A stretch of 64,000 nucleotides of DNA from an uncultured Clostridia bacterium (GTDB taxonomy: Bacteria > Bacillota > Clostridia > Christensenellales > CAG-917). Below, in pieces: positions 1-64,000 of this stretch (within the stretch, counting starts at the first letter, position 1; each line of letters opens with the position of its first letter). Where the stretch lies: NCBI GenBank assembly GCA_944332815.1, contig CALVKQ010000007.1, positions 1-64,000 of the forward strand. The letters run 5' to 3'. The notes under the pieces are model-generated. The model was given only the letters and a program-made list of their open reading frames with translations, ran no database searches and had not been told where the DNA came from. The position numbers were made by a program, and so were the translations under genes.

Positions 1-41
1 TGTCCTCTATTCCGAGTGGGGGAGGAGTCCCGAATGGGGCT

Positions 42-69
42 CCCCACAAAATGCATGCATTTTGTGGGG
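42..69. repeat. 28-bp perfect palindrome
   Basis: The segment from CCCCACAAAATGCA to its exact reverse complement forms a 14-bp uninterrupted palindrome, flanked by GGGG (36-39) and CCCC (71-74), which can extend the stem imperfectly. GGGG/CCCC flanks also occur in the palindromic repeats near 20500, 26661 and 52132, so this may be a distant relative. No gene depends on it visibly. Confidence 0.7.
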
Positions 70-74
70 TCCCC

Positions 75-140
75 GGGAAGGAGGGGGTACAACACTACCA
101 TGTAAGGGGACGAAACCCAATTAACCTTTATTCCCCACGC
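75..140 (+). repeat. Dispersed direct repeat, copy A
   Basis: A 66-bp stretch starting GGGAAGGAGGGGGTACAA closely matches 472-536 in the same orientation, with scattered substitutions. The two copies bracket a region with no convincing gene. The 80-codon and 105-codon open frames across it have repeat-like composition and no recognisable domain. Confidence 0.7.
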
Positions 141-471
141 GCACTTATTCGGGGCGTGCTTGATTTTTACTTGCCCCTGTTCAAAGATGGAACAACGCGC
201 CGCTCAGCCAAACTTGCACCGTGGGCGAATTTTCGCCCACGCTTGCAAGTCGCGGCGCGTCCCCCTGAGCGCCGAGCGCCGACGGAGCATTAAGTAGACA
301 CGGGCGTAGTGCGCGAGTGCCGAATTCCTCCGCCCGTGCCGGGTTCTCGGTGGGTGCAGTCCTCCTCTTGATTATGTGAGTGCAAGAAACAAACTTTTTT
401 AAGTGGCAGAAAGTCAGTCCTGCATGATGCGAGGAGTGTAGCCCTTTCGGCACGGGGGAGGAAAGCCCGAA
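141..471. other. Intergenic region without a supported gene
   Basis: No reading frame with family signatures, no RNA gene and no strong promoter was seen here. Short open frames on both strands lack ribosome sites and protein-like composition. Confidence 0.5.
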
Positions 472-536
472 GGGAAGGAGGGGGTACAATACTCCCATGT
501 CAGGGGACGCCCCCCATTAACCTTTATCCCCCACGC
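472..536 (+). repeat. Dispersed direct repeat, copy B
   Basis: Second copy of the repeat at 75-140, in direct orientation, ending about 95 bp upstream of spoIIE. Shared blocks include AAGGAGGGGGTACAA, the ATTAACCTTTAT core and the terminal CCCACGC. Confidence 0.7.
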
Positions 537-549
537 TCCATCGTACGGT

Positions 550-556
550 TTCGACA
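550..556. promoter_or_regulatory. Possible Spo0A box upstream of spoIIE
   Basis: TTCGACA (reverse complement TGTCGAA) is an exact match to the 7-bp Spo0A box known from Bacillus. It lies about 75 bp before the spoIIE start. In Bacillus subtilis spoIIE is activated by Spo0A. A 7-mer match can occur by chance in a region this long, so this is only a suggestion. Confidence 0.25.
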
Positions 557-630
557 GGTTTTCGGGGGAGGGGACAAAGGAGGGCAAGGGACGGAAGATA
601 TTCGCGCGGCGGAGAGGGTAGCGTGAGGGA

Positions 631-2958
631 ATGGAAAGAGTTCTTTACAATGATAAGACGTCGCCTGCGCGCGCGAAGAGGGCGCGGACGAAGCGCGGAA
701 AAAAGGCGCGTGCTGCCGCGAAGTATATCCTTTCGCCCACCCGAGCGGCGCGGTATACGGTGCAAGCCGCGGCATTGGTGTTGCTCGCGTCCGTGGACGT
801 GTTCGGCGGCGCGTTGGCTTTGGGTCTGTTTGCCGGTTTGTGTTACGCAAGGCAGAACCTGACATTTCTCGCGCCCGTTTACGCGCTTGCCGTGATCGCC
901 TTTTCCCCGTCGCCGTGGACGGTGTTGTACGTTGCCGTACCCATCCTTTTGTTCGTCGCGGTCTACGTGATATTTTACCGCTTGCGGAAAAACGTCCATA
1001 TTCTTTTCACCACGCTTGCCACCGTTTTGGCAGAGCTGCCCGAAGCCGTTCTGAAAGCCCTGTTCGGGGGGAGCGTGACCGCGAGCGTGTTATGTCTGGT
1101 TTTGTCGGGCGTATTTGCGTTTTGCGCACAAACGGTATGTTATGCGTTGCTTTTAAGGGGCATAAAGACGCGATTTACGCCGGATGAGCTGATAGCAGGA
1201 GGGCTTTGTGTCATCGTGTTCGCGTATGCCGCGGCAGGCGTAGGCGTGGACGGGTTCCACCTGTTGTTTCTGCTTTTCCCCTTCCTTTTGATGTTCGCGG
1301 TGTGCGGCGCGTCCCCCTCCTCCGCGTTCGCGTTCGCGGTGCTGACGGGAATAGGCGGCGCCCTTGTGCAAGGCGGAGCGGAAGTCATCGCATTTGCCGT
1401 ATTTGCGGCAGGGGCGGCGTTTGCGCTTTTGCCTTTCACCAAATGGGTGGCGGCGTTCGGACCCGTTGCGGCGTATGCGGCGGTGTGGCTGATATTTTCC
1501 CCGAGCGGTTGGGGGTGGCAGGACCTGCTTGCCGTGGCTCTTGGCGCAGGGGCGTTTTTGATGCTGCCCGGCAAATACGCGACCGTGCTCTCTTCCGGCA
1601 AGGGCAAAGCCGCGGCGGTCAGTATAGTCAACCGCGCGCGTTCGGAAATGTCCGCGCGGCTGATGTCGGCGAGCAAAGTTTTTTACGATATGTCCAACTC
1701 GATGCGCGAGCTGGAAAGCCGCACGGCGGAGTACACCCCCGAAAAACTCGCGCGCGAAGTGGCAAAGAACTACTGCGGCAGGTGCGGCGACCGCGAGAGC
1801 TGTTACGCCGCTTTGGACGGGGACACTTCCTCCGTCATCCTTCCAATGGCGGAGGCGGCGATGACGAGGGGGAAAGTCACCATTCTGGATATGCCGCCCT
1901 TTATCACGAGCAGATGTCCGCGGATGTACAACCTTTCCTCCGTGGTGACCAGCGCGGCGGAGGCGTATCGCAGGCGCGCGGACGAAGCCGGCGGTCTGAA
2001 CGAAACCAAAAGGTTGATGTCCGAGCAGTTCGCAGGGGTGTCCCTGGTGCTGGATTCGCTTGCGCGTGAGTGCGGCGAAAGAGTGAGTTTCGGAGAGGAA
2101 GGGCAGGAGCGTATCTCCGCGGAACTGCTGCGCCACAATATCGCGGCGAGCGAGATAGTGATATGCGGAGAGGGCGTCGGCGCTTCGGTGGCTGTCACGG
2201 TGCGCGCTTCCGACGCCGACAAGCTCATCCTGCCTCGCATCCTGTCCTCTTGCATGGGCATAAGGATGGAGCGCGTGGGAGTGACGAGGAGAGGGGAGGA
2301 GAGCGTGGTGCATATCGCGGCGTGTCCCGTGTTCGAAGTGGCTTACGGCGTGGCGCGGAAGAGCAGGGAGGACACGGATGCGTCGGGGGACACGACAAGC
2401 GTGTTATGCCCGTCGCGCAAGCGCAGGCTGTTCGCCATTTCTGACGGGATGGGCAGCGGCGAGCGCGCCGCGCGTTCCAGCCGCGACGCCATTGCGATGG
2501 TGGAGAATTTTTACCGCGCAGGCTTTGACGACGCGGTCATACTCACTCTTGTCAACAAGCTGCTTTGCCTGACTTCCGACGAGAACTTTTCCTCCTTGGA
2601 CATCTCCGTCATAGACACCGTATCGGGCGGACTGAACATAATAAAGATGGGCGCGGTTTCCACATTCGTGTGTCACCGCGACGGCATGGAAAGTATATCC
2701 TGCGCCGCGCCGCCTGCCGGCATACTAGAACGCGCCGCGCCTCTGACCTGTCGCAGACAGCTCTATGACGGGGACATGGTCATCATGATGTCCGACGGCG
2801 TTTACGACGCGTTGGACGAGCAGGGGGTCGCCGCAGTGACGGAGGAGGCGAGCACCTCCAATCCGCAGGTGCTGGCGGACAGATTGTTGGAACGCGCCGT
2901 GTCCTCGGGAGCCTCGGACGACTGCACCGTGCTCGTGATGAGGGTGTTCCTGCGGTGA
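631..2958 (+). CDS. spoIIE: Stage II sporulation protein E (PP2C-type phosphatase)
   Basis: The 775-residue product has the SpoIIE layout. A basic N-terminus is followed by roughly ten hydrophobic segments (about residues 45-320), a central regulatory region with a Cys cluster (CGRCGDRESC, near 390), and a C-terminal PP2C/SpoIIE phosphatase domain. That domain carries DGMGSGERAARS near residue 604, MSDGVYDAL and a terminal SDDCTVLVMRV, which hold the metal-binding Asp residues. In Bacillus the protein sits in the polar septum and dephosphorylates SpoIIAA to release sigma F in the forespore; the same role is inferred here. Length is close to the 827 residues of B. subtilis. The ATG at 631 has GGAGAGGG about 12 nt upstream. 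The gene stands alone and ends before a bidirectional hairpin. It implies a sporulating lineage. Confidence 0.93.
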   Translation: MERVLYNDKTSPARAKRARTKRGKKARAAAKYILSPTRAARYTVQAAALVLLASVDVFGGALALGLFAGLCYARQNLTFLAPVYALAVIAFSPSPWTVLYVAVPILLFVAVYVIFYRLRKNVHILFTTLATVLAELPEAVLKALFGGSVTASVLCLVLSGVFAFCAQTVCYALLLRGIKTRFTPDELIAGGLCVIVFAYAAAGVGVDGFHLLFLLFPFLLMFAVCGASPSSAFAFAVLTGIGGALVQGGAEVIAFAVFAAGAAFALLPFTKWVAAFGPVAAYAAVWLIFSPSGWGWQDLLAVALGAGAFLMLPGKYATVLSSGKGKAAAVSIVNRARSEMSARLMSASKVFYDMSNSMRELESRTAEYTPEKLAREVAKNYCGRCGDRESCYAALDGDTSSVILPMAEAAMTRGKVTILDMPPFITSRCPRMYNLSSVVTSAAEAYRRRADEAGGLNETKRLMSEQFAGVSLVLDSLARECGERVSFGEEGQERISAELLRHNIAASEIVICGEGVGASVAVTVRASDADKLILPRILSSCMGIRMERVGVTRRGEESVVHIAACPVFEVAYGVARKSREDTDASGDTTSVLCPSRKRRLFAISDGMGSGERAARSSRDAIAMVENFYRAGFDDAVILTLVNKLLCLTSDENFSSLDISVIDTVSGGLNIIKMGAVSTFVCHRDGMESISCAAPPAGILERAAPLTCRRQLYDGDMVIMMSDGVYDALDEQGVAAVTEEASTSNPQVLADRLLERAVSSGASDDCTVLVMRVFLR

Positions 2959-3001
2959 GCAGAGCTTTCGGGCGTCCCGTCGTTTCGGTGCGGCATATAA
3001 C

Positions 3002-3028
3002 AAAACGCGGCGTTTACGCCGCGTTTTA
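3002..3028. terminator. Bidirectional intrinsic terminator between spoIIE and aroQ
   Basis: AAAACGCGGCG and its complement form a 12-bp stem with A-rich and T-rich ends. It can terminate spoIIE from the left and the convergent aro operon from the right. Confidence 0.8.
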
Positions 3029-3054
3029 TAATGATAAACATCGGATAATGCTGT

Positions 3055-3492
3055 TTACTGTCCGCCGTACTTTCGGACGAGGTATTGCAGCGCCTCCGTG
3101 TAGCCCGAAAATCCTTTGCCGCATATCTTCTTTTCGGCGTATAGAGAAACATAGCTGAAACGGCGGAACTCCTCCCTTGCGTCTATGTCCGTGAGGTGCA
3201 CTTCCACCGTGGGCAGCCCCACCGCTTTCAGGGCGTCAAGGATGGCGACGGAGGTATGGGTGTAGGCGGCGGCGTTGATGACGATGGCGTCCGCGTTGCG
3301 GTAAGCGCGCTGTATCTCCGTCACGATCGCGCCTTCGCTGTTGGACTGGAAGAAGGTGACTTCCGCTCCGAGTTCCGCCGCGGCGCGTTCTATGCTGCCC
3401 ACGAGGGCGGCATAATCGGCTTTGCCGTAGAGGTCGGGCTCGCGGATGCCGAGCATATTGATGTTAGGCCCGTTGATCACGGAAATTTTCAT
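3055..3492 (-). CDS. aroQ: Type II 3-dehydroquinate dehydratase
   Basis: The 145-residue product matches the type II (dodecameric) dehydroquinase family in length. It catalyses 3-dehydroquinate to 3-dehydroshikimate in the cytoplasm. Family motifs are GPNINMLG near the N-terminus, REPDLYG with the catalytic Tyr, NAAAYTHTS (usually NPGAYTHTS) and VEVHLTDIDAREEFRR (usually EVHxSN..REEFR). The catalytic His is kept, while the usual Pro-Gly and Ser-Asn pairs are changed. It is the last gene of the aromatic operon, and its start overlaps the end of aroE-aroK by 29 bp, indicating translational coupling. Identity is firm; the effect of the substitutions is unknown. Confidence 0.95.
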   Translation of the reverse strand: MKISVINGPNINMLGIREPDLYGKADYAALVGSIERAAAELGAEVTFFQSNSEGAIVTEIQRAYRNADAIVINAAAYTHTSVAILDALKAVGLPTVEVHLTDIDAREEFRRFSYVSLYAEKKICGKGFSGYTEALQYLVRKYGGQ

Positions 3493-4732
3493 AGAACAGC
3501 TCCTTTATCTTTCGGGCGCAGCTTTCTGCGTCGCCGTCGTTGTCCGCTTCCGCGTCCGCAAACGCGGTGTAGACGGGCATACGTTCTCTGCTCATCGCCG
3601 CCAGCGTTTCCGCGTCGCGGGAGAGAGGTCTGCCCGAAGTTTCCAGCTTTTCGATGCTGCGGCGGAGCAGCACGACGAAGCCGTTGCTTTTCAGGGCGTA
3701 TCTGTTTTGCTCGAACATCGGCGCGCCTCCTCCCGTGGCGATGACCGCGCCCGTCTTTGCCGCGCATTCCGCGACGGCGGCGCGCTCCTCGGAGCGGAAG
3801 GTCCCTTCGCCGTATTTTTCAAACAGTTCGGGGATGGTGGATAAAGTGCGGGTCTGCACCAGAGCGTCCGTGTCCTCGAAGGGACGGGAGAGCATTTCGG
3901 CAAGCAGCCGACCCACGGTCGTTTTGCCCGAGGAGGGCATGCCGATGAGCACGATGTCGGTGAGCTTTGCGGTCAGTTCGCGCCATACGCGGAGTATCTC
4001 TTTGCCTTCCGCGCTTTCGGGTGAGGGCTCGCGGTACTCCTCTCCGCGGAAGAGGATGTCGGCGGCTTTGGCTTGCGCCGTCAGCATGAGCAGTCCGCTG
4101 CCCACCGCCGCGCCCAGTTCCGCCGCCTTTTGTGAGAGCAGGGTGCGCAGGGGGTTGAAAACGGCGTCGAACACCCCTTCGAGTTCGGGGAATATCGCAG
4201 GATCCACGGGCGTGTGCGCCGCATTAGGAAACATCCCGACGGGAGTTGTGTTGATGAGCACCTGCGTATGCGTGAGCCGCGGCAGATCGCGGTAAGTGAC
4301 TTCCCCGGAGCGTGAGATCACGGTGACGGACGCCGCTCCTTCGCGCTGCGCCAGCGCGCATGCCGTATGCGACGTTCCGCCGCTTCCAAGCACCACCACG
4401 TGTTTGCCTCGGAGGGATATGCCTGCGTGACACATCGCAAAGTGCATCCCGTAGGCGTCCGTGTTGTAGCCCGTCAGCCTGCCGCCGTTATTTACGACGG
4501 TGTTCACCGCGCCGCATTCAGAGGCTGTGAAGTGCAGACTGTCCATATACGGCATCACGTTCCGCTTGTGGGGGATGGTGACGTTTATGCCGATGAAGTC
4601 GCGCTTTTCAAAGAATTCCCCCAGCTTCTCGGCAGGCATGGGCAGCAGTTCGTAGTCCGTTCTGCCGTATGCCGCGTGCAGACCGGGCGAAAAACTGTGT
4701 CCCAGCGGATCGCCGATGAGCCCGAACTTCAT
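3464..4732 (-). CDS. aroE-aroK: Fused shikimate dehydrogenase - shikimate kinase (AroE-AroK)
   Basis: One 422-residue chain contains two enzymes. Residues 1 to about 255 are AroE (3-dehydroshikimate + NADPH to shikimate). They carry the SFSP substrate motif, NVTIPHKRNV with the catalytic Lys, NTDAYG with the catalytic Asp, and GSGGTS of the Rossmann fold. Residues about 260-422 are shikimate kinase, with the P-loop GMPSSGKTT, D-T-D (FEDTDAL), FRSEE and GGGAP. No stop or frameshift lies between them, so this is a true fusion of consecutive pathway steps. The ATG overlaps the pheA stop as ATGA. The fusion fits substrate hand-over of shikimate, which is inferred. Confidence 0.95.
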   Translation of the reverse strand: MKFGLIGDPLGHSFSPGLHAAYGRTDYELLPMPAEKLGEFFEKRDFIGINVTIPHKRNVMPYMDSLHFTASECGAVNTVVNNGGRLTGYNTDAYGMHFAMCHAGISLRGKHVVVLGSGGTSHTACALAQREGAASVTVISRSGEVTYRDLPRLTHTQVLINTTPVGMFPNAAHTPVDPAIFPELEGVFDAVFNPLRTLLSQKAAELGAAVGSGLLMLTAQAKAADILFRGEEYREPSPESAEGKEILRVWRELTAKLTDIVLIGMPSSGKTTVGRLLAEMLSRPFEDTDALVQTRTLSTIPELFEKYGEGTFRSEERAAVAECAAKTGAVIATGGGAPMFEQNRYALKSNGFVVLLRRSIEKLETSGRPLSRDAETLAAMSRERMPVYTAFADAEADNDGDAESCARKIKELFYENFRDQRA

Positions 4733-5874
4733 TGCGTCACCTCGTGATAGCAGCCGAGGAACACGAACTGTTCCGTGCCCTGATCCAGTTCCGCGATGAG
4801 GGAGAGGGTGTCGGAGTTCTCTATCTGTCCTTCGAAGTCGAAGTAGAACATGAACTCGAAGTCCGTCCCGGGCAGGGGTCTGGATTCCAGCTTGGTGAGG
4901 TTGAGCCCCAGCGTGGAGAACTTGTTGAGCACGCGGTTGAGGGAGCCGGATTCGTGGGGGAGGGTCATCATGACGCTGATGCGGTCGGCAGGAGCGAATA
5001 TCTCCAACTTTTTGCTTATGCAGATGAAGCGCGTGTAATTGGAGTCGTTGTCCTGGATGTTGCTGTCCAGTATGCCCAGGTCATACAGCTCCGCGCAGCC
5101 GCGCGAGGAAATGCAGGCTATGTCCTTTCTGTCGGAGGATGCCACCGTTTCCGCCGCGACGGCGGTGTTGGGGCAGGCGGTCACTTTGACGGAGGAGGGA
5201 AGTTTTTGCAGATACGCCGCGCATTGGGCTATCGCCTGTTCGTGGGAGTATATCTCTTTGATGTCGGACAAGGACACTCCCTTCTTTGCGAGCAGATGAT
5301 GGCTGACTTTCAGTTTTATGCTGCGCACGATGTAAAAGCGGTGTTTCTTCATGAGGTCGTAGACCGCGTTCACGCTGCCCACCGCGCTGTTTTCGATGGG
5401 GAGCACGCCGTAGTCGCACAGCCCCTTTTCCACCGCCTGGAACACCCCTTCGAAGTTGCGGAAGAAGGTGATGTCCGCGATCTCGAACAGTTTGTCCGCG
5501 GCAATGGAGGAGTAACTCCCTTCCACCCCCTGGCAGGCGACGGTGCTGGAAACGGGGAAGTACTTCTTGCCCTCCATGAGCACGCGTCTGAGGTCGTCCG
5601 AAAGGGGGGTCACGGGGGCGACAAGACGGCGTTGATAAGCGCGTGAAGTTTCGATCATCGTTTCAAACACGCGTTTAAGATATATTTTCTGCTCGTCATC
5701 CGCCTGTTTTGTCACTCTGGCGATGATCTTCTTTTCGCGCGCGGGGTCGGCGACGGCGGTGTGAGTGCGAGCCTTTTCCTCCCCTATCTCACGCACTGTG
5801 TTCTGACGTTCCAGATAGAGCGCGGCGATCTTGTCGTCTATCTCGTCTATCTTTTTTCTGAGTTCTTCCAACAT
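4729..5874 (-). CDS. pheA: Chorismate mutase / prephenate dehydratase (P-protein)
   Basis: The 381-residue product has three domains. An N-terminal AroQ-type chorismate mutase helix bundle (about 1-85) begins LEELRKKIDEIDDKIAALY. A prephenate dehydratase domain (about 110-285) contains QGVEGSYS and PIENSAVGSVN. A C-terminal ACT domain carries LESRPLPGTDFEF, the ESRP motif that binds phenylalanine in feedback inhibition. It converts chorismate to phenylpyruvate, so it commits flux to Phe. The start has AAAGAGGTG upstream, and the stop overlaps the next gene by 4 bp. Regulation is probably double: enzyme inhibition through ACT and transcription control at the operon leader. Confidence 0.95.
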   Translation of the reverse strand: MLEELRKKIDEIDDKIAALYLERQNTVREIGEEKARTHTAVADPAREKKIIARVTKQADDEQKIYLKRVFETMIETSRAYQRRLVAPVTPLSDDLRRVLMEGKKYFPVSSTVACQGVEGSYSSIAADKLFEIADITFFRNFEGVFQAVEKGLCDYGVLPIENSAVGSVNAVYDLMKKHRFYIVRSIKLKVSHHLLAKKGVSLSDIKEIYSHEQAIAQCAAYLQKLPSSVKVTACPNTAVAAETVASSDRKDIACISSRGCAELYDLGILDSNIQDNDSNYTRFICISKKLEIFAPADRISVMMTLPHESGSLNRVLNKFSTLGLNLTKLESRPLPGTDFEFMFYFDFEGQIENSDTLSLIAELDQGTEQFVFLGCYHEVTQ

Positions 5875-5886
5875 ATATACACCTCT

Positions 5887-6981
5887 TTATCGGTTTCTGT
5901 TTTGTCTTTCCGCGTCCAGCACGGCGTCCAGCACGGCGAGGGCGGCAGCCGCTTCCACCGCGGCGACGGCGCGCGGCACGACGGTGGCGTCGTGTCTGCC
6001 TTTCACAGTGATCTCCGTGTCCGTCATGTGGGCAAGGTCCACCGTCTTCTGCGGCAGAGATATGGACGGGGTGGGGCGGAACGCCGCGCGGAATGTCACC
6101 GGCATCCCGTTGGTGATCCCTCCGTTTATGCCGCCCGAATCGTTTTTGAGGGTCACGACCTTTCCCTCTCTGACGGCGAAGGGGTCGTTCGCTTCGCTGC
6201 CCGTCATGCGCGCAAGTCCGAAGCCTGCGCCGAATTCCACGCCCTTGACGGCAGGGATGGCGTACACCGCCGCAGCCAGTTTGCTCTCCATGCCCCCGAA
6301 GAGCGCGTCGCCTATGCCTGCCGGCATGCCGTATATCACGCATTCCACCACTCCGCCCACGCTGTCGCCTCTTGCGGCGGCGGCTTTGGCGCGCGCTGCG
6401 GCTTCGTCTGCGGAGGAGAGCATGGGCAGAGGAAGCTCGTGGCAGGCGGTCACCGTACGGTAGTCGGGAGGAGTGGGAGAGTAACTTCCGCCTTTAACGC
6501 CGGCAAGTTCGCCGATGTAAGCGGCGACGAGGATGCCCCTCCTTTCCAAAAGCTGTTTTGCCACGCCGCCCACGGCGACGAGAGGGGCGGTCATCCTGCC
6601 CGAAAAGCGTCCGCCTCCCGAGCGCGCCGCGTTTTCGCCGTCCTTGACCCATGCGCAATAGTCCGCATGAGAGGGACGGGGGGTGACGGTGTAGGTGTAA
6701 TCCGCAGGGCGGATGTTTCCGTTCACGATGCGCACCGTGAGAGGTCCGTCCAGGCGGTAGGTCCCGTCGCCGAGAGCCTGCGCGCCCTCCCATACGGCGA
6801 GGTCCTCCTCTCTGCGCGGAGTGGAGAACAGATATTTGCCGCTCTTCCTGCGCGCGGCGAACTCCGCCACTTTGCCGGCGTCGAAGGTTTCGCCGACGGG
6901 CAGCCCCGTCACCGTCGCGCCTATCTCGGGGGAGTGGGACTCTCCGAATATGTTCACGTCAAGCACATCAAAGACTTTCAT
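5887..6981 (-). CDS. aroC: Chorismate synthase
   Basis: The 364-residue product converts EPSP to chorismate using reduced FMN. Signatures are FGESHSPEIG at the N-terminus, RRKSGKYLFSTPRREED, RPSHADY, GRFSGRMTA and the C-terminal NDSGGINGG. An upstream in-frame ATG at 7014 would add eleven residues. The ATG at 6981 is chosen because GGGAGGTC lies 8 nt before it and because the protein then begins directly with the conserved MKVFDVLDVNIFGESH. This start lies 14 nt inside the 3' end of aroA, as expected for a coupled operon. Confidence 0.94.
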   Translation of the reverse strand: MKVFDVLDVNIFGESHSPEIGATVTGLPVGETFDAGKVAEFAARRKSGKYLFSTPRREEDLAVWEGAQALGDGTYRLDGPLTVRIVNGNIRPADYTYTVTPRPSHADYCAWVKDGENAARSGGGRFSGRMTAPLVAVGGVAKQLLERRGILVAAYIGELAGVKGGSYSPTPPDYRTVTACHELPLPMLSSADEAAARAKAAAARGDSVGGVVECVIYGMPAGIGDALFGGMESKLAAAVYAIPAVKGVEFGAGFGLARMTGSEANDPFAVREGKVVTLKNDSGGINGGITNGMPVTFRAAFRPTPSISLPQKTVDLAHMTDTEITVKGRHDATVVPRAVAAVEAAAALAVLDAVLDAERQNRNR

Positions 6982-8215
6982 GCGTCCGACCTCCCAAACG
7001 TCGTATGTCCTCAAAGAAAGAGGGGTATGACTTGTCCACCGCTTCGGCGTCCGTCACACTGCCTCCCGAAACCAGCCCGGCGACGGCGGCGGACATCACC
7101 ATGCGGTGGTCGTGTTCGCCGTTTGCGGCGAAGGGATGTATCCCCCCTCCGAACACGGTGAGCGTCGCGCCGTCCGTTTGCGAGCGCACGCCCATGGCGT
7201 CGAGAGAGCGTATTATGGCGGCAAGCCTGTCGCTCTCCTTGTCTTTGAGTCGGGACACGCCTCGCATCACGCTTTTGCCTTTCGCCTGCGCCATAAGGAC
7301 GGACAGGACAGGGGCGAGGTCGGGAGTGTCTTCGACGTCCGCCGAAACGCCGCGGAGTTCGCCTTTTTCCGCGCGGCATGCGCCGTCGGAAAGGGTAACG
7401 CGCGCGCCCATACGCGTCAATATATCTGCGATGGCGCGGTCGCGCTGTGCGCTCGTGGGGTCCAACCCTTTCACCGTCACGTCCCCAGTCAGTGCGCCTG
7501 CCGCAAGCAGGAAGGCGGCGGAGGACCAGTCCCCCTCCGCACGGACGGTGCCGGGAGAGTGCAGTCTGCCTGCCGGGACGGTATATTCGCCGTCCGCGAA
7601 ACTTATATGTTTGTTAAACGCCGCGAGCGCATTCACCGTCATTTCCGTGTAGCCTTCCGAAACGGGCTTGCCTATGAGGCGGAGAGTGCAGCGTCTGCCC
7701 GTGCAGGCAAGCGCGAAGAGCATTCCGCTGACGTACTGGGAACTCACCGACGCTTGCACGGAGAAGTTCTCCGCGGTCAGACGTCCGCCCGTGATGAGGG
7801 GCAGTGCGTCCGAGCCTATTTCCGCGCCGCCTTTGCGCAGCGCGTCCGCGAGAGCCGCGATGGGGCGGTGGGGCAGTCTGCCCTTGCCCGTGAACGTGGC
7901 TTTCGTCCCGAGCGCGCACGCCACCGGCAGCAGAAAACGCAGTGTGGAACCGCTCTCGCCGCAATCCAGCACCGCGCGTTCCTCGGGCTGCGCCACGGGG
8001 GTCACTTCGTAGCCGTCCTCCGTGCGCGATACTTTTGCGCCGAGTGCGGCAAGACAGTTCGCCGTCGCCTCTATGTCACGGGACACGGCAGGGCACACCA
8101 CCTTGCAGGGCGCGTCGGAAAGCGCCGCCGCGATGAGCAGCCTGTGTGCGTGGGACTTGGAGGGAACGGCATCCGCTTCCCCCCTCAGAACGGAGGGCGA
8201 GAGGGTGACTTTCAT
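6968..8215 (-). CDS. aroA: 3-phosphoshikimate 1-carboxyvinyltransferase (EPSP synthase)
   Basis: The 415-residue product joins PEP to shikimate-3-phosphate. It has the SKSHAHRLLIAAAL N-terminal motif (DKSISHR type), CGESGSTLRFLLP at the PEP and glyphosate site, GRLPHRPI, SSQYVSGMLFALA, EDTPDLAPVL with the catalytic Asp, KDKESDR with the catalytic Glu, and DHRMVMSAAVAG. The PEP-site loop reads ESGS rather than the NAGT of class I enzymes, so herbicide class cannot be assumed. The open frame extends further upstream, but those residues are not EPSP-like. The ATG at 8215 overlaps the aroB stop as ATGA and is taken as the start. Confidence 0.94.
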   Translation of the reverse strand: MKVTLSPSVLRGEADAVPSKSHAHRLLIAAALSDAPCKVVCPAVSRDIEATANCLAALGAKVSRTEDGYEVTPVAQPEERAVLDCGESGSTLRFLLPVACALGTKATFTGKGRLPHRPIAALADALRKGGAEIGSDALPLITGGRLTAENFSVQASVSSQYVSGMLFALACTGRRCTLRLIGKPVSEGYTEMTVNALAAFNKHISFADGEYTVPAGRLHSPGTVRAEGDWSSAAFLLAAGALTGDVTVKGLDPTSAQRDRAIADILTRMGARVTLSDGACRAEKGELRGVSADVEDTPDLAPVLSVLMAQAKGKSVMRGVSRLKDKESDRLAAIIRSLDAMGVRSQTDGATLTVFGGGIHPFAANGEHDHRMVMSAAVAGLVSGGSVTDAEAVDKSYPSFFEDIRRLGGRTHESL

Positions 8216-9243
8216 GACAGGAATCCTTTCAGTTCGTCCGCGGTCATGGGGAGGATGTCGCAGTTGCCTATGCCGCGTATGACGACGGCGTTGAGTTTGC
8301 CGTCCGCTATCTTTTTGTCGTGCACGGTATGTTCCATGACGGACGCTAGGGAGTAGGGGCAGTCCGAGAACCCGTACTTTTGCAGCAGCGCAGAGATGCG
8401 CAGATAATCTTCCTTCGGAAGGAACCCGGCCTTCACGGACGCGCGCGCGATGACTTTTATCCCCATCGCCACGCACACGCCGTGCGGAAATCCCATCGCG
8501 CTCTCCGCTTCGATGGCGTGTCCGACGGTGTGACCGAGGTTCAGAAGCCGGCGGATGCCGCCCTCATTCTCGTCCGCCTCCACTATGCGGCGTTTGTAGT
8601 CCACGGCAAGGTCGACAAGCCTTTCCGTGTTGCTTTCGTCCAATCCCTTTTCCATGATGTCGAAGATCTCTCCGCCCGTCAGCACCGCGTACTTCAACGC
8701 TTCGCCTATGCCGCACTTCCATTCCGCTTTGGGGAGGGTGGAAAGGGTGTCGAGGTCGCAGACGACGGCGCGCGGAGGATATATCCTGCCTGCCAGATTC
8801 TTGCCTGCTTTGAGGTCCACCGCGGTCTTCCCTCCCACGGAAGAGTCTATCGCCGCGAGCAGGGTGGTGGGCGCTTGCACGTACGGCACCCCACGCATAT
8901 ACACGCTCGCGACGAACCCGGCAAGGTCGCCCACGACTCCTCCGCCCAACGCGATCACCGTGTCGTCGCGGCAGAATCCGTCACCGGCGAGTTTTTCGAG
9001 CAGTTCGCCGGCGAGCGCCCAGTTTTTGCTCTTTTCGCCGTGAGGGACGACGTAGTGCAGGGTGCCCTCGGGCAGCGCCGAAAGCAGGGTGTCAAGATAG
9101 AGTGGCGCGACGTTGTCGTCCGTGAATACGGCGGCTTTGGTGTTGCCGCGGCAGACTCCGGCAAGCGCCGGCAGCTCTTTCAGGAGTCCGTGTCCCGTGA
9201 TGACCGGATAGGCTCCCCCGGAGGCGTTGATGACTGTCCTCAT
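8212..9243 (-). CDS. aroB: 3-dehydroquinate synthase
   Basis: The 343-residue product cyclises DAHP to 3-dehydroquinate using NAD and a divalent metal. Family motifs are present in order: GEKSKNW, ALGGGVVGDLAGFVASVYMRG, PTTLLAAIDSSVGGKT, KCGIGEALKY with a metal-binding Glu, and LNLGHTVGHAIE with a metal-binding His. Length is typical. AGGAGA precedes the ATG. It follows tyrA with a 54-nt gap and is coupled to aroA by a 4-bp overlap. Confidence 0.96.
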   Translation of the reverse strand: MRTVINASGGAYPVITGHGLLKELPALAGVCRGNTKAAVFTDDNVAPLYLDTLLSALPEGTLHYVVPHGEKSKNWALAGELLEKLAGDGFCRDDTVIALGGGVVGDLAGFVASVYMRGVPYVQAPTTLLAAIDSSVGGKTAVDLKAGKNLAGRIYPPRAVVCDLDTLSTLPKAEWKCGIGEALKYAVLTGGEIFDIMEKGLDESNTERLVDLAVDYKRRIVEADENEGGIRRLLNLGHTVGHAIEAESAMGFPHGVCVAMGIKVIARASVKAGFLPKEDYLRISALLQKYGFSDCPYSLASVMEHTVHDKKIADGKLNAVVIRGIGNCDILPMTADELKGFLS

Positions 9244-9297
9244 GTTATCTCCTATGTGCGGTTACATGCCGCAAATCGGGGTTTTATCTCGCGTTTT

Positions 9298-10176
9298 TCA
9301 CGCGTTATCTCCCTCTAATGCGTGTTGCAGCTTTTTCGCCCTGTCTTTTTCCACGGCGAGTTTCATCCTGTTGCCGCTGTCCAGCAGACGGAACAATCCC
9401 TTATCGTCGCCGCTGTCCAGCGCGTCGGCGTACTCCGTCATGCGCCCTGCCATGGCGCGCACTTCACGGGAAAGGAAGTCCGCGTTCTCGCGCATGAGTT
9501 CCGTCCACATGGCGGCGTTCATCCTTGCCACCCTGGTCATGTCGCGGAAGCTGCCTGCCGAGTAGCCGTAATGCTTCTCTGCCGAGTCCGTGCGCACGTA
9601 TGCGGAGGAAACGACGTGTGCGAGCTGCGAGGTGTAGGCTATCATTTCGTCATGGGTGTCCGCGTCCGTTATCAGCACGCCTTCCGCGCCCACCGACACG
9701 TACATCTTTTTGAGGGCGGCGAGCGCTTCCAGCGAGGCGGAAACGGGCACGAGCAGCACGGAAGAGTTTTCGTAAAGCCCTGCCGTGGAATGCGTCACGC
9801 CGCTGAATTCTCTGCCTGCCATGGGGTGTCCGCCCACGAAAGCGATGTCCGGACGCTCTTTTGCGTAGCGTTGCATGAGCGTCTTGACGGGGCGTTTGAC
9901 GCCTGCCACGTCCGTCACCGTCGCTCCGCTCTTCATGAGGGGGAGCAGGCGGTCCAGGATGCCGGGCATCGCGGAGGGCAGCACCGCAAGGACCAGAATG
10001 TCCAGTTCCGCCGCGGCGGCGTCGGTGAGCTCCTCGTGATAGGCGTTCAGCATGCCGCCTTTGAGCATCGCTTCCGCGTCCCTGTCCGAGGCGTAAACGG
10101 TGTGTTCCGTCTTTTTGACGAGGGCGCGCCCCAGCGAGCCGCCCATCAGCCCCAAGCCTACTATGCCGATCTTCAT
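9298..10176 (-). CDS. tyrA: Prephenate dehydrogenase
   Basis: The 292-residue product oxidatively decarboxylates prephenate to 4-hydroxyphenylpyruvate, the Tyr branch. It starts with the Rossmann motif GIVGLGLMGGSLG, followed by TDVAGVKRPV and VGGHPMAGRE with the catalytic His, and an all-alpha dimerisation half. No C-terminal ACT domain is present, unlike the longer Bacillus enzyme, so Tyr control may rest on the operon leader. The ATG at 10176 overlaps the stop of the upstream DAHP synthase as ATGA; a start 21 nt upstream is possible but less likely. Confidence 0.93.
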   Translation of the reverse strand: MKIGIVGLGLMGGSLGRALVKKTEHTVYASDRDAEAMLKGGMLNAYHEELTDAAAAELDILVLAVLPSAMPGILDRLLPLMKSGATVTDVAGVKRPVKTLMQRYAKERPDIAFVGGHPMAGREFSGVTHSTAGLYENSSVLLVPVSASLEALAALKKMYVSVGAEGVLITDADTHDEMIAYTSQLAHVVSSAYVRTDSAEKHYGYSAGSFRDMTRVARMNAAMWTELMRENADFLSREVRAMAGRMTEYADALDSGDDKGLFRLLDSGNRMKLAVEKDRAKKLQHALEGDNA

Positions 10177-11189
10177 TTGTCGCGCTCCTTGCCGCACACG
10201 GTGAGCAGCACGTCTATGCGTTTCACCAGGTCGTCGAACTGTTCGGGACGCAGGGACTGCGCTCCGTCCGACAATGCGTGCACGGGGTCGTTGTGCACTT
10301 CTATCTCCAATCCGTCCGCGCCGGCGCCCACCGCGGAGAGGGAGAGGGGGAGCACCAGTTTCGCCCTTCCGGACGCGTGGCTGGGGTCCACCAGGATAGG
10401 CAGATGCGTCAGTTCGCGCAGGACGGGGATGGCGGAAAGGTCGAGAGTGTTGCGAGTGTACGGCTCAAAGGTGCGGATGCCGCGTTCGCAGAGGATGACG
10501 TTCATGTTGCCTTCGGACATGATATATTCCGCGCTCATCAGCCACTCTTCGATGGTGGCAGCCATGCCGCGTTTGAGCAGGACGGGTTTGTCGGTCTTGC
10601 CCAGCTCTTTGAGCAGCTCGAAATTCTGCATATTGCGCGCGCCCACCTGGATGAGGTCCACGTCCTCGAAGAGGGGGAGGTGTCTTATGTCCAGGATCTC
10701 CGTGCAGACGGGCATGCCGACCTCCTTTTTGGCGAGGGAGAGCAGGCGCATCCCCTCCGCGCGCAGTCCCTGGAAGGCGTAAGGCGAAGTGCGCGGCTTG
10801 AACGCGCCGCCTCGCAGCACCGTGGCGCCGGAGGCTTTCACCGCCTTTGCGACCGTGATTATCTGTTCCTCGCTCTCCACGGAGCAGGGTCCGGCGATGA
10901 GCTGGAAGTGCCCTCCGCCGAACAGATGTCCGCCCACGTCCACCACGGTGTCCTCGGGGTGGAACTTGCGGTTGGCGTTTTTGAAGGGCTCCTGTATGCG
11001 TTTCACGCTCTCCACGATGTCGAGGGAGCGGATGAGGTCCTCGTCCACGACTGAGGTGTCGCCTATGAGCCCCATGATGGTGGTGTTGTCGCCCTTGCTC
11101 ATGTGGATGTCCAGCCCAAGCCCCTTTATCCACTTGACCAGGTTGTCCATCTGCTTTTTATCGGGATTGTTTTTGATGACGATGATCAT
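10173..11189 (-). CDS. aroF: DAHP synthase with N-terminal ferredoxin-like domain
   Basis: The 338-residue product condenses PEP and erythrose-4-phosphate to DAHP, the entry step. It is the type I beta form. An N-terminal ferredoxin-like regulatory domain (about 1-70, beginning IIVIKNNPDKKQ) precedes a KDO8P/DAHP barrel with IAGPCSVESEEQ, RGGAFKPRTSPYAFQG, VGARNMQN, CERGIRTFE and VDPSHASGR. In Thermotoga this N-terminal domain mediates feedback inhibition by Phe and Tyr. The start has AGAGGAAAG upstream. It is the first structural gene after the leader peptide and attenuator, so its transcription depends on them. Confidence 0.96.
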   Translation of the reverse strand: MIIVIKNNPDKKQMDNLVKWIKGLGLDIHMSKGDNTTIMGLIGDTSVVDEDLIRSLDIVESVKRIQEPFKNANRKFHPEDTVVDVGGHLFGGGHFQLIAGPCSVESEEQIITVAKAVKASGATVLRGGAFKPRTSPYAFQGLRAEGMRLLSLAKKEVGMPVCTEILDIRHLPLFEDVDLIQVGARNMQNFELLKELGKTDKPVLLKRGMAATIEEWLMSAEYIMSEGNMNVILCERGIRTFEPYTRNTLDLSAIPVLRELTHLPILVDPSHASGRAKLVLPLSLSAVGAGADGLEIEVHNDPVHALSDGAQSLRPEQFDDLVKRIDVLLTVCGKERDK

Positions 11190-11220
11190 ATCTTTCCTCT
11201 TTCACGCGCGTCCGAGTCAA

Positions 11221-11249
11221 ACAAAAAGACCGCCGGTATGGCGGTCTTT
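11221..11249 (-). terminator. Attenuator terminator of the aro operon
   Basis: On the minus strand AAAGACCGCC, the loop ATACC and GGCGGTCTTT form a 10-bp stem followed by a short T-run. It sits between the leader peptide and aroF, where a simple terminator would abolish expression. An alternative pairing destroys it: CGGTATGCGCGG (11274-11285, end of the leader ORF) is complementary over 11 pairs, with one bulged C, to CCGCCATACCG (11234-11244) in the terminator arm and loop. Confidence 0.85.
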
Positions 11250-11269
11250 CGACGGTCTTGTTGCCGTGT

Positions 11270-11353
11270 TCATCCGCGCATACCGCAAAACGGGCTCTCG
11301 TAAAAGCCCTTAAAGTAAAAGTATGCGTAGCTGTTCGAACGGACGTTTTTCAT
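11270..11353 (-). CDS. Phe/Tyr-rich leader peptide of the aro operon
   Basis: This 27-codon frame lies 17 nt after the promoter -10 and ends 20 nt before the terminator stem. Its core NSYAYFYFKGFYESPF has four Tyr and four Phe codons in fifteen, as in the pheA and pheST leaders of enterobacteria. A ribosome stalled on uncharged tRNA-Tyr or tRNA-Phe would leave the last codons (CGGTATGCGCGG) free to pair with the terminator arm. A ribosome that reaches the TGA stop would cover them and allow termination. The ribosome site is weak (GGTAG). The encoded peptide needs no function beyond being read. Identification rests on composition, position and RNA pairing. Confidence 0.82.
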   Translation of the reverse strand: MKNVRSNSYAYFYFKGFYESPFCGMRG

Positions 11354-11367
11354 AGTTTTCTACCGAT

Positions 11368-11396
11368 AATATAAAGCGCATTTTCGCAGTTGTCAA
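11368..11396 (-). promoter_or_regulatory. Promoter of the aro operon
   Basis: TTGACA (11391-11396) and TATATT (11368-11373) are separated by 17 nt on the minus strand, a near-consensus housekeeping promoter. Transcription would begin about 8 nt before the leader peptide start. Confidence 0.8.
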
Positions 11397-11421
11397 CACA
11401 TTTTCGGTGGGTTTTCGGCAT

Positions 11422-12918
11422 TTATTCCGCAGGGAGCTCCTGCGCCGCGGAGGGCAGGGGATCTTCAGCCGCCGAGAGGTTGAGGACGCTGATGGCGTCC
11501 GTGATGCTCTTTTCCATGGCGAGCTTGCCGTAGGCGTCCACTTCGCGCTTGTTTTTCTCGCCGTGAGTGAGGCATCCGGCGCCGCCGATGCACCCGTCCA
11601 CGCACGCCATGCCCTCTATGAAGTTGGCGTCCAGCACGCCCTTCGATCTGCGCAGGAGCGCGGTGCGGCAAGCCTCTATACCGTCGCAGGTGACGGGTCT
11701 ATACTCGAAGTCGGTTTCGCCCTGTTCTTTGAGCGCCTGCGCCACCGCGTCCGTTATGCCGCCGCTCCTTGCGAATATCCTGCCGAAATAGGACGCGTTG
11801 TCCAGCACGCTTTCCGACAGCGTTTCCAGCTCTATATCGCGCGAATCGAAGAGGGCTTGCAGTTCCTCGAAGGTGATGACGGAGTCTATATACGGGCGCA
11901 CTTCCGGCTTTTGGAACTCCATTTTCTTCGCGGTGCAGGGACCTATGAACACGACCTTGCAGGGGGAGGACGTGCTCTTGATGTACTTGGCTATGGTCGC
12001 GGCAGGGGAGAGATTTGCGGAGATGTGGGGCGCGATGTCCGGGAACTGCTTCTTTATGTAATCCACGAACGCCGGGCAGCAGGAGGAGGTGAGGAACCCC
12101 TTTTCTTTGAGTTCCGCCGCTTCCTTATACGCCACCATATCCGCGCCGAGCGCGGCTTCCACCACACTGAAAAAGCCGAGCTTGCGTATGCCCGTCACCA
12201 CCTGCCCCAGTTTGGCGTAAATGAACTGGCTGGACACCGAGGGAGCGACGACCGCATACACCTTGTATTCGGTGTTGTCCGCGCTCTTTTTTATCATGTC
12301 GATGACGTCCAGGATATAGCTCTTGTCGATTATCGCCCCGAAAGGACATTGATAAACGCACGCGCCGCACGCGATGCACTTGTTGTTGTCTATGCTCGCC
12401 GCCTTGTTCTCGTTCATGGAGATGGCTTTCACCTTGCAGGCGTATTCGCAGGGACGGCGACGGGACACTATCGCGGTGTAGGGGCAGACCTTCGCGCACT
12501 GACCGCACTCCACGCACAGGTTTTTGTCGATGTGCGCCTTTTGCTGGTGGTCGAAGGATATGGCGTTGCGTTTGCACACGTCCTCACAGCGGTGCGCAAG
12601 GCAGCCGCGGCAGGCGTTGGTCACTTCGTAGCCGCCGGCAGGGCAGTCGTCGCACGCGATGTCGATGACCTCTATGACGTTGGGATTGCTGCGGTCGCCG
12701 CCCATGGCGAGTTTGACGCGCTCGGAAATGATGGCGCGCTCCTTATACACGCAGCAGCGCATGGTGGGAGTGTTGCCCGAGATGATGGTCTTGGGGATGT
12801 CGGTTATCTTGTCCAGCAGGTCGCCGTTCCACGCGCCGCGCGCCACTTCGCGCAGCACTTTGTATTGGAGATACTGAACTTTTGTGTCGAATTTTCTGCG
12901 TTTCTTGATGTCGTCCAT
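11422..12918 (-). CDS. [FeFe]-hydrogenase, group B-like, with ferredoxin domains
   Basis: The 498-residue product has several N-terminal 4Fe-4S sites (CRGCLAHRCEDVC, CVECGQCAKVCP, CIACGACVYQCP) followed by an H-cluster domain. The three H-cluster signatures are TSSCCPAF (near 274), FIGPCTAKKMEF (near 324) and MACVDGCIGGAGC (near 437). They differ from group A HydA (TSCCPxW, MPCxxKxxE) and resemble group B enzymes of Clostridia. It would oxidise or evolve H2 with ferredoxin-type electrons in the cytoplasm. Maturases HydEFG are not in the window. It is the last gene of the Rex-AdhE-HydS unit, 92 nt after the phosphatase. Group assignment is from motif appearance only. Confidence 0.85.
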   Translation of the reverse strand: MDDIKKRRKFDTKVQYLQYKVLREVARGAWNGDLLDKITDIPKTIISGNTPTMRCCVYKERAIISERVKLAMGGDRSNPNVIEVIDIACDDCPAGGYEVTNACRGCLAHRCEDVCKRNAISFDHQQKAHIDKNLCVECGQCAKVCPYTAIVSRRRPCEYACKVKAISMNENKAASIDNNKCIACGACVYQCPFGAIIDKSYILDVIDMIKKSADNTEYKVYAVVAPSVSSQFIYAKLGQVVTGIRKLGFFSVVEAALGADMVAYKEAAELKEKGFLTSSCCPAFVDYIKKQFPDIAPHISANLSPAATIAKYIKSTSSPCKVVFIGPCTAKKMEFQKPEVRPYIDSVITFEELQALFDSRDIELETLSESVLDNASYFGRIFARSGGITDAVAQALKEQGETDFEYRPVTCDGIEACRTALLRRSKGVLDANFIEGMACVDGCIGGAGCLTHGEKNKREVDAYGKLAMEKSITDAISVLNLSAAEDPLPSAAQELPAE

Positions 12919-13010
12919 ATTCCGTTTTATTTCCGTATCACGCCTCTATGGGCGTTTTATTGTCGTGTTTTGAATGTTTGACCTGGCGTTTGTGCGGCAA
13001 GTGTGCTTTG

Positions 13011-14174
13011 TCAGTCGTAATTGAGTTCCACCACCTTGCCTGCAAGACGCAGGTTGGCGGCGATGCTCTCCACCAGTTTGAGTTTCATCGTGATGTCGAT
13101 GGGCAGCCCCTGATGCGCCGCGTTGATGCTCTGTCCCACAAAGAAGGTGACGTGCGTCGCATCCTCGAAGAGCATATTGGCAAGCAGGGAAGCGCCGTCC
13201 TTTTTGTTGGAGCGCTTGGGGGTGAGGTCGGAGGTGGAAAGATAGCGTTCGCTCAGTTCCAGCAGCTTGCGCAGCGTGAGCACTCCTTCCGTCGTGAGGT
13301 CTATGCCTTTGATGTAGCCTATCGGAGGGACGTCCTTGTCGGGGAAGTCGAAGGAGGCAGCCACCTTTTCGCCGAGATAGCGCGCGACTATCTGTGAGCT
13401 CGTGCCGCCGCACACCACCTTTTTGCCCTCTCCGCCCAAAAAGCGCGAGATGTAGAAGTCGTCCTGATCCTTTTCCACGGGGGGACCCACCATGATGCGG
13501 ACGGGGTAATATTCCCTGGCGCGCACCACCGCCACGGTTGTGTCGTCGCCCGGCTTTCCGACGTACAGGTCGTTGCAGGCTCCTGCGAGCAGGCACGCCA
13601 CTCCGCGTGCGGACATCCCCTTTCTGAAGTTCTTGTCGAGATACTCCTTGACGTCCTTGCGTAGCCAGCCGAAGTTGAGCAGCATACCTATGCCGGCGTG
13701 GATGACGCCGTCGCTCATCAGGACTATGTAGTCGTCGGGGCGCAGTTCCAGCCGCGTGCCGTACACTTTTTTGCCCAGGATGTCGCGCTCCGTGCGCTCG
13801 AAGTCCAGGCATTTGCCGTCGCGGATGAGGATGGCTTCCGGATTGTCGAACTCGAACAGCCAGCCTTTGCCGTCCGTGTCCAGGTGCACGACGGAGAAAG
13901 TCGCGTACGCCACTCCGCGCACCTTGCATACGGGCAGGGTCTGCACGACGGTTTCCACGCACTCTTCCATGCTCATGTCGTTGGACACCATGGTGCAGAG
14001 TATCTTGGAGGTGAGCGTGGCGAGGATGTTGGCTTTCACTCCGCTGCCCAGCCCGTCGGCAAGCACCAGGGTGGTGTGTTCGCCGTCCGCGATGCACTCC
14101 ACCTTGTCGCCGCACAATTCCTCTCCCTTTTTGTTGAGGGAGGTATAGCCGTTCTCCAAAAAGAGCTTATCCAT
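13011..14174 (-). CDS. SpoIIE-family PP2C phosphatase paired with sensory hydrogenase
   Basis: The 387-residue soluble protein has a PP2C/SpoIIE fold in residues 1 to about 230, with LADGLGSGVKAN near residue 40, LMSDGVIHAG and KPGDDTTVAVVRA supplying metal-binding Asp residues. A C-terminal region of about 150 residues is not recognised. The start codon shares one base with the hydS stop (TGATG), so the two are translated together. In known group C hydrogenase clusters a phosphatase of this kind is thought to relay the hydrogen signal to a phosphoprotein target. The target is not in the window. It has no membrane segments, unlike the sporulation SpoIIE at 631-2958. Confidence 0.85.
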   Translation of the reverse strand: MDKLFLENGYTSLNKKGEELCGDKVECIADGEHTTLVLADGLGSGVKANILATLTSKILCTMVSNDMSMEECVETVVQTLPVCKVRGVAYATFSVVHLDTDGKGWLFEFDNPEAILIRDGKCLDFERTERDILGKKVYGTRLELRPDDYIVLMSDGVIHAGIGMLLNFGWLRKDVKEYLDKNFRKGMSARGVACLLAGACNDLYVGKPGDDTTVAVVRAREYYPVRIMVGPPVEKDQDDFYISRFLGGEGKKVVCGGTSSQIVARYLGEKVAASFDFPDKDVPPIGYIKGIDLTTEGVLTLRKLLELSERYLSTSDLTPKRSNKKDGASLLANMLFEDATHVTFFVGQSINAAHQGLPIDITMKLKLVESIAANLRLAGKVVELNYD

Positions 14175-15874
14175 CAGTCGTCGTTCTCCTCCGTTTGCGG
14201 AGCGAGAGTCTGTTTGAGTTTGTTGAGGGCGACCTTGGTTTCCGCGGTCGTTTCGCCGAGCAGCGAAGCTATCTCCTGCGCGACGCGCATCTGCTTTTTG
14301 ATGACTTCGTCGGTGGTCGCGAGCGTTTTAAGTTTGACGGCGTTCAGCTTTTCGTCGTATTCCACGCTGTCGGTGATATCTTTCATGACTCCGAACAACA
14401 CTTTGTGCTCTTGCAGCAGGACGACGGACAGCTCGATGTACTTCTTGGTGCGGTTGACGAACACTCGCTTTTTGCTGACGTTCTTGCCCTTGGTTGCAGC
14501 GGCGATGAACTCCTCGCAGTCGAAGCACTCGAAGGCGAGTCTGCCGCGCACGTCGTGTTCCGTCACTCCCAAAAGCCGCATCGCGCGCGCGTTGATATCG
14601 ATTATGGTGAAATCGTCGGACATGAGCACGATGCCGTTCGGGGTGTTTTGGATGATCTCATAGCTCATGGACTCGGCGCGGCTGCGCATATAGGGCAGGC
14701 ACATCTCGATGTCCGCATACCCGTTCAGCACGGCGACAGCCTTTTCGCGGCAGGTAGAGTAGCCGCACGCGCCGCAGTTCAGCTCGTCCTCGGGCGAGTT
14801 CTTGCCCGTCTTTGCCAGCACCGCGCGGATGTCCTTTTCGCTCGGGACGAAGTCGTCCAGCATGATGCGCGGATGCTTTTCGGTGAGGTCCACGTCCTGC
14901 GCCGTGACGGGCGCGCCGGTGCGCGCCGCGTATCTGCGCACTTCCTCGTTGCTCTTTATCGCGCCTCCCTTGCCGGGCAGACTGCACGGACCGCCCACGC
15001 AGGCGTATTCGCAGCAGTTCATTTCCAGGAAAAGCCCGGAGAGGTCGTCTATCTCGTCCAGCACGTCGCAGCAGCGCTTCACGCCGTCCACCGCCACATA
15101 CTCATAGCCCCCGGGCAGGGAGTCGAAGCTCTTGATTATGCCGCGAGGGATGGGGTAGTAGCGCGCGCGGAGGGAGTCGCCGTCTTCCGAGGCGGAGCGC
15201 TCAATCTGCGCCAAATCGATGTTTTTCTGCTCAAAAACGGCGTTCAACTCCTCGAAAGTGAGCACACCGTCTATTATGCCGCTCTCCGCCGCTTCGCGTT
15301 TTTTCGCGATGCACGGACCTATGAAGACTATGGCGGCGTCCGGGTCGCGCTTTTTGATCATCCTCGCGTGCGCCACCATGGGGGAGGGGACGGGCGCGAG
15401 ATATTTGAGCGCGTTCGGATAGTACAGCTGGATCATGCGGTCCACCGCCGGGCACGCCGAAGTGATGAAGTTTTTGAACTCGCCGGTTTTGAGCAGACGG
15501 GCATATTCCTCCGTGACGGCTTTCGCGCCGACGGCGGTTTCCTCCACTTCGGCAAAGCCGAGCGCGATAAGAGCCTTCTTCATCGCGGCAAGATCCTGTA
15601 CGGGGAAGGCGGACACGAAGGAGGGGGCGAGGCTCGCCACCGTCTTTCTTCCGCTTGCGAGCAGCGCGAGGACGGCGTCCGTTTCGCTGTGGACCTGCTT
15701 GGCGTTCTGGGGGCAGACCAGAGTGCATTTTCCGCAAAGGATGCAACGCTGTTCGATTATCTTTGCCTGATGGTTTTCGTAGCGGATGGCTTTGACGGGA
15801 CATTCGCGCAGGCATTTGAAGCAGTCCTTGCACTTTGCGTTTTTGAAATCGAGATAGGGTGATGTGACAGCCAT
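14174..15874 (-). CDS. hydS: Sensory [FeFe]-hydrogenase, group C (HydS-like) with PAS domain
   Basis: The 566-residue product has an N-terminal two-cluster ferredoxin domain (CKDCFKCLRECP, CILCGKCTLVCP) and an H-cluster domain with TSACPAVD (near 137), FIGPCIAKKREA (near 183) and MNCCEYACVGGPC (near 283). A further Fe-S site, CGACGYSTC with a later Cys, lies near 366. A PAS domain (about 405-510, starting IIQNTPNGIVLMSDDF) and a helical tail follow. This architecture is that of HydS, proposed to sense H2 or redox state rather than to catalyse bulk turnover. AAGGAG precedes the ATG. It lies between the [2Fe-2S] protein and the PP2C gene, the partners typical of group C loci. Confidence 0.9.
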   Translation of the reverse strand: MAVTSPYLDFKNAKCKDCFKCLRECPVKAIRYENHQAKIIEQRCILCGKCTLVCPQNAKQVHSETDAVLALLASGRKTVASLAPSFVSAFPVQDLAAMKKALIALGFAEVEETAVGAKAVTEEYARLLKTGEFKNFITSACPAVDRMIQLYYPNALKYLAPVPSPMVAHARMIKKRDPDAAIVFIGPCIAKKREAAESGIIDGVLTFEELNAVFEQKNIDLAQIERSASEDGDSLRARYYPIPRGIIKSFDSLPGGYEYVAVDGVKRCCDVLDEIDDLSGLFLEMNCCEYACVGGPCSLPGKGGAIKSNEEVRRYAARTGAPVTAQDVDLTEKHPRIMLDDFVPSEKDIRAVLAKTGKNSPEDELNCGACGYSTCREKAVAVLNGYADIEMCLPYMRSRAESMSYEIIQNTPNGIVLMSDDFTIIDINARAMRLLGVTEHDVRGRLAFECFDCEEFIAAATKGKNVSKKRVFVNRTKKYIELSVVLLQEHKVLFGVMKDITDSVEYDEKLNAVKLKTLATTDEVIKKQMRVAQEIASLLGETTAETKVALNKLKQTLAPQTEENDD

Positions 15875-15959
15875 GAGCCGTTTCTCTCCTTAAAAGCGGC
15901 GGTGCGCCCGTTCGGCGCCTGTCCGAGAGGGCGTGTTACGCTCCGAAAAACAGAGTTAT

Positions 15960-15982
15960 CCCCGGCGGTACAGCCGCCGGGG
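15960..15982. other. GC-rich hairpin between the [2Fe-2S] gene and hydS
   Basis: CCCCGGCGG and CCGCCGGGG form a 9-bp stem with a 5-nt loop, just after the stop at 15989 on the minus strand. The following T-tract is broken (CTGTTTTTC), so it is at best a partial terminator that could lower expression of the downstream hydrogenases relative to adhE. Confidence 0.5.
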
Positions 15983-15988
15983 TGGGGG

Positions 15989-16237
15989 TCACTCTGCTTT
16001 TTTGCTTATCACGTCGGTGAACAGGTCCAGGACGTTTTCGGGTTTGACGGCGTAGTACTCGCCGTCCACCGTCACGCTCACGCCGTCCTCGCCGCACTTG
16101 CCCATGCAGAAGGTGCCGCTCAGTTCGACGCGCTCGTCGAGGCCGTGTTTGTTGATGAGATACTGCAACTCTTCCACCACCTGGCGCGAGCCTTTGAGGT
16201 GGCAGGAGCTGCCGATGCAAACCGTGACTTTGACCAT
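15989..16237 (-). CDS. Thioredoxin-like [2Fe-2S] ferredoxin (NuoE/HydC C-terminal type)
   Basis: The 82-residue product begins MVKVTVCIGSSCHLKGS and carries four Cys in CX4C and CX3C spacing (C7, C12 and FCMGKC), the pattern of the thioredoxin-fold [2Fe-2S] domain of NuoE and HydC. It lacks the helical N-terminal domain of full NuoE. It is an electron-transfer partner, probably for the adjacent hydrogenase; similar small proteins occur in other HydS loci. GAGGAAAG precedes the ATG, and 18 nt separate it from the phosphotransferase gene upstream. Confidence 0.9.
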   Translation of the reverse strand: MVKVTVCIGSSCHLKGSRQVVEELQYLINKHGLDERVELSGTFCMGKCGEDGVSVTVDGEYYAVKPENVLDLFTDVISKKAE

Positions 16238-16255
16238 GATCTTTCCTCGGACAGT

Positions 16256-17008
16256 TTATTCGTAGTCCACGACATCCACCCAGTGCAGCAGGAATTCTCT
16301 CTCTTCCGGATTACCTTTCACCAGCTGGGACGCGGCGACGATGGGGATCCACTTCTGCACGTACTGTTTCGCGGTGTCGCTCTTCATGCAGAAGAGGTTG
16401 AGATATTTGTCCGCCAGTTCCGGCTTGCCTTCCAGGTTGAAGAGGAGGAAGGTGCGCGCCACGTCGGCGGAAGCGTTGCCCTGCGTTGCGTGGGACCAGT
16501 CGATGACATAAGCCTTGCCGTCGTCGTCGGAGATGATGACGTTGCTGGGGTTATAGTCGCCGTGGCACACTTTGTTGTGTTTGGGCATGGCTTCGAGGCG
16601 AGTGTGCAGATCGTAACGGATGGTCGCGCTGAGGTCCGCCTGGGAGATCTTGCGGTTCATCTTGTCCTTGATCTTGTTGAGGAGGGGAGAGCGCTTGGAG
16701 TGGATCTCCATCTGCACATCGACGAAGAGGTTGAGATACTCGTCCATCTTGTCGGGGTTCTCCGCCATGAGCTGCGCGAGGGTCTTGCCCTTGATGTAGT
16801 CCATGACTATCGCCCATTTGCCGCTCACCTTGGTGACTTCCAGCAGTTTGGGGATGTTCAGCCCGGTCTCCTCGACGCGCGCCTGATTGAGTGCCTCGTT
16901 CAGGATGTCGGATTTGGAGTAGTGTTCGTCAAAGACCTTGATGACCTTGTCGCCGTCGCGGTACACGGTCTTGGTCGTGCGAACCGCTATGACCTTATCG
17001 GTGTTCAT
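16256..17008 (-). CDS. APH-family phosphotransferase
   Basis: The 250-residue product has the aminoglycoside/choline kinase-like fold: a short N-lobe with a Lys-containing strand (KVIKVFDEH), the catalytic loop CHGDYNPSNVI near residue 150 and the metal-binding YVIDWSHA. The substrate is unknown. Resistance need not be assumed, since many clostridial members are housekeeping kinases. It lies 9 nt after adhE and 18 nt before the [2Fe-2S] gene, with AGGAGG before its ATG, so it is part of the redox operon, though no link to redox is obvious. Confidence 0.8.
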   Translation of the reverse strand: MNTDKVIAVRTTKTVYRDGDKVIKVFDEHYSKSDILNEALNQARVEETGLNIPKLLEVTKVSGKWAIVMDYIKGKTLAQLMAENPDKMDEYLNLFVDVQMEIHSKRSPLLNKIKDKMNRKISQADLSATIRYDLHTRLEAMPKHNKVCHGDYNPSNVIISDDDGKAYVIDWSHATQGNASADVARTFLLFNLEGKPELADKYLNLFCMKSDTAKQYVQKWIPIVAASQLVKGNPEEREFLLHWVDVVDYE

Positions 17009-17017
17009 ATTCCCTCC

Positions 17018-19627
17018 TTATTTGCCGTAGTAGGCGTTAAGATACATTTGTTTGATCTCGCTCATGAGCGGATAACGGGGGTTGGCGCCGGTGCACTGGT
17101 CGTCGAACGCCTGTTCCGTCATCTCGTCGAGTCTGGCGAGGAAGTCCTGCTCGTCGATGCCGTAATCGCGGATGGTCTTCTTGATGCCGACCTTGGCTTT
17201 GAGCTCGTCGAGCGCTTTGATGAAGTTCTCCACCTTTTCCGCGTCGTTCTTGCCCTTGATGCCGAGGAATTCCGCGACCTCCGCGTAACGGGCGAGGGTG
17301 TGAGGATGATCGTACTGGGGGAAGGTCCCCATCTTGGTGGGCACTTCCGCGGAGTTGAAGCGGATGACTTCGTCTATCATGAGCGCGTTGGCAACGCCGT
17401 GGGGCAGATGATGGAATGCGCCCAGCTTATGCGCCATGGAGTGGCACACGCCCAGGAACGCGTTCGCGAACGCCATACCTGCCATGGTGGCGGCATTTGC
17501 CATCTTTTCGCGCGCTTCGGGGTCGTTGGGACCGTTGTCGTAGGCGCGGGGCAGATACTTGAATATCATCTGCAAGCTGCGCATCGCGAGCCCGTCGGTG
17601 TAGTCGGTCGCCATCATGGAGGCGATGGCTTCCAGGTCGTGGGTCACGGCGTCTATGCCGCTTGCGGAGGTGAGCCCCTTGGGAGCGTTCATCATCATGT
17701 CCGCGTCCACGATCGCCATGTTGGGCATGAGCTCATAGTCCGCGAGGGGATACTTGACGCCCGTCCTCTCGTCCGTGATGACGGCGAAGGGGGTCACCTC
17801 GCTGCCCGTACCTGCGGAGGTAGGGACGGCGATGAAGTACGCCTTTTCGCCCATCTTCGGGAAGGTGTAGACGCGCTTTCTGATGTCCATGAAGCGCATG
17901 GCAAGGTCCATGAAGTCCACTTCCGGATGTTCGTAGAGCACCCACATTATCTTGCCGGCGTCCATTGCGGAGCCGCCGCCGACGGCGATGATGCAGTCGG
18001 GCTCGAATGCGCGCATCGCCTGAGTGCCTTCCTTGGCGCAGGCGAGAGTGGGATCGGGCGCGACGTTGAAGAAGGTGGTGTGCGCGATGCCCATCTCGTC
18101 CAGCTTGTCGGTGATGGTCTTCGTATATCCATTATGATACAAAAAACTGTCCGTGACAATAAAAGCTTTCTTTTTTCCCATGACATTTTTGAGTTCGTCA
18201 AGGGCGACGGGCAGACAGCCCTTCTTGATGTACACCTTTTCGGGCGCTCTGAACCACAGCATATTCTCTCTCCTTTCCGCGACGGTCTTGATGTTTATGA
18301 GGTGTTTGACGCCCACGTTTTCGCTGACGCTGTTGCCGCCCCAGCTGCCGCAGCCGAGGGTGAGGGAGGGCGTGAGTTTGAAGTTGTAGATATCGCCTAT
18401 GCCGCCCTGCGAAGAGGGGGAATTGAGCAGCACGCGGCAGGTCTTCATGCGGTGGGTGTATTCCTCGATCTTATCCTTGCCGCTCATGACGTCGATATAG
18501 AGGGAGGAGGTGTGGCCGTAGCCGCCGTCCGCGATGAGGTGTTCCGCCTTGTCGAGCGCGTCCTCGAAATCCTTCGCCCTGTACATGGCGAGGACGGGGG
18601 AAAGTTTCTCGTGCGCGAACTCTTCGGAGATGTCGACGCTGGTCACTTCGCCGATGATGATCTTGGTTTCTTCGGGGACGGTGACGCCTGCGAGCGCCGC
18701 TATCTTCGCCGCTTTCTGACCGACTATCTTGGCGTTGAGCGCGCCGTTGATGAGGATGGTCTTGCGCACTTTTTCGGTTTCTTCGGGGGAGAGGAAGTAG
18801 CAGCCGCGCGCCTTGAACTCCTTCTTCACCTTGTCATAGACCTTGTCCAGCACGATGACGGACTGTTCGGACGCGCAGATCATGCCGTTGTCGAAGGTCT
18901 TGGAATGTATGATGCTGTTCACCGCGAGCAGGATATCCGCGCTGTCGTCAATGATGGCGGGGGTGTTGCCTGCGCCCACGCCGACTGCCGGTTTGCCGGA
19001 GGAGTAAGCCGCTTTGACCATGCCGGGACCGCCGGTCGCCAGAATGACGTCGGCTTCTTTCATGAGCAGGTTGGTCATTTCGAGGGAGGGGACGTCTATC
19101 CAGCCGATGATGCCTTCGGGCGCACCTGCCTTGACCGCCGCTTCCAGCACTATCCTGGCGGCGGCTATGGTGCTCTTCTTGGCTCTGGGATGGGGGCTTA
19201 TGATGATGCCGTTCCTGGTTTTGAGCGCGATGAGGGTCTTGAAGATGGCGGTGGAAGTGGGGTTGGTGGTGGGGATGACCGCGCCGACGACGCCCACGGG
19301 TTCGGCTATCTTCTTGATGCCGAAGGACTTGTCCTCTTCGATGACGCCGCAGGTCTTGGTGTGACGGTAGGCGTTGTAGATGTATTCGGAGGCGTAGTGG
19401 TTCTTTATCACCTTGTCCTCGACGACGCCCATGCCCGTTTCCTCGACAGCCATTTTCGCGAGGGGTATACGCTGCTGATTGGCTGCCATCGCGGCGGCGA
19501 AGAAGATCGCGTCAACTTGCTCCTGCGTGTAGTCGGCGAACTTTTTCTGCGCCTCACGCACGCGAGCTATGGTTTCTTCCAGCTTTTCGACGTTGTCCAC
19601 GACTTGATACTGTTTGGTTTCTTCCAT
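17018..19627 (-). CDS. adhE: Bifunctional acetaldehyde-CoA / alcohol dehydrogenase
   Basis: The 869-residue product matches AdhE in length and order. An N-terminal CoA-acylating aldehyde dehydrogenase (about 1-440) has the catalytic Cys in NGMICASEQ near residue 245. A C-terminal iron-dependent alcohol dehydrogenase (about 455-869) has GGGSAMDAGK near 547, TSAGTGSEVT and the metal-binding HSMAHKLGAFHH near 725. It reduces acetyl-CoA to ethanol and regenerates two NAD+, and it forms filaments (spirosomes) in other bacteria. AGGAGACC precedes the ATG. It follows rex by 13 nt, so autoregulated Rex would tie its expression to the NADH/NAD+ ratio. Confidence 0.97.
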   Translation of the reverse strand: MEETKQYQVVDNVEKLEETIARVREAQKKFADYTQEQVDAIFFAAAMAANQQRIPLAKMAVEETGMGVVEDKVIKNHYASEYIYNAYRHTKTCGVIEEDKSFGIKKIAEPVGVVGAVIPTTNPTSTAIFKTLIALKTRNGIIISPHPRAKKSTIAAARIVLEAAVKAGAPEGIIGWIDVPSLEMTNLLMKEADVILATGGPGMVKAAYSSGKPAVGVGAGNTPAIIDDSADILLAVNSIIHSKTFDNGMICASEQSVIVLDKVYDKVKKEFKARGCYFLSPEETEKVRKTILINGALNAKIVGQKAAKIAALAGVTVPEETKIIIGEVTSVDISEEFAHEKLSPVLAMYRAKDFEDALDKAEHLIADGGYGHTSSLYIDVMSGKDKIEEYTHRMKTCRVLLNSPSSQGGIGDIYNFKLTPSLTLGCGSWGGNSVSENVGVKHLINIKTVAERRENMLWFRAPEKVYIKKGCLPVALDELKNVMGKKKAFIVTDSFLYHNGYTKTITDKLDEMGIAHTTFFNVAPDPTLACAKEGTQAMRAFEPDCIIAVGGGSAMDAGKIMWVLYEHPEVDFMDLAMRFMDIRKRVYTFPKMGEKAYFIAVPTSAGTGSEVTPFAVITDERTGVKYPLADYELMPNMAIVDADMMMNAPKGLTSASGIDAVTHDLEAIASMMATDYTDGLAMRSLQMIFKYLPRAYDNGPNDPEAREKMANAATMAGMAFANAFLGVCHSMAHKLGAFHHLPHGVANALMIDEVIRFNSAEVPTKMGTFPQYDHPHTLARYAEVAEFLGIKGKNDAEKVENFIKALDELKAKVGIKKTIRDYGIDEQDFLARLDEMTEQAFDDQCTGANPRYPLMSEIKQMYLNAYYGK

Positions 19628-19640
19628 ATCGGTCTCCTGT

Positions 19641-20297
19641 TCAGTTGTTTTCTTCTTTTTTAAGTATTTCTTTGAGTTTTGCTGACAGCACCGCGAGCGA
19701 CGCCGCCATATTCTCGTTTTTTACCGCTACCGTGTCGGGGAGATTGAGCCCGACGGGGGAGAAGTTCCAGATGGCTCTCACCCCTGCGTCCACCAGGATG
19801 TCCGCGGTCTTCTGCGCCTGCGAAGCCGGGAGAGTGAGCACCGCCATCTTGACTTTCAGTTTGCGCACGGCGTCTTTCAGCTTGTCTGCGGACAATATCT
19901 TCTTGCCGTGCACCTCCTTGCCTATGAGGGAGGGGTCGGTGTCAAAGCCTGCGACGATGTTGAGCCCGTACTTTTCAAACCCCACGTAACCGAGCAGAGC
20001 CTGTCCCAGCTTGCCCGTCCCCACCAGCACGGCATTTTTCTCGTTGTCGTAGCCCATGAAGCTCTCGATGTCGCGCACCAGGTCGGGGATGTAGTAACCC
20101 ACCTTGGGTTTGCCCTCGCTCACCACCGCCATGGAGAGGTCCTTTTTGACTACGGACGGATTCTCCTGCATCGCCTCGGCGAGCCCTACGGAAGAGATGT
20201 ACTCCGCGCCCTCCGCCTCTCGTTGTTTGAGATAGCGCAGATAGCCGGGCATCCTTTGCAGGGTGGCGAGAGATAGGGTTTTGTCGTTGTCTGCCAT
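19641..20297 (-). CDS. rex: Redox-sensing transcriptional repressor Rex
   Basis: The 218-residue product has a winged-helix N-terminus (LATLQRMPGYLRYLKQ, then SVVKKDLS, the recognition helix region) and a Rossmann domain with GTGKLGQALLGY near residue 90, followed by the C-terminal swapped helix. Rex binds DNA at low NADH/NAD+ and leaves it as NADH rises, which derepresses fermentation genes. It heads the operon that includes adhE and the hydrogenase genes. GGAGGAAGGAT precedes the ATG. Confidence 0.95.
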   Translation of the reverse strand: MADNDKTLSLATLQRMPGYLRYLKQREAEGAEYISSVGLAEAMQENPSVVKKDLSMAVVSEGKPKVGYYIPDLVRDIESFMGYDNEKNAVLVGTGKLGQALLGYVGFEKYGLNIVAGFDTDPSLIGKEVHGKKILSADKLKDAVRKLKVKMAVLTLPASQAQKTADILVDAGVRAIWNFSPVGLNLPDTVAVKNENMAASLAVLSAKLKEILKKEENN

Positions 20298-20336
20298 ATC
20301 CTTCCTCCGGGACGCCTTGCGGCGCCGCCCCTAAAT

Positions 20337-20353
20337 CGATACACTTTGTATCG
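20337..20353. promoter_or_regulatory. Palindromic operator candidate downstream of the rex promoter
   Basis: CGATACA and TGTATCG are arranged as a 7-bp inverted repeat with a 3-nt spacer, just downstream of the predicted transcription start. It does not match the usual Rex site (TTGTTAANNNNTTAACAA type). It may be a diverged Rex operator or the site of another regulator. Confidence 0.5.
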
Positions 20354-20374
20354 TTACTCCGCGTGTCGATAAGG

Positions 20375-20403
20375 ATTATATGAAAACGCACGGGCTTTGT
20401 CAA
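20375..20403 (-). promoter_or_regulatory. Promoter of the rex-adhE-hydrogenase operon
   Basis: TTGACA (20398-20403) and TATAAT (20375-20380) with a 17-nt spacer on the minus strand: a perfect consensus promoter. Such strength suits a gene set held down by a repressor. Confidence 0.9.
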
Positions 20404-20495
20404 CGAAAAAGGAGGGGGAAATAAAGAAATTTTTTCCCGATATGCCGGAGCGTGATAATACGACGCGGTTTCAGTGTGATTCTTTGCGAGGCGTA

Positions 20496-20590
20496 ATCGG
20501 GGGGTCCCCGGGCTAAAATCTTTGATTCTAGACTGGGGCTTAATTCGGGGTCCCCAGTCTAAAATCCCCGATTTCGGGATGGGGCTAAAA
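20496..20590 (-). repeat. Palindromic repeat pair (same family as the 26661 array)
   Basis: Two tandem units of about 46 bp each contain GGGGTCCCC, a TAAAATC...GATT hairpin and a closing TGGGGCT. They are in reverse orientation to the 47-bp array at 26661-27036. They lie between the upp terminator and the rex promoter. Confidence 0.75.
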
Positions 20591-20619
20591 AAAAGCTCCC
20601 CTGCCGAGGGCAGGGGAGC
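20587..20619 (-). terminator. Terminator of uraA-upp
   Basis: On the minus strand GCTCCCCTGCC, the loop CTC and GGCAGGGGAGC are followed by eight T residues, a textbook intrinsic terminator 18 nt after the upp stop. Confidence 0.92.
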
Positions 20620-20636
20620 GAGTGTATCGGGGTGGG

Positions 20637-21275
20637 TCACTTCGTGCCGAAGAGGCGGTCGCCGGCGTCGCCCAGACCGGGCAGGATGTAGCCGTGTTCG
20701 TTGAGGCAGCGGTCCAGCGTGGAAACGAAAACTTCCACGTCGGGGTGCGCTTCCGCCACGGTTTCTATGCCGGTGGGAGCGGCGATGATGCTCATCAGCA
20801 TTATCTTTTTGCAGCCGCGTTCTTTCAGGAAGCCTATCGCAGCCACCGCGCTGCCGCCCGTCGCGAGCATGGGGTCGAGCAGGATCGCGACGCTGTTTTC
20901 TATGCCGTCGGGCAGCTTGCAGTAATACTCGTGAGGTTCCAGCGTTTCTTCATCGCGGTACAGCCCTATGTGTCCCACTTTGGCGGTGGGGAAGAGGGTG
21001 TGCACGCCGTTCACCATCCCCAGTCCTGCGCGCAGGATGGGGACGACAGCCACCGCGTTGTCGGCGACCATGGTCTGCTCCGTGAGTTCCAGAGGAGTCT
21101 GCACCATGACCTTTTTGGTGGGGACGTGCTTGAAGCTCTCGTACACCATGAGGGTGGTGATCTCTTCCACCAGTTCGCGGAACTCCTTCATGCCCGTGTT
21201 GACGTCGCGGAGTATGGCGATCTTATGTCTTATGAGAGGGTGATCCAGGATCGTGACATTGGGATAGTTTTTCAT
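20637..21275 (-). CDS. upp: Uracil phosphoribosyltransferase
   Basis: The 212-residue product salvages uracil with PRPP to UMP. Family motifs are HPLIRHKIAILRD, VPILRAGLGM, the PRPP-binding LDPMLATGGSAVAA and the C-terminal GYILPGLGDAGDRLFGT that contacts uracil. Length is typical. AAGGAGG before the ATG lies inside the end of uraA, and only one base separates the genes. The pairing means imported uracil is trapped directly as UMP. Confidence 0.97.
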   Translation of the reverse strand: MKNYPNVTILDHPLIRHKIAILRDVNTGMKEFRELVEEITTLMVYESFKHVPTKKVMVQTPLELTEQTMVADNAVAVVPILRAGLGMVNGVHTLFPTAKVGHIGLYRDEETLEPHEYYCKLPDGIENSVAILLDPMLATGGSAVAAIGFLKERGCKKIMLMSIIAAPTGIETVAEAHPDVEVFVSTLDRCLNEHGYILPGLGDAGDRLFGTK

Positions 21276-21276
21276 G

Positions 21277-22941
21277 TCATTCCTCCTTGGTTTCGTTTTC
21301 CGCCGTGACGCATCCAGCGCCTTCGGCGTCCGCGGTTACGGCGGCGTCCGCCGTGACGTTCTCTTCCGCGTCTTCGCCGTGCAGGAGCTTGGGCTCGACG
21401 GAATTCTCGACGGCGGCGGAGGGTACGCTCGCCTCCTCCTCGCCCTGACCGAGTTTGCCTTTTTCGAGTTTGTTCATCACGGCGTAGGTGATGATGCCGA
21501 GGATGAGCGCGGTGGCGATGGAGGTGACGGTGACGGCTTTGTCCACAAATCCGGCGTGCGTAGTGGCGACTCCGACGACCTCGCCGTTCACGATGGTTTC
21601 GGTGACGGCGTCTTGCGCGGCAAGGTGATAGGGGATCTGGATGGCGAGTCCGCCTATGCCTGCGATGAGTATCGCGCTGACCACGAAGAGGTTCTTGTTC
21701 TCACCGAGGTCGATGTCCTTGAACATTTTCAGACCGCTGACGGCGATGAAGCCGTAGAGGGTGAAGCACACGCCGCCCATGACCGCAGCAGGGATGGTCT
21801 GCAACAGCGCCATGATGGGGGAGAGGAAGGAAAGCACTATGCACATGATCGCGGTGACGAATATTGTGCGCACGGAGGCGTTGCCCGTGATGGCGACGCA
21901 GCCCACGGATTCACCGTAAGTGGTGTTGGGGCAGATGCCGAGCACGGTGCCTGCGATGGAGCCCACGCCGTCGCCCAGCAGAGTGCGCTTGAGCCCGGGC
22001 TCTCCCTCGACGAGGTCGCGGCCTATGATGCTGCTCAGGTTCTTGTGGTCGGCGATGTGCTCCGCAAACACGACGAGCGCCACGGGGATGAACGCGAGCG
22101 CCACTTCCGCAACACCCTGTCCGTTGAGGAGCTCCGCGCCTTCCACGCCGGTGCGTGGAGCGCCGTCGATGAGCTCTCTGATGCCTTCGATGAGCGCGAA
22201 GTCGGGGTAGTTGAGGAATGCGGTCACGCCGACAAACTTGCCGCTCTCGTCCACGAAGTTGCTCACGAGGGGATCGAAGTCCACTATTTTGAGGTAGTCC
22301 ACGTCAAAGCCGAGCCCGAACGCGGTGAAGATCGCCGCCACAGCGTAGCCCATGCCTATGCCGATGATGAAGGGGATGAGCTTCATGGTTTTGAAGCGCT
22401 TCTGCCCCGAGCACACGACGACGGTGAAGAAAGTGACCAGTCCGCAGAAGAGCGCGACGAGGTTATAGCTGCCGTTGACGGAGTCGCCTGCCGCGGTGGT
22501 GATGCTGGTCACCGCGCTGCCGGCGAGCGAAAGACCTATGAGCGCGACGGTGGGACCTATGACCACGGGAGGCATGAGCTTGGACACCCATTTGGTGCCG
22601 GCAAAGTGGATGACCACCGCGATGATGACGTACACAAGCCCTGCGAAAACGCTGCCCACGATGATGCCGAGATAGCCGTACGCCGTAGCCGCGACGAGCG
22701 AGCTGATGAACGCGAAGGAACTGCCGAGGAACACCGGGCTCTTGAACCTGGTGAAGAGCAGATAGACCATCGTGCCCACGCCTGCGCCGAGGATGGCGGA
22801 AGGCACCTGGGTGGGAAGACCGATCGCAACGGGGACGGCGATGGTCGCCGCCATGATGGCGAGCAGCTGTTGCAGCGCAAGCACCATCAGTTTCATGAAC
22901 GGCGGTTTGTCGTTGATGTCATAGACAAGGTTGACTGCCAT
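21277..22941 (-). CDS. uraA: Uracil permease (NCS2 family)
   Basis: The 554-residue product has about 12-14 hydrophobic segments. NCS2 signatures include FAEHIADHKNLSSIIGRDL with the substrate-coordinating Glu and the NTTYGESVG loop, plus the early QQLLAIMAATIAVPV. It is a proton-coupled uracil importer in the membrane. The tail of about 80 residues after the last helix is long and acidic, which is unusual. The ATG at 22941 has GGGAG upstream and gives the typical MAVNLVYDINDKP beginning; an upstream in-frame ATG would add 15 residues that overlap leader DNA. Confidence 0.93.
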   Translation of the reverse strand: MAVNLVYDINDKPPFMKLMVLALQQLLAIMAATIAVPVAIGLPTQVPSAILGAGVGTMVYLLFTRFKSPVFLGSSFAFISSLVAATAYGYLGIIVGSVFAGLVYVIIAVVIHFAGTKWVSKLMPPVVIGPTVALIGLSLAGSAVTSITTAAGDSVNGSYNLVALFCGLVTFFTVVVCSGQKRFKTMKLIPFIIGIGMGYAVAAIFTAFGLGFDVDYLKIVDFDPLVSNFVDESGKFVGVTAFLNYPDFALIEGIRELIDGAPRTGVEGAELLNGQGVAEVALAFIPVALVVFAEHIADHKNLSSIIGRDLVEGEPGLKRTLLGDGVGSIAGTVLGICPNTTYGESVGCVAITGNASVRTIFVTAIMCIVLSFLSPIMALLQTIPAAVMGGVCFTLYGFIAVSGLKMFKDIDLGENKNLFVVSAILIAGIGGLAIQIPYHLAAQDAVTETIVNGEVVGVATTHAGFVDKAVTVTSIATALILGIITYAVMNKLEKGKLGQGEEEASVPSAAVENSVEPKLLHGEDAEENVTADAAVTADAEGAGCVTAENETKEE

Positions 22942-22984
22942 AAGATATATCTCCCTTTGTTTGTTTGTCATGCTTCCGACGCAC

Positions 22985-23013
22985 AAAAAAACGTCCCCGA
23001 AAAAGGGGGACGT
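22985..23013 (-). terminator. Terminator-like attenuator upstream of uraA
   Basis: On the minus strand ACGTCCCC, a short loop and GGGGACGT precede a run of T residues. It lies between the promoter and uraA, with no gene of normal size before it, so it must be bypassed for uraA-upp to be made. This is the arrangement of a conditional terminator. Confidence 0.8.
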
Positions 23014-23019
23014 ACTGCG

Positions 23020-23094
23020 TCATTCCGAGAAAGCGAGGGGTGCGAAAACAGGCATGATGCGCACTGCTCCCGTAAGATATCTCGCTTCCCTCAT
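23020..23094 (-). CDS. Possible leader ORF of uraA-upp
   Basis: A 24-codon frame, starting MREARYLTGAVRIM and ending LAFSE, has GGAGGG four to nine nt before its ATG and ends a few bases before the terminator hairpin. The start region GAGGGAAGCGAG can pair with CTCGCTTTCTC at the end of the frame, so the whole frame folds as one stem. It could be a translated leader (compare the enterobacterial pyrBI mechanism) or simply an RNA fold that happens to be open. It is not enriched in any single amino acid. Confidence 0.4.
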   Translation of the reverse strand: MREARYLTGAVRIMPVFAPLAFSE

Positions 23095-23136
23095 TTTTCC
23101 CTCCGCGTGGGCGCGCCGCGCCCGAGCATTTTCCAA

Positions 23137-23166
23137 ATTATAGCACGGACGGAAAGATTTTGACAA
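23137..23166 (-). promoter_or_regulatory. Promoter of uraA-upp
   Basis: TTGTCA (23161-23166) and TATAAT (23137-23142) on the minus strand with an 18-nt spacer. The predicted transcript has a leader of about 190 nt before uraA. Confidence 0.7.
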
Positions 23167-23286
23167 GACCTTTTTTCGCGCGCGCAAGCGTTTTATATAT
23201 TGTGACACGCGAGCGCGGCACGCGTGCGTCCGCACGTTGCCCGCATATGCGTGCATAATGCGCGGAGATCCGGCTTTCCGGCGCCG

Positions 23287-24165
23287 TCATCTTCCGAGCA
23301 GACGTTTCAGGGTCCGGATGCTGTCCGTAAAATCCGGGACGTATTCCTCCGTCGCGCTGTCGGGTTCCTGCGAAAATCCGTTTTTCAGACCGGCGGCAAA
23401 GAATGCGTCCACCGCGCGGTCGTATTCCTCCGCGGTTATCCTGCGCGAGAGCAGAGGATGCTCCGCAACGCGCGGAGTGGGGAAGTACTGCGCCATGACG
23501 CTGACGTACATCTCCTTGTCCACGGCGGCTATCTCCCTCATCACGCCCTCGGTGTTTTTCGTTGCGCCGGGCAGCACGAGATGGCGTACGCACACTCCGC
23601 GCGTCATCATCCCGCGGCTGTCGAACACATCCGTCGGGCATTGTATTCTCATCTCTCGGAGGGCAGCCCGTGCGCGGTCGGGATAGTCCGTGGGAGCCCC
23701 GTACTCTGCCGCGAGCGCAGCGTCGGAGTATTTGAAGTCGGGCAGCCAAACGTCCACCGCGCCTTCCAGTCCGCGCAGCAGTCCGGGGTCGTCCGCGCCG
23801 TTGCTGTTCCACACAACGGGCAGTTTACCGTGCTTTTTGTACTCTTTAAGTACGGGAATAAGCCGTTTGCCCCAGGGCGTAGGGGTGACGAGGTTTAGGT
23901 TCTCCGCCCCTTGTTTTTCCAGTTCGGAAAAGAGGCGCAGCAGCTCTTCGCCGTTCACGTTCACGCCTTGTCCGTCGTGGGATATCTCGCTGTTCTGGCA
24001 GAAGGGGCAGCGCATATCGCAGCCCGAAAAGAAGACGGTGCCGCTCCCGTTCTCTCCCGAGAAACAGGGTTCTTCATAGAAGTGCAGCCCGATGCGCGCC
24101 ACTCTGAACGTGATGTCCGTAAGCGCCGCCGAGCGCAGGGTGTTTTCAGTCTGCCGTCCGTCCAT
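23287..24165 (-). CDS. Radical SAM protein, pyruvate-formate-lyase-activase-like
   Basis: The 292-residue product has the radical SAM cluster motif FSGCDMRCPFCQN (CxxxCxxC) near residue 50, followed by an NLVTPTPW-type SAM-binding region and HLVLPGATKNT. This is the organisation of the PflA-related proteins often annotated as radical SAM proteins of the AmmeMemoRadiSam/PflX type. It would reductively cleave SAM, perhaps to install a glycyl radical or to act on a small substrate; no partner glycyl-radical enzyme is in the window. The ATG at 24165 has no ribosome site and lies about 7 nt from a promoter -10, so the mRNA may be leaderless. The frame remains open upstream, but those residues are non-conserved. 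Confidence 0.85.
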   Translation of the reverse strand: MDGRQTENTLRSAALTDITFRVARIGLHFYEEPCFSGENGSGTVFFSGCDMRCPFCQNSEISHDGQGVNVNGEELLRLFSELEKQGAENLNLVTPTPWGKRLIPVLKEYKKHGKLPVVWNSNGADDPGLLRGLEGAVDVWLPDFKYSDAALAAEYGAPTDYPDRARAALREMRIQCPTDVFDSRGMMTRGVCVRHLVLPGATKNTEGVMREIAAVDKEMYVSVMAQYFPTPRVAEHPLLSRRITAEEYDRAVDAFFAAGLKNGFSQEPDSATEEYVPDFTDSIRTLKRLLGR

Positions 24166-24177
24166 ACGGGCAGTATG
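24163..24177. repeat. 15-bp inverted repeat over the radical SAM start codon
   Basis: CATACGGGCAGTATG on the plus strand; the 5-bp arms hold the start codon and the -10 hexamer of the minus-strand gene. A near-identical CATACGGACAGTATG overlaps another start codon at 39204-39218. Confidence 0.6.
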
Positions 24178-24200
24178 CCCCCGTGCGCGGATTTTGTCAA
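24172..24200 (-). promoter_or_regulatory. Promoter of the radical SAM gene
   Basis: TTGACA (24195-24200) and CATACT (24172-24177) with a 17-nt spacer on the minus strand. Transcription is expected within a base or two of the ATG at 24165. Confidence 0.65.
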
Positions 24201-24232
24201 CATTTGTCGGAGGAAGAGGTGCGGATTTGTTG

Positions 24233-24261
24233 TTTACATCACGGGCGAGGTGTAGTATAAT
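24233..24261 (+). promoter_or_regulatory. Promoter of the CofE-like gene
   Basis: TTTACA and TATAAT with a 17-nt spacer, 60 nt before the start codon and divergent from the radical SAM promoter. Confidence 0.85.
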
Positions 24262-24321
24262 AACTCCGTTGTGCGGAGGAGTCCGCGCGCTCACATCCGA
24301 ATTTTCAACCACGGAGGATAT

Positions 24322-25506
24322 ATGGCAACTGTCGGTACGATTTCCAGAGGTATCAAAGCTCCCATCATCAAGAAGGGCGACGATCTGCCCGTCATAGTGG
24401 CGGAAAGTCTGCTCGCGGCGGCGAACGATCCCGTCACCGGTTTCGACATACACGATCGCGACGTCCTCGCCGTCACGGAGGCGGTGGTCGCGCGCGCACA
24501 GGGCAATTACGCCACGGTGGATCAGATCGCCAAGGACGTCCGTGCCAAAACGGGCGGCGGTACGGTGGGGCTCATCTTCCCCATACTTTCGCGCAACCGT
24601 TTCTCCATGTTGCTCAAAGGCATCGCCAAGGGTGTGGACAAGCTGGTCATCATGCTCAGCTATCCTTCCGACGAGGTGGGCAATCATCTCATGGACGTGG
24701 ACGCGCTGGACGCTCACGGAGTCAATCCGTACACGGATGTGTTCACGGAGGAGCAGGTGTACGCCACTTTCGGCGAGGTCAAGCATCCTTTCACGGGTAT
24801 GGACTACATCGCGCTGTACAAGGAGATGGCAGGCGGCGACACCGAGATAATCCTCGCCAACCGTCCGCAGGAGATACTGAAATACACCAAGGTGGTCATC
24901 AACGCCGACATACACACCCGTTTCCGCACCAAGAGGCTGCTGCTCGCCGCCGGCGCGGAGAAGGTCATCTCCATGCACGAGATAATGAACGCTCCCGTCG
25001 AGGGCAGCGGCTATAACCCCGATTACGGCATCCTCGGCTCCAACCTCGCCACAGACGACAGCGTGAAGCTCTTCCCCAGGGACTGCGACAAGTTCGTGGA
25101 AAGAGTGCAGAAGATCCTGTTGGAAAAGACGGGCAGAGTGGTGGAAGTCATGGTGTACGGCGACGGCGCTTTCAAGGACCCCGTCGGCAAGATATGGGAA
25201 CTTGCGGACCCCGTGGTTTCCCCTGCTTACACCTCGGGGCTGGAAGGCACGCCCAACGAATTGAAACTCAAATATCTCGCGGACAACGCCATAGGCGACC
25301 TGCGCGGAGAGGACGCCAAGCGCGCCATACAGGACATGATCAGGAATAAGCCCACTTCGCTTTTCGCGTCGCAGGCTTCGCAGGGGACCACTCCTCGCCG
25401 ACTCACCGACCTTTTAGGCTCCCTTGCGGACCTCACCTCGGGCTCCGGCGACAAGGGCACGCCGATAGTGTATATCCAGAACTATTTCACTAACTACGCC
25501 GACTGA
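24322..25506 (+). CDS. CofE-like (coenzyme F420-0:L-glutamate ligase family) protein
   Basis: The 394-residue product opens with a region resembling CofE: IKAPIIKKGDDLPVIV, then DRDVLAVTEAVVARAQGNY, the 'GDDL...D.DVLvVte..vaKaeGr' pattern. It is longer than archaeal CofE (about 250 residues), and its C-terminal half is not recognised beyond clostridial homologues of the same annotation. F420 biosynthesis partners are not visible here, and such bacteria usually lack F420, so an amide or peptide ligation on another substrate is more likely. GGAGGATAT precedes the ATG at 24322. It is monocistronic, with its own promoter and terminator. Confidence 0.65.
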   Translation: MATVGTISRGIKAPIIKKGDDLPVIVAESLLAAANDPVTGFDIHDRDVLAVTEAVVARAQGNYATVDQIAKDVRAKTGGGTVGLIFPILSRNRFSMLLKGIAKGVDKLVIMLSYPSDEVGNHLMDVDALDAHGVNPYTDVFTEEQVYATFGEVKHPFTGMDYIALYKEMAGGDTEIILANRPQEILKYTKVVINADIHTRFRTKRLLLAAGAEKVISMHEIMNAPVEGSGYNPDYGILGSNLATDDSVKLFPRDCDKFVERVQKILLEKTGRVVEVMVYGDGAFKDPVGKIWELADPVVSPAYTSGLEGTPNELKLKYLADNAIGDLRGEDAKRAIQDMIRNKPTSLFASQASQGTTPRRLTDLLGSLADLTSGSGDKGTPIVYIQNYFTNYAD

Positions 25507-25568
25507 CGCGCTTCGGGCGAGCCCGACGACGCAGGGTGCGGCAACATTTTCGGACAGATATAAAAAGG

Positions 25569-25595
25569 ACCGCCGACGAAACGTCGGCGGTTTTT
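25569..25595. terminator. Terminator after the CofE-like gene
   Basis: ACCGCCGACG, the loop AAA and CGTCGGCGGT followed by T residues form a 10-bp stem; the A-rich 5' side lets it also serve the convergent mntP gene. Confidence 0.9.
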
Positions 25596-25648
25596 CGGTT
25601 TTTCTTATGATGCGTATGCCGCGGCATCGGGTGGGGCTTGCCCCTGCG

Positions 25649-26293
25649 TCAGAAGACGAGCACGTTCAGGTGTTCGAGGAGTATCTTCAAGCCTATCAGG
25701 AAGAGCAGCACGCCGCCTGCGAGTTCCGCCTTGCCGCGGAACTTTCCTCCTGCCTTCGTGCCGACGAACACTCCGAGCAGCGAGATGAAGAAGGTGGTCG
25801 CCCCGATGAGCGCGATGGCAAGCAGGATGTTTACGGCGAGAAACGCGAAGGACACTCCCACCGCAAGCGCGTCTATGCTGGTGGCGACGGACATGACGAC
25901 GAGGGTCTTCACGCCGATGTCAAGGCGTTCCTCCTTTTTGGGCAGGAGGGTGATGTGGACGGGATAGGGAAGGGGGTCCGCGTCCTTCGTCAGGGCGCGC
26001 GCTTCGCGCAGTTCCTTTTCGCTTTCAATGCCGTCCTTGAACATTTTCGCGCCCAGCAGCGCGAGCAGCGCGAAGGCTATCCAGTGATCCGCCTCCGTGA
26101 TATATTCGGCAAACTGCGACGCCACCGCCCATCCGATGAGGGGCATCAACGCCTGGAAAAGCCCGAAACACAGCGCGATGACGACGGCGTATTTGAGCAC
26201 AAAACGGCGCATTTCCACGCCCTTGCACATCGCCACCGCACACGCGTCCGCCGAAAGGCTCAATCCCGTAAGGAAAATCTCCCAGATCTGCAC
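25649..26293 (-). CDS. mntP: Manganese efflux pump MntP
   Basis: The 214-residue protein has six hydrophobic segments in two repeats. Each repeat carries an Asp-containing motif, LTGLSLSADACAVAM near the N-terminus and SVATSIDALAVGVSF in the second half, as in MntP/YebN, which exports Mn2+. A 249-codon frame starts upstream, but its first 35 codons lie across the riboswitch terminator. The GTG at 26293, with AGGGACGG before it, gives the normal MntP start and is chosen. The Mn-sensing riboswitch directly upstream supports the function. Confidence 0.92.
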   Translation of the reverse strand: MQIWEIFLTGLSLSADACAVAMCKGVEMRRFVLKYAVVIALCFGLFQALMPLIGWAVASQFAEYITEADHWIAFALLALLGAKMFKDGIESEKELREARALTKDADPLPYPVHITLLPKKEERLDIGVKTLVVMSVATSIDALAVGVSFAFLAVNILLAIALIGATTFFISLLGVFVGTKAGGKFRGKAELAGGVLLFLIGLKILLEHLNVLVF

Positions 26294-26335
26294 GTTTTTG
26301 CCGTCCCTGTTCGGAGTTGAGGAAGGTGCGCCGTC

Positions 26336-26371
26336 AAAAGAAAAACTCACACACGAAAGCCATGTGTGAGT
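26336..26371 (-). terminator. Expression-platform terminator of the Mn riboswitch
   Basis: On the minus strand ACTCACACA, a 9-nt loop and TGTGTGAGT followed by TTTTTC make an intrinsic terminator between the aptamer and the mntP GTG start. Confidence 0.85.
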
Positions 26372-26447
26372 CTTGCCGTTTAATATAAGCCACGCCACGG
26401 GGCGAGTATGTTGACTTATAACGGGTGCCGCCGGCTACTCCCTCACT
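26372..26447 (-). ncRNA. yybP-ykoY manganese riboswitch aptamer
   Basis: The leader contains the conserved blocks of this class in order on the minus strand: GAGGGAGTAGC, then TCAACATACTCGCC, then CCGTGGCGTGGC. In characterised members Mn2+ binding at the docked loops stabilises the aptamer and permits read-through into Mn exporters. Here it precedes a terminator and mntP, which is the expected target. Confidence 0.9.
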
Positions 26448-26454
26448 TGCGCAT

Positions 26455-26483
26455 AGTTTAGCATAAGCTAACAACCTTGTCAA
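26455..26483 (-). promoter_or_regulatory. Promoter of mntP
   Basis: TTGACA (26478-26483) and TAAACT (26455-26460) with a 17-nt spacer on the minus strand, starting just before the riboswitch. Confidence 0.75.
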
Positions 26484-26579
26484 TGATGTATGCCGGAGCG
26501 GAAAGAAACGACGAGGACGGGTCTTGATCTCACCGAATATACTTTCCGGAAAAACTCCGGGACAACGGGGACGGGGCAA

Positions 26580-26622
26580 AAATGTTCAAATGTGGGCACG
26601 CTATGCCCACATTTGAACATTT
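26580..26622. repeat. 43-bp perfect hairpin
   Basis: A 19-bp uninterrupted stem (arm AATGTTCAAATGTGGGCA plus one A) closes a 5-nt loop CGCTA. It is AT-richer than its surroundings and lies about 100 bp beyond the mntP promoter, not at any gene end. It may be a mobile or structural element. Confidence 0.8.
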
Positions 26623-26660
26623 ACGCACCCAAACCCCGTCAAAGACGGGTCCCCTGATGC

Positions 26661-27036
26661 AGCCCCAGCCGAAAATCAAGGATTTTCGCCTGGGGACCCC
26701 GATTTTTAGCCCCAGCCGAAAATCAAGGATTTTCGCCCGGGGACCCCGATTTTTAGCCCCAGCCGAAAATCAAGGATTTTCGTTCGGGGACCCCGATTTT
26801 TAGCCCCAGCCGAAAATCAAGGATTTTCGTTCGGGGACCCCGATTTTCAGCCCCAGCCGAAAATCAAGGATTTTCGCCCGGGGACCCCGATTTTTAGCCC
26901 CAGCCGAAAATCAAGGATTTTCGTTCGGGGACCCCGATTTTTAGCCCCAGCCGAAAATCAAGGATTTTCGTTCGGGGACCCCGATTTTCAGCCCCATCCC
27001 GAAATCAGAGATTTCGTGACGGGGACCCCGACTTTA
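26661..27036 (+). repeat. Tandem array of 47-bp palindromic units (about eight)
   Basis: Seven near-identical 47-bp units start at 26661, 26708, 26755, 26802, 26849, 26896 and 26943, and a diverged eighth starts at 26990. Each unit begins AGCCCCAGC, holds the hairpin CGAAAATCAAGGATTTTCG (8-bp stem) and ends with GGGGACCCCGATTTTT. Units differ mainly in two or three bases after the hairpin (CCT, CCC or TTC) and in the last T or C. No unique spacers exist, so it is not CRISPR. Reverse-oriented pairs of the same family occur near 20496 and 52132. Confidence 0.92.
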
Positions 27037-27109
27037 CCCCGTCCCCTATTGTCCCGATGCGTTCCTGTTTCGGGTCCATACCGTTCTTGCCGGGCATGGC
27101 AAGCCGCAC

Positions 27110-27138
27110 TTGCAAAAGAGAGCGATGGTGGGTATAAT
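27110..27138 (+). promoter_or_regulatory. Promoter of the Pr6Pr gene
   Basis: TTGCAA and TATAAT with a 17-nt spacer, 90 nt before the start. The leader includes a CGCGGT...ACCGCG hairpin at about 27194-27210. Confidence 0.75.
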
Positions 27139-27228
27139 AAGGTGTAGGGCGGTGTGCGCGAAGTGCACGCCAACGTGAGATAAACTACATAAACGCGGTG
27201 TTAAACCGCGCATGCAGAGAGATGAACT

Positions 27229-27945
27229 ATGACTTTATGCGAAAATAGGATCGTCGCACTTGTGTTGAGAGTGGTGGGGTCGGTGCTCGGGGTGTTCGGC
27301 ATCGCGGTCATGCTCACCATGACGGACGCGAGCCTCATGCTCTCTTATTTCACCATGCAGACCAACATTTTCACTACGGCGACGTTCATCGCGCTCACGG
27401 TGATGACGGCGGTGCAGGCAGGAAAGAGAGGCGCGCGCGGAGAGGTAGCGCACATCGGCGTTTCCTTGCAGCTCGCGTTCACGTTTTTCATCACCATCAC
27501 TTTCGTGGTCTATTGGGCGATGCTTTCCTGGCAGAACTTCGATATGGGCGGCGGAGATCCTTCGCGCGCCGCGCTCGTCAGCACGGCGAATTACCTGGTG
27601 CACGGCGTAGTCCCCGTTCTTGCCATCGCGGATTGGATACTTTTCCTCCCTCACGGCAGACTGCGTGCCCGTGACGCCGCGCTCTGGCTCATCTATCCCA
27701 TCGCGTACGCGGTGTTCATCTTCATACGCGCGGAGGTCGGCGCGCCCTTTTACGGCACCACGCGGTATCCATACCCCTTCATCGACGTGGACGTCATAGG
27801 CGCCTGGGTGGCGCTGGTCGTGCCCGTGATGGCGGCGGCGTTTTACGCGCTAGGCAGGCTCTACGTCTTTTTGGACAAAATACTCGCTCTCCGCGTTCCG
27901 CCCGTGCGTGCAGGAGAATTGTATGCACGGTGTGCGCGCGCGTAG
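27229..27945 (+). CDS. Pr6Pr-family membrane protein
   Basis: The 238-residue product has about six membrane segments and the pattern of the Pr6Pr (FAR-17a/AIG1-like) family: an early YFTMQTNIF motif, a mid-protein NYLVHGVVPVLAIADW and PYPFIDVD before the last helices. The biochemical role of bacterial members is unknown; the eukaryotic AIG1 relatives hydrolyse fatty-acid esters of hydroxy fatty acids. The His in LVHGVVP and the Thr in MQTN correspond to residues of interest in that family. It is monocistronic. Confidence 0.75.
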   Translation: MTLCENRIVALVLRVVGSVLGVFGIAVMLTMTDASLMLSYFTMQTNIFTTATFIALTVMTAVQAGKRGARGEVAHIGVSLQLAFTFFITITFVVYWAMLSWQNFDMGGGDPSRAALVSTANYLVHGVVPVLAIADWILFLPHGRLRARDAALWLIYPIAYAVFIFIRAEVGAPFYGTTRYPYPFIDVDVIGAWVALVVPVMAAAFYALGRLYVFLDKILALRVPPVRAGELYARCARA

Positions 27946-28021
27946 GTCGCGGCGCGAAGCGCACGGAGGGCTCGGGAGAGCGTGTTTGATAGGTTATGAT
28001 CTTTGCGTGCGGTGAGCTCGG

Positions 28022-29068
28022 TCAGCAGAGCAGTCCGCAGAGCACGCCTATCATGATGATCACGTATGCGACAAGGACGGAGATGACTATTATCTTTTCC
28101 TTTTTATCCTTTGCGCGTGCGCGCTCTTTTTCGGCAGGCGTCAGTTCGGGGACTTGCTCTTCCTGCACGGCAACTTCTTTGGGGATCAGGAGCAGTTCCA
28201 CCGCATAGTCCTTCAGTTTCGGGAAAGCGTTCAGGATAAAGTCGGTGAACGAGCGTTTCGCGCCTGCGGACAGACGGGACGCGGCGATCTCCTGCAACAT
28301 CATCTGCGCTATCACTTTGCGCGTGTTCTGTATGGCGGAAAGCGCTCCTTTTGTCGTTGCACGGCCTTTCGCGCCGTGTCCGCCGACGTCCGTATTCACG
28401 CCGTTAAACCCTTGGTTGAGCGCTCCTTGCACCATGATCGCCGTGCTTTGGAACTTCGCCTCTTTCAGATATTTGATATACGTCATGTCGCAAAGGTCGC
28501 CGAGCATCGCGTTGTAAAGCGCGCCCACTTTGTCCACGGATTCCGCGCGTGCGTTGATGTTGTCCAGAATGCAGCGCATTATCGCCGTGGCGGCTTCGGT
28601 GGACGCCGGGCAGCGGCAGAGTACCCTCACGAACATGGCGGAGGTGTCCAGGTCGATGTCGCCTTTGTTCTCGTTGAAGTAGCGGACGAGCGGCGCCTCG
28701 TTGAAAGCGTAGACTTTGTATTCTCCCAGCACGGGTATCTCGCGGAAGTCGCAGCTGTATATCATCATGGCGAAGGAGTTGTCGGGGTTGAGGTCCAGCA
28801 CGCGAAGAGCCCTGTCTTTGAGGGGAGGGATGTCGAGGTTGCTCAGCAGCATGACCAGGACGTTCGCCTGCTTCTTTTCCTTTTCGAAGGTGGTTTCGCC
28901 CACGTTTATCACGGTGCCTATATTCTGCGTGACCTGCACCTGATAGTTGTTCACCGCCTTTTCCGTGATGAACGGAGTGCCGCAAGAGGGGCAGATGCCT
29001 GCATCTTTACTGTTGTCCACTTGCAGATTGGCTCCGCATTGAGGGCATTTCGCCGCAACGATACTCAT
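28022..29068 (-). CDS. Zinc-ribbon membrane-anchored protein of unknown function
   Basis: The 348-residue product starts with a zinc ribbon (CPQCGANLQ, CPSCGTPF; two CxxC pairs in residues 8-30). It continues with a helical domain of about 270 residues that is not recognised and a charged segment, and ends with a hydrophobic stretch (IIVISVLVAYVIIMIGVLC) as a tail anchor. The body therefore probably faces the cytoplasm. GGGAGGTAAC precedes the ATG. Its promoter overlaps palindromes that probably bind the divergently encoded XRE protein. Confidence 0.7.
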   Translation of the reverse strand: MSIVAAKCPQCGANLQVDNSKDAGICPSCGTPFITEKAVNNYQVQVTQNIGTVINVGETTFEKEKKQANVLVMLLSNLDIPPLKDRALRVLDLNPDNSFAMMIYSCDFREIPVLGEYKVYAFNEAPLVRYFNENKGDIDLDTSAMFVRVLCRCPASTEAATAIMRCILDNINARAESVDKVGALYNAMLGDLCDMTYIKYLKEAKFQSTAIMVQGALNQGFNGVNTDVGGHGAKGRATTKGALSAIQNTRKVIAQMMLQEIAASRLSAGAKRSFTDFILNAFPKLKDYAVELLLIPKEVAVQEEQVPELTPAEKERARAKDKKEKIIVISVLVAYVIIMIGVLCGLLC

Positions 29069-29125
29069 TTGTTACCTCCCTAAACCGTGTTGTTCGTCGT
29101 ATTTGTGCCTTCGGATATGCGCACA

Positions 29126-29171
29126 CTACCATATTGGTAGTTTTTAACAAATTGTACTACCGAATTGGTAA
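29126..29171. promoter_or_regulatory. Two palindromic operators for the XRE regulator
   Basis: CTACCATATTGGTAG (29126-29140) and CTACCGAATTGGTAA (29157-29171) share the CTACC-N5-GGTA pattern with centres 31 bp apart, about three helical turns. The second lies inside the spacer of the minus-strand promoter, and the first just downstream of its -10. Confidence 0.75.
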
Positions 29172-29179
29172 TATGTCAA
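29151..29179 (-). promoter_or_regulatory. Promoter of the zinc-ribbon gene
   Basis: TTGACA (29174-29179) and TACAAT (29151-29156) with a 17-nt spacer filled by an operator palindrome; occupancy would block RNA polymerase. Confidence 0.85.
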
Positions 29180-29183
29180 CATC

Positions 29184-29399
29184 ATGAAAGGCTTTGGGAG
29201 CAGACTTTTGGAACTGCGTCGTGCAAACGGTATGACACAGAAGCAGGTGGCGGACGAGCTGAATATCCACAGTGTGACCTATTTGCACTACGAAAAGGAT
29301 CAGCGCGAACCGCCGTTGGAGCTTGTGGTCAGGATAGCCGCGCTTTACGACGTCACGACGGACTGGCTGCTCGGCGCGGATCAGCAAAAAACCGATTGA
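29184..29399 (+). CDS. Small XRE-family HTH repressor
   Basis: The 71-residue product is a single helix-turn-helix domain: LLELRRANGMTQKQVADELNI with the Q-V-A turn, then YLHYEKDQREPPLELVVRIAALYDV and TDWLLG, as in Cro/C1-type regulators. It is too short to hold a sensor. It starts 12 nt after the second operator and is divergent from the zinc-ribbon gene, so autoregulation and repression of that neighbour are likely. No good ribosome site is visible before the ATG. Confidence 0.9.
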   Translation: MKGFGSRLLELRRANGMTQKQVADELNIHSVTYLHYEKDQREPPLELVVRIAALYDVTTDWLLGADQQKTD

Positions 29400-29567
29400 C
29401 TTCTTTTTCTGCCGGACAGGCGTGGGGTGTTTTTCCGTTTTCGAATGAGTGTAAATTAAATATCAAGCATACCACGAATAAGTGTGGGTCGTGTACGGCG
29501 GTGCGTTGGTACGGTTTTGGGAAATAACGGTCGTTCAAAAATTTGTGAAAAACTTTACATAAAATTG

Positions 29568-29596
29568 TTGACAAAATTCCGAACTGGATATACTAT
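29568..29596 (+). promoter_or_regulatory. Promoter of the RHH-clpB operon
   Basis: TTGACA and TACTAT with a 17-nt spacer. No CIRCE or CtsR-type repeat was seen around it, though clpB in Firmicutes is often under such heat-shock repressors. Confidence 0.8.
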
Positions 29597-29624
29597 TCAG
29601 GCAGAAAGTGTCGGAGGCTTTGCC

Positions 29625-30281
29625 ATGAAAAAAAATATGTACAGCCTTATGCTGGCGGAGGACGTCATCCGCGCGGTGGACGCGCTTGCGGCGGAGCAGG
29701 GGACCAACCGTTCCAACATGGTCAATCAGATCCTGGCGGAACACGTTTCCCTCGTCACGCCGGAGAAGCACGTCGGGCACATCTTCGACGTCATCGAGTC
29801 GCTGATGGGCGGCAGGGGTGACTACCGCCTTTACTCGGAGCCCAACAACCTCACGATGTCCATCAAGAGCGTGCTCAGATATCATTACCGTCCCACCATA
29901 CGTTACGAGGTGGAGATGGAGCGCACGCCGAGGAGGACGGTGGGGCAGCTCAAGATCCTCTTCCGCACCACGTCGCCCGATCTGCTCCTGGGCTTGACCA
30001 GGTTCTTCAAGATATGGATGCAGATGGAAGGCATCTATCTCAAACAGTATTTCGGCGACAACACGCCGCGCTACGCCGTGGAGGAAGGCAGGTTCCGCCG
30101 CACTTTCGCTCTGCCCGGAGAGGCGGTGTATGACGACGAACAGACGGGCAGCGCGATAGGCAATTACGTCGCCACGTTCGATGAGATACTGAAAGGGTAT
30201 CTCGCAGGGGAGTACTCCTCCGTCGCGGAGATAGAGGACCGTTATCTCGCCTATCTCAACAGCGGCGTCATGCTCATATAA
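29625..30281 (+). CDS. Ribbon-helix-helix protein upstream of clpB
   Basis: The 218-residue product begins with a ribbon-helix-helix-like segment (about 1-45: MYSLMLAEDVIRAVDALA, then TNRSNMVNQILAEHV), the pattern of CopG/Arc DNA-binding proteins. A domain of about 170 residues, not recognised, follows; it has aromatic and basic residues. GGAGG precedes the ATG at 29625. An in-frame upstream start would cross the promoter and is rejected. The gene ends 15 nt before clpB and shares its promoter. It may control clpB or respond to misfolded protein, which is inference from position. Confidence 0.7.
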   Translation: MKKNMYSLMLAEDVIRAVDALAAEQGTNRSNMVNQILAEHVSLVTPEKHVGHIFDVIESLMGGRGDYRLYSEPNNLTMSIKSVLRYHYRPTIRYEVEMERTPRRTVGQLKILFRTTSPDLLLGLTRFFKIWMQMEGIYLKQYFGDNTPRYAVEEGRFRRTFALPGEAVYDDEQTGSAIGNYVATFDEILKGYLAGEYSSVAEIEDRYLAYLNSGVMLI

Positions 30282-30296
30282 AAGGAGGTGAATGTC

Positions 30297-32900
30297 ATGA
30301 ACGCACAAAAATTTACCAAAAAGGCGCTGGAAGCCCTCGGCTCGGCGCAGAACATAGCAATAGAAAATCAGAATATGCAGGTCATGCCGGAGCATCTGCT
30401 TTACGCGCTCGTCGATCAGGACGGAGGGCTCATCCCCGGGCTCATCGCCAAGACGGGGGCGGACACCGACAAGCTGCTCGCCATGCTGGACAGCGCGATC
30501 GCGAAGATGCCTGCGGTGAGCGGCAGCGGCAGGGAGCCCGACAAGATATACATCTCGCCCGTCACCGACAAGATCCTTGCCGGCGCGGAGAGGCTTGCCG
30601 ATTCGCAGGGGGACGAGTACGTTTCCGTCGAGCATATCATGCTCTCGCTCTTTGACCACGCCACGGAGGAGATAAAGAACATCTTCCGCGCTCTGGGCAT
30701 CACCAAGTCCGCTTTCAATGCCGAACTCAAAAAGGTGAAGACGGACAGGGTGACTTCCGATGAGCCCGAGAACACCTACGACGCGTTGGGAAAATACGGT
30801 TTCGACTTGGTAGAACGCGCAAAACAGCAAAAACTCGACCCCGTCATCGGGCGCGACAACGAGATAAGGAACGTCATCCGCATATTGTCCAGAAAGACCA
30901 AGAACAACCCCGTTCTCATAGGCGAGCCCGGCGTGGGCAAGACCGCGGTGGTCGAGGGGCTCGCGCAGCGTATCCTGCGCGGCGACGTCCCCGAGGGGTT
31001 GAAGGACAAGACCGTTTTTGCGCTGGATATGGGCGCGCTCATCGCCGGGGCGAAGTTCCGCGGAGAGTTCGAGGAGAGGTTGAAAGCCGTCCTCAACGAG
31101 ATAAAAAAGAGCGAAGGGCGCATCATCCTGTTCATAGACGAGCTGCACACCATCGTGGGCGCAGGCAAGTCGGACGGCGCGATGGACGCAGGCAATCTGC
31201 TCAAACCCATGCTCGCGCGCGGCGAGTTGCATTGTATAGGCGCGACTACGCTGGACGAGTACCGCAAGTATATCGAGAAGGACGCCGCGTTGGAACGCAG
31301 GTTCCAGCCCGTCATGGTGGACGAGCCTACCGTGGAGGACACCATCTCCATCCTGCGTGGGCTCAAAGAGAGGTATGAAGTGTATCACGGCGTGCAGATC
31401 CACGACGGCGCGCTCATCGCCGCAGCGACCCTCTCTCACCGCTACATCTCCGACCGATTCCTGCCAGACAAAGCCATAGACCTAGTGGACGAAGCGTGCG
31501 CCACCATCCGCACGGAGATAGACTCCATGCCCTCCGAGATGGACGATATCGCGCGCAGGATAATGCAGCTGGAGATCGAAGAAATGGCGCTCGCCAAGGA
31601 AACGGACAACCTCTCCAAAGAGAGGCGCGAGGACATCAAAAAGGAGCTTGCCGACCTCAACGACAAGTTCAATGAGATGAAAGCGCAGTGGGAGCGCGAA
31701 AAGGAAAGCATCCACGCCGTGTCCGACACCAAGGCGGAGATAGAGAAAGTGAACGGCGAGATAGAAGCGGCGCAGCGCGTCGGGGATTACGCCCGTGCGG
31801 CACAGCTCAAATACAGCCGTCTGCCCGAACTCCAAAACAAGCTCGCACAAGCAGGCGACGAGAGCAAGAAGAAGCATACTCTCCTGCGCGACACCGTCAC
31901 CGAGGAGGAGATCGCGCGCGTTGTGTCCCGTTGGACGGGCATACCCCTTTCAAAACTTATGGAGGGCGAGCGCGAAAAGATATTGCACCTCGACGACATC
32001 CTTCACAAGAGAGTGATAGGACAGGACGAGGCGGTGACCAAGGTCACGGAAGCTATCATCCGTTCGCGCGCCGGCATATCCGACCCGAACCGTCCCATAG
32101 GCTCCTTCCTTTTCCTCGGACCCACGGGCGTGGGCAAGACCGAGCTCGCCAAGGCGCTTGCGGAAAGTCTGTTCGACGACGAGCATAACCTGGTCAGGAT
32201 AGATATGACGGAGTATATGGAAAAGTTCTCCGTGTCACGTCTTATCGGTGCGCCTCCCGGATACGTCGGTTACGACGAAGGGGGTCAGCTCACGGAGGCG
32301 GTGCGCAGAAAACCTTACTCCGTCGTGCTTTTCGACGAGATAGAAAAGGCTCACCCCGATGTCTTCAACATCCTTCTGCAAGTGCTGGACGACGGCAGGA
32401 TCACGGACTCGCAGGGCAGGACGGTGGACTTCAAAAACACCATAATCATCCTCACCTCCAACCTCGGCTCCAACTACCTGCTCGACGGCATAAACGACAG
32501 AGGCGAGATAGCCGACGAGGCGAAAGAACAGGTGTCCGCGCTCCTCAAACAGAGTTTCAGACCGGAGTTCCTCAACAGGCTGGACGAGATAGTGTACTAC
32601 AAGCCGCTCACTCGTTCGGATATAGGCAAGATCATCGACCTGCTCGTCAAGGGGCTTCAGGAAAGACTTGCGGAAAAACAGATAGGTTTCATCATGACCC
32701 CTGCCGCAAAAGAAATGGTCGCGGAAAACGGCTACGACCCCGTTTACGGCGCGCGCCCGTTGAAGCGTTACCTGCAAAGCAAGATAGAAACCTTGGTCGC
32801 AAGGACGATGATAGCGGAAGACGTCGAAGGAGGCGATACCATCGAAGTCGGCGTCGAAAACGAAGGCTTCACCGTCAAAGTGAAAAAAGCCGACTCCTGA
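30297..32900 (+). CDS. clpB: ATP-dependent disaggregase ClpB
   Basis: The 867-residue product has the full ClpB order: a Clp-N double repeat (about 1-150), NBD1 with GEPGVGKT near 210 and [11 protein letters not shown], a coiled-coil M-domain (about 410-530), and NBD2 with GPTGVGKT near 608, [11 protein letters not shown] and the arginine-finger region GARPLKR. The M-domain separates it from ClpC and ClpA. It threads aggregated proteins through a hexamer together with DnaK. AAGGAGGTG supports ATG 30297, whereas a GTG three codons upstream overlaps that site and is not chosen. It is cotranscribed with the RHH gene. Confidence 0.97.
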
Positions 32901-32924
32901 CGACGCGCGTTTTCAGCGGTCAAA

Positions 32925-32976
32925 GCAGGGGCGCCGCCCCTGCACCCCGGTGGGGATGTCATCCCCACACCCCGGG
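32925..32976 (+). terminator. Hairpins after clpB
   Basis: GCAGGGGCGCCGCCCCTGC (32925-32943) is palindromic, and CCCCGG...CCGGGG (32945-32976) around TGGGGATGTCATCCCCA is followed by TTTT. Together they probably end the clpB transcript. Confidence 0.6.
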
Positions 32977-32990
32977 TTTTAAGGTAATGA

Positions 32991-33032
32991 TGCGCCGTGC
33001 GTTTGCGGATAAAACCGCAAACGCACGGCGCA
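32991..33032. repeat. 42-bp perfect hairpin
   Basis: TGCGCCGTGCGTTTGCGG, the 6-nt loop ATAAAA and the exact complement form an 18-bp stem. It is followed by an AT-rich tract rather than a clean T-run, so a terminator role is possible but not certain. Confidence 0.75.
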
Positions 33033-33063
33033 CTTATATTATTGAAATATGACCTCATAATAA

Positions 33064-33147
33064 GAGGTGTGGGGCATAATGTCCGATCATTCTCATTTCG
33101 GCTTGCGAGAAATGGAGCAGTAAGGGGTGTGGGGCATAATGCCCCAC
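33064..33147 (+). repeat. Short direct repeats in the clpB-pyk gap
   Basis: GGTGTGGGGCATAATG appears near 33065 and again near 33125, about 60 bp apart, with unrelated DNA between. No gene is supported. Confidence 0.55.
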
Positions 33148-33556
33148 GAATGAGGTCCGACCGAAAAGGCGGTTTATGCCGCCTTTTCGCGTCTGGTCGA
33201 AGATAATATATTGGGGTCTAGGGGCAAAGCCCCTCGGAAAATCTCGCGCTTTCGGCAGCGTGTACGGTGAAAGCGCGCCATCTATGACGAAGTGCGGTGA
33301 GCACGCCTGCGTGCGGAGCACAAGGAATGGAGTCCGACCGAAAAGGCGGTTTATGCCGCCTTTTCGCGTTTGGTCGGATATAATATTGGGGTCTAGGGGC
33401 AGAGCCCCTCGGAAAATCTCGCGTTTTCGGCGGCGTGCACGGCGAAAACGCGCCCTCTATGACGAAGTGCGGTGAGCACGCCTGCGTGCGGAGCACAAGG
33501 AATGAAGTCCGACCAAAATGGCGACATATGTCGCCATTTTGCGCCTGGTCGGAAAC
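33148..33556 (+). repeat. Tandem duplication of an approximately 176-bp unit plus partial third copy
   Basis: Unit 1 is 33148-33324, unit 2 is 33325-33499, and a partial third starts at 33500. Each begins GAATG-GTCCGACC, has a strong hairpin (AAAAGGCGG...CCGCCTTTT in copies 1 and 2; AAAATGGCGACAT...in copy 3) closed by a GGTCGG-like end, then GGGGTCTAGGGGC and a GTGCGGTGAGCACGCCTG block. Compensating changes between copies (AAGGCGG versus AATGGCGA arms) keep the hairpin paired, suggesting a selected structure. Confidence 0.85.
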
Positions 33557-33559
33557 TAA

Positions 33560-34972
33560 TTACACTCTGTCAATAGTAAGCGTATTTGCGTCTTCCACAC
33601 CCGTGCTTGCGACGGCGACTATGGTGTCGCCTTTGTGGACGAGGTCGAAGTATTTTGCGATCTTGGTCGCCTGGGTCGCCGCGGCGTGGGTAGCTTCGGG
33701 CTGATCGGCGGCGAGGATGGGCTGCACGCCCCAGGTCAGGGCCATCTTATGGTAAGTGCTCTCGTAACGTGTGACCGCGATGATAGGGCAGGAGGGGCGG
33801 AAACCGCTGATGAGTTTTGCTGTTTTGCCGCTTCTGGTCGCCACCACTATCGCGTCGCAGTTGAGGTCGTAGGACGCTTTGACGGCGGAGGCGCACACGG
33901 CGTCGGGCACGGTGTGTATCTCATAGTCCGCGATGGCGAAACGCTTGCGGTAATGTATCGCCTGTTCGGTGTAAGCCGCGATGTCGGACATGACCTTGAC
34001 CGCCTGCACGGGGTAATTGCCTGCGGCGGTTTCGCCGGAGAGCATGACCGCGCCGGTGCCGTCGTACACGGCGTTCGCGACGTCGGAAGTTTCCGCACGG
34101 GTGGGACGGGGCTTGTATATCATACTTTCCAGCATTTCGGTGGCGGTGATGACGCGCTTGCCTGCCGCTCTCGCTTTTTTGATGAGGGATTTCTGTATGG
34201 AGGGCAGCGCTTCCATGGGTATCTCCACGCCGAGGTCGCCGCGCGCTATCATGATGCCGTCGGCGAGGTTGATGATCTCGTCGATGTTATCGATGCCCAT
34301 CCCGGACTCTATCTTCGCGATTATCTCGATGTTCTCGCCGCCGTTCTGCAGCAGGAAGTTTTTGAGCACGCGCACATCGTCCGCGCAGGAAACGAAGGAC
34401 GCCGCGATGTAATCCACCTTCTGTTCTATGCCGAAGAGAATGTCCGACTTGTCCTGTTCGCTGAGGTAGGGCATCCCGAGATGCACGCCCACCACGTTGA
34501 TGCTCTTATGGTTGGAAAGGGTGCCGCCGATGATGACGTCCAGCAGGATATCTGTGCCGTCTATCTTTTTGACCTGCATCTTTATGAGCCCGTCGTTTAT
34601 GAGCAGGATATTGCCGGGCGCCACCATCTTGTAAAAGTCGGGGCAGGTGACGAAGGCTTTTTCCGCGTCGCCTTCTATCTGCTCGTTCACCAGACGGAAG
34701 GTCGCGCCGGCTTTGACTTCCACGCTGTCGCCCACGAACTTCCCGAGGCGGATCTCCGGACCCCTGGTGTCCAGCATGAGCGCGACGGGGATGGCAAGCT
34801 CCTTGCGCGCCTCCTTGACTATGCTCATACGTTTGAGATGCTCGTCATGGGTGGAGTGGCTCATGTTGAAGCGCGCCACGTTCATGCCGGCGTTTATCAT
34901 GTCGCGGATGATCTGCTTGTCCGCACAGGCAGGTCCCATTGTTGCGATTATCTTGGTTTTTCTGTTATTCAT
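33560..34972 (-). CDS. pyk: Pyruvate kinase
   Basis: The 470-residue product covers the barrel and C-terminal domain of pyruvate kinase without the extra C-terminal PEP-utiliser domain of Bacillus. Motifs are TKIIATMGPAC, NMSHSTHDEH, LDTRGPEIRLG, IIAKIESGMGIDNIDEI with the catalytic Lys, RGDLGVEIP and PRPTRAETSDVANAVYDG. The active-site region reads KIESGMG (usually KIENxEG) and TATEMLESM (usually TxQMLESM). These are noticeable departures, but most catalytic residues are intact. It makes ATP and pyruvate from PEP. AAAGGAG precedes the ATG. Confidence 0.95.
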   Translation of the reverse strand: MNNRKTKIIATMGPACADKQIIRDMINAGMNVARFNMSHSTHDEHLKRMSIVKEARKELAIPVALMLDTRGPEIRLGKFVGDSVEVKAGATFRLVNEQIEGDAEKAFVTCPDFYKMVAPGNILLINDGLIKMQVKKIDGTDILLDVIIGGTLSNHKSINVVGVHLGMPYLSEQDKSDILFGIEQKVDYIAASFVSCADDVRVLKNFLLQNGGENIEIIAKIESGMGIDNIDEIINLADGIMIARGDLGVEIPMEALPSIQKSLIKKARAAGKRVITATEMLESMIYKPRPTRAETSDVANAVYDGTGAVMLSGETAAGNYPVQAVKVMSDIAAYTEQAIHYRKRFAIADYEIHTVPDAVCASAVKASYDLNCDAIVVATRSGKTAKLISGFRPSCPIIAVTRYESTYHKMALTWGVQPILAADQPEATHAAATQATKIAKYFDLVHKGDTIVAVASTGVEDANTLTIDRV

Positions 34973-34994
34973 ATAAAACTCCTTTTTCGGGGTA

Positions 34995-35023
34995 ATTATA
35001 ATTCAAGCGCGCGTGATTGTAAA
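34995..35023 (-). promoter_or_regulatory. Promoter of pyk
   Basis: TTTACA (35018-35023) and TATAAT (34995-35000) on the minus strand with a 17-nt spacer, leaving a leader of about 15-20 nt. Confidence 0.85.
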
Positions 35024-35080
35024 CGGTTTGCGGAAAAATGCGGCGGCGTCCGATGAGGCGCGCCGTCGCGTTTTTTGAGG

Positions 35081-35190
35081 GTTTACGGCGGGAAAAGGCG
35101 CGTTGATGGCTGAAATCCGCATTTCCCCCCTTGTTTACGGCGGAAAAAGGCGCGTTGTCGGCTGAAAATCCGCATTTCCCCCCTTGTTTG
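35081..35190 (+). repeat. Tandem repeat of a 52-53-bp unit
   Basis: Two units at 35081-35132 and 35133-35185 start GTTTACGGCGG, contain AAAGGCGCGTTG and end CCGCATTTCCCCCCTT; a third begins at 35186. They lie between divergent pyk and DUF1294 genes. Confidence 0.8.
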
Positions 35191-35243
35191 CGGCAGGAGG
35201 GCGTGATATCATATAAATCGGGGAAAGCCCGAGCGAGAAGAGG

Positions 35244-35537
35244 ATGAACGGTTTGCTTTTTGCCGTGCCTGCGGCGTTTTTGGTGATGAATATCCTGGGG
35301 TTCGCGCTCATGGGAGCGGACAAACGCAGAGCGGTGAAAGGGATGTGGCGCATCCCCGAAGCGGCGTTGTTCGCGGCGGCGTTTTTGTTGGGCGGCGTCG
35401 GGAGCCTCGTGGGGATGTTCGCGTTCAGGCACAAGACCAAACACGCGAAATTTTTGGTGTTGATGCCCCTTCTCGCCATTTGGTCGGTGGCAGCCGCGGC
35501 GGCGGCGGAGTATTTTGTTTTTGCCGCGGTATGCTGA
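35244..35537 (+). CDS. DUF1294 small membrane protein
   Basis: The 97-residue product has three or four hydrophobic segments. It shows the DUF1294 pattern MGADKRRAVKGMWRIPE, then LLGGVGSLVGMFAFRHKTKH, with the conserved G-D-K and FRHKT. Function is unknown; it is an inner-membrane protein. AGAAGAGG precedes the ATG. It lies 40 nt before the phosphotransferase gene in the same orientation, and the two may be cotranscribed. Confidence 0.85.
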   Translation: MNGLLFAVPAAFLVMNILGFALMGADKRRAVKGMWRIPEAALFAAAFLLGGVGSLVGMFAFRHKTKHAKFLVLMPLLAIWSVAAAAAAEYFVFAAVC

Positions 35538-35577
35538 AAAAACGACGAAAAAAGGAAGTTCTGTCAAGGGGGAAAAC

Positions 35578-36420
35578 ATGAGCATCGCAGTCACAAAACT
35601 TGAAAAGATACCCGAAATGCCCGTCACGCGCGGAAGGTCGGCGGAGATATTCGACATGGGGGACGGCAAAGTCCTCAAACTGTATTTTGCGGGGCTCCCC
35701 GAGTCCGACGTCGATCTGGAATGTCTGAACACCGCGGAGGCGTTCAGGTGCGGATGCACGCCCATGCAATGTTTCGGCAAGGCGGAGTACGGCGGAAGGT
35801 ACGGCGTCATCCTGAAAAAGATACCCGGCATATCCATGACCAAAATGCCCGAAAAAAATCCGCTCATCCTCTTCAAGGCAGGCAGGTTGATCGCCGAACA
35901 GCACGTCATGGTGCAGTCCAAGCACACGGACGCTTTGCCCGACCTCAGGGAGAAGGCGGCGGCATGTCTGGACGGGGAGGCGCTCGCGTTCCTTTCCCCC
36001 GAAAAGAGGGAGAAACTGCGCGCTTATATCCTCTCGCTGCCTGCCGGTGACAGCTTCATACACCTGGATTTCCACACCGAGAACATGCTCATGGACGGCG
36101 ACAGCATCGTGGTGATAGACTGGATGACCGCGGCAAAAGGCGTGCCGGCGGCGGAAGTGGCGATGATGGACTTTTTGCATCATCATGCGGAGCTTTTCCC
36201 GGGTTCGTCCAAGTTGCAGCTGGCGTTTTACACCGCGGTGCGCAAGTTCATCTACAACAGCTTCCTCAAAAACTACCTGAAACTGACGGGGATGGACCCG
36301 TCCGAGCCCGAGCGGTGGTATGTGGTCGCGCTGGTGCTGCGCAAGGGGCTTTGGGACATAGCCAGCGAGAAAGAGTATTTGGAGAGCGAGATAGAAAGGC
36401 TCACCGATGAGATAAAATGA
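35578..36420 (+). CDS. APH-family phosphotransferase coupled to an FAD oxidoreductase
   Basis: The 280-residue product has a kinase-like fold with VLKLYFAG in the N-lobe, the catalytic loop FIHLDFHTENML near residue 160 and the metal-binding VVIDWMTAAKG. It differs clearly from the APH-like protein at 16256-17008. The substrate is unknown. ATG 35578 has AGGGGGA before it; an upstream in-frame ATG overlaps the previous gene and is not used. Its TGA overlaps the next ATG (ATGA), so it is tightly coupled to the oxidoreductase. Confidence 0.78.
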   Translation: MSIAVTKLEKIPEMPVTRGRSAEIFDMGDGKVLKLYFAGLPESDVDLECLNTAEAFRCGCTPMQCFGKAEYGGRYGVILKKIPGISMTKMPEKNPLILFKAGRLIAEQHVMVQSKHTDALPDLREKAAACLDGEALAFLSPEKREKLRAYILSLPAGDSFIHLDFHTENMLMDGDSIVVIDWMTAAKGVPAAEVAMMDFLHHHAELFPGSSKLQLAFYTAVRKFIYNSFLKNYLKLTGMDPSEPERWYVVALVLRKGLWDIASEKEYLESEIERLTDEIK

Positions 36421-38198
36421 GCAGACTCGAAAAGCTGAAAAAACGATTGGCGGAGCTGGACCCCTCCTTCACCGCAAAAGAGGACCGCGGCACGGTGGTG
36501 CTGACGGGCGAGAGCGACGACTGGCGGAAGATAGTGCGCGCCGGCAAACTCGCCGTGGACAAAAAGAGGTATCTCGGCGTAGTGAACCGCATCAGGCTGA
36601 AAGGCTTCGAGCAGCGCACACCCGACCCTATCGTGAGGGATAAGGCGTTGGACGGCGCCGCTCCCGACGTACTGGTGATAGGCGGCGGCATAGTGGGGTG
36701 CGCCGCGGCGCGCGCCCTCAGGCGTTACGACATCTCGGTGATGCTGGCGGAGCGCGGCTATGACGTGGCGCTCGGCGGCTCCTCCCGAAACGGAGGGGTG
36801 GTGCACGTCGGGATAAACTATTCGCCTCACGCGCAGAAGCACATCTACAACAACCGCGGCAACGCGATGTACGAGGGGTTATGCCGCGACCTGGGCGTGC
36901 CTTTCGAGCAGAAAGGGCAGGTGCTCCTGATCGGGAAGAGGTGGGAAAAACTGCTTTGCACCGTGCTTGCGCTCAACGCCAAAAGGTTGCTTATCCCGGG
37001 CGTGAAGTTCATGAAACGGGAGGAACTCCTGAGCGTGGAGCCGCACATCCCGGAGTGGATATACGGCGGACTTTATATGCCCACAGGAGGGATAACCTCC
37101 CCCTATCAGATGACCGTTGCACTTGCGGAAAACGCAGTCACGAACGGGGCGAGGATATGCCTGAACACTGTGGTGGAAGGCATGGATACGGAAGACGGCA
37201 AAATACGCGCAGTTTACACAAACAGGGGTGTCATCCGTCCGAAATTGGTGATAAACGCCGCAGGAGTGTATTCCGACGTCATCGCCGACATGGCAGGCGA
37301 CCGCACTTTCACGGTGCATCCGCGAAAGGGCACGGACATCATCATGGACAAGAAAAAAGGCTACATGGTGCGCACCAGCATGGCGAAGTCGCCCACCACC
37401 GTCCCCCCCGTTTCGGGCGGCGCGGAGGAGGCGCGCCCGGGAGGGTTGAAGGCGGTCATCGCCGCGCTTCACAGTCACACCAAGGGCATAGCCAGCATAC
37501 ACACCGCGGACGGCAATATGATAATAGGTCCCGACGCGCTCGAAGTCCCCGACCGTGAGGACACCTCCACCACGGCGGAGAGCATGGACGCCATATTCGA
37601 CGCGCAGTCGCGCATCTCGGAGGGGGTGGGGAGGCAGGACGTCATCGCCTATTTCGCAGGTGTGCGCGCCCCCACTTACGAGGAGGATTTCGTCGTGCGC
37701 AAAGGGATATTCACGGAGAATATACTCGAAGCCGCAGGCATCCAGTCGCCGGGCATAACGGCGGCGCCTGCCATTGCGGAGGACCTTGCCGAATGGGCGG
37801 CGGAGTATCTTGCGAAGTTCGGCAAAGTCAGGCGCAACCCCTCTTTCGACCCCGTGCGGAAGAAAAAGCCCTGCCTGCGCGAAATGACGGAGGAGGAGAG
37901 GGCGGCGTTGATCGCCGAACGCCCCGATTACGGCGAGATAGTCTGCCGTTGCGAAGAGGTGAGCAAAGGGGAGATATTGGACGCCCTGCGTTCCCCTCTG
38001 CCCGTTTACACGGTAGACGCCGTCAAACGCCGCGTCCGTCCCGGGATGGGCAGATGTCAGGGTGGATTCTGCTCCCCGTTGGTGGTGAAGATCATCGCCG
38101 AGGAAACGGGGATGACCCCCGAGGAAGTCACCAAAGGGAACGCGCGCTCCAACATCCTTTTCGGGGACACCAAACATCCGGGCGAACAGGGAAAATGA
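36417..38198 (+). CDS. FAD-dependent (GlpA-like) oxidoreductase with [2Fe-2S] domain
   Basis: The 593-residue product has an N-terminal extension of about 80 residues with BON-like appearance and a DAO-type FAD fold starting VLVIGGGIVGCAAARAL near residue 84. A C-terminal BFD-like [2Fe-2S] domain carries VCRCEEVSKGEI and GMGRCQGGFC (CxC...CxxxxC). This is the domain set of anaerobic glycerol-3-phosphate dehydrogenase-like and related small-molecule dehydrogenases. GlpB, GlpC and glycerol kinase are absent, so the substrate is open. Coupling to a phosphotransferase hints that the substrate may be phosphorylated first. It is followed by a strong terminator. Confidence 0.82.
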   Translation: MSRLEKLKKRLAELDPSFTAKEDRGTVVLTGESDDWRKIVRAGKLAVDKKRYLGVVNRIRLKGFEQRTPDPIVRDKALDGAAPDVLVIGGGIVGCAAARALRRYDISVMLAERGYDVALGGSSRNGGVVHVGINYSPHAQKHIYNNRGNAMYEGLCRDLGVPFEQKGQVLLIGKRWEKLLCTVLALNAKRLLIPGVKFMKREELLSVEPHIPEWIYGGLYMPTGGITSPYQMTVALAENAVTNGARICLNTVVEGMDTEDGKIRAVYTNRGVIRPKLVINAAGVYSDVIADMAGDRTFTVHPRKGTDIIMDKKKGYMVRTSMAKSPTTVPPVSGGAEEARPGGLKAVIAALHSHTKGIASIHTADGNMIIGPDALEVPDREDTSTTAESMDAIFDAQSRISEGVGRQDVIAYFAGVRAPTYEEDFVVRKGIFTENILEAAGIQSPGITAAPAIAEDLAEWAAEYLAKFGKVRRNPSFDPVRKKKPCLREMTEEERAALIAERPDYGEIVCRCEEVSKGEILDALRSPLPVYTVDAVKRRVRPGMGRCQGGFCSPLVVKIIAEETGMTPEEVTKGNARSNILFGDTKHPGEQGK

Positions 38199-38209
38199 GT
38201 GACGGGACT

Positions 38210-38239
38210 AAAAGACCACCGCCTCGGCGGTGGTCTTTT
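38210..38239. terminator. Bidirectional terminator
   Basis: AAAAGACCACCGCC and GGCGGTGGTCTTTT form a 14-bp stem with A and T ends, serving the oxidoreductase from the left and the deacetylase from the right. Confidence 0.92.
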
Positions 38240-38312
38240 GATGTTCGAAGGGGAGCGGAAGCGTGGAATGCGCTGTTTTGCGGAAGCCGGGAGCGGCGCG
38301 CACGGGTCGGTG

Positions 38313-39206
38313 TTATCGGGCGTATTTTGCGAGCAGTCCCGTCAGCTCGTCCGAGGTCATGTTTCCTGCGCGGTTGACGCGCTTTACGGTATTGAGCGTT
38401 TGCGGCTCTCCGCGCCTTATCACGCTCACGCCTTCGTTGCAGGTGAAGAACATTTTCAGCCCGAAAGAGCGCAGCACCGCGGCGGCTTCGGAGGAGTATT
38501 CGCCGAACGGGTAGGCGTAGGCGCAGGGCAGTTCCCCCGTGGCGCGCAGGAGGGCGTCCTGCATTTTGGCGGTGTCCTCCGCAAGCGCTTTTCGGTATTC
38601 CGCGTCGCTCTCCCCCTTCATGCGCTTGACGCCGAAGCGAGGGGAGTAGCGGTGCATATCGTAGGAGTGGCTGCCCATCTCCACCGCGCCGCTCATTTGA
38701 AGTTCCCCCATCTGCGCCCAGGTGAGGTGTGAGTAATTGGGGTTGGAATGGTCGCCCGAGTCGGTGGAAAACGCCGAGAAAGAGCCCACGGGGAAGAACG
38801 CCGCCTTGCACCCGTGTTCGCGGAGCAGGGGGAGAGCGTAGTGCATATTGTTGTATCTGCCGTCGTCGAAGGTGATGATGAGAGGCTTTTGGGGAAGTTC
38901 GCCGCCGCCGTACACGAAATCCACCGCCTCGGAGGGGAACACCGTCGTGTAGCCTGCCTTCTCAAAGGCGATAAGGTCAGCTTCCAGCTGTTCGGGGGAC
39001 ACGATATACACCCCTTTTCTGCTTTTCAGCACGTTGTGGTACATCACCACGGCGAGCGTGCGTTCCTCCTCCCCTTTACGTTCCGCTTCCGCATCGCACG
39101 GCGTTTTCTTTTCCATGGCGGCGTCCGCGCCGAAAAGCGAGCACGCGGCAAATGAAAGGGAGAGCGCGCAAAGCAGCAGGATGACTAAAATCTTTTTCAG
39201 GGTCAT
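38313..39206 (-). CDS. Polysaccharide deacetylase lipoprotein (NodB family)
   Basis: The 297-residue product starts with a lipoprotein signal (KKILVILLLCALSLSFAAC, lipobox near residue 22). It carries a NodB carbohydrate esterase 4 domain: VVMYHNV, ITFDDGRYNN with the metal-binding Asp pair, MGSHSYDMH with the metal-binding His residues, and AYPFGEYS. It would remove acetyl groups from cell-surface GlcNAc polymers such as peptidoglycan, outside the membrane. The ATG at 39206 is favoured because it gives the lipoprotein signal directly; a start 75 nt upstream does not. A 15-bp palindrome overlaps the start codon. Confidence 0.9.
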   Translation of the reverse strand: MTLKKILVILLLCALSLSFAACSLFGADAAMEKKTPCDAEAERKGEEERTLAVVMYHNVLKSRKGVYIVSPEQLEADLIAFEKAGYTTVFPSEAVDFVYGGGELPQKPLIITFDDGRYNNMHYALPLLREHGCKAAFFPVGSFSAFSTDSGDHSNPNYSHLTWAQMGELQMSGAVEMGSHSYDMHRYSPRFGVKRMKGESDAEYRKALAEDTAKMQDALLRATGELPCAYAYPFGEYSSEAAAVLRSFGLKMFFTCNEGVSVIRRGEPQTLNTVKRVNRAGNMTSDELTGLLAKYAR

Positions 39207-39218
39207 ACGGACAGTATG
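39204..39218. repeat. 15-bp inverted repeat over the deacetylase start codon
   Basis: CATACGGACAGTATG, one base different from 24163-24177 and in the same position relative to a minus-strand start codon. It includes a CATACT hexamer seven bases before the ATG, but no clear -35 was found. Confidence 0.6.
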
Positions 39219-39301
39219 CGCAGGGCGTCCGCTTTTAGTCCGCAATGAAGGAGAGCGCGGACAAAATGTCCGCGCCCTCAAAGTCCGTTGCCGTGTCGGG
39301 G

Positions 39302-40552
39302 TCAGCCGCGCAGTCCGACAGTGGTATTGTCGCGCGTGCGGCAGGCGAGCTCGGGGACGGGGTTGGGCGCGGTTTCGAAGCGGAAGTCCTCCCCGTGCGC
39401 CGCGATATAGGATTCGATGACGGCGTGAGAGGGGACGTCCGCGGTGCGTCCGTTCACTTTTTTGTTGTGTGAGAAGAATACGTCCTCTTTATCAAGCGAG
39501 GACACCTCAACGTAGTCCTCCTTTTTGGAGGTCATATGCACGGTGTTTTTCAGCACGTCGCGGACATATGAGATGTTGTCCTTGCCGAAGAGCAGCGGCT
39601 CGGGGAAGGCTGTGGTGGGGAAGACGGAGGTGTAGTCGCGCTTCTCGTATTTTTCCAGCAGTTCCGCCGCCTTGTGGAGGTGAGAGAGTTCCTGTTCCAG
39701 CAGCGCTTCCCATATCCTCTTTATGCGAGGGTCGGTTTCGTCCATGGCGCAGCTGTAATAGAGATAGCATTCCGTGTACTCGTGTTCCAGCAGCCCGGCG
39801 AGCCAGGTGCAGCCCGTGTCCATGAGGCAGCCGTACTGCGTGACGTGCTGTTCTTCTATCATGGCGATCTCGAGGAAGAGTTTCTTGCCCTCCTCGGTGG
39901 GGTAGGTGTTGCCCACGTTCATGTAGAAGTTCATGGTCTGCTGTTCCGCGGCGGTGATGATGGAAGCGTGCAGTCTGGTGAGAGGGTCCGCTTTCTTGTT
40001 GTCGCAGGCGCGGCGCACATCGTCCTCGGGGAAACGGTGTTCCGCGATAGTGGGACGTCCGGGGGTTATCTCCGTACGCTTCGCGACAAGCCCGGAGGCG
40101 TCGATGTTCATGTCGTGCATGAGCATGTCGGAAAAGCGGTAAAGGTGGTCGAAGTCTTCCAGCAAAGCGAAGTCCAACGTCATTTTGACGTACGGGTCCT
40201 TTTCGCGCTTTGCCAGGTTCGCGGTGAGTTCCACCGCCAGCTGTTCGTAGCCTATGGTGGTTTCCAGCACACTCTCGTCCACGGGCTTTAAGGAGCTGAG
40301 TTTTTTCTGCTGTTGCTGTTCCACGCGGCGGACGAGCGCTATCTCCCTGCGCAGGTCGTTCACGTTGCAATGGCGTGAGAACTGATGCGAAAACCAGTTC
40401 GCTTCGAACTCCGTGCCGTTCATGAGTATGATGCGCAGTTTGGTGTACGGGTCGGCGGAACGCTTGTCGTAAGGTTTGACGAGCAGGTCTTTCCAACACT
40501 CGAATGCGTCGCATACGGGTCTTACTTTTTGCTTGAATGGATCGAATGACAT
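39302..40552 (-). CDS. Ferritin-like multi-bundle protein of unknown function
   Basis: The 416-residue product is helical and repeats metal-carboxylate patterns of the ferritin-like fold three times: GYEQLAVELTAN with LLEDFDHLYRF, TAAEQQTMNFYM with IAMIEEQHVTQY, and HEYTECYLYY with LLEQELSHLHKA. In each, an early Glu is followed by ExxH or ExxDH. It may bind diiron sites and act in peroxide or oxygen handling. No signal peptide. AAGGAG precedes ATG 40552; a start 30 nt upstream is less likely. It is monocistronic. Assignment to a named family is not possible by eye. Confidence 0.65.
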   Translation of the reverse strand: MSFDPFKQKVRPVCDAFECWKDLLVKPYDKRSADPYTKLRIILMNGTEFEANWFSHQFSRHCNVNDLRREIALVRRVEQQQQKKLSSLKPVDESVLETTIGYEQLAVELTANLAKREKDPYVKMTLDFALLEDFDHLYRFSDMLMHDMNIDASGLVAKRTEITPGRPTIAEHRFPEDDVRRACDNKKADPLTRLHASIITAAEQQTMNFYMNVGNTYPTEEGKKLFLEIAMIEEQHVTQYGCLMDTGCTWLAGLLEHEYTECYLYYSCAMDETDPRIKRIWEALLEQELSHLHKAAELLEKYEKRDYTSVFPTTAFPEPLLFGKDNISYVRDVLKNTVHMTSKKEDYVEVSSLDKEDVFFSHNKKVNGRTADVPSHAVIESYIAAHGEDFRFETAPNPVPELACRTRDNTTVGLRG

Positions 40553-40624
40553 AAGTTTCTCCTTTCTTCGGATTTCGGGCATCGCCCATAAAAAGTTTGC
40601 CCCGACAGGGCAGGGATTATGCCC

Positions 40625-40653
40625 TTGAAAGGGGATTTATTTTGCTGTATAAT
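40625..40653 (+). promoter_or_regulatory. Promoter of the YgjP-type gene
   Basis: TTGAAA and TATAAT with a 17-nt spacer. The expected start point falls at 40660-40663, at the ATG itself. Confidence 0.8.
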
Positions 40654-40662
40654 ATGAACATC

Positions 40663-41388
40663 ATGGGATATAACGGCATACGCGCGTCCGTGTGCGTGAG
40701 CGGAAAGAAGATAGAGTTCGTGTTGAAGCGCGCCGCGGTGCGCCGTCTTAATATGCGCGTCACTGCGGAAGGGGAAGTGCGCGTGACCGTGCCGCGCTCC
40801 ACGTCCGACGAGGAAGCGGCGGCATTTGTCGCAAGGCACGCGCGCTGGGTGGAAAAAAGTGTCGCCGAGGCGCGTGTCAAAGGCTCCTTTTCGTTCGCGA
40901 AGGAAGGCTGCGTCCCCGTGTGGGGGAGGAGGGTTCCCCTTGCGGTGCGCGACGGCGAAAAATGTTTCGTGCGCGAAGAGGAGGACGGGACGTTGACTGT
41001 GTCCGTTCCGGGGGCGGACTCCCGTGCGGCGGATGCGGAGGTGTCGCGCTGGCTGCTCGGCAAGGCAACAGAGGAACTGCCGCGCATTTTCGGAAGAGCG
41101 GAAGCGGCGCATCGCGGACGTTTCGGCGCTCCCGTCCGCCTCGAAGTGAGGGTGTTCGAGAGCAGATGGGGGGTGTGCAACGCTCAAAAACGGGTGGTGA
41201 AACTGAACGCGCTGCTCATCACCGCGCCCGTCGAGTGCGCGGAGTACGTATGTCTGCACGAACTGACCCATCTGATCTGTCCGGGGCACGGCGCGGAGTT
41301 CTATGCTGTGCTCACCGAGATATGTCCTAACTGCCGCGAACTGAAAAAGAAGCTCGAAAAGACCGCATTGACCGCGCTGCCCGGCTGA
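40663..41388 (+). CDS. YgjP/DUF45-type metallopeptidase
   Basis: The 241-residue product has the SprT-like M48-related organisation: an N-terminal beta domain with RRAAVRRLNMRVTAEGEVRVTVP-like strands, an ESRWGVCN motif and the zinc-binding CLHELTHLICPGHGAEFY (HExxH plus a third His). It is probably a cytoplasmic zinc protease of unknown substrate. An ATG at 40654 abuts the -10, so the ATG at 40663 is preferred, which gives an mRNA with essentially no leader. Confidence 0.85.
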   Translation: MGYNGIRASVCVSGKKIEFVLKRAAVRRLNMRVTAEGEVRVTVPRSTSDEEAAAFVARHARWVEKSVAEARVKGSFSFAKEGCVPVWGRRVPLAVRDGEKCFVREEEDGTLTVSVPGADSRAADAEVSRWLLGKATEELPRIFGRAEAAHRGRFGAPVRLEVRVFESRWGVCNAQKRVVKLNALLITAPVECAEYVCLHELTHLICPGHGAEFYAVLTEICPNCRELKKKLEKTALTALPG

Positions 41389-41522
41389 CGGCTGTGAAAA
41401 ATAAAAATTACGGTCGCGGAAAGTGTAACCTTTTTGAGTTGTGCGCGTTTATTTTGTGTAAGCAACGGCGGCGGAGGAGTCCGCGCCTTCATATATAAGG
41501 AAAAATCTCTGCGGAGGATAAT

Positions 41523-42377
41523 ATGAAAGAACGCTTCAAAAGGTATCTGGAACAACAGTTCAGAGCCATTCGCCCCACGTTGGCGGCGGCAGAGTACCGC
41601 GAAAAGGTGCTCCGTCAGCTCATGGACCGCGCGCAGGAACTGCGCATCAAAGGCATGGATGACGACGATCTCATCTATGACAAGTGCATAGCCGAACTCG
41701 GCGATTTCGGCGCGACGCTCGCCGCTTTCGACGAGGAGGAACACAAGGTCGCCAACACCAAGCGCAATGCGCTGCTCGGCGCGGTGTGCGGCGTGGGTGC
41801 GGTGCTCGCGCTCGTCGTGGTCTACCTCATCGTCAGTTTCCTCGTGGATAACTCCTGGGGGCTCACCTGGCTCATACTCGTAGGCGGAGCGTTCCTCGGG
41901 CTCATCGCGCTTGCCGTGGTGCTGCTCATCAAGTTCGGCAAAGCCAAAAAGTATATCCCGATGCGATTGATGCCGCAGCTGGTGATAGTTTTACTGTGCG
42001 TATATCTGTTCCTGTTGCTGCAACTGGTCGGACACGTTGAGATGGCATGGCTCACCTTCCTGGTGATGGTCATCATGATGGCGGCGTTCGACGCGGCGCT
42101 GGCGTTCATAACCGACTTCAAGTTCCGTTGGATAGAGCTTCCCATAGCGATAGAGATAGTGTGCGTGATGCTTTACGTCATCATCGGCGTCGTGGTCGGG
42201 TCCGCGTTCTGGCATCCGGGTTGGCTGCTCTGCCTGGGCGGCGTGGTCGCAGGGATCGCGGAAGCCATCGTGCTCATCGCCAACCGCAATAAGAAGAAGG
42301 ACAAGAAGGAAAAGGTGCGTCTTAAAGACAAATACACCAAGGAGGACGAGTCTTACTACACCATGTGGAAGGACTGA
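41523..42377 (+). CDS. Six-helix membrane protein with helical cytoplasmic prefix
   Basis: The 284-residue product opens with a soluble helical region of about 75 residues (KERFKRYLEQQFRAIRP, then GDFGATLAAFDEE). It resembles the permease-prefix/DUF1700 N-termini found beside PadR-type regulators, though no such regulator is here. About six membrane segments follow, then a Lys-rich tail (NKKKDKKEKVRLKDKY). GGAGGATA precedes the ATG. Function is unknown. It lies 54 nt before the first condensation-fold gene and may be cotranscribed. Confidence 0.65.
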   Translation: MKERFKRYLEQQFRAIRPTLAAAEYREKVLRQLMDRAQELRIKGMDDDDLIYDKCIAELGDFGATLAAFDEEEHKVANTKRNALLGAVCGVGAVLALVVVYLIVSFLVDNSWGLTWLILVGGAFLGLIALAVVLLIKFGKAKKYIPMRLMPQLVIVLLCVYLFLLLQLVGHVEMAWLTFLVMVIMMAAFDAALAFITDFKFRWIELPIAIEIVCVMLYVIIGVVVGSAFWHPGWLLCLGGVVAGIAEAIVLIANRNKKKDKKEKVRLKDKYTKEDESYYTMWKD

Positions 42378-42431
42378 TATCCCCCGAAATGCGGCTTGAC
42401 CGTGCCTGAAACGGTCGATAAAGGTGCAATT

Positions 42432-43865
42432 ATGGCAAAAACATTAAAAGCGGAAATGTGGGATAAGATGCAATATCTCTTCCGCAACTTCTATGACAGA
42501 ATGGTGCACTGCGTGCAGTATTACGACGGTCTTATCGACGAGAGAGTGCTGCGCAACGTGCTGGTATTCACCACGGAGCAGGTCCCCGTCCTGCACAGCT
42601 CCTTCAAGAGCAACGTCATCGACCCGTACTGGGAGGTGGAGGACTACACGGTCAATGACATCCTCACCGTGCGCGAGAGCGTGGACCTCGAAGCGGACGT
42701 CAATGCGTTCATCTGCCAGAGCATCCCCGTGGAGAGCAACGTGCAGTACAAGATGGCGCTGTTCAACAAGGACGGCAAGTCCACACTGTGCATGATAGTC
42801 AATCATATGTGCATGGACGGCGGCGACTTCAAGTACTTCATGAAAAAGCTGGCGGAGAACTACAACAAGTTCCTGGACGGCGACCGCGATCTTGAAATAA
42901 AGACGGGCAGCCGCAGCTACGACGAGGTGTACTCCAAGCTCACCCCCGAAGAGGAGGAAGTGGCGAGAGGGCTGTATAAGAACATCAGCCAGGTCAAGGA
43001 CGAACACTACTTCCCCCTGACCCCTCCCACTCCCGGCGACGTCACGCGTATCTGCCGCAGAAAAGTGGGCAAGCAGCTGTTTGCCGATTTCAGAAAGATA
43101 GGCAAGAATTTGGGCGTCACCGTCAACGATCTCATGCTCACGTTCTACGTGCGTTCCCTTTACGAGATAGGGATGTTCCGCGACGACGAGCGTCTGACCA
43201 TCCCTTGTATGGTGGACCTGCGCAGGCACATTGTGGACGGCGGTCTGCACACGGGGCTCACCAACCATACCGGGTTCATGCAGTGCTCCACGGCGAGGAA
43301 GGGCAACACCATCAACGATACGCTCATCGAGGTGCTGCGCTCCGTCAGGAAGAGCAAAGAGGACCCCTACATGGGGCTTTACAGCCTGCCTCTTCTCAAA
43401 TTGGCGTACACCATCTTCCCGTACATCATCAGCGAGCAGGCGATAAAGATAGGTTATCTCAACCCCCTCATCGGCATGTCCAACATCGGCGTGATGGACG
43501 ACCGCGCGTTGAAGATGGGCGACGCCAACATCATCGACGGGTTCATGACGGGCGCGGTGAAGTATAAGCCCTATATGCAGCTGGCGCTCACCAGCCTGCT
43601 CGGCGACATCACCATGACCATCGCCATTCGCGGCAACGATGAGGACGAGAAGATAGTGGAACGCTTCTTCGACATGATCATCGCCAACATGAACGAGTTC
43701 GTCAGGCTCAACCGTTACAGAGTGGACGGCAGCGCGCCTCCCTCCGGAGTGACTCTGCCGGAAGCGGCAGCCCCCGACGCTATGGCAGCCGACATCGATG
43801 ACGGCACCGTCACGGAAGGGGAGGAAAGGGCGGACGCCGCCCCCGAAGATCCCACCGCGGAGTAA
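42432..43865 (+). CDS. Condensation-fold acyltransferase-like protein, paralogue 1
   Basis: The 477-residue product resembles the condensation / alcohol-acetyltransferase superfamily. The catalytic HxxxD motif appears as NHMCMDGGDFKYF near residue 132, and later blocks include VTVNDLMLTFYVRSLY, PCMVDLRRH and NPLIGMSNIG. Such enzymes join acyl donors to alcohols or amines. No carrier protein is nearby, so a CoA- or lipid-linked donor is more likely than a non-ribosomal pathway. The C-terminus has an acidic, Ala-rich tail of about 45 residues absent from the paralogue at 45435-46721. AAAGGTG precedes ATG 42432. Confidence 0.72.
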   Translation: MAKTLKAEMWDKMQYLFRNFYDRMVHCVQYYDGLIDERVLRNVLVFTTEQVPVLHSSFKSNVIDPYWEVEDYTVNDILTVRESVDLEADVNAFICQSIPVESNVQYKMALFNKDGKSTLCMIVNHMCMDGGDFKYFMKKLAENYNKFLDGDRDLEIKTGSRSYDEVYSKLTPEEEEVARGLYKNISQVKDEHYFPLTPPTPGDVTRICRRKVGKQLFADFRKIGKNLGVTVNDLMLTFYVRSLYEIGMFRDDERLTIPCMVDLRRHIVDGGLHTGLTNHTGFMQCSTARKGNTINDTLIEVLRSVRKSKEDPYMGLYSLPLLKLAYTIFPYIISEQAIKIGYLNPLIGMSNIGVMDDRALKMGDANIIDGFMTGAVKYKPYMQLALTSLLGDITMTIAIRGNDEDEKIVERFFDMIIANMNEFVRLNRYRVDGSAPPSGVTLPEAAAPDAMAADIDDGTVTEGEERADAAPEDPTAE

Positions 43866-43893
43866 GGCTCGAAAAGCATAGAAAAAGGGACTC

Positions 43894-43932
43894 GTCCCCC
43901 GTGAACGCAGCACGCTCACGGGGGACTTTTTT
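43894..43932 (+). terminator. Terminator after condensation paralogue 1
   Basis: GTCCCCCGTGA, an 11-nt loop and TCACGGGGGAC are followed by TTTTTT. Confidence 0.92.
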
Positions 43933-43940
43933 CTGCCGTA

Positions 43941-44219
43941 TGCCAGACAGGAATAATACGAACCAGCCTCGGAGCAATTCTTTTCGGCGCTTTTGCACAG
44001 TCGGAACTTGCCAATATGTATACTATTGGCGGCGTTTCGCCAGCGCAACATCATCCGAAAATCTCTTGCTCTGAGGTGCGAGCAGTTCCGCGCCAGCCGA
44101 TTTTTGGCTGAGCAAGGAAGTCGGCGCAGCTAATACTAGCCCGTATTAGCAAGGCGAATGACGCGGTTCAGGCGGAAATCGGCGGCGCGGAACCTGGTTC
44201 GTATTGTTCCTGTCTGGCA
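43941..44219. mobile_element. MITE-like element 1 (279 bp, TA-flanked)
   Basis: Terminal inverted repeats of 26 bp, beginning TGCCAGACAGGAATAATACG on the left and its complement with one change on the right, are flanked by TA on both sides. TA duplication is typical of IS630/Tc1-mariner elements. It has no coding capacity for a transposase. A longer relative is at 51810-52324. Confidence 0.88.
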
Positions 44220-44331
44220 TACCCCCACGTACACTTTTATTTTATATCACACTTACATAGGGACAGTCTTCGAGCTACGACCTATTACGATAGTTCGGGA
44301 CGTCCGAAGTCAATGTTTGCCGTCCAAAAGG

Positions 44332-44360
44332 TTTACAAGATGTTAGACATGTGTTAAAAT
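44332..44360 (+). promoter_or_regulatory. Promoter of the alpha/beta-hydrolase gene
   Basis: TTTACA and TAAAAT with a 17-nt spacer, 51 nt before the start. The DNA between the MITE and this promoter (44222-44331) shows nothing recognisable. Confidence 0.8.
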
Positions 44361-44411
44361 GCCGTTGTCGGCAGGCGGAGCGGTCGCATCCGCCGCGTAC
44401 GGAGGATAATC

Positions 44412-45329
44412 ATGAGTTTGCAAAGTTTTTTGTTTGTTGCCATCGATAAGCTGTTCAACGCGCCTCAGAATTGCAGGAGGATGACCAAGTTCAAGGATGT
44501 GGACTTCGACATCAAGACGGACATCGTTTATGACGAGTCGTCGCCTTCCGCGTGCAGGCTGGACACCTATTGCGTCAAAGGGCAGAAGGGCAAACTTCCC
44601 GTGCTGTTCTACATACACGGCGGCGGTTTCGTCGCAGGGGATAAGCATTATCGCCGCGCTCTTGCGCGTTGGTCCGCCAACATGGGCTATTTTGTGGTGA
44701 ACGTCAACTACGGGCTCTGCCCCGAGTACAGGTGCCCCACGCCTCACCGTCAGCTGGTGGCTGCGCTCAACTGGGTGGGCGCGAATGCGGAAAAGCTGGG
44801 GCTGGATCTTGACCGCATGGTCGTGTCGGGCGACAGCGCCGGCGGATATTACGCCGCAATGCTGGCCTGCATCTGCAACAACAAACCGTTGCAGGAGAAA
44901 CTTGGCGTTTCCACCGACCTGCATTTCAACGGTGCAGTGCTCAACTGCGGCATCTACGACGTCAATCTCGCGTTGCAGCAGAAGTACCCGTTCAACCTCG
45001 GCGGCAAGCTGCTCAAAGACTTTGCCAACATCGAGGTAAAGGATTTCCCCACTTACGAGTGGAAGGAGATGGGCAGCGTCTTACCCCTCGTGGACGAGAA
45101 GTTCCCCAAGTCCTTCATCACTTACGCGGCAAAGGACATCTTCTGCGGCGGTCAGGGTGACGCGCTCATGAAGATATTGAAGGAAAAGGGCGTGTACTGC
45201 GAGGAGTTCCATTCCACCAAGTTCATGGACAACCACTGCTTCTCCCTCAACTGGACGGGCAAGGCGGCAAAGGAGAACAACCGACGCACCGAGGAGTTCA
45301 TGAAGAAGTTCGCCGAAGGCAAACTGTGA
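44412..45329 (+). CDS. Alpha/beta-hydrolase (HSL-type esterase)
   Basis: The 305-residue product has hormone-sensitive-lipase family signatures: the oxyanion-hole YIHGGGFVAGDK near residue 75, the nucleophile elbow VSGDSAGGYYAA near 140, a late Asp region (AAKDIFCGGQGD) and the catalytic His in DNHCFSLNW. It hydrolyses acyl esters in the cytoplasm; the first 20 residues are hydrophobic but not a clear signal. GGAGGATAATC precedes the ATG. It sits between two condensation-fold acyltransferases, so it may remove the acyl groups they add. Confidence 0.88.
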   Translation: MSLQSFLFVAIDKLFNAPQNCRRMTKFKDVDFDIKTDIVYDESSPSACRLDTYCVKGQKGKLPVLFYIHGGGFVAGDKHYRRALARWSANMGYFVVNVNYGLCPEYRCPTPHRQLVAALNWVGANAEKLGLDLDRMVVSGDSAGGYYAAMLACICNNKPLQEKLGVSTDLHFNGAVLNCGIYDVNLALQQKYPFNLGGKLLKDFANIEVKDFPTYEWKEMGSVLPLVDEKFPKSFITYAAKDIFCGGQGDALMKILKEKGVYCEEFHSTKFMDNHCFSLNWTGKAAKENNRRTEEFMKKFAEGKL

Positions 45330-45342
45330 AATATTGTTGGGA

Positions 45343-45367
45343 AAGGGGGCATCTGCCCCCTTTTTTT
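45343..45367 (+). terminator. Terminator after the alpha/beta-hydrolase gene
   Basis: AAGGGGGCA and TGCCCCCTT flank a 2-nt gap (larger in practice) and run into seven T residues. Confidence 0.88.
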
Positions 45368-45369
45368 AT

Positions 45370-45398
45370 TTGCGCGATGCGCGCATACGCGCTATAAT
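45370..45398 (+). promoter_or_regulatory. Promoter of condensation paralogue 2
   Basis: TTGCGC and TATAAT with a 17-nt spacer immediately after the preceding terminator. Confidence 0.7.
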
Positions 45399-45434
45399 TG
45401 CAACGTGATAGGGGAGCAGACAGCGAGGTAGAAG

Positions 45435-46721
45435 ATGAAGAAGGTATTTAAGGCGGAAATGTGGGATAAGATGCAATATCTCTTCCGCAATTACTACGAC
45501 AGGATGATGCACTGCGTCCTGTATTATGACGGCGAGATAGACGAGGAGGCGTTGAAACGCGTGCTCGCCTTTCAGATAGACGCCGCACCCGTGTTGCATT
45601 CCCGTTATCACAACAACTTCATAAAGCCCTATTGGGTGGTGAGTGACTGGAAGGTGGAGGACGCTTTCTCCGCGCAGGACATGGACGACCTCGAAGGGTC
45701 GGTCATGCGTTTTGCCGAGCAGCGCATCCCCATCGGCAGCAACGTGCAGATACGCGTCGGGCTCTTCCGCTGCGGCAGCAAGCGCGCGATCGCGTTCGTG
45801 GTCAACCATATGTGTTTTGACGGCGGCGACCTGAAATATTTCGTGACCCAACTCTGCCGCAACTATTCGGCGGCGTTGCGCGGAGAAAATAACTTTACCC
45901 TGAAAACGGGGACGCGCGCCTATGACGCGGTGTACTCCGGGTTGAGCGAAGAGGACGCGAAACGGGCAAAGTCGCTCTACCGCAACATCAGCGAGGTGAA
46001 GAGCAAACACGTCTTCCCCCTCACTCCGCGCTCGGAGGGCGACGTCAACCGTATCATAAAGAGGAAACTCTCCGCGCAAAAATTCGCGGAAGCGAGAGCG
46101 GCAGGCAAAAAATTCGGCTTCACCGTCAACGATCTGGTGCTCGCGGTCTACCTGCGCTCCCTTTACGATATAGGTGTGTTCCGCGAAGGGGAAACGCTCA
46201 CCGTGCCATGCATGGTGGATCTGCGCCGTCACATGAAAGAGGGCGGTGCGGAAACGGGGCTCACCAACCATACGGGCTTCATGACCGTCGCGGTGAACGG
46301 AGTAGGCAAGGATATGCGCGAAACGCTGGACATCGTGGCGGCGGCTATGGAAGCCAACAAAAAGGATCCCTTCCTCGGGCTGTATTCGCTGCCGCTGCTG
46401 CACCTCGCGTACACGGTGTTCCCACATTGCGTCAGCGAGATAGCGATCAGGCTTGGCTACGACAATCCTCTCATCGGGATGTCCAACATAGGCTCCATCA
46501 AACCTGACGAGTACGCCCTCGGCGACGTCCGCCCTTACGACGGGTTCTACACGGGCGCGGTCAAGGGCAAACCTTATATGCAGCTTGCGCTCACCACCTT
46601 TGAAGGGGAGGTCACGTTCTCCATCGCCATCACGGGCAACGAGAAGGACGAAAAGGTGGTGCAAAACTTCTTCGACGTCATGGAAAAGAACGTGGACGAA
46701 GTCATCAAATGTGCAAAATAA
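45435..46721 (+). CDS. Condensation-fold acyltransferase-like protein, paralogue 2
   Basis: The 428-residue product is collinear with the protein at 42432-43865. It shares KAEMWDKMQYLFRN at the N-terminus, NHMCFDGGDLKYF (HxxxD), FTVNDLVLAVYLRSLYDIG, PCMVDLRRHMK, GLTNHTGFM, GLYSLPLL and NPLIGMSNIG. It lacks the acidic tail. Conservation of the HxxxD and structural blocks in both copies means both are probably active with different substrates. No classical ribosome site is obvious apart from GAGGTAG about 8 nt before the ATG. Confidence 0.75.
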   Translation: MKKVFKAEMWDKMQYLFRNYYDRMMHCVLYYDGEIDEEALKRVLAFQIDAAPVLHSRYHNNFIKPYWVVSDWKVEDAFSAQDMDDLEGSVMRFAEQRIPIGSNVQIRVGLFRCGSKRAIAFVVNHMCFDGGDLKYFVTQLCRNYSAALRGENNFTLKTGTRAYDAVYSGLSEEDAKRAKSLYRNISEVKSKHVFPLTPRSEGDVNRIIKRKLSAQKFAEARAAGKKFGFTVNDLVLAVYLRSLYDIGVFREGETLTVPCMVDLRRHMKEGGAETGLTNHTGFMTVAVNGVGKDMRETLDIVAAAMEANKKDPFLGLYSLPLLHLAYTVFPHCVSEIAIRLGYDNPLIGMSNIGSIKPDEYALGDVRPYDGFYTGAVKGKPYMQLALTTFEGEVTFSIAITGNEKDEKVVQNFFDVMEKNVDEVIKCAK

Positions 46722-46762
46722 AGGGTTTATCGGCATAGAAAGCACATTTTAATGGGGGAATT

Positions 46763-47647
46763 ATGAAAAAGAAGAGCTACGACATCGATCCCGATTTCGC
46801 AAGCGGAGCGACCGAGGAAGAGAGAGCCGCCGCAGCCGAAGCGCGCGCGGAGGAGCAAAGGGAGAGCCGCAAGCAATCCAGACTCGCAAAGGCGAGTTTT
46901 GCGTGGACGGTCATCAGTATGCTGTACGCCATCATCTCGGGCGCGGTGCTCATCTCCGGGCATTGGATACTCGCTCCGTACTCTTACATCATGGCGGCGC
47001 TGCTCGGGGTGTATGTGCTGCTCTTCGTGGTGTTGGTGTGCTGGTACACGGATGACGTCAAAAAGGGCAGGAAGAAGATAAAAGTCTTCAAGAAACTGTT
47101 CGGGATGTTCAAGGTGTTCACCACTCTCGTCTTCCTGATCGCCACGGCGGTGTCCATGGTAGGCGTCGTGGAGGGGAGAGGCACGGGGCTCATCGAGTGG
47201 CTGGTGCTGGGCGCCAATATGCTCGTCGCCGCGGTGCAGCTATCTCTCAAGATCGCGCTGTTCATCATAGGCATAGTCGCGAAGCGCGTGGGCAAAAAGT
47301 ACACTGTCAAGGTGCAGACCTATATCAACGGTGTGGGCAAGGACCACAAGGCGAAGAGCGCCGTGATGAGCAAACTTTACGGCACCGAAGTCACCAAAGG
47401 GACGGAGGGTACGGACGCCGCGGCAGCACGTGCGGAGAAAAAGCCCACCGAGCCCAAGCCGCAGAAGTTGAAGATAGAAAAGGAGCGCGTGCGCGAAATA
47501 GCGGCGCGCACGGCGGAGAAACTGACGCAGGGCAGACCCTTGCAAAAGCCGGACAAGAAGGAGCCTGCCGCCGACGCCGAGCCTACCGCCGCGCCGGGGA
47601 GCGGAAACGGGAAACACGGACAAGGGTCGGACAAGAAAACGAAGTGA
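46763..47647 (+). CDS. Membrane protein with charged termini, unknown function
   Basis: The 294-residue product has an acidic, Ala-rich N-terminus (about 1-45) and four likely membrane helices in two pairs (about 47-95 and 115-175). A long Lys/Pro/Ala-rich cytoplasmic tail ends KHGQGSDKKTK. No family was recognised. It follows paralogue 2 by 41 nt without a terminator and probably shares its transcript. It could be a membrane scaffold for the neighbouring enzymes, but this is only position-based. Confidence 0.6.
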   Translation: MKKKSYDIDPDFASGATEEERAAAAEARAEEQRESRKQSRLAKASFAWTVISMLYAIISGAVLISGHWILAPYSYIMAALLGVYVLLFVVLVCWYTDDVKKGRKKIKVFKKLFGMFKVFTTLVFLIATAVSMVGVVEGRGTGLIEWLVLGANMLVAAVQLSLKIALFIIGIVAKRVGKKYTVKVQTYINGVGKDHKAKSAVMSKLYGTEVTKGTEGTDAAAARAEKKPTEPKPQKLKIEKERVREIAARTAEKLTQGRPLQKPDKKEPAADAEPTAAPGSGNGKHGQGSDKKTK

Positions 47648-47659
47648 GCGTACAAAAAT

Positions 47660-47686
47660 AAAAAGACGCCGAAAGGCGTCTTTTTT
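47660..47686. terminator. Terminator between convergent genes
   Basis: AAAAAGACGCC, GAAA and GGCGTCTTTTTT form a stem with a stable tetraloop, usable in both directions. Confidence 0.92.
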
Positions 47687-47711
47687 GTTGCGTATCCTGG
47701 TTTCGGTGCGG

Positions 47712-48284
47712 TCAGCGGCGGCGCGTGCTCTGTGGGACGAGCCGCAGGCGCGGACCGTTCTCGCGCACTTCGCTGCATTGACGCATTATCCTGCGCGCGA
47801 ACCTTTCGGGGCGCACGAGGTTGTATATCACAAAGGGTTCTTCGCCGTCCGTGATGACCTTGATCTTGCCGTAACCCAAAAGCAGTTGGATGGCGTTCTG
47901 GCGCACGTCTATGTAGCGTATCTCCCCGAGGGGGAGCATGACGTTCACCGTGCTGCCCACGCCGGAGCGGAAGAGGAATTTGTCCTCCGTCACGATTATC
48001 TCCTGCATATAAAGGGAGATGGCGTGCATGACGGCAAGGATGACGACGAACACGCCTGCGCCCAGCAGCGCCCATCTGAGATTTTCGGGGGAGAGATATT
48101 TCGCTTCGCCCGTGAAGTTGGGGTCCAGCCCACCCTCGATGTCGTCGCCGAACACCCATAACACGGCGATCAGCGCGCCGAGAACGGCGGCGATGAACAC
48201 TTCGCGCAAAAAAGCCCACGCCGAGAAGCGTGCGCGTGCGACGATGCGTTCTGTGCCGGAATAAGTTCGTTCGAGTTTACGCAT
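47712..48284 (-). CDS. Membrane protein with bacterial PH domain
   Basis: The 190-residue product has two hydrophobic segments (about 22-45 and 72-98) followed by a bPH2-like beta domain: IIVTEDKFLFRSGVGSTV, then LGEIRYIDVRQNAIQLLLGYGKIKV. These match the pattern of YdbS/YdbT-type proteins (DUF304). It is an inner-membrane protein with a cytoplasmic PH fold; the role is unknown. The ATG at 48284 lies 23 nt after the promoter -10, with a poor ribosome site. Confidence 0.8.
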   Translation of the reverse strand: MRKLERTYSGTERIVARARFSAWAFLREVFIAAVLGALIAVLWVFGDDIEGGLDPNFTGEAKYLSPENLRWALLGAGVFVVILAVMHAISLYMQEIIVTEDKFLFRSGVGSTVNVMLPLGEIRYIDVRQNAIQLLLGYGKIKVITDGEEPFVIYNLVRPERFARRIMRQCSEVRENGPRLRLVPQSTRRR

Positions 48285-48307
48285 GAGTGTGACCCGTATC
48301 TCTAAAA

Positions 48308-48336
48308 AGTGTAATACTTCTCACCGCATTTGTCAA
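48308..48336 (-). promoter_or_regulatory. Promoter of the PH-domain gene
   Basis: TTGACA (48331-48336) and TACACT (48308-48313) on the minus strand with a 17-nt spacer. Confidence 0.8.
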
Positions 48337-48388
48337 GTTCCGCGCCGCGCCGCCCTTTCGTCGGGCTCGGAGCCGACCTCGGTCCGTA

Positions 48389-50335
48389 TCATTCCGCTTT
48401 GGAATGGCAGACGGGGAAGTGAGCAATGCCCACCGCCGTGCAGCAGAAGGGGACGAAAGTGCGCTCCGACGCCTCTTCCGCAAAGCGCAGGTTGCCGGGG
48501 ATGGTGGGCAGTCCGTCCTCGTCGAACTCCCAGCCTATCGTGTTGCGGCAGAGGACCTTCAATTCGAATGGAGGGGTTGTGTGGGTGAGGGGGCGTTGGG
48601 TCAGCGGACTCACCACCGTGCGCTCGTTGGTGACCAGCGTCGGTTTTCCGCCGCGTTTTGCCAGCACGGGGGCAAACGCCCACTTCCCCGTGGGACGCGC
48701 GCATACGGTGCGTTTATCCGGGCTGTCGAAGAACAGTTCTTCGCCAGGGCGCGACGCCATGAGCAGGCTGCCCTTGAACAGGCTCACCGTGCCGTCGCGG
48801 TTGTAGGACGCGGTGAGAGGGATGTTGAATTTGAGCATGAAAGTGCTGCCCGTGCGCAGTATGCACTTGACGGAGATGCCGTGTTCTCCCGTCGCCACCA
48901 CCTGACCGCCCGAGATGAGCTGCATCGAGGTGCGCCTGGGCACGCGGAAGTTCAGACGGAGAGAAACGTCCCCTTCCGCCTCTTCCACGCGGAAGACGAC
49001 GGTGTTCCTGAACGGGTAGCCCGTGTCCAGTTTTATGCGTATGGAGGAGGAGCCGACGTCCGCCTTTACGGTGCAGGGCGCGTAAGAGAAGAAGTTCAGT
49101 TCGTTTTCACGCACCATGCACACGGATCGCAGGAACAGAGGGTACGCCGCAAGCATCGCGAGCGCTCCGCGCGAGGGGACGCCCACCGCGTACGCGTCGC
49201 CGTAAGGATAGCGATCGGTGGCGGTTTCCGTGGAGGAGCGCACTCTGTTCGTGGGCAGCACGTCGCGCACCGCAGACATGTCCGACAGCGCGGCGGCGCC
49301 TATCACGTTGAAGGTTATCTCTTCCATGAGGTCGGCGCAGGCGCATTCTCCCGTGGCGGCGAGCACCTCCCCGAGGGATTCGAGCAGCTCCGTCGCACAT
49401 TCGACGTCCATCCCTCCCGTGGGGAGGGGACCTGCCAGTTTGCCGTTTGCGGCGAACATGCCCGTTGCGTTGCCGTGATAGCGTTCCAGCGCGCCGGCAA
49501 GCCGCAGTGAGAGGCTCTCACGCCCGGCGTAACCGAAGAATTTGTCGTAGATGCAAGGGTATTTGACCGCTTTTGCCAGGTTCACGCCGTCAGTTTCCAC
49601 CACGACGCGGTGGGAAGGTTTGCGCCATTCGGCGTCCGCCTTCGAGGAGGAGAACAGCCTTGCACGGCGTTTGCCCACCGCTTCTTCCGCCGTCTTTACC
49701 GTGCGCACCACGCGCCTTGCGGCAGATGCGGAGATAGTGCGCGAAAATGGATGCTTATAGGGGAATCTGTCAGCGATGCGCTGCCAGTCGCAGGACAGTC
49801 TGGTGAGCTTGACTGCGAGCTCTTTGAGCCATATCGGGGTTTCCTCGCCTCCCACGGCGATGACGGCAGGCAGCTCCTCGGGAAGGCGCGCGCGCCCGTC
49901 ATACCACATGGGGGTGACGGAGAGCGTGTTGTATTGATTTTTGAAGAATTTGCGTAAAACGGAGAGGGCTTTTTCGTCGGAAGTGAGCTCGTGGTAAGTC
50001 AGCACGGCTTTCACCGCTTCCAGCTTTGCGGCAAGCCCGACGTGCTCTCCGCCCAGGTCGCCGCCCGGTCCTGCGCTGTCAAGGATGGCGGACATGAAAC
50101 TTTCCGCTTTTTCGAGCAGCTGCTTGTCCGAAAGCGAGGCGGCGAGCAGACACAGCCCTCTGAGGTATCTGGGCAGAAGTTCGCCGCCCGTCCATTTGCC
50201 GTCGGAGAGCAGAGCGGACGAGGAGCCCAGTTTTTTTTGCAGCTCGTTGACGAGAGTCATCTGGTCTTTCAACCAACCTTCCGGGGTGACGCCGTTGACG
50301 GGCAGCATTTTCAAGCGGTCGTGAGAACTTTCCAT
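48389..50335 (-). CDS. GH127-like (beta-L-arabinofuranosidase fold) protein, diverged
   Basis: The 648-residue product has the GH127/DUF1680 layout: an early LPVNGVTPEGWLKDQM, an (alpha/alpha)6 barrel with GGDLGGEHVGLAAKLEAV, then beta-sandwich domains. In characterised enzymes a zinc site is built from Glu-x-Cys and a later Cys-Cys pair. Here ATGECACADLMEE may hold Glu-Cys, but the later CCxN motif is not found; YAPCTVKAD stands in that area. It may therefore be inactive, or use a different metal arrangement. No signal peptide, so it would act on imported oligosaccharides. The start has GAGG just upstream. Confidence 0.7.
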   Translation of the reverse strand: MESSHDRLKMLPVNGVTPEGWLKDQMTLVNELQKKLGSSSALLSDGKWTGGELLPRYLRGLCLLAASLSDKQLLEKAESFMSAILDSAGPGGDLGGEHVGLAAKLEAVKAVLTYHELTSDEKALSVLRKFFKNQYNTLSVTPMWYDGRARLPEELPAVIAVGGEETPIWLKELAVKLTRLSCDWQRIADRFPYKHPFSRTISASAARRVVRTVKTAEEAVGKRRARLFSSSKADAEWRKPSHRVVVETDGVNLAKAVKYPCIYDKFFGYAGRESLSLRLAGALERYHGNATGMFAANGKLAGPLPTGGMDVECATELLESLGEVLAATGECACADLMEEITFNVIGAAALSDMSAVRDVLPTNRVRSSTETATDRYPYGDAYAVGVPSRGALAMLAAYPLFLRSVCMVRENELNFFSYAPCTVKADVGSSSIRIKLDTGYPFRNTVVFRVEEAEGDVSLRLNFRVPRRTSMQLISGGQVVATGEHGISVKCILRTGSTFMLKFNIPLTASYNRDGTVSLFKGSLLMASRPGEELFFDSPDKRTVCARPTGKWAFAPVLAKRGGKPTLVTNERTVVSPLTQRPLTHTTPPFELKVLCRNTIGWEFDEDGLPTIPGNLRFAEEASERTFVPFCCTAVGIAHFPVCHSKAE

Positions 50336-50457
50336 ATATGCCTCATACGCGCATAGCGCGCCTTATATTTGTTTTACACTAAAATAAGTGATTTTGCAAG
50401 CGCTTTCGGGGTCAAGACGGCGCGCGCGGAAAGCGGGCGCAAGACGGGTGTAACAAA

Positions 50458-50486
50458 TTGACAAAAAGAGGCAAAAGCAGTAACAT
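50458..50486 (+). promoter_or_regulatory. Promoter of apgM
   Basis: TTGACA and TAACAT with a 17-nt spacer, 19 nt before the ATG. Confidence 0.8.
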
Positions 50487-50504
50487 AGCACGAGAGGTGA
50501 AAAC

Positions 50505-51713
50505 ATGAAATATGCGCTTATTTTGGGCGACGGGATGGCGGATTATCCCATCCCATCCCTCGGCGGACGCACTCCGCTGGAAGTCGCCGACAAACCTTGC
50601 ATGAACGCCCTTGCGAAAACGGGCAAAGTCGGGTTGGTGAAGACCGTCCCCGACAAGCTGAAGCCGGGCAGCGACGTCGCAAACCTCGGCGCGCTCGGCT
50701 ATGACGCGGAAAAATGCTATACGGGCAGATCCCCGTTGGAAGCCCTCTCGATAGGTATAGACATGAAGGAGGACGACGTCGCGCTGCGCACCAACCTCGT
50801 GACTCTCACCGACGAAGAGGAGTTCGGGGACAAGGTGATGAAGGACTATTCCGCAGGGGAGATAACCACCCCCGAGGCGCGCGAGCTTTTGGAATATCTC
50901 GAAAAGGAACTGGGGTCGGACAGGTTCACTTTCTACCCCGGCGTGAGTTACCGCCACTGCCTCATCATAGCGCACGGCAGCACGGATATGCAGCTCACTC
51001 CCCCTCACGACATCAGCGGAAAACGCATAGGCGACTATCTCCCGAAGGGGGCTCTTTCCGAGCAGCTCACAGACCTCATCAAGCGTGCCAACAAACTGCT
51101 CTCGGAGCATCCTATCAACAAAAAAAGGGTTTTATCCGGTCAAAATCCTGCCAACAGCATATGGTTTTGGGGGCAGGGCACCAGACCCGCGCTTGAAAAG
51201 TTCGAGGCGAGATACGGCTTGAAAGGAGGCATGGTCAGCGCGGTGGACCTGCTCAAAGGCATAGCCGTCGGCGCAGGCATGAAGAGCGTGGATGTGGAGG
51301 GCGCGACGGGTACGCTCGCCACCAATTTCGAGGGCAAGGCGAAGGCGGCGTGCGACCTTCTGGACGGCGGATGCGACTTCGTGTTCGTGCATCTCGAAGC
51401 GCCGGACGAGTGCGGACATCAGGGCGACCTCGACGGCAAGATAAAGGCGATAGAGTGCGTGGACAAGCGTGTGCTTTCCCCCGTGGTGGAGCATCTGAAA
51501 GCGAGCGGCGAGGACTTCGCGGTCATGGTCATGCCCGACCACTTCACTCCCGTGTCCATCCTCACTCACTCGCGCGAGCCCGTACCCTTTTTGATGTATT
51601 CCTCCCGTCGTACGTTGGGTGACGGCAGGGCGTACAATGAGAAGTCGGCGGCGGAGAGCGGAGTGTTTTACGATACGCCGGGGGATCTGTTCAGAGAATT
51701 CATCTCCCTTTGA
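50505..51713 (+). CDS. apgM: Cofactor-independent phosphoglycerate mutase, archaeal type
   Basis: The 402-residue product belongs to the ApgM branch of the alkaline-phosphatase superfamily. Features are ILGDGMADYPIPSLGGRTPLE at the N-terminus, the GSDVANLGALGYD nucleophile region, GKRIGDYLP, a metal-binding HLEAPDECGHQGD and MPDHFTPVSILTHS near the end. It interconverts 3- and 2-phosphoglycerate in glycolysis. Relatives have also been linked to homoserine phosphorylation in threonine synthesis, so the glycolytic role is likely but not exclusive. GAGAGGTG precedes the ATG. Confidence 0.92.
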   Translation: MKYALILGDGMADYPIPSLGGRTPLEVADKPCMNALAKTGKVGLVKTVPDKLKPGSDVANLGALGYDAEKCYTGRSPLEALSIGIDMKEDDVALRTNLVTLTDEEEFGDKVMKDYSAGEITTPEARELLEYLEKELGSDRFTFYPGVSYRHCLIIAHGSTDMQLTPPHDISGKRIGDYLPKGALSEQLTDLIKRANKLLSEHPINKKRVLSGQNPANSIWFWGQGTRPALEKFEARYGLKGGMVSAVDLLKGIAVGAGMKSVDVEGATGTLATNFEGKAKAACDLLDGGCDFVFVHLEAPDECGHQGDLDGKIKAIECVDKRVLSPVVEHLKASGEDFAVMVMPDHFTPVSILTHSREPVPFLMYSSRRTLGDGRAYNEKSAAESGVFYDTPGDLFREFISL

Positions 51714-51809
51714 CGGTGCGAGTTTCCCTCTTTTTCCGCGCGGAGGAAGAGCGGCGCAGAAGTGCGGACAGCACATGAAAGGCGGCAGGATACTGCCGCT
51801 TTTAAGTTA

Positions 51810-52324
51810 TGCCAGACAGGAATAATACGAACCAGCCTCGGAGCAATTCTTTTCGGCGCTTTTGCACAGCCGAACCTTGCCAATATGTATACTATTGCCT
51901 GCGTTGCGTCGCCGCAAGGCAAAGTTCGCGACACCTTGCATTCGCGCAAGGTGCCCGCATCAAAGCCTGCGGCTCCTTTCCCCCACAAATCGTGCTCGCT
52001 CTCTACCGAAAATTCTTTCGGCGGAGATCCCACGCTGCGCCGCCTTGTGGGGACCCCGAAGCAACATCATCCGAAAATCTCTTGCTCTGAGGTGCGAGCA
52101 GTTCCGCGCCAACCGATTTTTGGCTGAGCAATTTCGGGGCCCCCGGGCTAAAATCTCTGATTTTAGGCTGGGGCTTAATTCGGGGTCCCCGAGTGAAAAT
52201 CTGTGATTTTCAGTTGGGGTAAAAGTCGCTGCGGCTAATACTTGACTGTATTAGCAAGACGAATGACGCGGTTCAGGCGGAAATCGGCGGCGCGGAACCT
52301 GATTCGTATTATTCCTGTCTGGCA
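51810..52324. mobile_element. MITE-like element 2 (515 bp) with nested insertion
   Basis: The termini match element 1 at 43941-44219: 25 of 26 inverted-repeat bases are complementary, and the left flank is TA, though the right flank is TG. The two elements share their outer sequences but differ inside. Here about 170 bp (51896-52061) replace a short segment of element 1, and a palindromic repeat pair is inserted at 52132-52223. No transposase frame is present. Confidence 0.88.
52132..52223 (-). repeat. Palindromic repeat pair nested in MITE-like element 2
   Basis: Two tandem units (first TTCGGGGCCCCCGGGCT..., second TTCGGGGTCCCCGAGTG...) each hold an AAATC...GATTTT hairpin and a closing TGGGG. 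They interrupt DNA that is continuous in element 1 between TGGCTGAGCAA and the following GTCG. Confidence 0.85.
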
Positions 52325-52328
52325 TGGA

Positions 52329-52381
52329 ATGCCGGATCCGATCCGTTTTTATCCCGATCCGTTTTTATCCCGATCCGGCAT
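52329..52381. repeat. Inverted repeat with internal 16-bp tandem
   Basis: ATGCCGGATC (52329-52338) and GATCCGGCAT (52372-52381) flank two copies of GATCCGTTTTTATCCC (52340-52355, 52356-52371), directly beside MITE-like element 2. The region 52382-52534 shows nothing else. Confidence 0.8.
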
Positions 52382-52534
52382 ACCACCTCTAAGTCGGTGA
52401 TTTTGATTTTGCGCCGCAGATGAGATCTGCGGATATCGGCGAGGAAAATCGCGAAATGCGCGCTTAAAGCGATGTTTCACGCGTCATAAAACCCGGATAG
52501 CGTTATTTCAGTGTCAGCAGTTGTGTGTTACGGG

Positions 52535-53431
52535 TCAGATCAGCACCCAGTCGCCCGGGGTGATGAAGAGGTAGCTTATCAGCATCAGCACCGCCGCCAG
52601 CACCACTATGTGAAGCAGATAGAAAAAGATGGCGTACTTGCCCACAAATCCCACCGGCTTGTGCCATTTGCCGTCCAGGAAGGGGAGGAGACTGTAACGG
52701 CGAGGGTAGAGGAAGGGCGCCATCGCCGTGCCCGCGAAGAAGAACGCCGACCACGGGATGAGGTTGAAGGTGTCCCCGGGGGAGAATTCGCCCGGGTCGT
52801 AGAGCAGGGGAGGGTTCCCGTTAGCGTCAACGTACGGGAATACGGGCGCGAGCCATTTCGGGGTGTCGGCAGGCGCGGTGTAGAGATAGTAAAGGCAGGC
52901 GACGGTCACGATGAGGGCGACGCTCACCGCCGTTTTTGCCGCCGTATTGTGGCGGCACAGGATGTCTATGAGCGCCCAGAACAGTATGCACGCGGCGTAA
53001 AAGTGCAGCACCCCGAAGGTCACTCGGATGCCGCTCATGCCGAACATGCTTTCCGCGGCGTAAGTCGCGCCCGTGTAGAGCATCGCGACGCAGGCGAGGA
53101 TGAGCCCTCTGCGGATGTTGGAACGGGAAAAGGTGCAGGATATGCCGGAGATGGAAAAGAACACGAAGAGCACCAGCGTGTGCAGCGTGTCGCGCACGTC
53201 GCTGAAATGGAACCATTCGCACCAGCGGCAGAACGCCGCGCCGCCGTCGCCTTGCATCGCGCTGCCGAACCATACGGGACCGAAATATTGCCCCAACAGC
53301 ATGGTGAGGTGGTCCAGTATCATCAGTATTATGCAAATGCCGCGCAGGAAATCTATCTCCCATATACGCGTCCGTGCGCGTTTGGGGAGGAGGGTCACTT
53401 TCACGTCCTGCGCTATGAGCGAGTTGGTCAT
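52535..53431 (-). CDS. HGSNAT-like (DUF1624) membrane acetyltransferase
   Basis: The 298-residue product has seven or more membrane helices. It begins its conserved part with RIWEIDFLRGICIILMILDH, the DUF1624 signature shared with heparan-alpha-glucosaminide N-acetyltransferase. The HGSNAT active His may correspond to the His in MILDHL. In lysosomes the relative acetylates terminal glucosamine across the membrane with acetyl-CoA. The ATG at 53431 has GGGAG upstream; an earlier ATG would add 30 unconserved residues. It is divergent from a GH20 gene, which acts on GlcNAc ends. Confidence 0.82.
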   Translation of the reverse strand: MTNSLIAQDVKVTLLPKRARTRIWEIDFLRGICIILMILDHLTMLLGQYFGPVWFGSAMQGDGGAAFCRWCEWFHFSDVRDTLHTLVLFVFFSISGISCTFSRSNIRRGLILACVAMLYTGATYAAESMFGMSGIRVTFGVLHFYAACILFWALIDILCRHNTAAKTAVSVALIVTVACLYYLYTAPADTPKWLAPVFPYVDANGNPPLLYDPGEFSPGDTFNLIPWSAFFFAGTAMAPFLYPRRYSLLPFLDGKWHKPVGFVGKYAIFFYLLHIVVLAAVLMLISYLFITPGDWVLI

Positions 53432-53541
53432 CCGTATGCTCCCGAGGGCGCGCTTACCGCGCGCCACGCCATGAGGATAGCACAATGCGGCGCAAGTGTC
53501 AAAGGTTGCGCGCGGACGCACGGGCGCACGGAACGCGCGTA

Positions 53542-53570
53542 TTGACTGAACGGCGAAAGGGTGATATCAT
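53542..53570 (+). promoter_or_regulatory. Promoter of the GH20 operon
   Basis: TTGACT and TATCAT with a 17-nt spacer, 50 nt before the GH20 start. Confidence 0.75.
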
Positions 53571-53619
53571 AAGTAAAACGATAATGCACGCTCGGGCGCG
53601 CCCGTGCGACGGAGGAAAC

Positions 53620-55140
53620 ATGAATATTCTGCCAAAACCTTTCAGGATAGACATCGGCGAGGGGGGCTTCTCCTTCCGCGCGGACGGGAAAGTGGCGACG
53701 GATATGCCCGTCATCGCCGCCATGTTCGGCGGAGCGGATGCGGCGAGCCGCGTCAGGTTCCGCAAAGGGGACACGGAATGGGACTATGAGTTGAAGATAA
53801 CCAAGCAAGGAGTCACCGCGCTCGCCGCTACGGAGGAAGGGCTGTTCCACGCCGCCGTCACGCTGTTGCAGCTGACGGGCGGTTCGCTGGAAACCGACCT
53901 GCCCGTGTGCACCGTTTACGACAAGCCGCGTTTCGGTTACCGTGCAGGCATGATAGACGTCAGCAGACACTTCTTCGGCGTGGACGTGATAAAGAAGATG
54001 ATAGACACGATGGCTTTGTTCAAGTTCAATCATCTCCACTTCCATGTCAGCGACGACCAGGGTTTCCGCCTCCGCATAGACGCGCTGCCAAAGCTGCACC
54101 AGATAGGCAGCGAACGCAAGGGCACCTGCGGCGACGGCGAACCGCACGGCGGCTATTACACCAAAGCGCAGATAAAAGAGATAGTGGACTATGCGGCGGA
54201 GAGGTTCATCGAGATAGTCCCCGAGCTGGATCTGCCCGGGCATACCCGTGCGATAGTCGCGGCGTATCCCGAACTTTCCTGCTCGGGCAAAGCCACCGAG
54301 GTGGCGAGCTGGTTCGGCATCCACTCCAAGATCCTTTGCACGGGCAAGGAGAGGGTGTACGAGGCACTGGACAAGATATTCGCGGAAATGGCGGAGATGT
54401 TCCCCGGCAAACTCTTCCATCTCGGCGGCGACGAAGTGGCGAAACTGGAATGGGCGAAGTGCCCGGACTGCGCCGCGACCTATCGCAGGGAGGGGTTGAA
54501 AAATCTGGAAGAATTGCAAGGATATTTCACAAACCGCGTGATAAACATGCTGAAAAAGTATGGCAAAACCCCGATATTGTGGAATGAGGCTTTGAACTCC
54601 GGCACGCTCGACAAGAGCGCGGTGGTGCAGTATTGGACCACGGACCGTCCTTCCGCGGAGAAGGTGAAGAAGGCGGTGCAAGAGGGACGCAAGGTGATAA
54701 TGAGCCGCTGCGCGCCTTACTATCTGGACTATCCGTGCGGCGTGCATTCCCTCAAAGCCATGTACGAACTGGAGCCCCTAGAGGAGCTGGGCAAAGAGTC
54801 GGAGAAAGGGATAATGGGCGTGGAGTGTCCGCTGTGGACGGAACACGTCGCGGACGCCGAAACTCTCTTCCGCAGATTCTATCCCCGTGCGCTCGCCGTG
54901 GCGGAAACGGGTTGGAGCGCGCCCGGCAAGGATCGCGCGGATTTCATGGAGAGGCTGAAAGGAGTGCTCTTCCTGCTGGACCGCAAGGGCGTCGTTTACA
55001 CTCCGCTCGACGAGTGCGACCCGGGCAAGATAAAGTCCGCTTTGCAGGCGGCTGCCTTCGGGATGAAGATGCAGCGCAGGTGCGACCCCACGTCGGCGCG
55101 CAACTGGCGGAGCATGCGATTGCGCGAACCGCGCGTCTGA
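53620..55140 (+). CDS. GH20 beta-N-acetylhexosaminidase
   Basis: The 506-residue product contains an N-terminal beta domain (about 1-100) and a GH20 barrel: YRAGMIDVSRHFF, FNHLHFHVSDDQGFRL, EIVPELDLPGHTRA, the catalytic HLGGDEV near residue 268 (Asp-Glu pair for substrate-assisted catalysis) and VECPLWTEHV. It releases terminal GlcNAc or GalNAc. No signal peptide follows the chosen ATG at 53620 (CGGAGGAAAC upstream), so it should act on imported sugars. A 45-codon upstream extension of the frame crosses the promoter and is rejected. It heads a likely operon with DUF4380 and PIG-L genes. Confidence 0.93.
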   Translation: MNILPKPFRIDIGEGGFSFRADGKVATDMPVIAAMFGGADAASRVRFRKGDTEWDYELKITKQGVTALAATEEGLFHAAVTLLQLTGGSLETDLPVCTVYDKPRFGYRAGMIDVSRHFFGVDVIKKMIDTMALFKFNHLHFHVSDDQGFRLRIDALPKLHQIGSERKGTCGDGEPHGGYYTKAQIKEIVDYAAERFIEIVPELDLPGHTRAIVAAYPELSCSGKATEVASWFGIHSKILCTGKERVYEALDKIFAEMAEMFPGKLFHLGGDEVAKLEWAKCPDCAATYRREGLKNLEELQGYFTNRVINMLKKYGKTPILWNEALNSGTLDKSAVVQYWTTDRPSAEKVKKAVQEGRKVIMSRCAPYYLDYPCGVHSLKAMYELEPLEELGKESEKGIMGVECPLWTEHVADAETLFRRFYPRALAVAETGWSAPGKDRADFMERLKGVLFLLDRKGVVYTPLDECDPGKIKSALQAAAFGMKMQRRCDPTSARNWRSMRLREPRV

Positions 55141-55209
55141 CTCCGATCCGTAGAATGAAGTCGTCCGTCCGCCGGTCCCCGTCGGGCGGACAAAATGTAA
55201 AGAGGTAAT

Positions 55210-56085
55210 ATGAGAACGGAAAATTATAAAAATTACGGAAAATGCGCCGTGTTCGAGCGCGGCGGAGCCAAACTCATGGTCACGTTGGACATCGGACCCC
55301 GTATCATATGGTTCGGGACGGCGGAACTCAATTTCATGAATGAGGACATCGCGCGCAACGTGCAGAAAGGCGGTGAGTACTTCGACAGCGAGTACGGCAA
55401 GGGCACGACCTGGTATCTTTACGGCGGACACCGCGTCTGGAAGTCGCCGGAGGACTTGGAAACTTACACACCCGACAACGTCCCCGTCGTTTTCGAGGAA
55501 AGGGAGAACGGAGGGAAATTCCTCTGCCGCGCCGCAAAGAGGCTGGACTACGCACTGGACGTCGAAATGGACGAAGACGGCTGCGTCACGGTGCGCAACA
55601 CGGTCATCAACAAGGGCGCGGAGCGCACCCTCGCCGTGTGGGGCTTGACGGTCGCCGCAAAGGGCGGCACGCTCGCGCTGCCTCTCAACGACCCCGTGGA
55701 CGACCTCAACCCCGTCTATAACCTGGTCAGCTGGCCGTACAACGATCCGCACGACGCAAGGCTGCGCGTGGGAGCGAAGTTCCTCACTCTGCGCCAGACG
55801 GCAAGAGAGGACGCCATCAAGATAGGAACGTTCGCGAAAAAGGGCGAGGCGTACTATGCCATCGGCGACACGGTGATGAAATGGGAGTGCCTGCCCGAAG
55901 AGGGAGAGTACGGCGACTTCGGATGTAACTTCGAGAGCTACACCAACGCGCACATCCTGGAAGTGGAATGGCTGTCGCGCAAAGTGACGCTGGGCGAGGG
56001 CGAGAGCCACACAATGACGGAAAAATGGAGCCTGCACACCCTCTCGTCGTTGCCGGATGTGGCGGCTGCGCTGACGTTGGCGTAA
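55210..56085 (+). CDS. DUF4380-like, galactose-mutarotase-fold protein
   Basis: The 291-residue product opens YGKCAVFERGGAKLMVTLDIGPRIIWFG, contains GGHRVWKSPED and a late EWLSRKVTLGEGESHTMTEKW, matching the pattern of DUF4380 proteins that adopt a galactose-mutarotase-like beta-supersandwich. Likely role: carbohydrate binding or conversion of a sugar epimer. It lies 69 nt after the GH20 gene with AAAGAGGTAAT before its ATG. Confidence 0.72.
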   Translation: MRTENYKNYGKCAVFERGGAKLMVTLDIGPRIIWFGTAELNFMNEDIARNVQKGGEYFDSEYGKGTTWYLYGGHRVWKSPEDLETYTPDNVPVVFEERENGGKFLCRAAKRLDYALDVEMDEDGCVTVRNTVINKGAERTLAVWGLTVAAKGGTLALPLNDPVDDLNPVYNLVSWPYNDPHDARLRVGAKFLTLRQTAREDAIKIGTFAKKGEAYYAIGDTVMKWECLPEEGEYGDFGCNFESYTNAHILEVEWLSRKVTLGEGESHTMTEKWSLHTLSSLPDVAAALTLA

Positions 56086-56086
56086 A

Positions 56087-56215
56087 ACACGTATCGTGTG
56101 TCATATCGCGCTGATATTGCGAAATATGTGGCGCATGAGGCGATAAAAACACGAAACGTGTGAAATATGGCACGAGAGAAGGTGTGCCGTCAAAAGGATA
56201 AAACACGAAACGTGC
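56087..56215. repeat. Three copies of a small ACACG-CGTGT palindrome
   Basis: ACACGTATCGTGT (56087-56099), ACACGAAACGTGT (56149-56161) and ACACGAAACGTGC (56203-56215) lie in the 182-nt gap before the PIG-L gene, spaced 62 and 54 bp. Each is preceded by an A-run. They could be operators or small RNA hairpins. Confidence 0.7.
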
Positions 56216-56267
56216 ACAAGAGCCGAGGGCAGAAGCATCCGCACCGAGGCAGCAGGAAGGTGATAAC

Positions 56268-57080
56268 ATGGAAAAATATGTCCCGAAGAGCGCCGTGGGC
56301 GCCGAAGTCAGGTATATGGCGGTGTCCGCGCACAAGGATGACGTCGAGATGCTGGCGTTGGACGGCGTGTGCAAAGGGTACGCGTCGGGCGGATTTGCCG
56401 CGGCGGTGCTGACCGACGGCGGTCAGTGTCCGCGTTCGGAGGCGTACGCATCGGTGAATGACGAGGATATGGCGGAGCTGCGCACCGCGGAACAGAAGCG
56501 TGCCGCCGAGGTCGGGCGTTACGAGGCTTTGTGGCTGTTCGAGCGCACTTCGGCGGAAGTCAAGCGCGCCGCGAACGAAGCAGCGCATCCTCTTACTCTC
56601 GCTCTGGCGGAAGTTTTTCGCGGATGTCCGCGCCTTGACGTGCTTTATCTGCACAATCCGTTCGACCGCCATCCCACTCACGTCGCGGCGTGTCTGGTCG
56701 CGTTAAAAGCGATGAATATGCTCAAAGACGAGGAAAAACCGCGAAAAATTTACGGTTGCGAGGTGTGGCGCGATCTGGACTGGCTGGCGGACGGCGACAA
56801 GGTGGTCATGGACGTCAGCGGTTCGGACGAGCTCGCGTCGCGCCTGATGGGGTGTTTCGTGTCACAGAACTCCGTCAAGCGTTATGACGTCGCTTCCGCT
56901 GCCAGAAGAGCGTCAAACGCCACGTTTTATCAGAGCCACGAGGGGGACGAAGCCACCGCGCTCGTCTACGGCGTGGACCTGACCGAGCTCGCTTACGGAG
57001 GGGACGTGGCGGCTTTCGTCGCGCGGAAAATAGAGAATTTCCGCGAAGATCTGCACGTTTCCCCGAACGGGCTTCGTTGA
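56268..57080 (+). CDS. PIG-L family deacetylase
   Basis: The 270-residue product has the LmbE/PIG-L fold: AVSAHKDDVEMLALDG near residue 18 (usually AHPDDxE; Pro is replaced by Lys, the metal-binding His, Asp-Asp and Glu are kept), VLTDGG and HNPFDRHPTHVA with the third metal His. Zinc enzymes of this family remove acetyl groups from GlcNAc moieties. AGCAGGAAGG precedes the ATG at 56268. Its place after GH20 and DUF4380 suggests deacetylation of a released amino sugar. Confidence 0.85.
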   Translation: MEKYVPKSAVGAEVRYMAVSAHKDDVEMLALDGVCKGYASGGFAAAVLTDGGQCPRSEAYASVNDEDMAELRTAEQKRAAEVGRYEALWLFERTSAEVKRAANEAAHPLTLALAEVFRGCPRLDVLYLHNPFDRHPTHVAACLVALKAMNMLKDEEKPRKIYGCEVWRDLDWLADGDKVVMDVSGSDELASRLMGCFVSQNSVKRYDVASAARRASNATFYQSHEGDEATALVYGVDLTELAYGGDVAAFVARKIENFREDLHVSPNGLR

Positions 57081-57162
57081 CTGCCGCAAAGCGCGGAAGA
57101 GCGCTCGCGCACCTTCCCGACCGAGGCGGACGCCCCGGAAAAGATATTTGCGACAAGGAAGG

Positions 57163-57197
57163 CGGAAAGAGTTTCTCTTTCCGTGTTCACGTTTTTT
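57163..57197 (+). terminator. Terminator after the PIG-L gene
   Basis: CGGAAAGAG, TTT and CTCTTTCCG form a 9-bp stem; a T-tract (57192-57197) follows 8 nt later, so it is a weaker terminator. Confidence 0.65.
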
Positions 57198-57346
57198 CAC
57201 GAATTTTTTGACTTTTCGCGACTTTTAAGGTTTTATTAATTATATTTAACACTCGGCGTAACGCCCTTCGGGCGTGCGTATAATTCGCTTGTATTATAGT
57301 CTATGCAAGCGCGCTTGTGTGTGCGCAAGAGCATAGGAGGGAAGTT

Positions 57347-60300
57347 ATGAGGAAACTGAAGTTCGCGATTTTGTTTGTTCTCATTCTCTGCCTTACGGCT
57401 GCCGTTTTTGTGGCGTGCAACCCCCAAGGCGAGGGTTCCGACGTCGGTCCGATCCCTACACCTACTCCCGGGGATCCCGTCATTGACGACGGGCAGTACA
57501 CCATTCAGGGGGCTGACGCCTGGAATATGTTCGTCGAGGCGGCGAAGGCGTCCAATACGGACACCGGGCGGCATGTTTATGCCGACACGGTCATCCGTCT
57601 GGAATACGCTAAGAACGCCAAGGGCTTTGCGTACGCGCTTAAAGTCCAGGCGGACATCGACCTCGAAAACGACGCCAACTCCCAGCTGCTTCTCGAACTG
57701 TGGGAGGAGGACGGTGAAGGCAATCTTTCCGAAATGCTTCTCGGGCTCTACTATTTTGAGTCCACTCTCGTCTACGACTGCACCGGTCTGAAGCTGGGTG
57801 CGACCGCCGTCAAGACGGAAAACATCGACATCACTGCCATCGAGCGGACACTTCGCGAACTGTTCGCCGGCAGCGAAAACGAGCAGTACAAGAGCCTTGC
57901 TCAATTCATCCTCAACGACCTTCTCTCCCTTAACAGCGATATCGGCGGCATTATCGTCGGCGCCATCCCCGGACTCTTCGGCGAATCCCGTGTGACCACG
58001 GACGCCGACGGTTCGCAGCGCATCGAGATGCCCATCCCTCTGTCCGGCATCCTCGGCGGCGCGCTGGGCGGTCTGCTCACTCCCGGTCCCGACGGGCTCA
58101 TCCCCGAGGAGGTCTACGACATGGTGGACAGCATCCTCGGCATAGATCTTTCCATCTTTGAAGCTCTCGAAGAAATGAACATTTATCTTGTTGCCGACCT
58201 TGCTCCCGACGACGCGGACGGCAACAGGGAACTCGAAGGCGTCAGCGTCAACATCGGGCTCACCTTCGACACTTACGGCACCAGCCTGGAAGAGGCTCTC
58301 GGCGTGCAGCACGACACCGTGGAGATATCCATCGGCGGCAGCGGCATACAGTGGAACAACGACGCGCCTCGACTCAACGTCAAGAACACTCTTTCCGAGC
58401 GCGGCATACAGGTCGATAAGCTCCAGGAGTACTCTCTGCTCACGATAGACCTCAAACTTTCCCTCAACATGGTCTTAAAGCAGATGGACATCACTCCCAA
58501 CGAGCTCATGAGCGCGTTCGGCACCCTCATCACGGGGATGCTCCCCGAAGGGGATGTTGCGGAACAGATCGCCGAACTGCTTGACAAACAGATACATATC
58601 GACGGGCTGGACGAAACCTTGCAGCTGCACATCAGCGGCGGCATCGACATGTTCGACAACGCAGGCACCAACCTGCTCGTGGAGATCACCGGCAAGGACG
58701 AGTACAACGACGTGCGCGCCAGCATAGGCTACGTCGGCGCGGACGAAACGCTGTACGTCGATCTCAGCGGCATCCTCGGCACAGGCAAGTTCTATGTGGA
58801 CGGCATCAATCTCAACGACATCCTCGCAGGGCTGTTCGACGACCTTGTCGTCATGGTGCAGGACGCACTCGCGAGCGCCGGTCTGACCTCTTCGGAGCAG
58901 GCGGACGTCGACGCGTTCGAAGATGCGGTGGAAGAGGCGATAAGCAGCGGTTCCGTCGTGCGTCCCGTCATCGCGAACTCCGCCGGCGAGGGCATTTCCG
59001 ACACCCTCGGGCTCATACAGGCGATACTTGACAACATCGACGTGCAGATGGTGGAGAACGTGTTCAACATCCAGTCCATCCGCGTCGCGCTCACCGAGGA
59101 TATCCTCGAATATATCTGGAGCCTTATCTTCACCGGTGAGAACGCCGGTGCGACCATCAACATCCCCGGCGGCATAGAGTTGGAGATCAACGACAACGGC
59201 TTTGCCAGCACCAAAGAGATACTCCTCGACCTCGCTCTCGCCACGGCGGAGGACGACGTGTTCGCGGAGCTGGGGCTCGGCATAGCGGTGCAGTTCGGTT
59301 CCGTCGTGAACCCCGATCACTTCGACGCCGCGCTCGCGCGTTTCTCCGACGAAAAGGCGGACGCGCAGTACATCAAACTCGCCTCTCTCGAACAGCTCAC
59401 TCAGATGATAGGCGAGGACGGCTCTTTCAAGATCGACCTCGACACCCTGCTTGCAAACGTCAACACTTTGGAGATAGGTTTGCAGGCGGACATCGCGATA
59501 GACGCGTTGGCAGGCGAGTTTGCCGACATCAAATACGAACAGGCGAACGACTTCATGGTGACCGTGCTGGCGGCGTTCTCGGAGTCCTTCAGCGCCGCGG
59601 CGACTCTGACCGTGCGTGCGGAGGTCACGGACGTGGCTGCGCTCGTCGGCATGATCTCCGGCGGCGGCGGTATGGACATCGGCGCGCTGCTGTCCTGCCT
59701 CAACGTGTATGTGGGGCTGACGGAAAAGGGCGCCGCGCCCGATGACGTCGCACCTCTGCGCGTATGGCTGTCGGACAGCGTGCTCTATCTCGCCACTTCC
59801 GAGGATCTGCTCGGAGGGCTCGCGCTGCAAGTCGACATCAAGCCCTTCCTGCCGGCAAGCGGACAGAGCGAGGCTCTGACCGCGGAAGATACCACGGGCA
59901 CAGGGGAAGGCAACACGGACACCGATACGCCTCCCGAAAGCGTCAGCATCCCTCCGCAGGTGATAGCGCTCATCATGGCGGCGGACATCAGCTTGGGCGA
60001 CCTCTATCTCGACGTCGCTCTCGGTTCCGGCTTGCTCGGCATGCTGCTCGACATGCTCAACGTGACCAACATTCAGATAACGGACGCCGTCACGGGTGAG
60101 GAACTCGGGCTGGACGCAGGCGTCCACATCGCATTCAACGACGGGTTGCAGCTCGCCGGCGAGGACACGACGAAAGGGCTTTCCGTCGGCATCACGCTCG
60201 GCGTGGGCTCCAACTTCGGCATAGCCCTCACTTTGGGCGGCATCAACGCGGCGGTGAACGGGCAGAGCAACATTCAGCCCGACACGTCCGTCACTTACGT

Positions 60301-63300
60301 GGATTTCTTCAATGAGCCGTATGCGAACATCGCGCTCTCGCTCGGTTTGGAAGCCGACCTCAAAGCCAACAATCTCTCGCTTGGCGACGGGCTTGGCAGC
60401 ATAACCATTCCGCAGAACGTCAACATCGACCTCGAGCTCGGCTTGCAAGCCAAACTCGATCTCGGCAGCCTGCTGTCCTCCTTCACGGGCAAAGATCCCG
60501 TGGGCGAGAATCAGACGGAACTCTCTCTCAGTCTGGTGTCCGATCCCGACGGCGAGAGGGAAGTGCTGCTCGCGGTCTATTACGCGCACGGTGTCCTTTA
60601 TGTGGACGCAAGCGCGCTCATAGGCGCACGCGTGAGTGCGGAGATAGACATCATGCAGCTCGTTGCCGGGCTCATTGCAGGCAGCGGCACGGACACCCCC
60701 GGCGGTGCGAGCGGTCAGGCGCTCACCGCGACGGATCCCGTCCTCAAAGATAACGAACTTTCAGCGTTCGAGCTTCTGATGTACATCAGCTCGGACGGCT
60801 TCATCCTCGAACTCGCGCAGGGGCTCGCCGAGGAGGTGACCGCCCTTATCGGCATGGACATCGGCGAGATAAGCGCGATGCTCAGCCTCAACTGGGTCAA
60901 TCTGGTCGGGGATGCGGACGGTGAGGCGAACCTCATCGACTTCTCCATCGGCATGGGCACTTTGGCGGACGCGAGAGTCACCCTCTCTCCTTTGGAGATA
61001 GGCATCGGCAAGGCGGACTTCGACGAAGTGGGCACCCTTCTTCCCGAAGACGTCAATGCGGAAAACTTCAAGAGCATAGGCAGCCTGCTCAACGAAGAGG
61101 GCGCGCTGGATCTTGCAGGTCTGACCCTGAACAGCGTGTACGCCGAACTCGGCGGCACCCTCGAACTGACTGCCAACAGCGACGGCACTCAGAGCTGGAC
61201 CATCGGCGAGTGGATCGACAACTTCCTCCAGTCGAGCACCACGGTTTCCGACGACGTCAAGTCCTTCATCCAGAAGCTGGTGCTTTCCTTCGTCATCAAC
61301 AGGACGGATTCCACCTCCATCACGTTCGGTCTGCGCGCGTTGCTGCGCTTCCCGGAGGATATGTCCGACACCGACGCGATGCTGAGCTATATACTCTCTC
61401 ACTCCGACATCGCGCTCGAGATCAAGGAAACGGGCATGGCGGAGGATGAATATCTGCTGGCGGTCTACCTCATTTCGGACGGCAACGGCGGCAGCGACCT
61501 TTACATAAGCTCTTCGGACAGCGAAGGCGACATCATAGCCGGCAACGTCATGGTCCCGGGCATTGACCTCGGCGAACTTATCTCCGCAGGCACCTCCGGG
61601 CAGTCGGTGAGCGGCGGCGACGCCGTTACCACGGCGGACTGCACGGCTCACGCCGACAACGACAACGACGGCGCCTGCGACAACTGCGGCGAGAAGATGA
61701 GCACGGAGGAAGAAACGGACATCCTGTCCTCCATCCTCTCCATCATCAACCGCATTTACATGACGGACGAGGAGCTCCAGGTCGGACTGGGTTCGAACTT
61801 CCTCGCTTCGCTCATCAATATGCTCCTGCCCGGTTATGACCTCGGGGAGAACAACTTCCTGCAACTCGATCCCTCCGACAGCTACCTCAGCCTGTTCTAC
61901 GGCAAGGGCGAAGGCGAGCAGAGGGATATCGGCATAGAGCTTTCCGTGGGGGCGAGCCCCTTCACGTTCGCGCTGTCCCTGGGCGGCATCGGCGTCGCCG
62001 TGAACGACGACAGCAAGGATGTCAGGCCGGAAGGCTTCGATCAGAGCGCTTATAAGAACATATTCGACCGCGACGGCGTGGTGTCGCTTTCCACCACTCT
62101 TTCGCTGGAACTCTCGCTGCTCAACACCGAGAAACTGCCCGACGGCGAACTGCCCATAGGGGACATGATCTCCGCATTCGGGTCCGCGCTGGCGCTTGAG
62201 CTCGGCGTTGCGATAGAGGACGACCTCACCATAGGCGTGGACGTCTATCTCGGCGCGAACATCTACTTCACCAATCCCGACGCGACCGAGCTCGCGCTCG
62301 AAATAAGGGATAAGAACGCGACGACGGGCGACGGCATCGTGCTCGCGGTCTATCTGCGCGGCGGCAACCTGTATATCGACATGGGCATGCTCTCCGAGCA
62401 CAACGTCATGTTCGAGAACACCGGCATAGTCAAGACCCTGCTGGGTTACGTCAACGACGCACTCGGCACGCTTGACGGCGCTTCCGGCACTTCCGAAGCG
62501 GTGACCGCGGCGGAAGGCACGGAGGATGAGGGCAGAGTGCAGGATGCGCTCGAGATCATCCTCGAAGCCGGCGACGGTCACGTTGCTCTCAACGTCACCG
62601 AAGCGGTGCTGCTGGGCATCATCTCCGCATTCGCCAATACGGACGCGGACATCGAAGGGATCTTCGCAGCCCTCGATCTGGGCGCGGATGTCAATGTCGA
62701 CATCGACTTCGAGCGTCCGGCGCTCTCGGTGAACGTGGACACCAATTACGCAGCCGTCGGGCTCTCCGTGGTTGAACCCAAGGTCACCAACGCCGTCAAC
62801 CAAGAAGTCAAGACCCTGATAGACGGCGTGGAAAGGGACGGCGACTTCCAGAAGTACGATCCCGAAACCCGCAGCGTCGCCAGGTTCGAACTGGATCTGT
62901 CCGTGGAATACAGCGCGGACGCGCAGTACATATATGTGAGCGACGACGACATCTCCGGCTATCCGCTTTCGGACCGCTATACGCTGCTGCCCGACGGAAG
63001 CTATGTGCAGGATAACGACGGCAACTATGTCCGTTCCGGCTCGAGCCTGACGGACGTGCTTGCGGCGATCCTCGAAATGCCGCAGATCGCGGACGCTCTT
63101 GCAGGGCTCGGCACCGACACGCTCGGCGAGATGGTCAGGATGCTCGTGGCGTCGCTGGGCATCGAACTTTACATCGACGATCCCATCGCCGATAACCTCG
63201 ACATCCACATCTACGGTCTGCTCGACCTCGAACAGCTCGGGCTCACCGGTCTGCTCGGCGACTTCACTCTGCCCACCCTTGACACGCGTGCGATATTGCA

Positions 63301-64000
63301 GGCGTTGCAAGTCGGGCTGGAAATAGTCTTCAACCCCGAGAACGCTGCCGACAACGCGACGATAGGCGCTTACCTCTCCGACGGTTACGTTTACCTCGAC
63401 CTCACCGGCATAGGCGGACCCAAGATCAGCGCGGATCTGTTCAGGATCCTCGAAGAGTTGGAAGTGGGCATCTTCGCGCCCGGTGAAGGCGGAAGCGAAG
63501 CGGTCACCGCCGCAAACGACACGGCAGGCGACGGAAGCGGCAGTGTGGACGTCAACGCCATACTCAACGCGCTCGTGCGCGCCATAGTCCTGCGCACCAA
63601 CGGCGACGCGGCGCTCGCAAACGGCAGCTTCAACATCTTCGAGAACGGCGTGGGAGTCGATCTCATGCTGCCTGCGGATCTGCTCGGCAACATAGTCGCG
63701 CTCATAACCGGTTCCGAAGAGGGTTACCGCTTCGAGGACTTCGTCCTGAGCGACGACAGCAAGATAAGCCTCAACGTGGGCGGCGGCGACGGTGTGGAAC
63801 TTGTCGTGTCCATGCGCTCGCGCAAAGATTTCAGCATCTCGGTCGCCACTCGCGCCGGTCTTGTCATCGACATAGCCACCGAGGACGATCAGCTCCTCTC
63901 CGCGTGGGATAAGGGCTCTTATATCGACATGACCGAGATGGCGTTCACCGTCATCAACCTCATCAACGGCAACACCGAGAGCGGCACGAGCTTCGGCTCG
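57347..64000 (+). CDS. Giant repetitive lipoprotein (5' 2218 codons, runs off window)
   Basis: An uninterrupted frame from ATG 57347 (AGGAGG six to twelve nt upstream) to the window end encodes at least 2218 residues. The N-terminus is a lipoprotein signal (RKLKFAILFVLILCLTAAVFVAC, Cys near residue 24) followed by a Pro/Thr-rich linker. The rest is acidic and repetitive. Blocks of roughly 300-450 residues recur with 'LAVYYAHGVLYVD', 'LAVYLRGGNLYIDMG' and 'GAYLSDGYVYLDL' type strands, alternating with amphipathic 'ELGLGIAVQF' strands and 'SGQALTAT' or 'SEAVTAA' linkers. Near residue 1430 a CTAHADNDNDGACDNCG motif resembles the Cys/His/Asp inserts of clostridial surface proteins. It would be anchored on the outer face of the membrane as a very large beta-rich structure. 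No known family was recognised. Confidence 0.85.
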   Translation, partial: MRKLKFAILFVLILCLTAAVFVACNPQGEGSDVGPIPTPTPGDPVIDDGQYTIQGADAWNMFVEAAKASNTDTGRHVYADTVIRLEYAKNAKGFAYALKVQADIDLENDANSQLLLELWEEDGEGNLSEMLLGLYYFESTLVYDCTGLKLGATAVKTENIDITAIERTLRELFAGSENEQYKSLAQFILNDLLSLNSDIGGIIVGAIPGLFGESRVTTDADGSQRIEMPIPLSGILGGALGGLLTPGPDGLIPEEVYDMVDSILGIDLSIFEALEEMNIYLVADLAPDDADGNRELEGVSVNIGLTFDTYGTSLEEALGVQHDTVEISIGGSGIQWNNDAPRLNVKNTLSERGIQVDKLQEYSLLTIDLKLSLNMVLKQMDITPNELMSAFGTLITGMLPEGDVAEQIAELLDKQIHIDGLDETLQLHISGGIDMFDNAGTNLLVEITGKDEYNDVRASIGYVGADETLYVDLSGILGTGKFYVDGINLNDILAGLFDDLVVMVQDALASAGLTSSEQADVDAFEDAVEEAISSGSVVRPVIANSAGEGISDTLGLIQAILDNIDVQMVENVFNIQSIRVALTEDILEYIWSLIFTGENAGATINIPGGIELEINDNGFASTKEILLDLALATAEDDVFAELGLGIAVQFGSVVNPDHFDAALARFSDEKADAQYIKLASLEQLTQMIGEDGSFKIDLDTLLANVNTLEIGLQADIAIDALAGEFADIKYEQANDFMVTVLAAFSESFSAAATLTVRAEVTDVAALVGMISGGGGMDIGALLSCLNVYVGLTEKGAAPDDVAPLRVWLSDSVLYLATSEDLLGGLALQVDIKPFLPASGQSEALTAEDTTGTGEGNTDTDTPPESVSIPPQVIALIMAADISLGDLYLDVALGSGLLGMLLDMLNVTNIQITDAVTGEELGLDAGVHIAFNDGLQLAGEDTTKGLSVGITLGVGSNFGIALTLGGINAAVNGQSNIQPDTSVTYVDFFNEPYANIALSLGLEADLKANNLSLGDGLGSITIPQNVNIDLELGLQAKLDLGSLLSSFTGKDPVGENQTELSLSLVSDPDGEREVLLAVYYAHGVLYVDASALIGARVSAEIDIMQLVAGLIAGSGTDTPGGASGQALTATDPVLKDNELSAFELLMYISSDGFILELAQGLAEEVTALIGMDIGEISAMLSLNWVNLVGDADGEANLIDFSIGMGTLADARVTLSPLEIGIGKADFDEVGTLLPEDVNAENFKSIGSLLNEEGALDLAGLTLNSVYAELGGTLELTANSDGTQSWTIGEWIDNFLQSSTTVSDDVKSFIQKLVLSFVINRTDSTSITFGLRALLRFPEDMSDTDAMLSYILSHSDIALEIKETGMAEDEYLLAVYLISDGNGGSDLYISSSDSEGDIIAGNVMVPGIDLGELISAGTSGQSVSGGDAVTTADCTAHADNDNDGACDNCGEKMSTEEETDILSSILSIINRIYMTDEELQVGLGSNFLASLINMLLPGYDLGENNFLQLDPSDSYLSLFYGKGEGEQRDIGIELSVGASPFTFALSLGGIGVAVNDDSKDVRPEGFDQSAYKNIFDRDGVVSLSTTLSLELSLLNTEKLPDGELPIGDMISAFGSALALELGVAIEDDLTIGVDVYLGANIYFTNPDATELALEIRDKNATTGDGIVLAVYLRGGNLYIDMGMLSEHNVMFENTGIVKTLLGYVNDALGTLDGASGTSEAVTAAEGTEDEGRVQDALEIILEAGDGHVALNVTEAVLLGIISAFANTDADIEGIFAALDLGADVNVDIDFERPALSVNVDTNYAAVGLSVVEPKVTNAVNQEVKTLIDGVERDGDFQKYDPETRSVARFELDLSVEYSADAQYIYVSDDDISGYPLSDRYTLLPDGSYVQDNDGNYVRSGSSLTDVLAAILEMPQIADALAGLGTDTLGEMVRMLVASLGIELYIDDPIADNLDIHIYGLLDLEQLGLTGLLGDFTLPTLDTRAILQALQVGLEIVFNPENAADNATIGAYLSDGYVYLDLTGIGGPKISADLFRILEELEVGIFAPGEGGSEAVTAANDTAGDGSGSVDVNAILNALVRAIVLRTNGDAALANGSFNIFENGVGVDLMLPADLLGNIVALITGSEEGYRFEDFVLSDDSKISLNVGGGDGVELVVSMRSRKDFSISVATRAGLVIDIATEDDQLLSAWDKGSYIDMTEMAFTVINLINGNTESGTSFGS

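Follow-up and report, generated by a model that had tools for sequence, protein, structure and literature searches.

How transcription of an aromatic amino acid operon is controlled in a clostridial genome is the question raised by the short region upstream of aroF in the window (i.e., the whole 64,000-nt stretch of DNA that was analysed). Gram-positive aromatic operons are usually described under T-boxes, TRAP or riboswitches, and classical attenuation is usually attributed to Proteobacteria and Actinobacteria, with the enterobacterial pheA, pheST and trp leaders serving as ribosome-mediated attenuators. An earlier note, made from the letters of this DNA, had proposed such an attenuator with both Phe and Tyr as signals, composed of a consensus promoter, a 27-codon ORF with eight Tyr/Phe codons, an intrinsic terminator before aroF, and an 11-pair alternative with one bulge that uses up an arm of the terminator. 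When checked in the window sequence, all leader elements were found on the minus strand at the coordinates given there, and promoter and ORF proved to be as described (Table 1).

Table 1. Features of the aroF leader and operon in the window, and T-box-like elements elsewhere in the genus.
Feature	Position	Strand	Remarks
Promoter (TTGACA, 17 nt, TATATT)	11368..11396	-	11/12 consensus matches; spacing to ATG 14 nt
Leader ORF, MKNVRSNSYAYFYFKGFYESPFCGMRG	11270..11353 (stop included)	-	27 codons + TGA; kept in 10/10 genus genomes
Region 1, CGCATACT, within Tyr-Ala-Tyr-Phe codons	11320..11327	-	able to pair with region 2
Small hairpin in ORF, GGGCTTT / AGAGCCC, between regions 1 and 2	11292..11309	-	from folding and genus alignment
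Region 2, antiterminator 5′ arm (last leader codons)	11274..11285	-	ends 2 nt before stop codon
Region 3, antiterminator 3′ arm (terminator 5′ arm + loop)	11234..11244	-	from pairing analysis
Intrinsic terminator (regions 3:4) + U-rich tail	11221..11249	-	from folding vs. shuffles
aroF, DAHP synthase, type with N-terminal extension (PRK08673)	10173..11189	-	above NCBIfam cut-off
tyrA, prephenate dehydrogenase	9298..10176	-	E 1e-41, below curated cut-offs
aroB, 3-dehydroquinate synthase	8212..9243	-	above NCBIfam cut-off
aroA, EPSP synthase	6968..8221	-	above NCBIfam cut-off
aroC, chorismate synthase	5887..6981	-	above NCBIfam cut-off
pheA, chorismate mutase-prephenate dehydratase	4729..5874	-	215.9 bits vs. 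cut-off 219
aroE-aroK fusion (shikimate dehydrogenase + shikimate kinase), single ORF	3464..4732	-	both halves match, below curated NCBIfam cut-offs
aroQ, type II 3-dehydroquinate dehydratase, last gene of the run	3055..3492	-	above NCBIfam cut-off
T-box-like elements	L096:1501-1744 (G000:C8:65538-65781); also L091-L095, L097, L098		UGG-like specifier

The eight shikimate/Phe/Tyr genes downstream of the leader (aroF-tyrA-aroB-aroA-aroC-pheA-aroEK-aroQ) share one strand and are tightly packed or overlapping, a spacing that points to a single transcript from aroF to aroQ. Judging from their family matches, these genes make the very amino acids, Phe and Tyr, that the leader would sense, and one peptide may serve for both since the operon makes both. 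Tyr or Phe occupies codons 9, 11, 12, 13, 14, 17, 18, and 22 of the leader ORF (8 of 27; Trp is absent), and this ORF takes up most of a leader of ~140 nt. The promoter was the sole promoter-like site detected in a scan of positions 10800–11800 (where shuffles expect 0.3), and transcription is predicted to start 6–8 nt downstream of it, i.e., at most ~10 nt from the leader AUG.

Directly upstream of the leader and on the same strand lies a gene whose product scores above the cut-off of TIGR04105 (monomeric [FeFe] hydrogenase; 11422–12918, minus strand), and its read-through would therefore cross the attenuator. Since a terminator is expected after a hydrogenase gene in this orientation, the arrangement could also reflect chance, with a Phe/Tyr-rich small ORF lying beside the terminator of the upstream gene and with aroF being constitutive or driven from elsewhere. 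The promoter, however, sits between the hydrogenase gene and the ORF.

The terminator before aroF (stem 11249–11225) reached –16.2 kcal/mol; when the sequence downstream was shuffled by dinucleotide, 3 of 200 versions did as well. It was absent from the output of a simple terminator scan. The competing duplex of regions 2 and 3 (11285–11274 with 11244–11234) comprises the 11 pairs and one bulge (a C) that had been noticed, and its –15.9 kcal/mol stood out from shuffles of the leader segment (z –4.06, p 0.010). Both states could be obtained by folding, the entire leader adopting the 1:2 helix plus the terminator (z –3.73) and the leader minus region 1 adopting the 2:3 helix (z –2.57). The effect of 1:2 as a ‘protector’ was inconsistent, however, with the antiterminator in ribosome-free RNA scoring 0.80 in the window and anything from 0.01 to 0.99 over the genus in a cotranscriptional model.

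In this model, the transcript was made through region 3 and the ribosome was assumed to mask everything as far as 13 nt past the beginning of its A-site codon. Stalls at codons 9–18 of the window leader yielded an antiterminator value of 0.99–1.00, which fell to 0.00 once the ribosome stood at the stop codon, so that the alternative pairing would indeed be covered by a ribosome that has reached the leader stop. One correction applies to the earlier reading: with the ribosome halted at codon 22, the final Phe codon, the value was 0.40 and region 2 was just partly free, so that 7 of the 8 Phe/Tyr codons would be useful sensors. The nine other genus leaders gave 0.00 at the stop codon and at least 0.5 at 7–9 of their 8–10 Phe/Tyr codons, and ten family leaders from outside the genus retained 0.16–0.61 with the ribosome at the stop codon (i.e., partial cover). 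Stalls at non-Phe/Tyr codons within codons 1–8 and 15–20 of the window leader favoured the antiterminator too; since these neighbouring stalls act alike in the model, specificity would rest on codon content.

Anatomy, conservation and modelled behaviour fit the Phe/Tyr attenuation proposed earlier, and it is highly likely that the window leader is a ribosome-mediated transcription attenuator of the aroF-to-aroQ operon, predicted to sense Phe and Tyr. When charged tRNA-Phe and tRNA-Tyr are both ample, the ribosome would reach the stop codon and mask region 2, and the terminator would form. When either charged tRNA is scarce, the ribosome would stall at codons 9–18 and region 2 would stay free to seize region 3 during transcription, upon which the polymerase would continue into aroF. 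The choice between terminator and antiterminator is likely kinetic, since region 4 has yet to be transcribed when regions 2 and 3 come together. In equilibrium folding with region 4 included (11 leaders), the terminator prevailed at most stall positions (at all of them in L102), and in the window the balance was tipped by stalls at codons 13 and 14 only; transcription order must therefore matter if the mechanism holds.

The earlier note had held that homologous leaders lacking the Tyr/Phe codons or the alternative pairing would speak against such a switch. Within the genus, both were kept, together with aroF and the terminator, in 10 of 10 genomes (i.e., aroF, leader ORF, regions 2 and 3, and terminator). 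The 2:3 duplex beat shuffles at p 0.005–0.025 in each of the 10 genus leaders, which are not independent of one another, and in L007–L009 a longer terminator loop is accompanied by a correspondingly longer 2:3 helix. Since regions 2 and 3 hardly vary in the genus, no 2:3 covariation can be drawn from it. The hairpin inside the ORF was paired in 100% of cells in these 10 leaders, with two of its seven pairs varying on one side only.

The leader peptide is near-constant in the genus as well (core YFYFKGFY and end GMRG), beyond what codon counting needs, as would be expected if the peptide, with free Phe or Tyr as ligand, arrested its own ribosome and codon content were secondary. Peptide-mediated ribosome arrest with Trp as ligand operates in TnaC. 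The conserved peptide parts coincide, however, with RNA helices (region 1, the inner hairpin, and region 2), Tyr and Phe swap at codon 9 within the genus, and outside the genus the order of residues is free while Phe/Tyr content is kept, making nascent-peptide arrest an improbable explanation.

The leader predicted to act as a ribosome-mediated attenuator recurs in the wider family, in which aroF was found in 38 of 43 genomes (39 loci, two of them in G029) and a leader at 34 of these 39 loci (10 in the genus, 23 others, and L100). The 23 others lie at most 350 nt upstream, have a terminator, and contain at least five Phe/Tyr in 12 codons; the leader of L100 lies further upstream, and its terminator was identified by eye. 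No leader was found at L110, L118, L123, L125, and L099, the last having 53 nt of upstream contig only. The two aroF copies of G029 lie near each other on opposite strands of contig C5, each with its own Phe/Tyr leader (L101 and L127).

The switch helices are largely rewritten across the family. Sister-genus leaders such as MKRNFATFAFYFNFGYIA have region 2 just past the stop codon (GTTTGGTGT vs. ACACCAAAC), and another family genus pairs TTTGCGTGCGGT with ACCGTTACGCAA as regions 2 and 3. Against mononucleotide shuffles, the 2:3 pairing reached p<0.05 in 15 of the 23 family leaders outside the genus and the 1:2 duplex in 6 of 23; for L119–L121, the stretch tested for 2:3 began too late for the likely region 2 inside the ORF. 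Outside the genus, the family has 21 distinct leaders, of which 18 combine Phe with Tyr and 3 contain Tyr only. The latter (L103, L107, and L126) carry runs of Tyr codons (e.g., AYYYYYGYLR), and some relatives may thus sense Tyr alone.

Covariation, which the earlier note had suggested as a check, was seen for two of the three helices. In the 16 of the 23 family leaders that were aligned, 6 of the 14 pairs of helices 1:2 and 3:4 showed two-sided changes, against a shuffle mean of 1.9 (0 of 500 shuffles reached 6, and slid versions gave 1–3). For helix 2:3, 90.3% of cells were paired in the same 16 leaders (88.3% in shuffles; 31.0–52.9% in slid versions), but one pair had changed on both sides, which is within chance (250 of 500 shuffles).

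The start of the leader ORF differs across these groups. Among the 21 family leaders outside the genus with a promoter match (L101–L127, including one duplicate pair), 18 have their ATG 6–8 nt past the –10 box, and transcription in the sister genera would therefore begin at or beside the AUG (predicted leaderless). In the genus, this spacing is 13–17 nt (14 in the window), with the script having chosen an earlier ATG for L007, the likely one being 16 nt away when counted by hand; in distant named leaders, it is 20–40 nt (43 of 47). A Shine-Dalgarno-like motif precedes the leader ORF in 4/10 genus, 5/21 family, and 42/56 distant leaders, and is missing from the window leader; before aroF it occurs in 9/10, 27/29, and 72/80 cases, respectively. 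An attenuator leader ORF at the RNA 5′ end has been described for trpL of Sinorhizobium meliloti, whose RNA is reported to begin with the ATG (PMC7298713). That leader concerns Trp and has a reported 5′ end, whereas the 5′ ends here are predicted from spacing, with a short 5′ UTR of several nt being predicted for the window itself. The sister genera with predicted leaderless leader ORFs offer a test case for timing Shine-Dalgarno-free initiation to transcription.

More distant aroF loci were sampled as a named set, consisting of the best 80 of at least 594 aroF loci (63–75% identical) and therefore biased towards relatives, with at least one overlap with the family set (L012 is the same place as L106). 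With an ATG-started ORF of 10–45 codons within 320 nt and at least six Phe/Tyr in 12 as criterion, 57 of these 80 loci have a Phe/Tyr-rich ORF, compared to 7 of 800 dinucleotide-shuffled sequences and, when the loci are read as reverse complements, 2 of 80. Residue groups without Phe or Tyr stayed near or below shuffle level (Leu/Ile, 7/80 vs. 49/800), and Leu/Phe (18/80 vs. 93/800) and Tyr/Asn (8/80 vs. 2/800) were raised. Admitting GTG and TTG starts increased the number to 61 of 80, which together with the 10 genus leaders makes 71. A terminator of at most –10 kcal/mol follows all 71 leaders (57 of 710 shuffles), and region 2:3 reached p<0.05 against dinucleotide shuffles in 40 of the 71, i.e., in 30 of the 61 outside the genus, with 31 of 61 missing that level. 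At L018 and, more weakly, at L060, L031, L048, and L078, ORFs resembling leaders lay at a greater distance or fell short of the criterion, so that ‘no leader’ at some of the 18 named loci with a missing or weak leader is partly a cut-off effect; no Rfam family reached its gathering score at these 18 loci.

These distant leaders also bear on whether the ORF might instead encode a small protein with a function of its own, such as a membrane peptide. The leader peptide is hydrophobic and conserved in the genus, as such a protein might be, but distant leaders conserve Phe/Tyr content alone, vary in length, and are in all 71 cases of that set followed by a terminator, which renders a small-protein function very unlikely. 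Leaders were also present in some MAG records titled Treponema, Lentisphaerae or Thermoguttaceae (assigned by title alone); other relatives in the named set, with L012 of the family among them, bear Clostridia titles. Moreover, a region 2 motif around TTTTGCTGCAAA recurs at distant loci such as L024, L028, L047, L061, L065, and L087, where it often encodes Ala-Ala near the peptide end and faces terminators starting with CCGCAGTGAAA. This combination is a putative second, recurrent version of the same switch.

A sample of the entire class comprised 147 genomes, 111 with an aroF match, and the upstream DNA of the best copy was examined for 100 of them (setting aside this genome itself, another with just 132 nt of upstream DNA, and nine whose matches were lower-ranked, partial or unlisted). 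Of the 100 loci, 47 have a Phe/Tyr-rich ORF in the 500 nt upstream, with a terminator in 45 of the 47, and the same criterion selected 9 of 500 mononucleotide-shuffled sequences and, for the loci read as reverse complements, 6 of 100; the two without terminator (L139 and L206) are chance-like. Phe/Leu-rich and Leu/Ile-rich short ORFs occurred at 24 and 15 of the 100 loci, respectively, as would suit a fortuitous ORF beside the hydrogenase terminator. Such a coincidence is nevertheless hard to reconcile with the presence of the leader at all 10 genus loci, its excess over shuffles at the named loci, and the covariation of helices 1:2 and 3:4, and we deem it extremely improbable.

T-boxes were detected at 6 of 55 class loci (the 53 lacking a leader, together with L139 and L206), with four of the six exceeding the Rfam cut-off, and at 6 of the 75 loci tested overall. 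The presence of T-boxes before aroF in some relatives without a convincing leader, together with a candidate riboswitch reported before aroFBC-tyrA in Enterococcus faecium (PMC4448216), lends some support to the view that a T-box, riboswitch or other tRNA- or metabolite-binding RNA governs aroF and that the ORF is incidental. A T-box (RF00230) would likewise respond to tRNA charging by way of a terminator, but it binds the tRNA directly and involves no translation. No T-box or other Rfam RNA reached its gathering score anywhere in the window, the region before aroF included, none of the 20 leader-bearing class loci checked (of 47) matched any Rfam family at E 0.001, and the ~140-nt leader is mostly ORF, leaving scarcely any probability for a ligand-binding RNA at this locus.

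Phe/Tyr leader ORFs thus outnumber T-boxes upstream of aroF in the class sample, and the earlier impression that this kind of leader is unusual in Clostridia did not hold. Both counts are lower bounds, since aroF is not always the first gene and only 500 nt were examined. On balance, we lean towards the broader view that aroF across Clostridia is controlled at the RNA level mostly by the dual Phe/Tyr ribosome attenuator, which would be commoner than the T-box, with codon content being kept while peptide and helices are freely rewritten, and that the family of the window has moved to leaderless leader ORFs in which 5′-end ribosome loading would be part of the switch.

The window leader resembles the enterobacterial pheA, pheST and trp leaders in its peptide, which abounds in the amino acids under control, in the competition of helix 2:3 with helix 3:4, and in having region 2 beside the stop codon. 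It differs from them in belonging to another phylum-level lineage without sequence match (no Rfam match), in counting two amino acids with a single peptide for a complete pathway operon, and, together with its relatives, in its predicted ultrashort or absent 5′ UTR before the AUG. Closest in gene context is uORFC-13-1 of Acholeplasma, a uORF with one or more Phe codons and a terminator before the same gene for which attenuation has been proposed (PMC8632094). As described there, it is confined to Acholeplasma and environmental sequences (24 examples) and has at least one Phe, whereas the window leader is clostridial and has eight Phe and Tyr codons, a comparison made by description only. Leader-peptide attenuation in Firmicutes is also represented by the His leader peptides of hisZ/hisS in bacilli, in a report that presented this as the first case beyond Proteobacteria and Actinobacteria (PMC2965389), and hisZ of Clostridium difficile is among predicted attenuators (PMC4833913). 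Unlike the window leader, those of hisZ/hisS concern a single amino acid and genes of the tRNA-synthetase family, with no biosynthetic pathway operon (PMC2965389). According to a 2005 survey, no Firmicutes tRNA-synthetase gene is under classical attenuation, and T-boxes are cited there for tyrosine (PMC1262725). In Flavobacterium, amino-acid operons are likewise suspected to be preceded by leader-peptide attenuators (PMC9723704). The open-licence PMC literature that was searched yielded no account of Phe/Tyr leader peptides before a clostridial aroF. The attenuation mechanism itself is known; the Phe/Tyr aroF leader class in Clostridia is new within the open-licence literature searched. Since the leader carriers include two named cultured species, Angelakisella massiliensis (L028) and Sporobacter termitidis (L080), clostridial Phe/Tyr attenuation is open to experiment.

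Leader peptides do not appear to be a general habit of the genus. Scanning 1500 nt upstream of pheS (10 loci), ilvB-like (9), and hisD (9) for short ORFs rich in Phe, Ile/Leu/Val, and His, respectively, yielded matches at 6/10, 2/9, and 0/9 loci, all of them at least 1,189 nt upstream and resembling parts of other genes, and the idea was dropped; this negative result counts for little, since these genes may not lead their operons.

Finally, the leaders largely disregard the third aromatic amino acid. Trp codons are absent from genus and family leaders and present in few distant ones (6/56 and 11/45), and Trp sensing by the leader was rejected as a candidate, a Trp-only criterion (6 of 12) selecting 0 of the 80 named loci. 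No trpD was found in any of the 10 genus genomes, the identical search finding it in 14 of 14 control genomes. A T-box-like element, scoring below the Rfam cut-off, occurs once per genome in 8 of the 10 genus genomes (Table 1) and in all eight adjoins, on the same contig, a gene for a TrpB-like enzyme, the copy of the own genome scoring above the cut-off for TrpB-like PLP enzymes. Trp was likely omitted from the leader because the genus lacks trpD and because this TrpB-like enzyme seems to be under a separate T-box; on the simplest reading, the cells obtain their Trp by uptake or from indole and sense it by other means. The genus seems to split its aromatic sensing, with Phe and Tyr being read by codon counting and Trp by T-box. 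At the specifier position, AATATGGGCCC is identical in 8 of 8 T-box-like elements, and a Trp-type UGG specifier could be read there by eye from the alignment.
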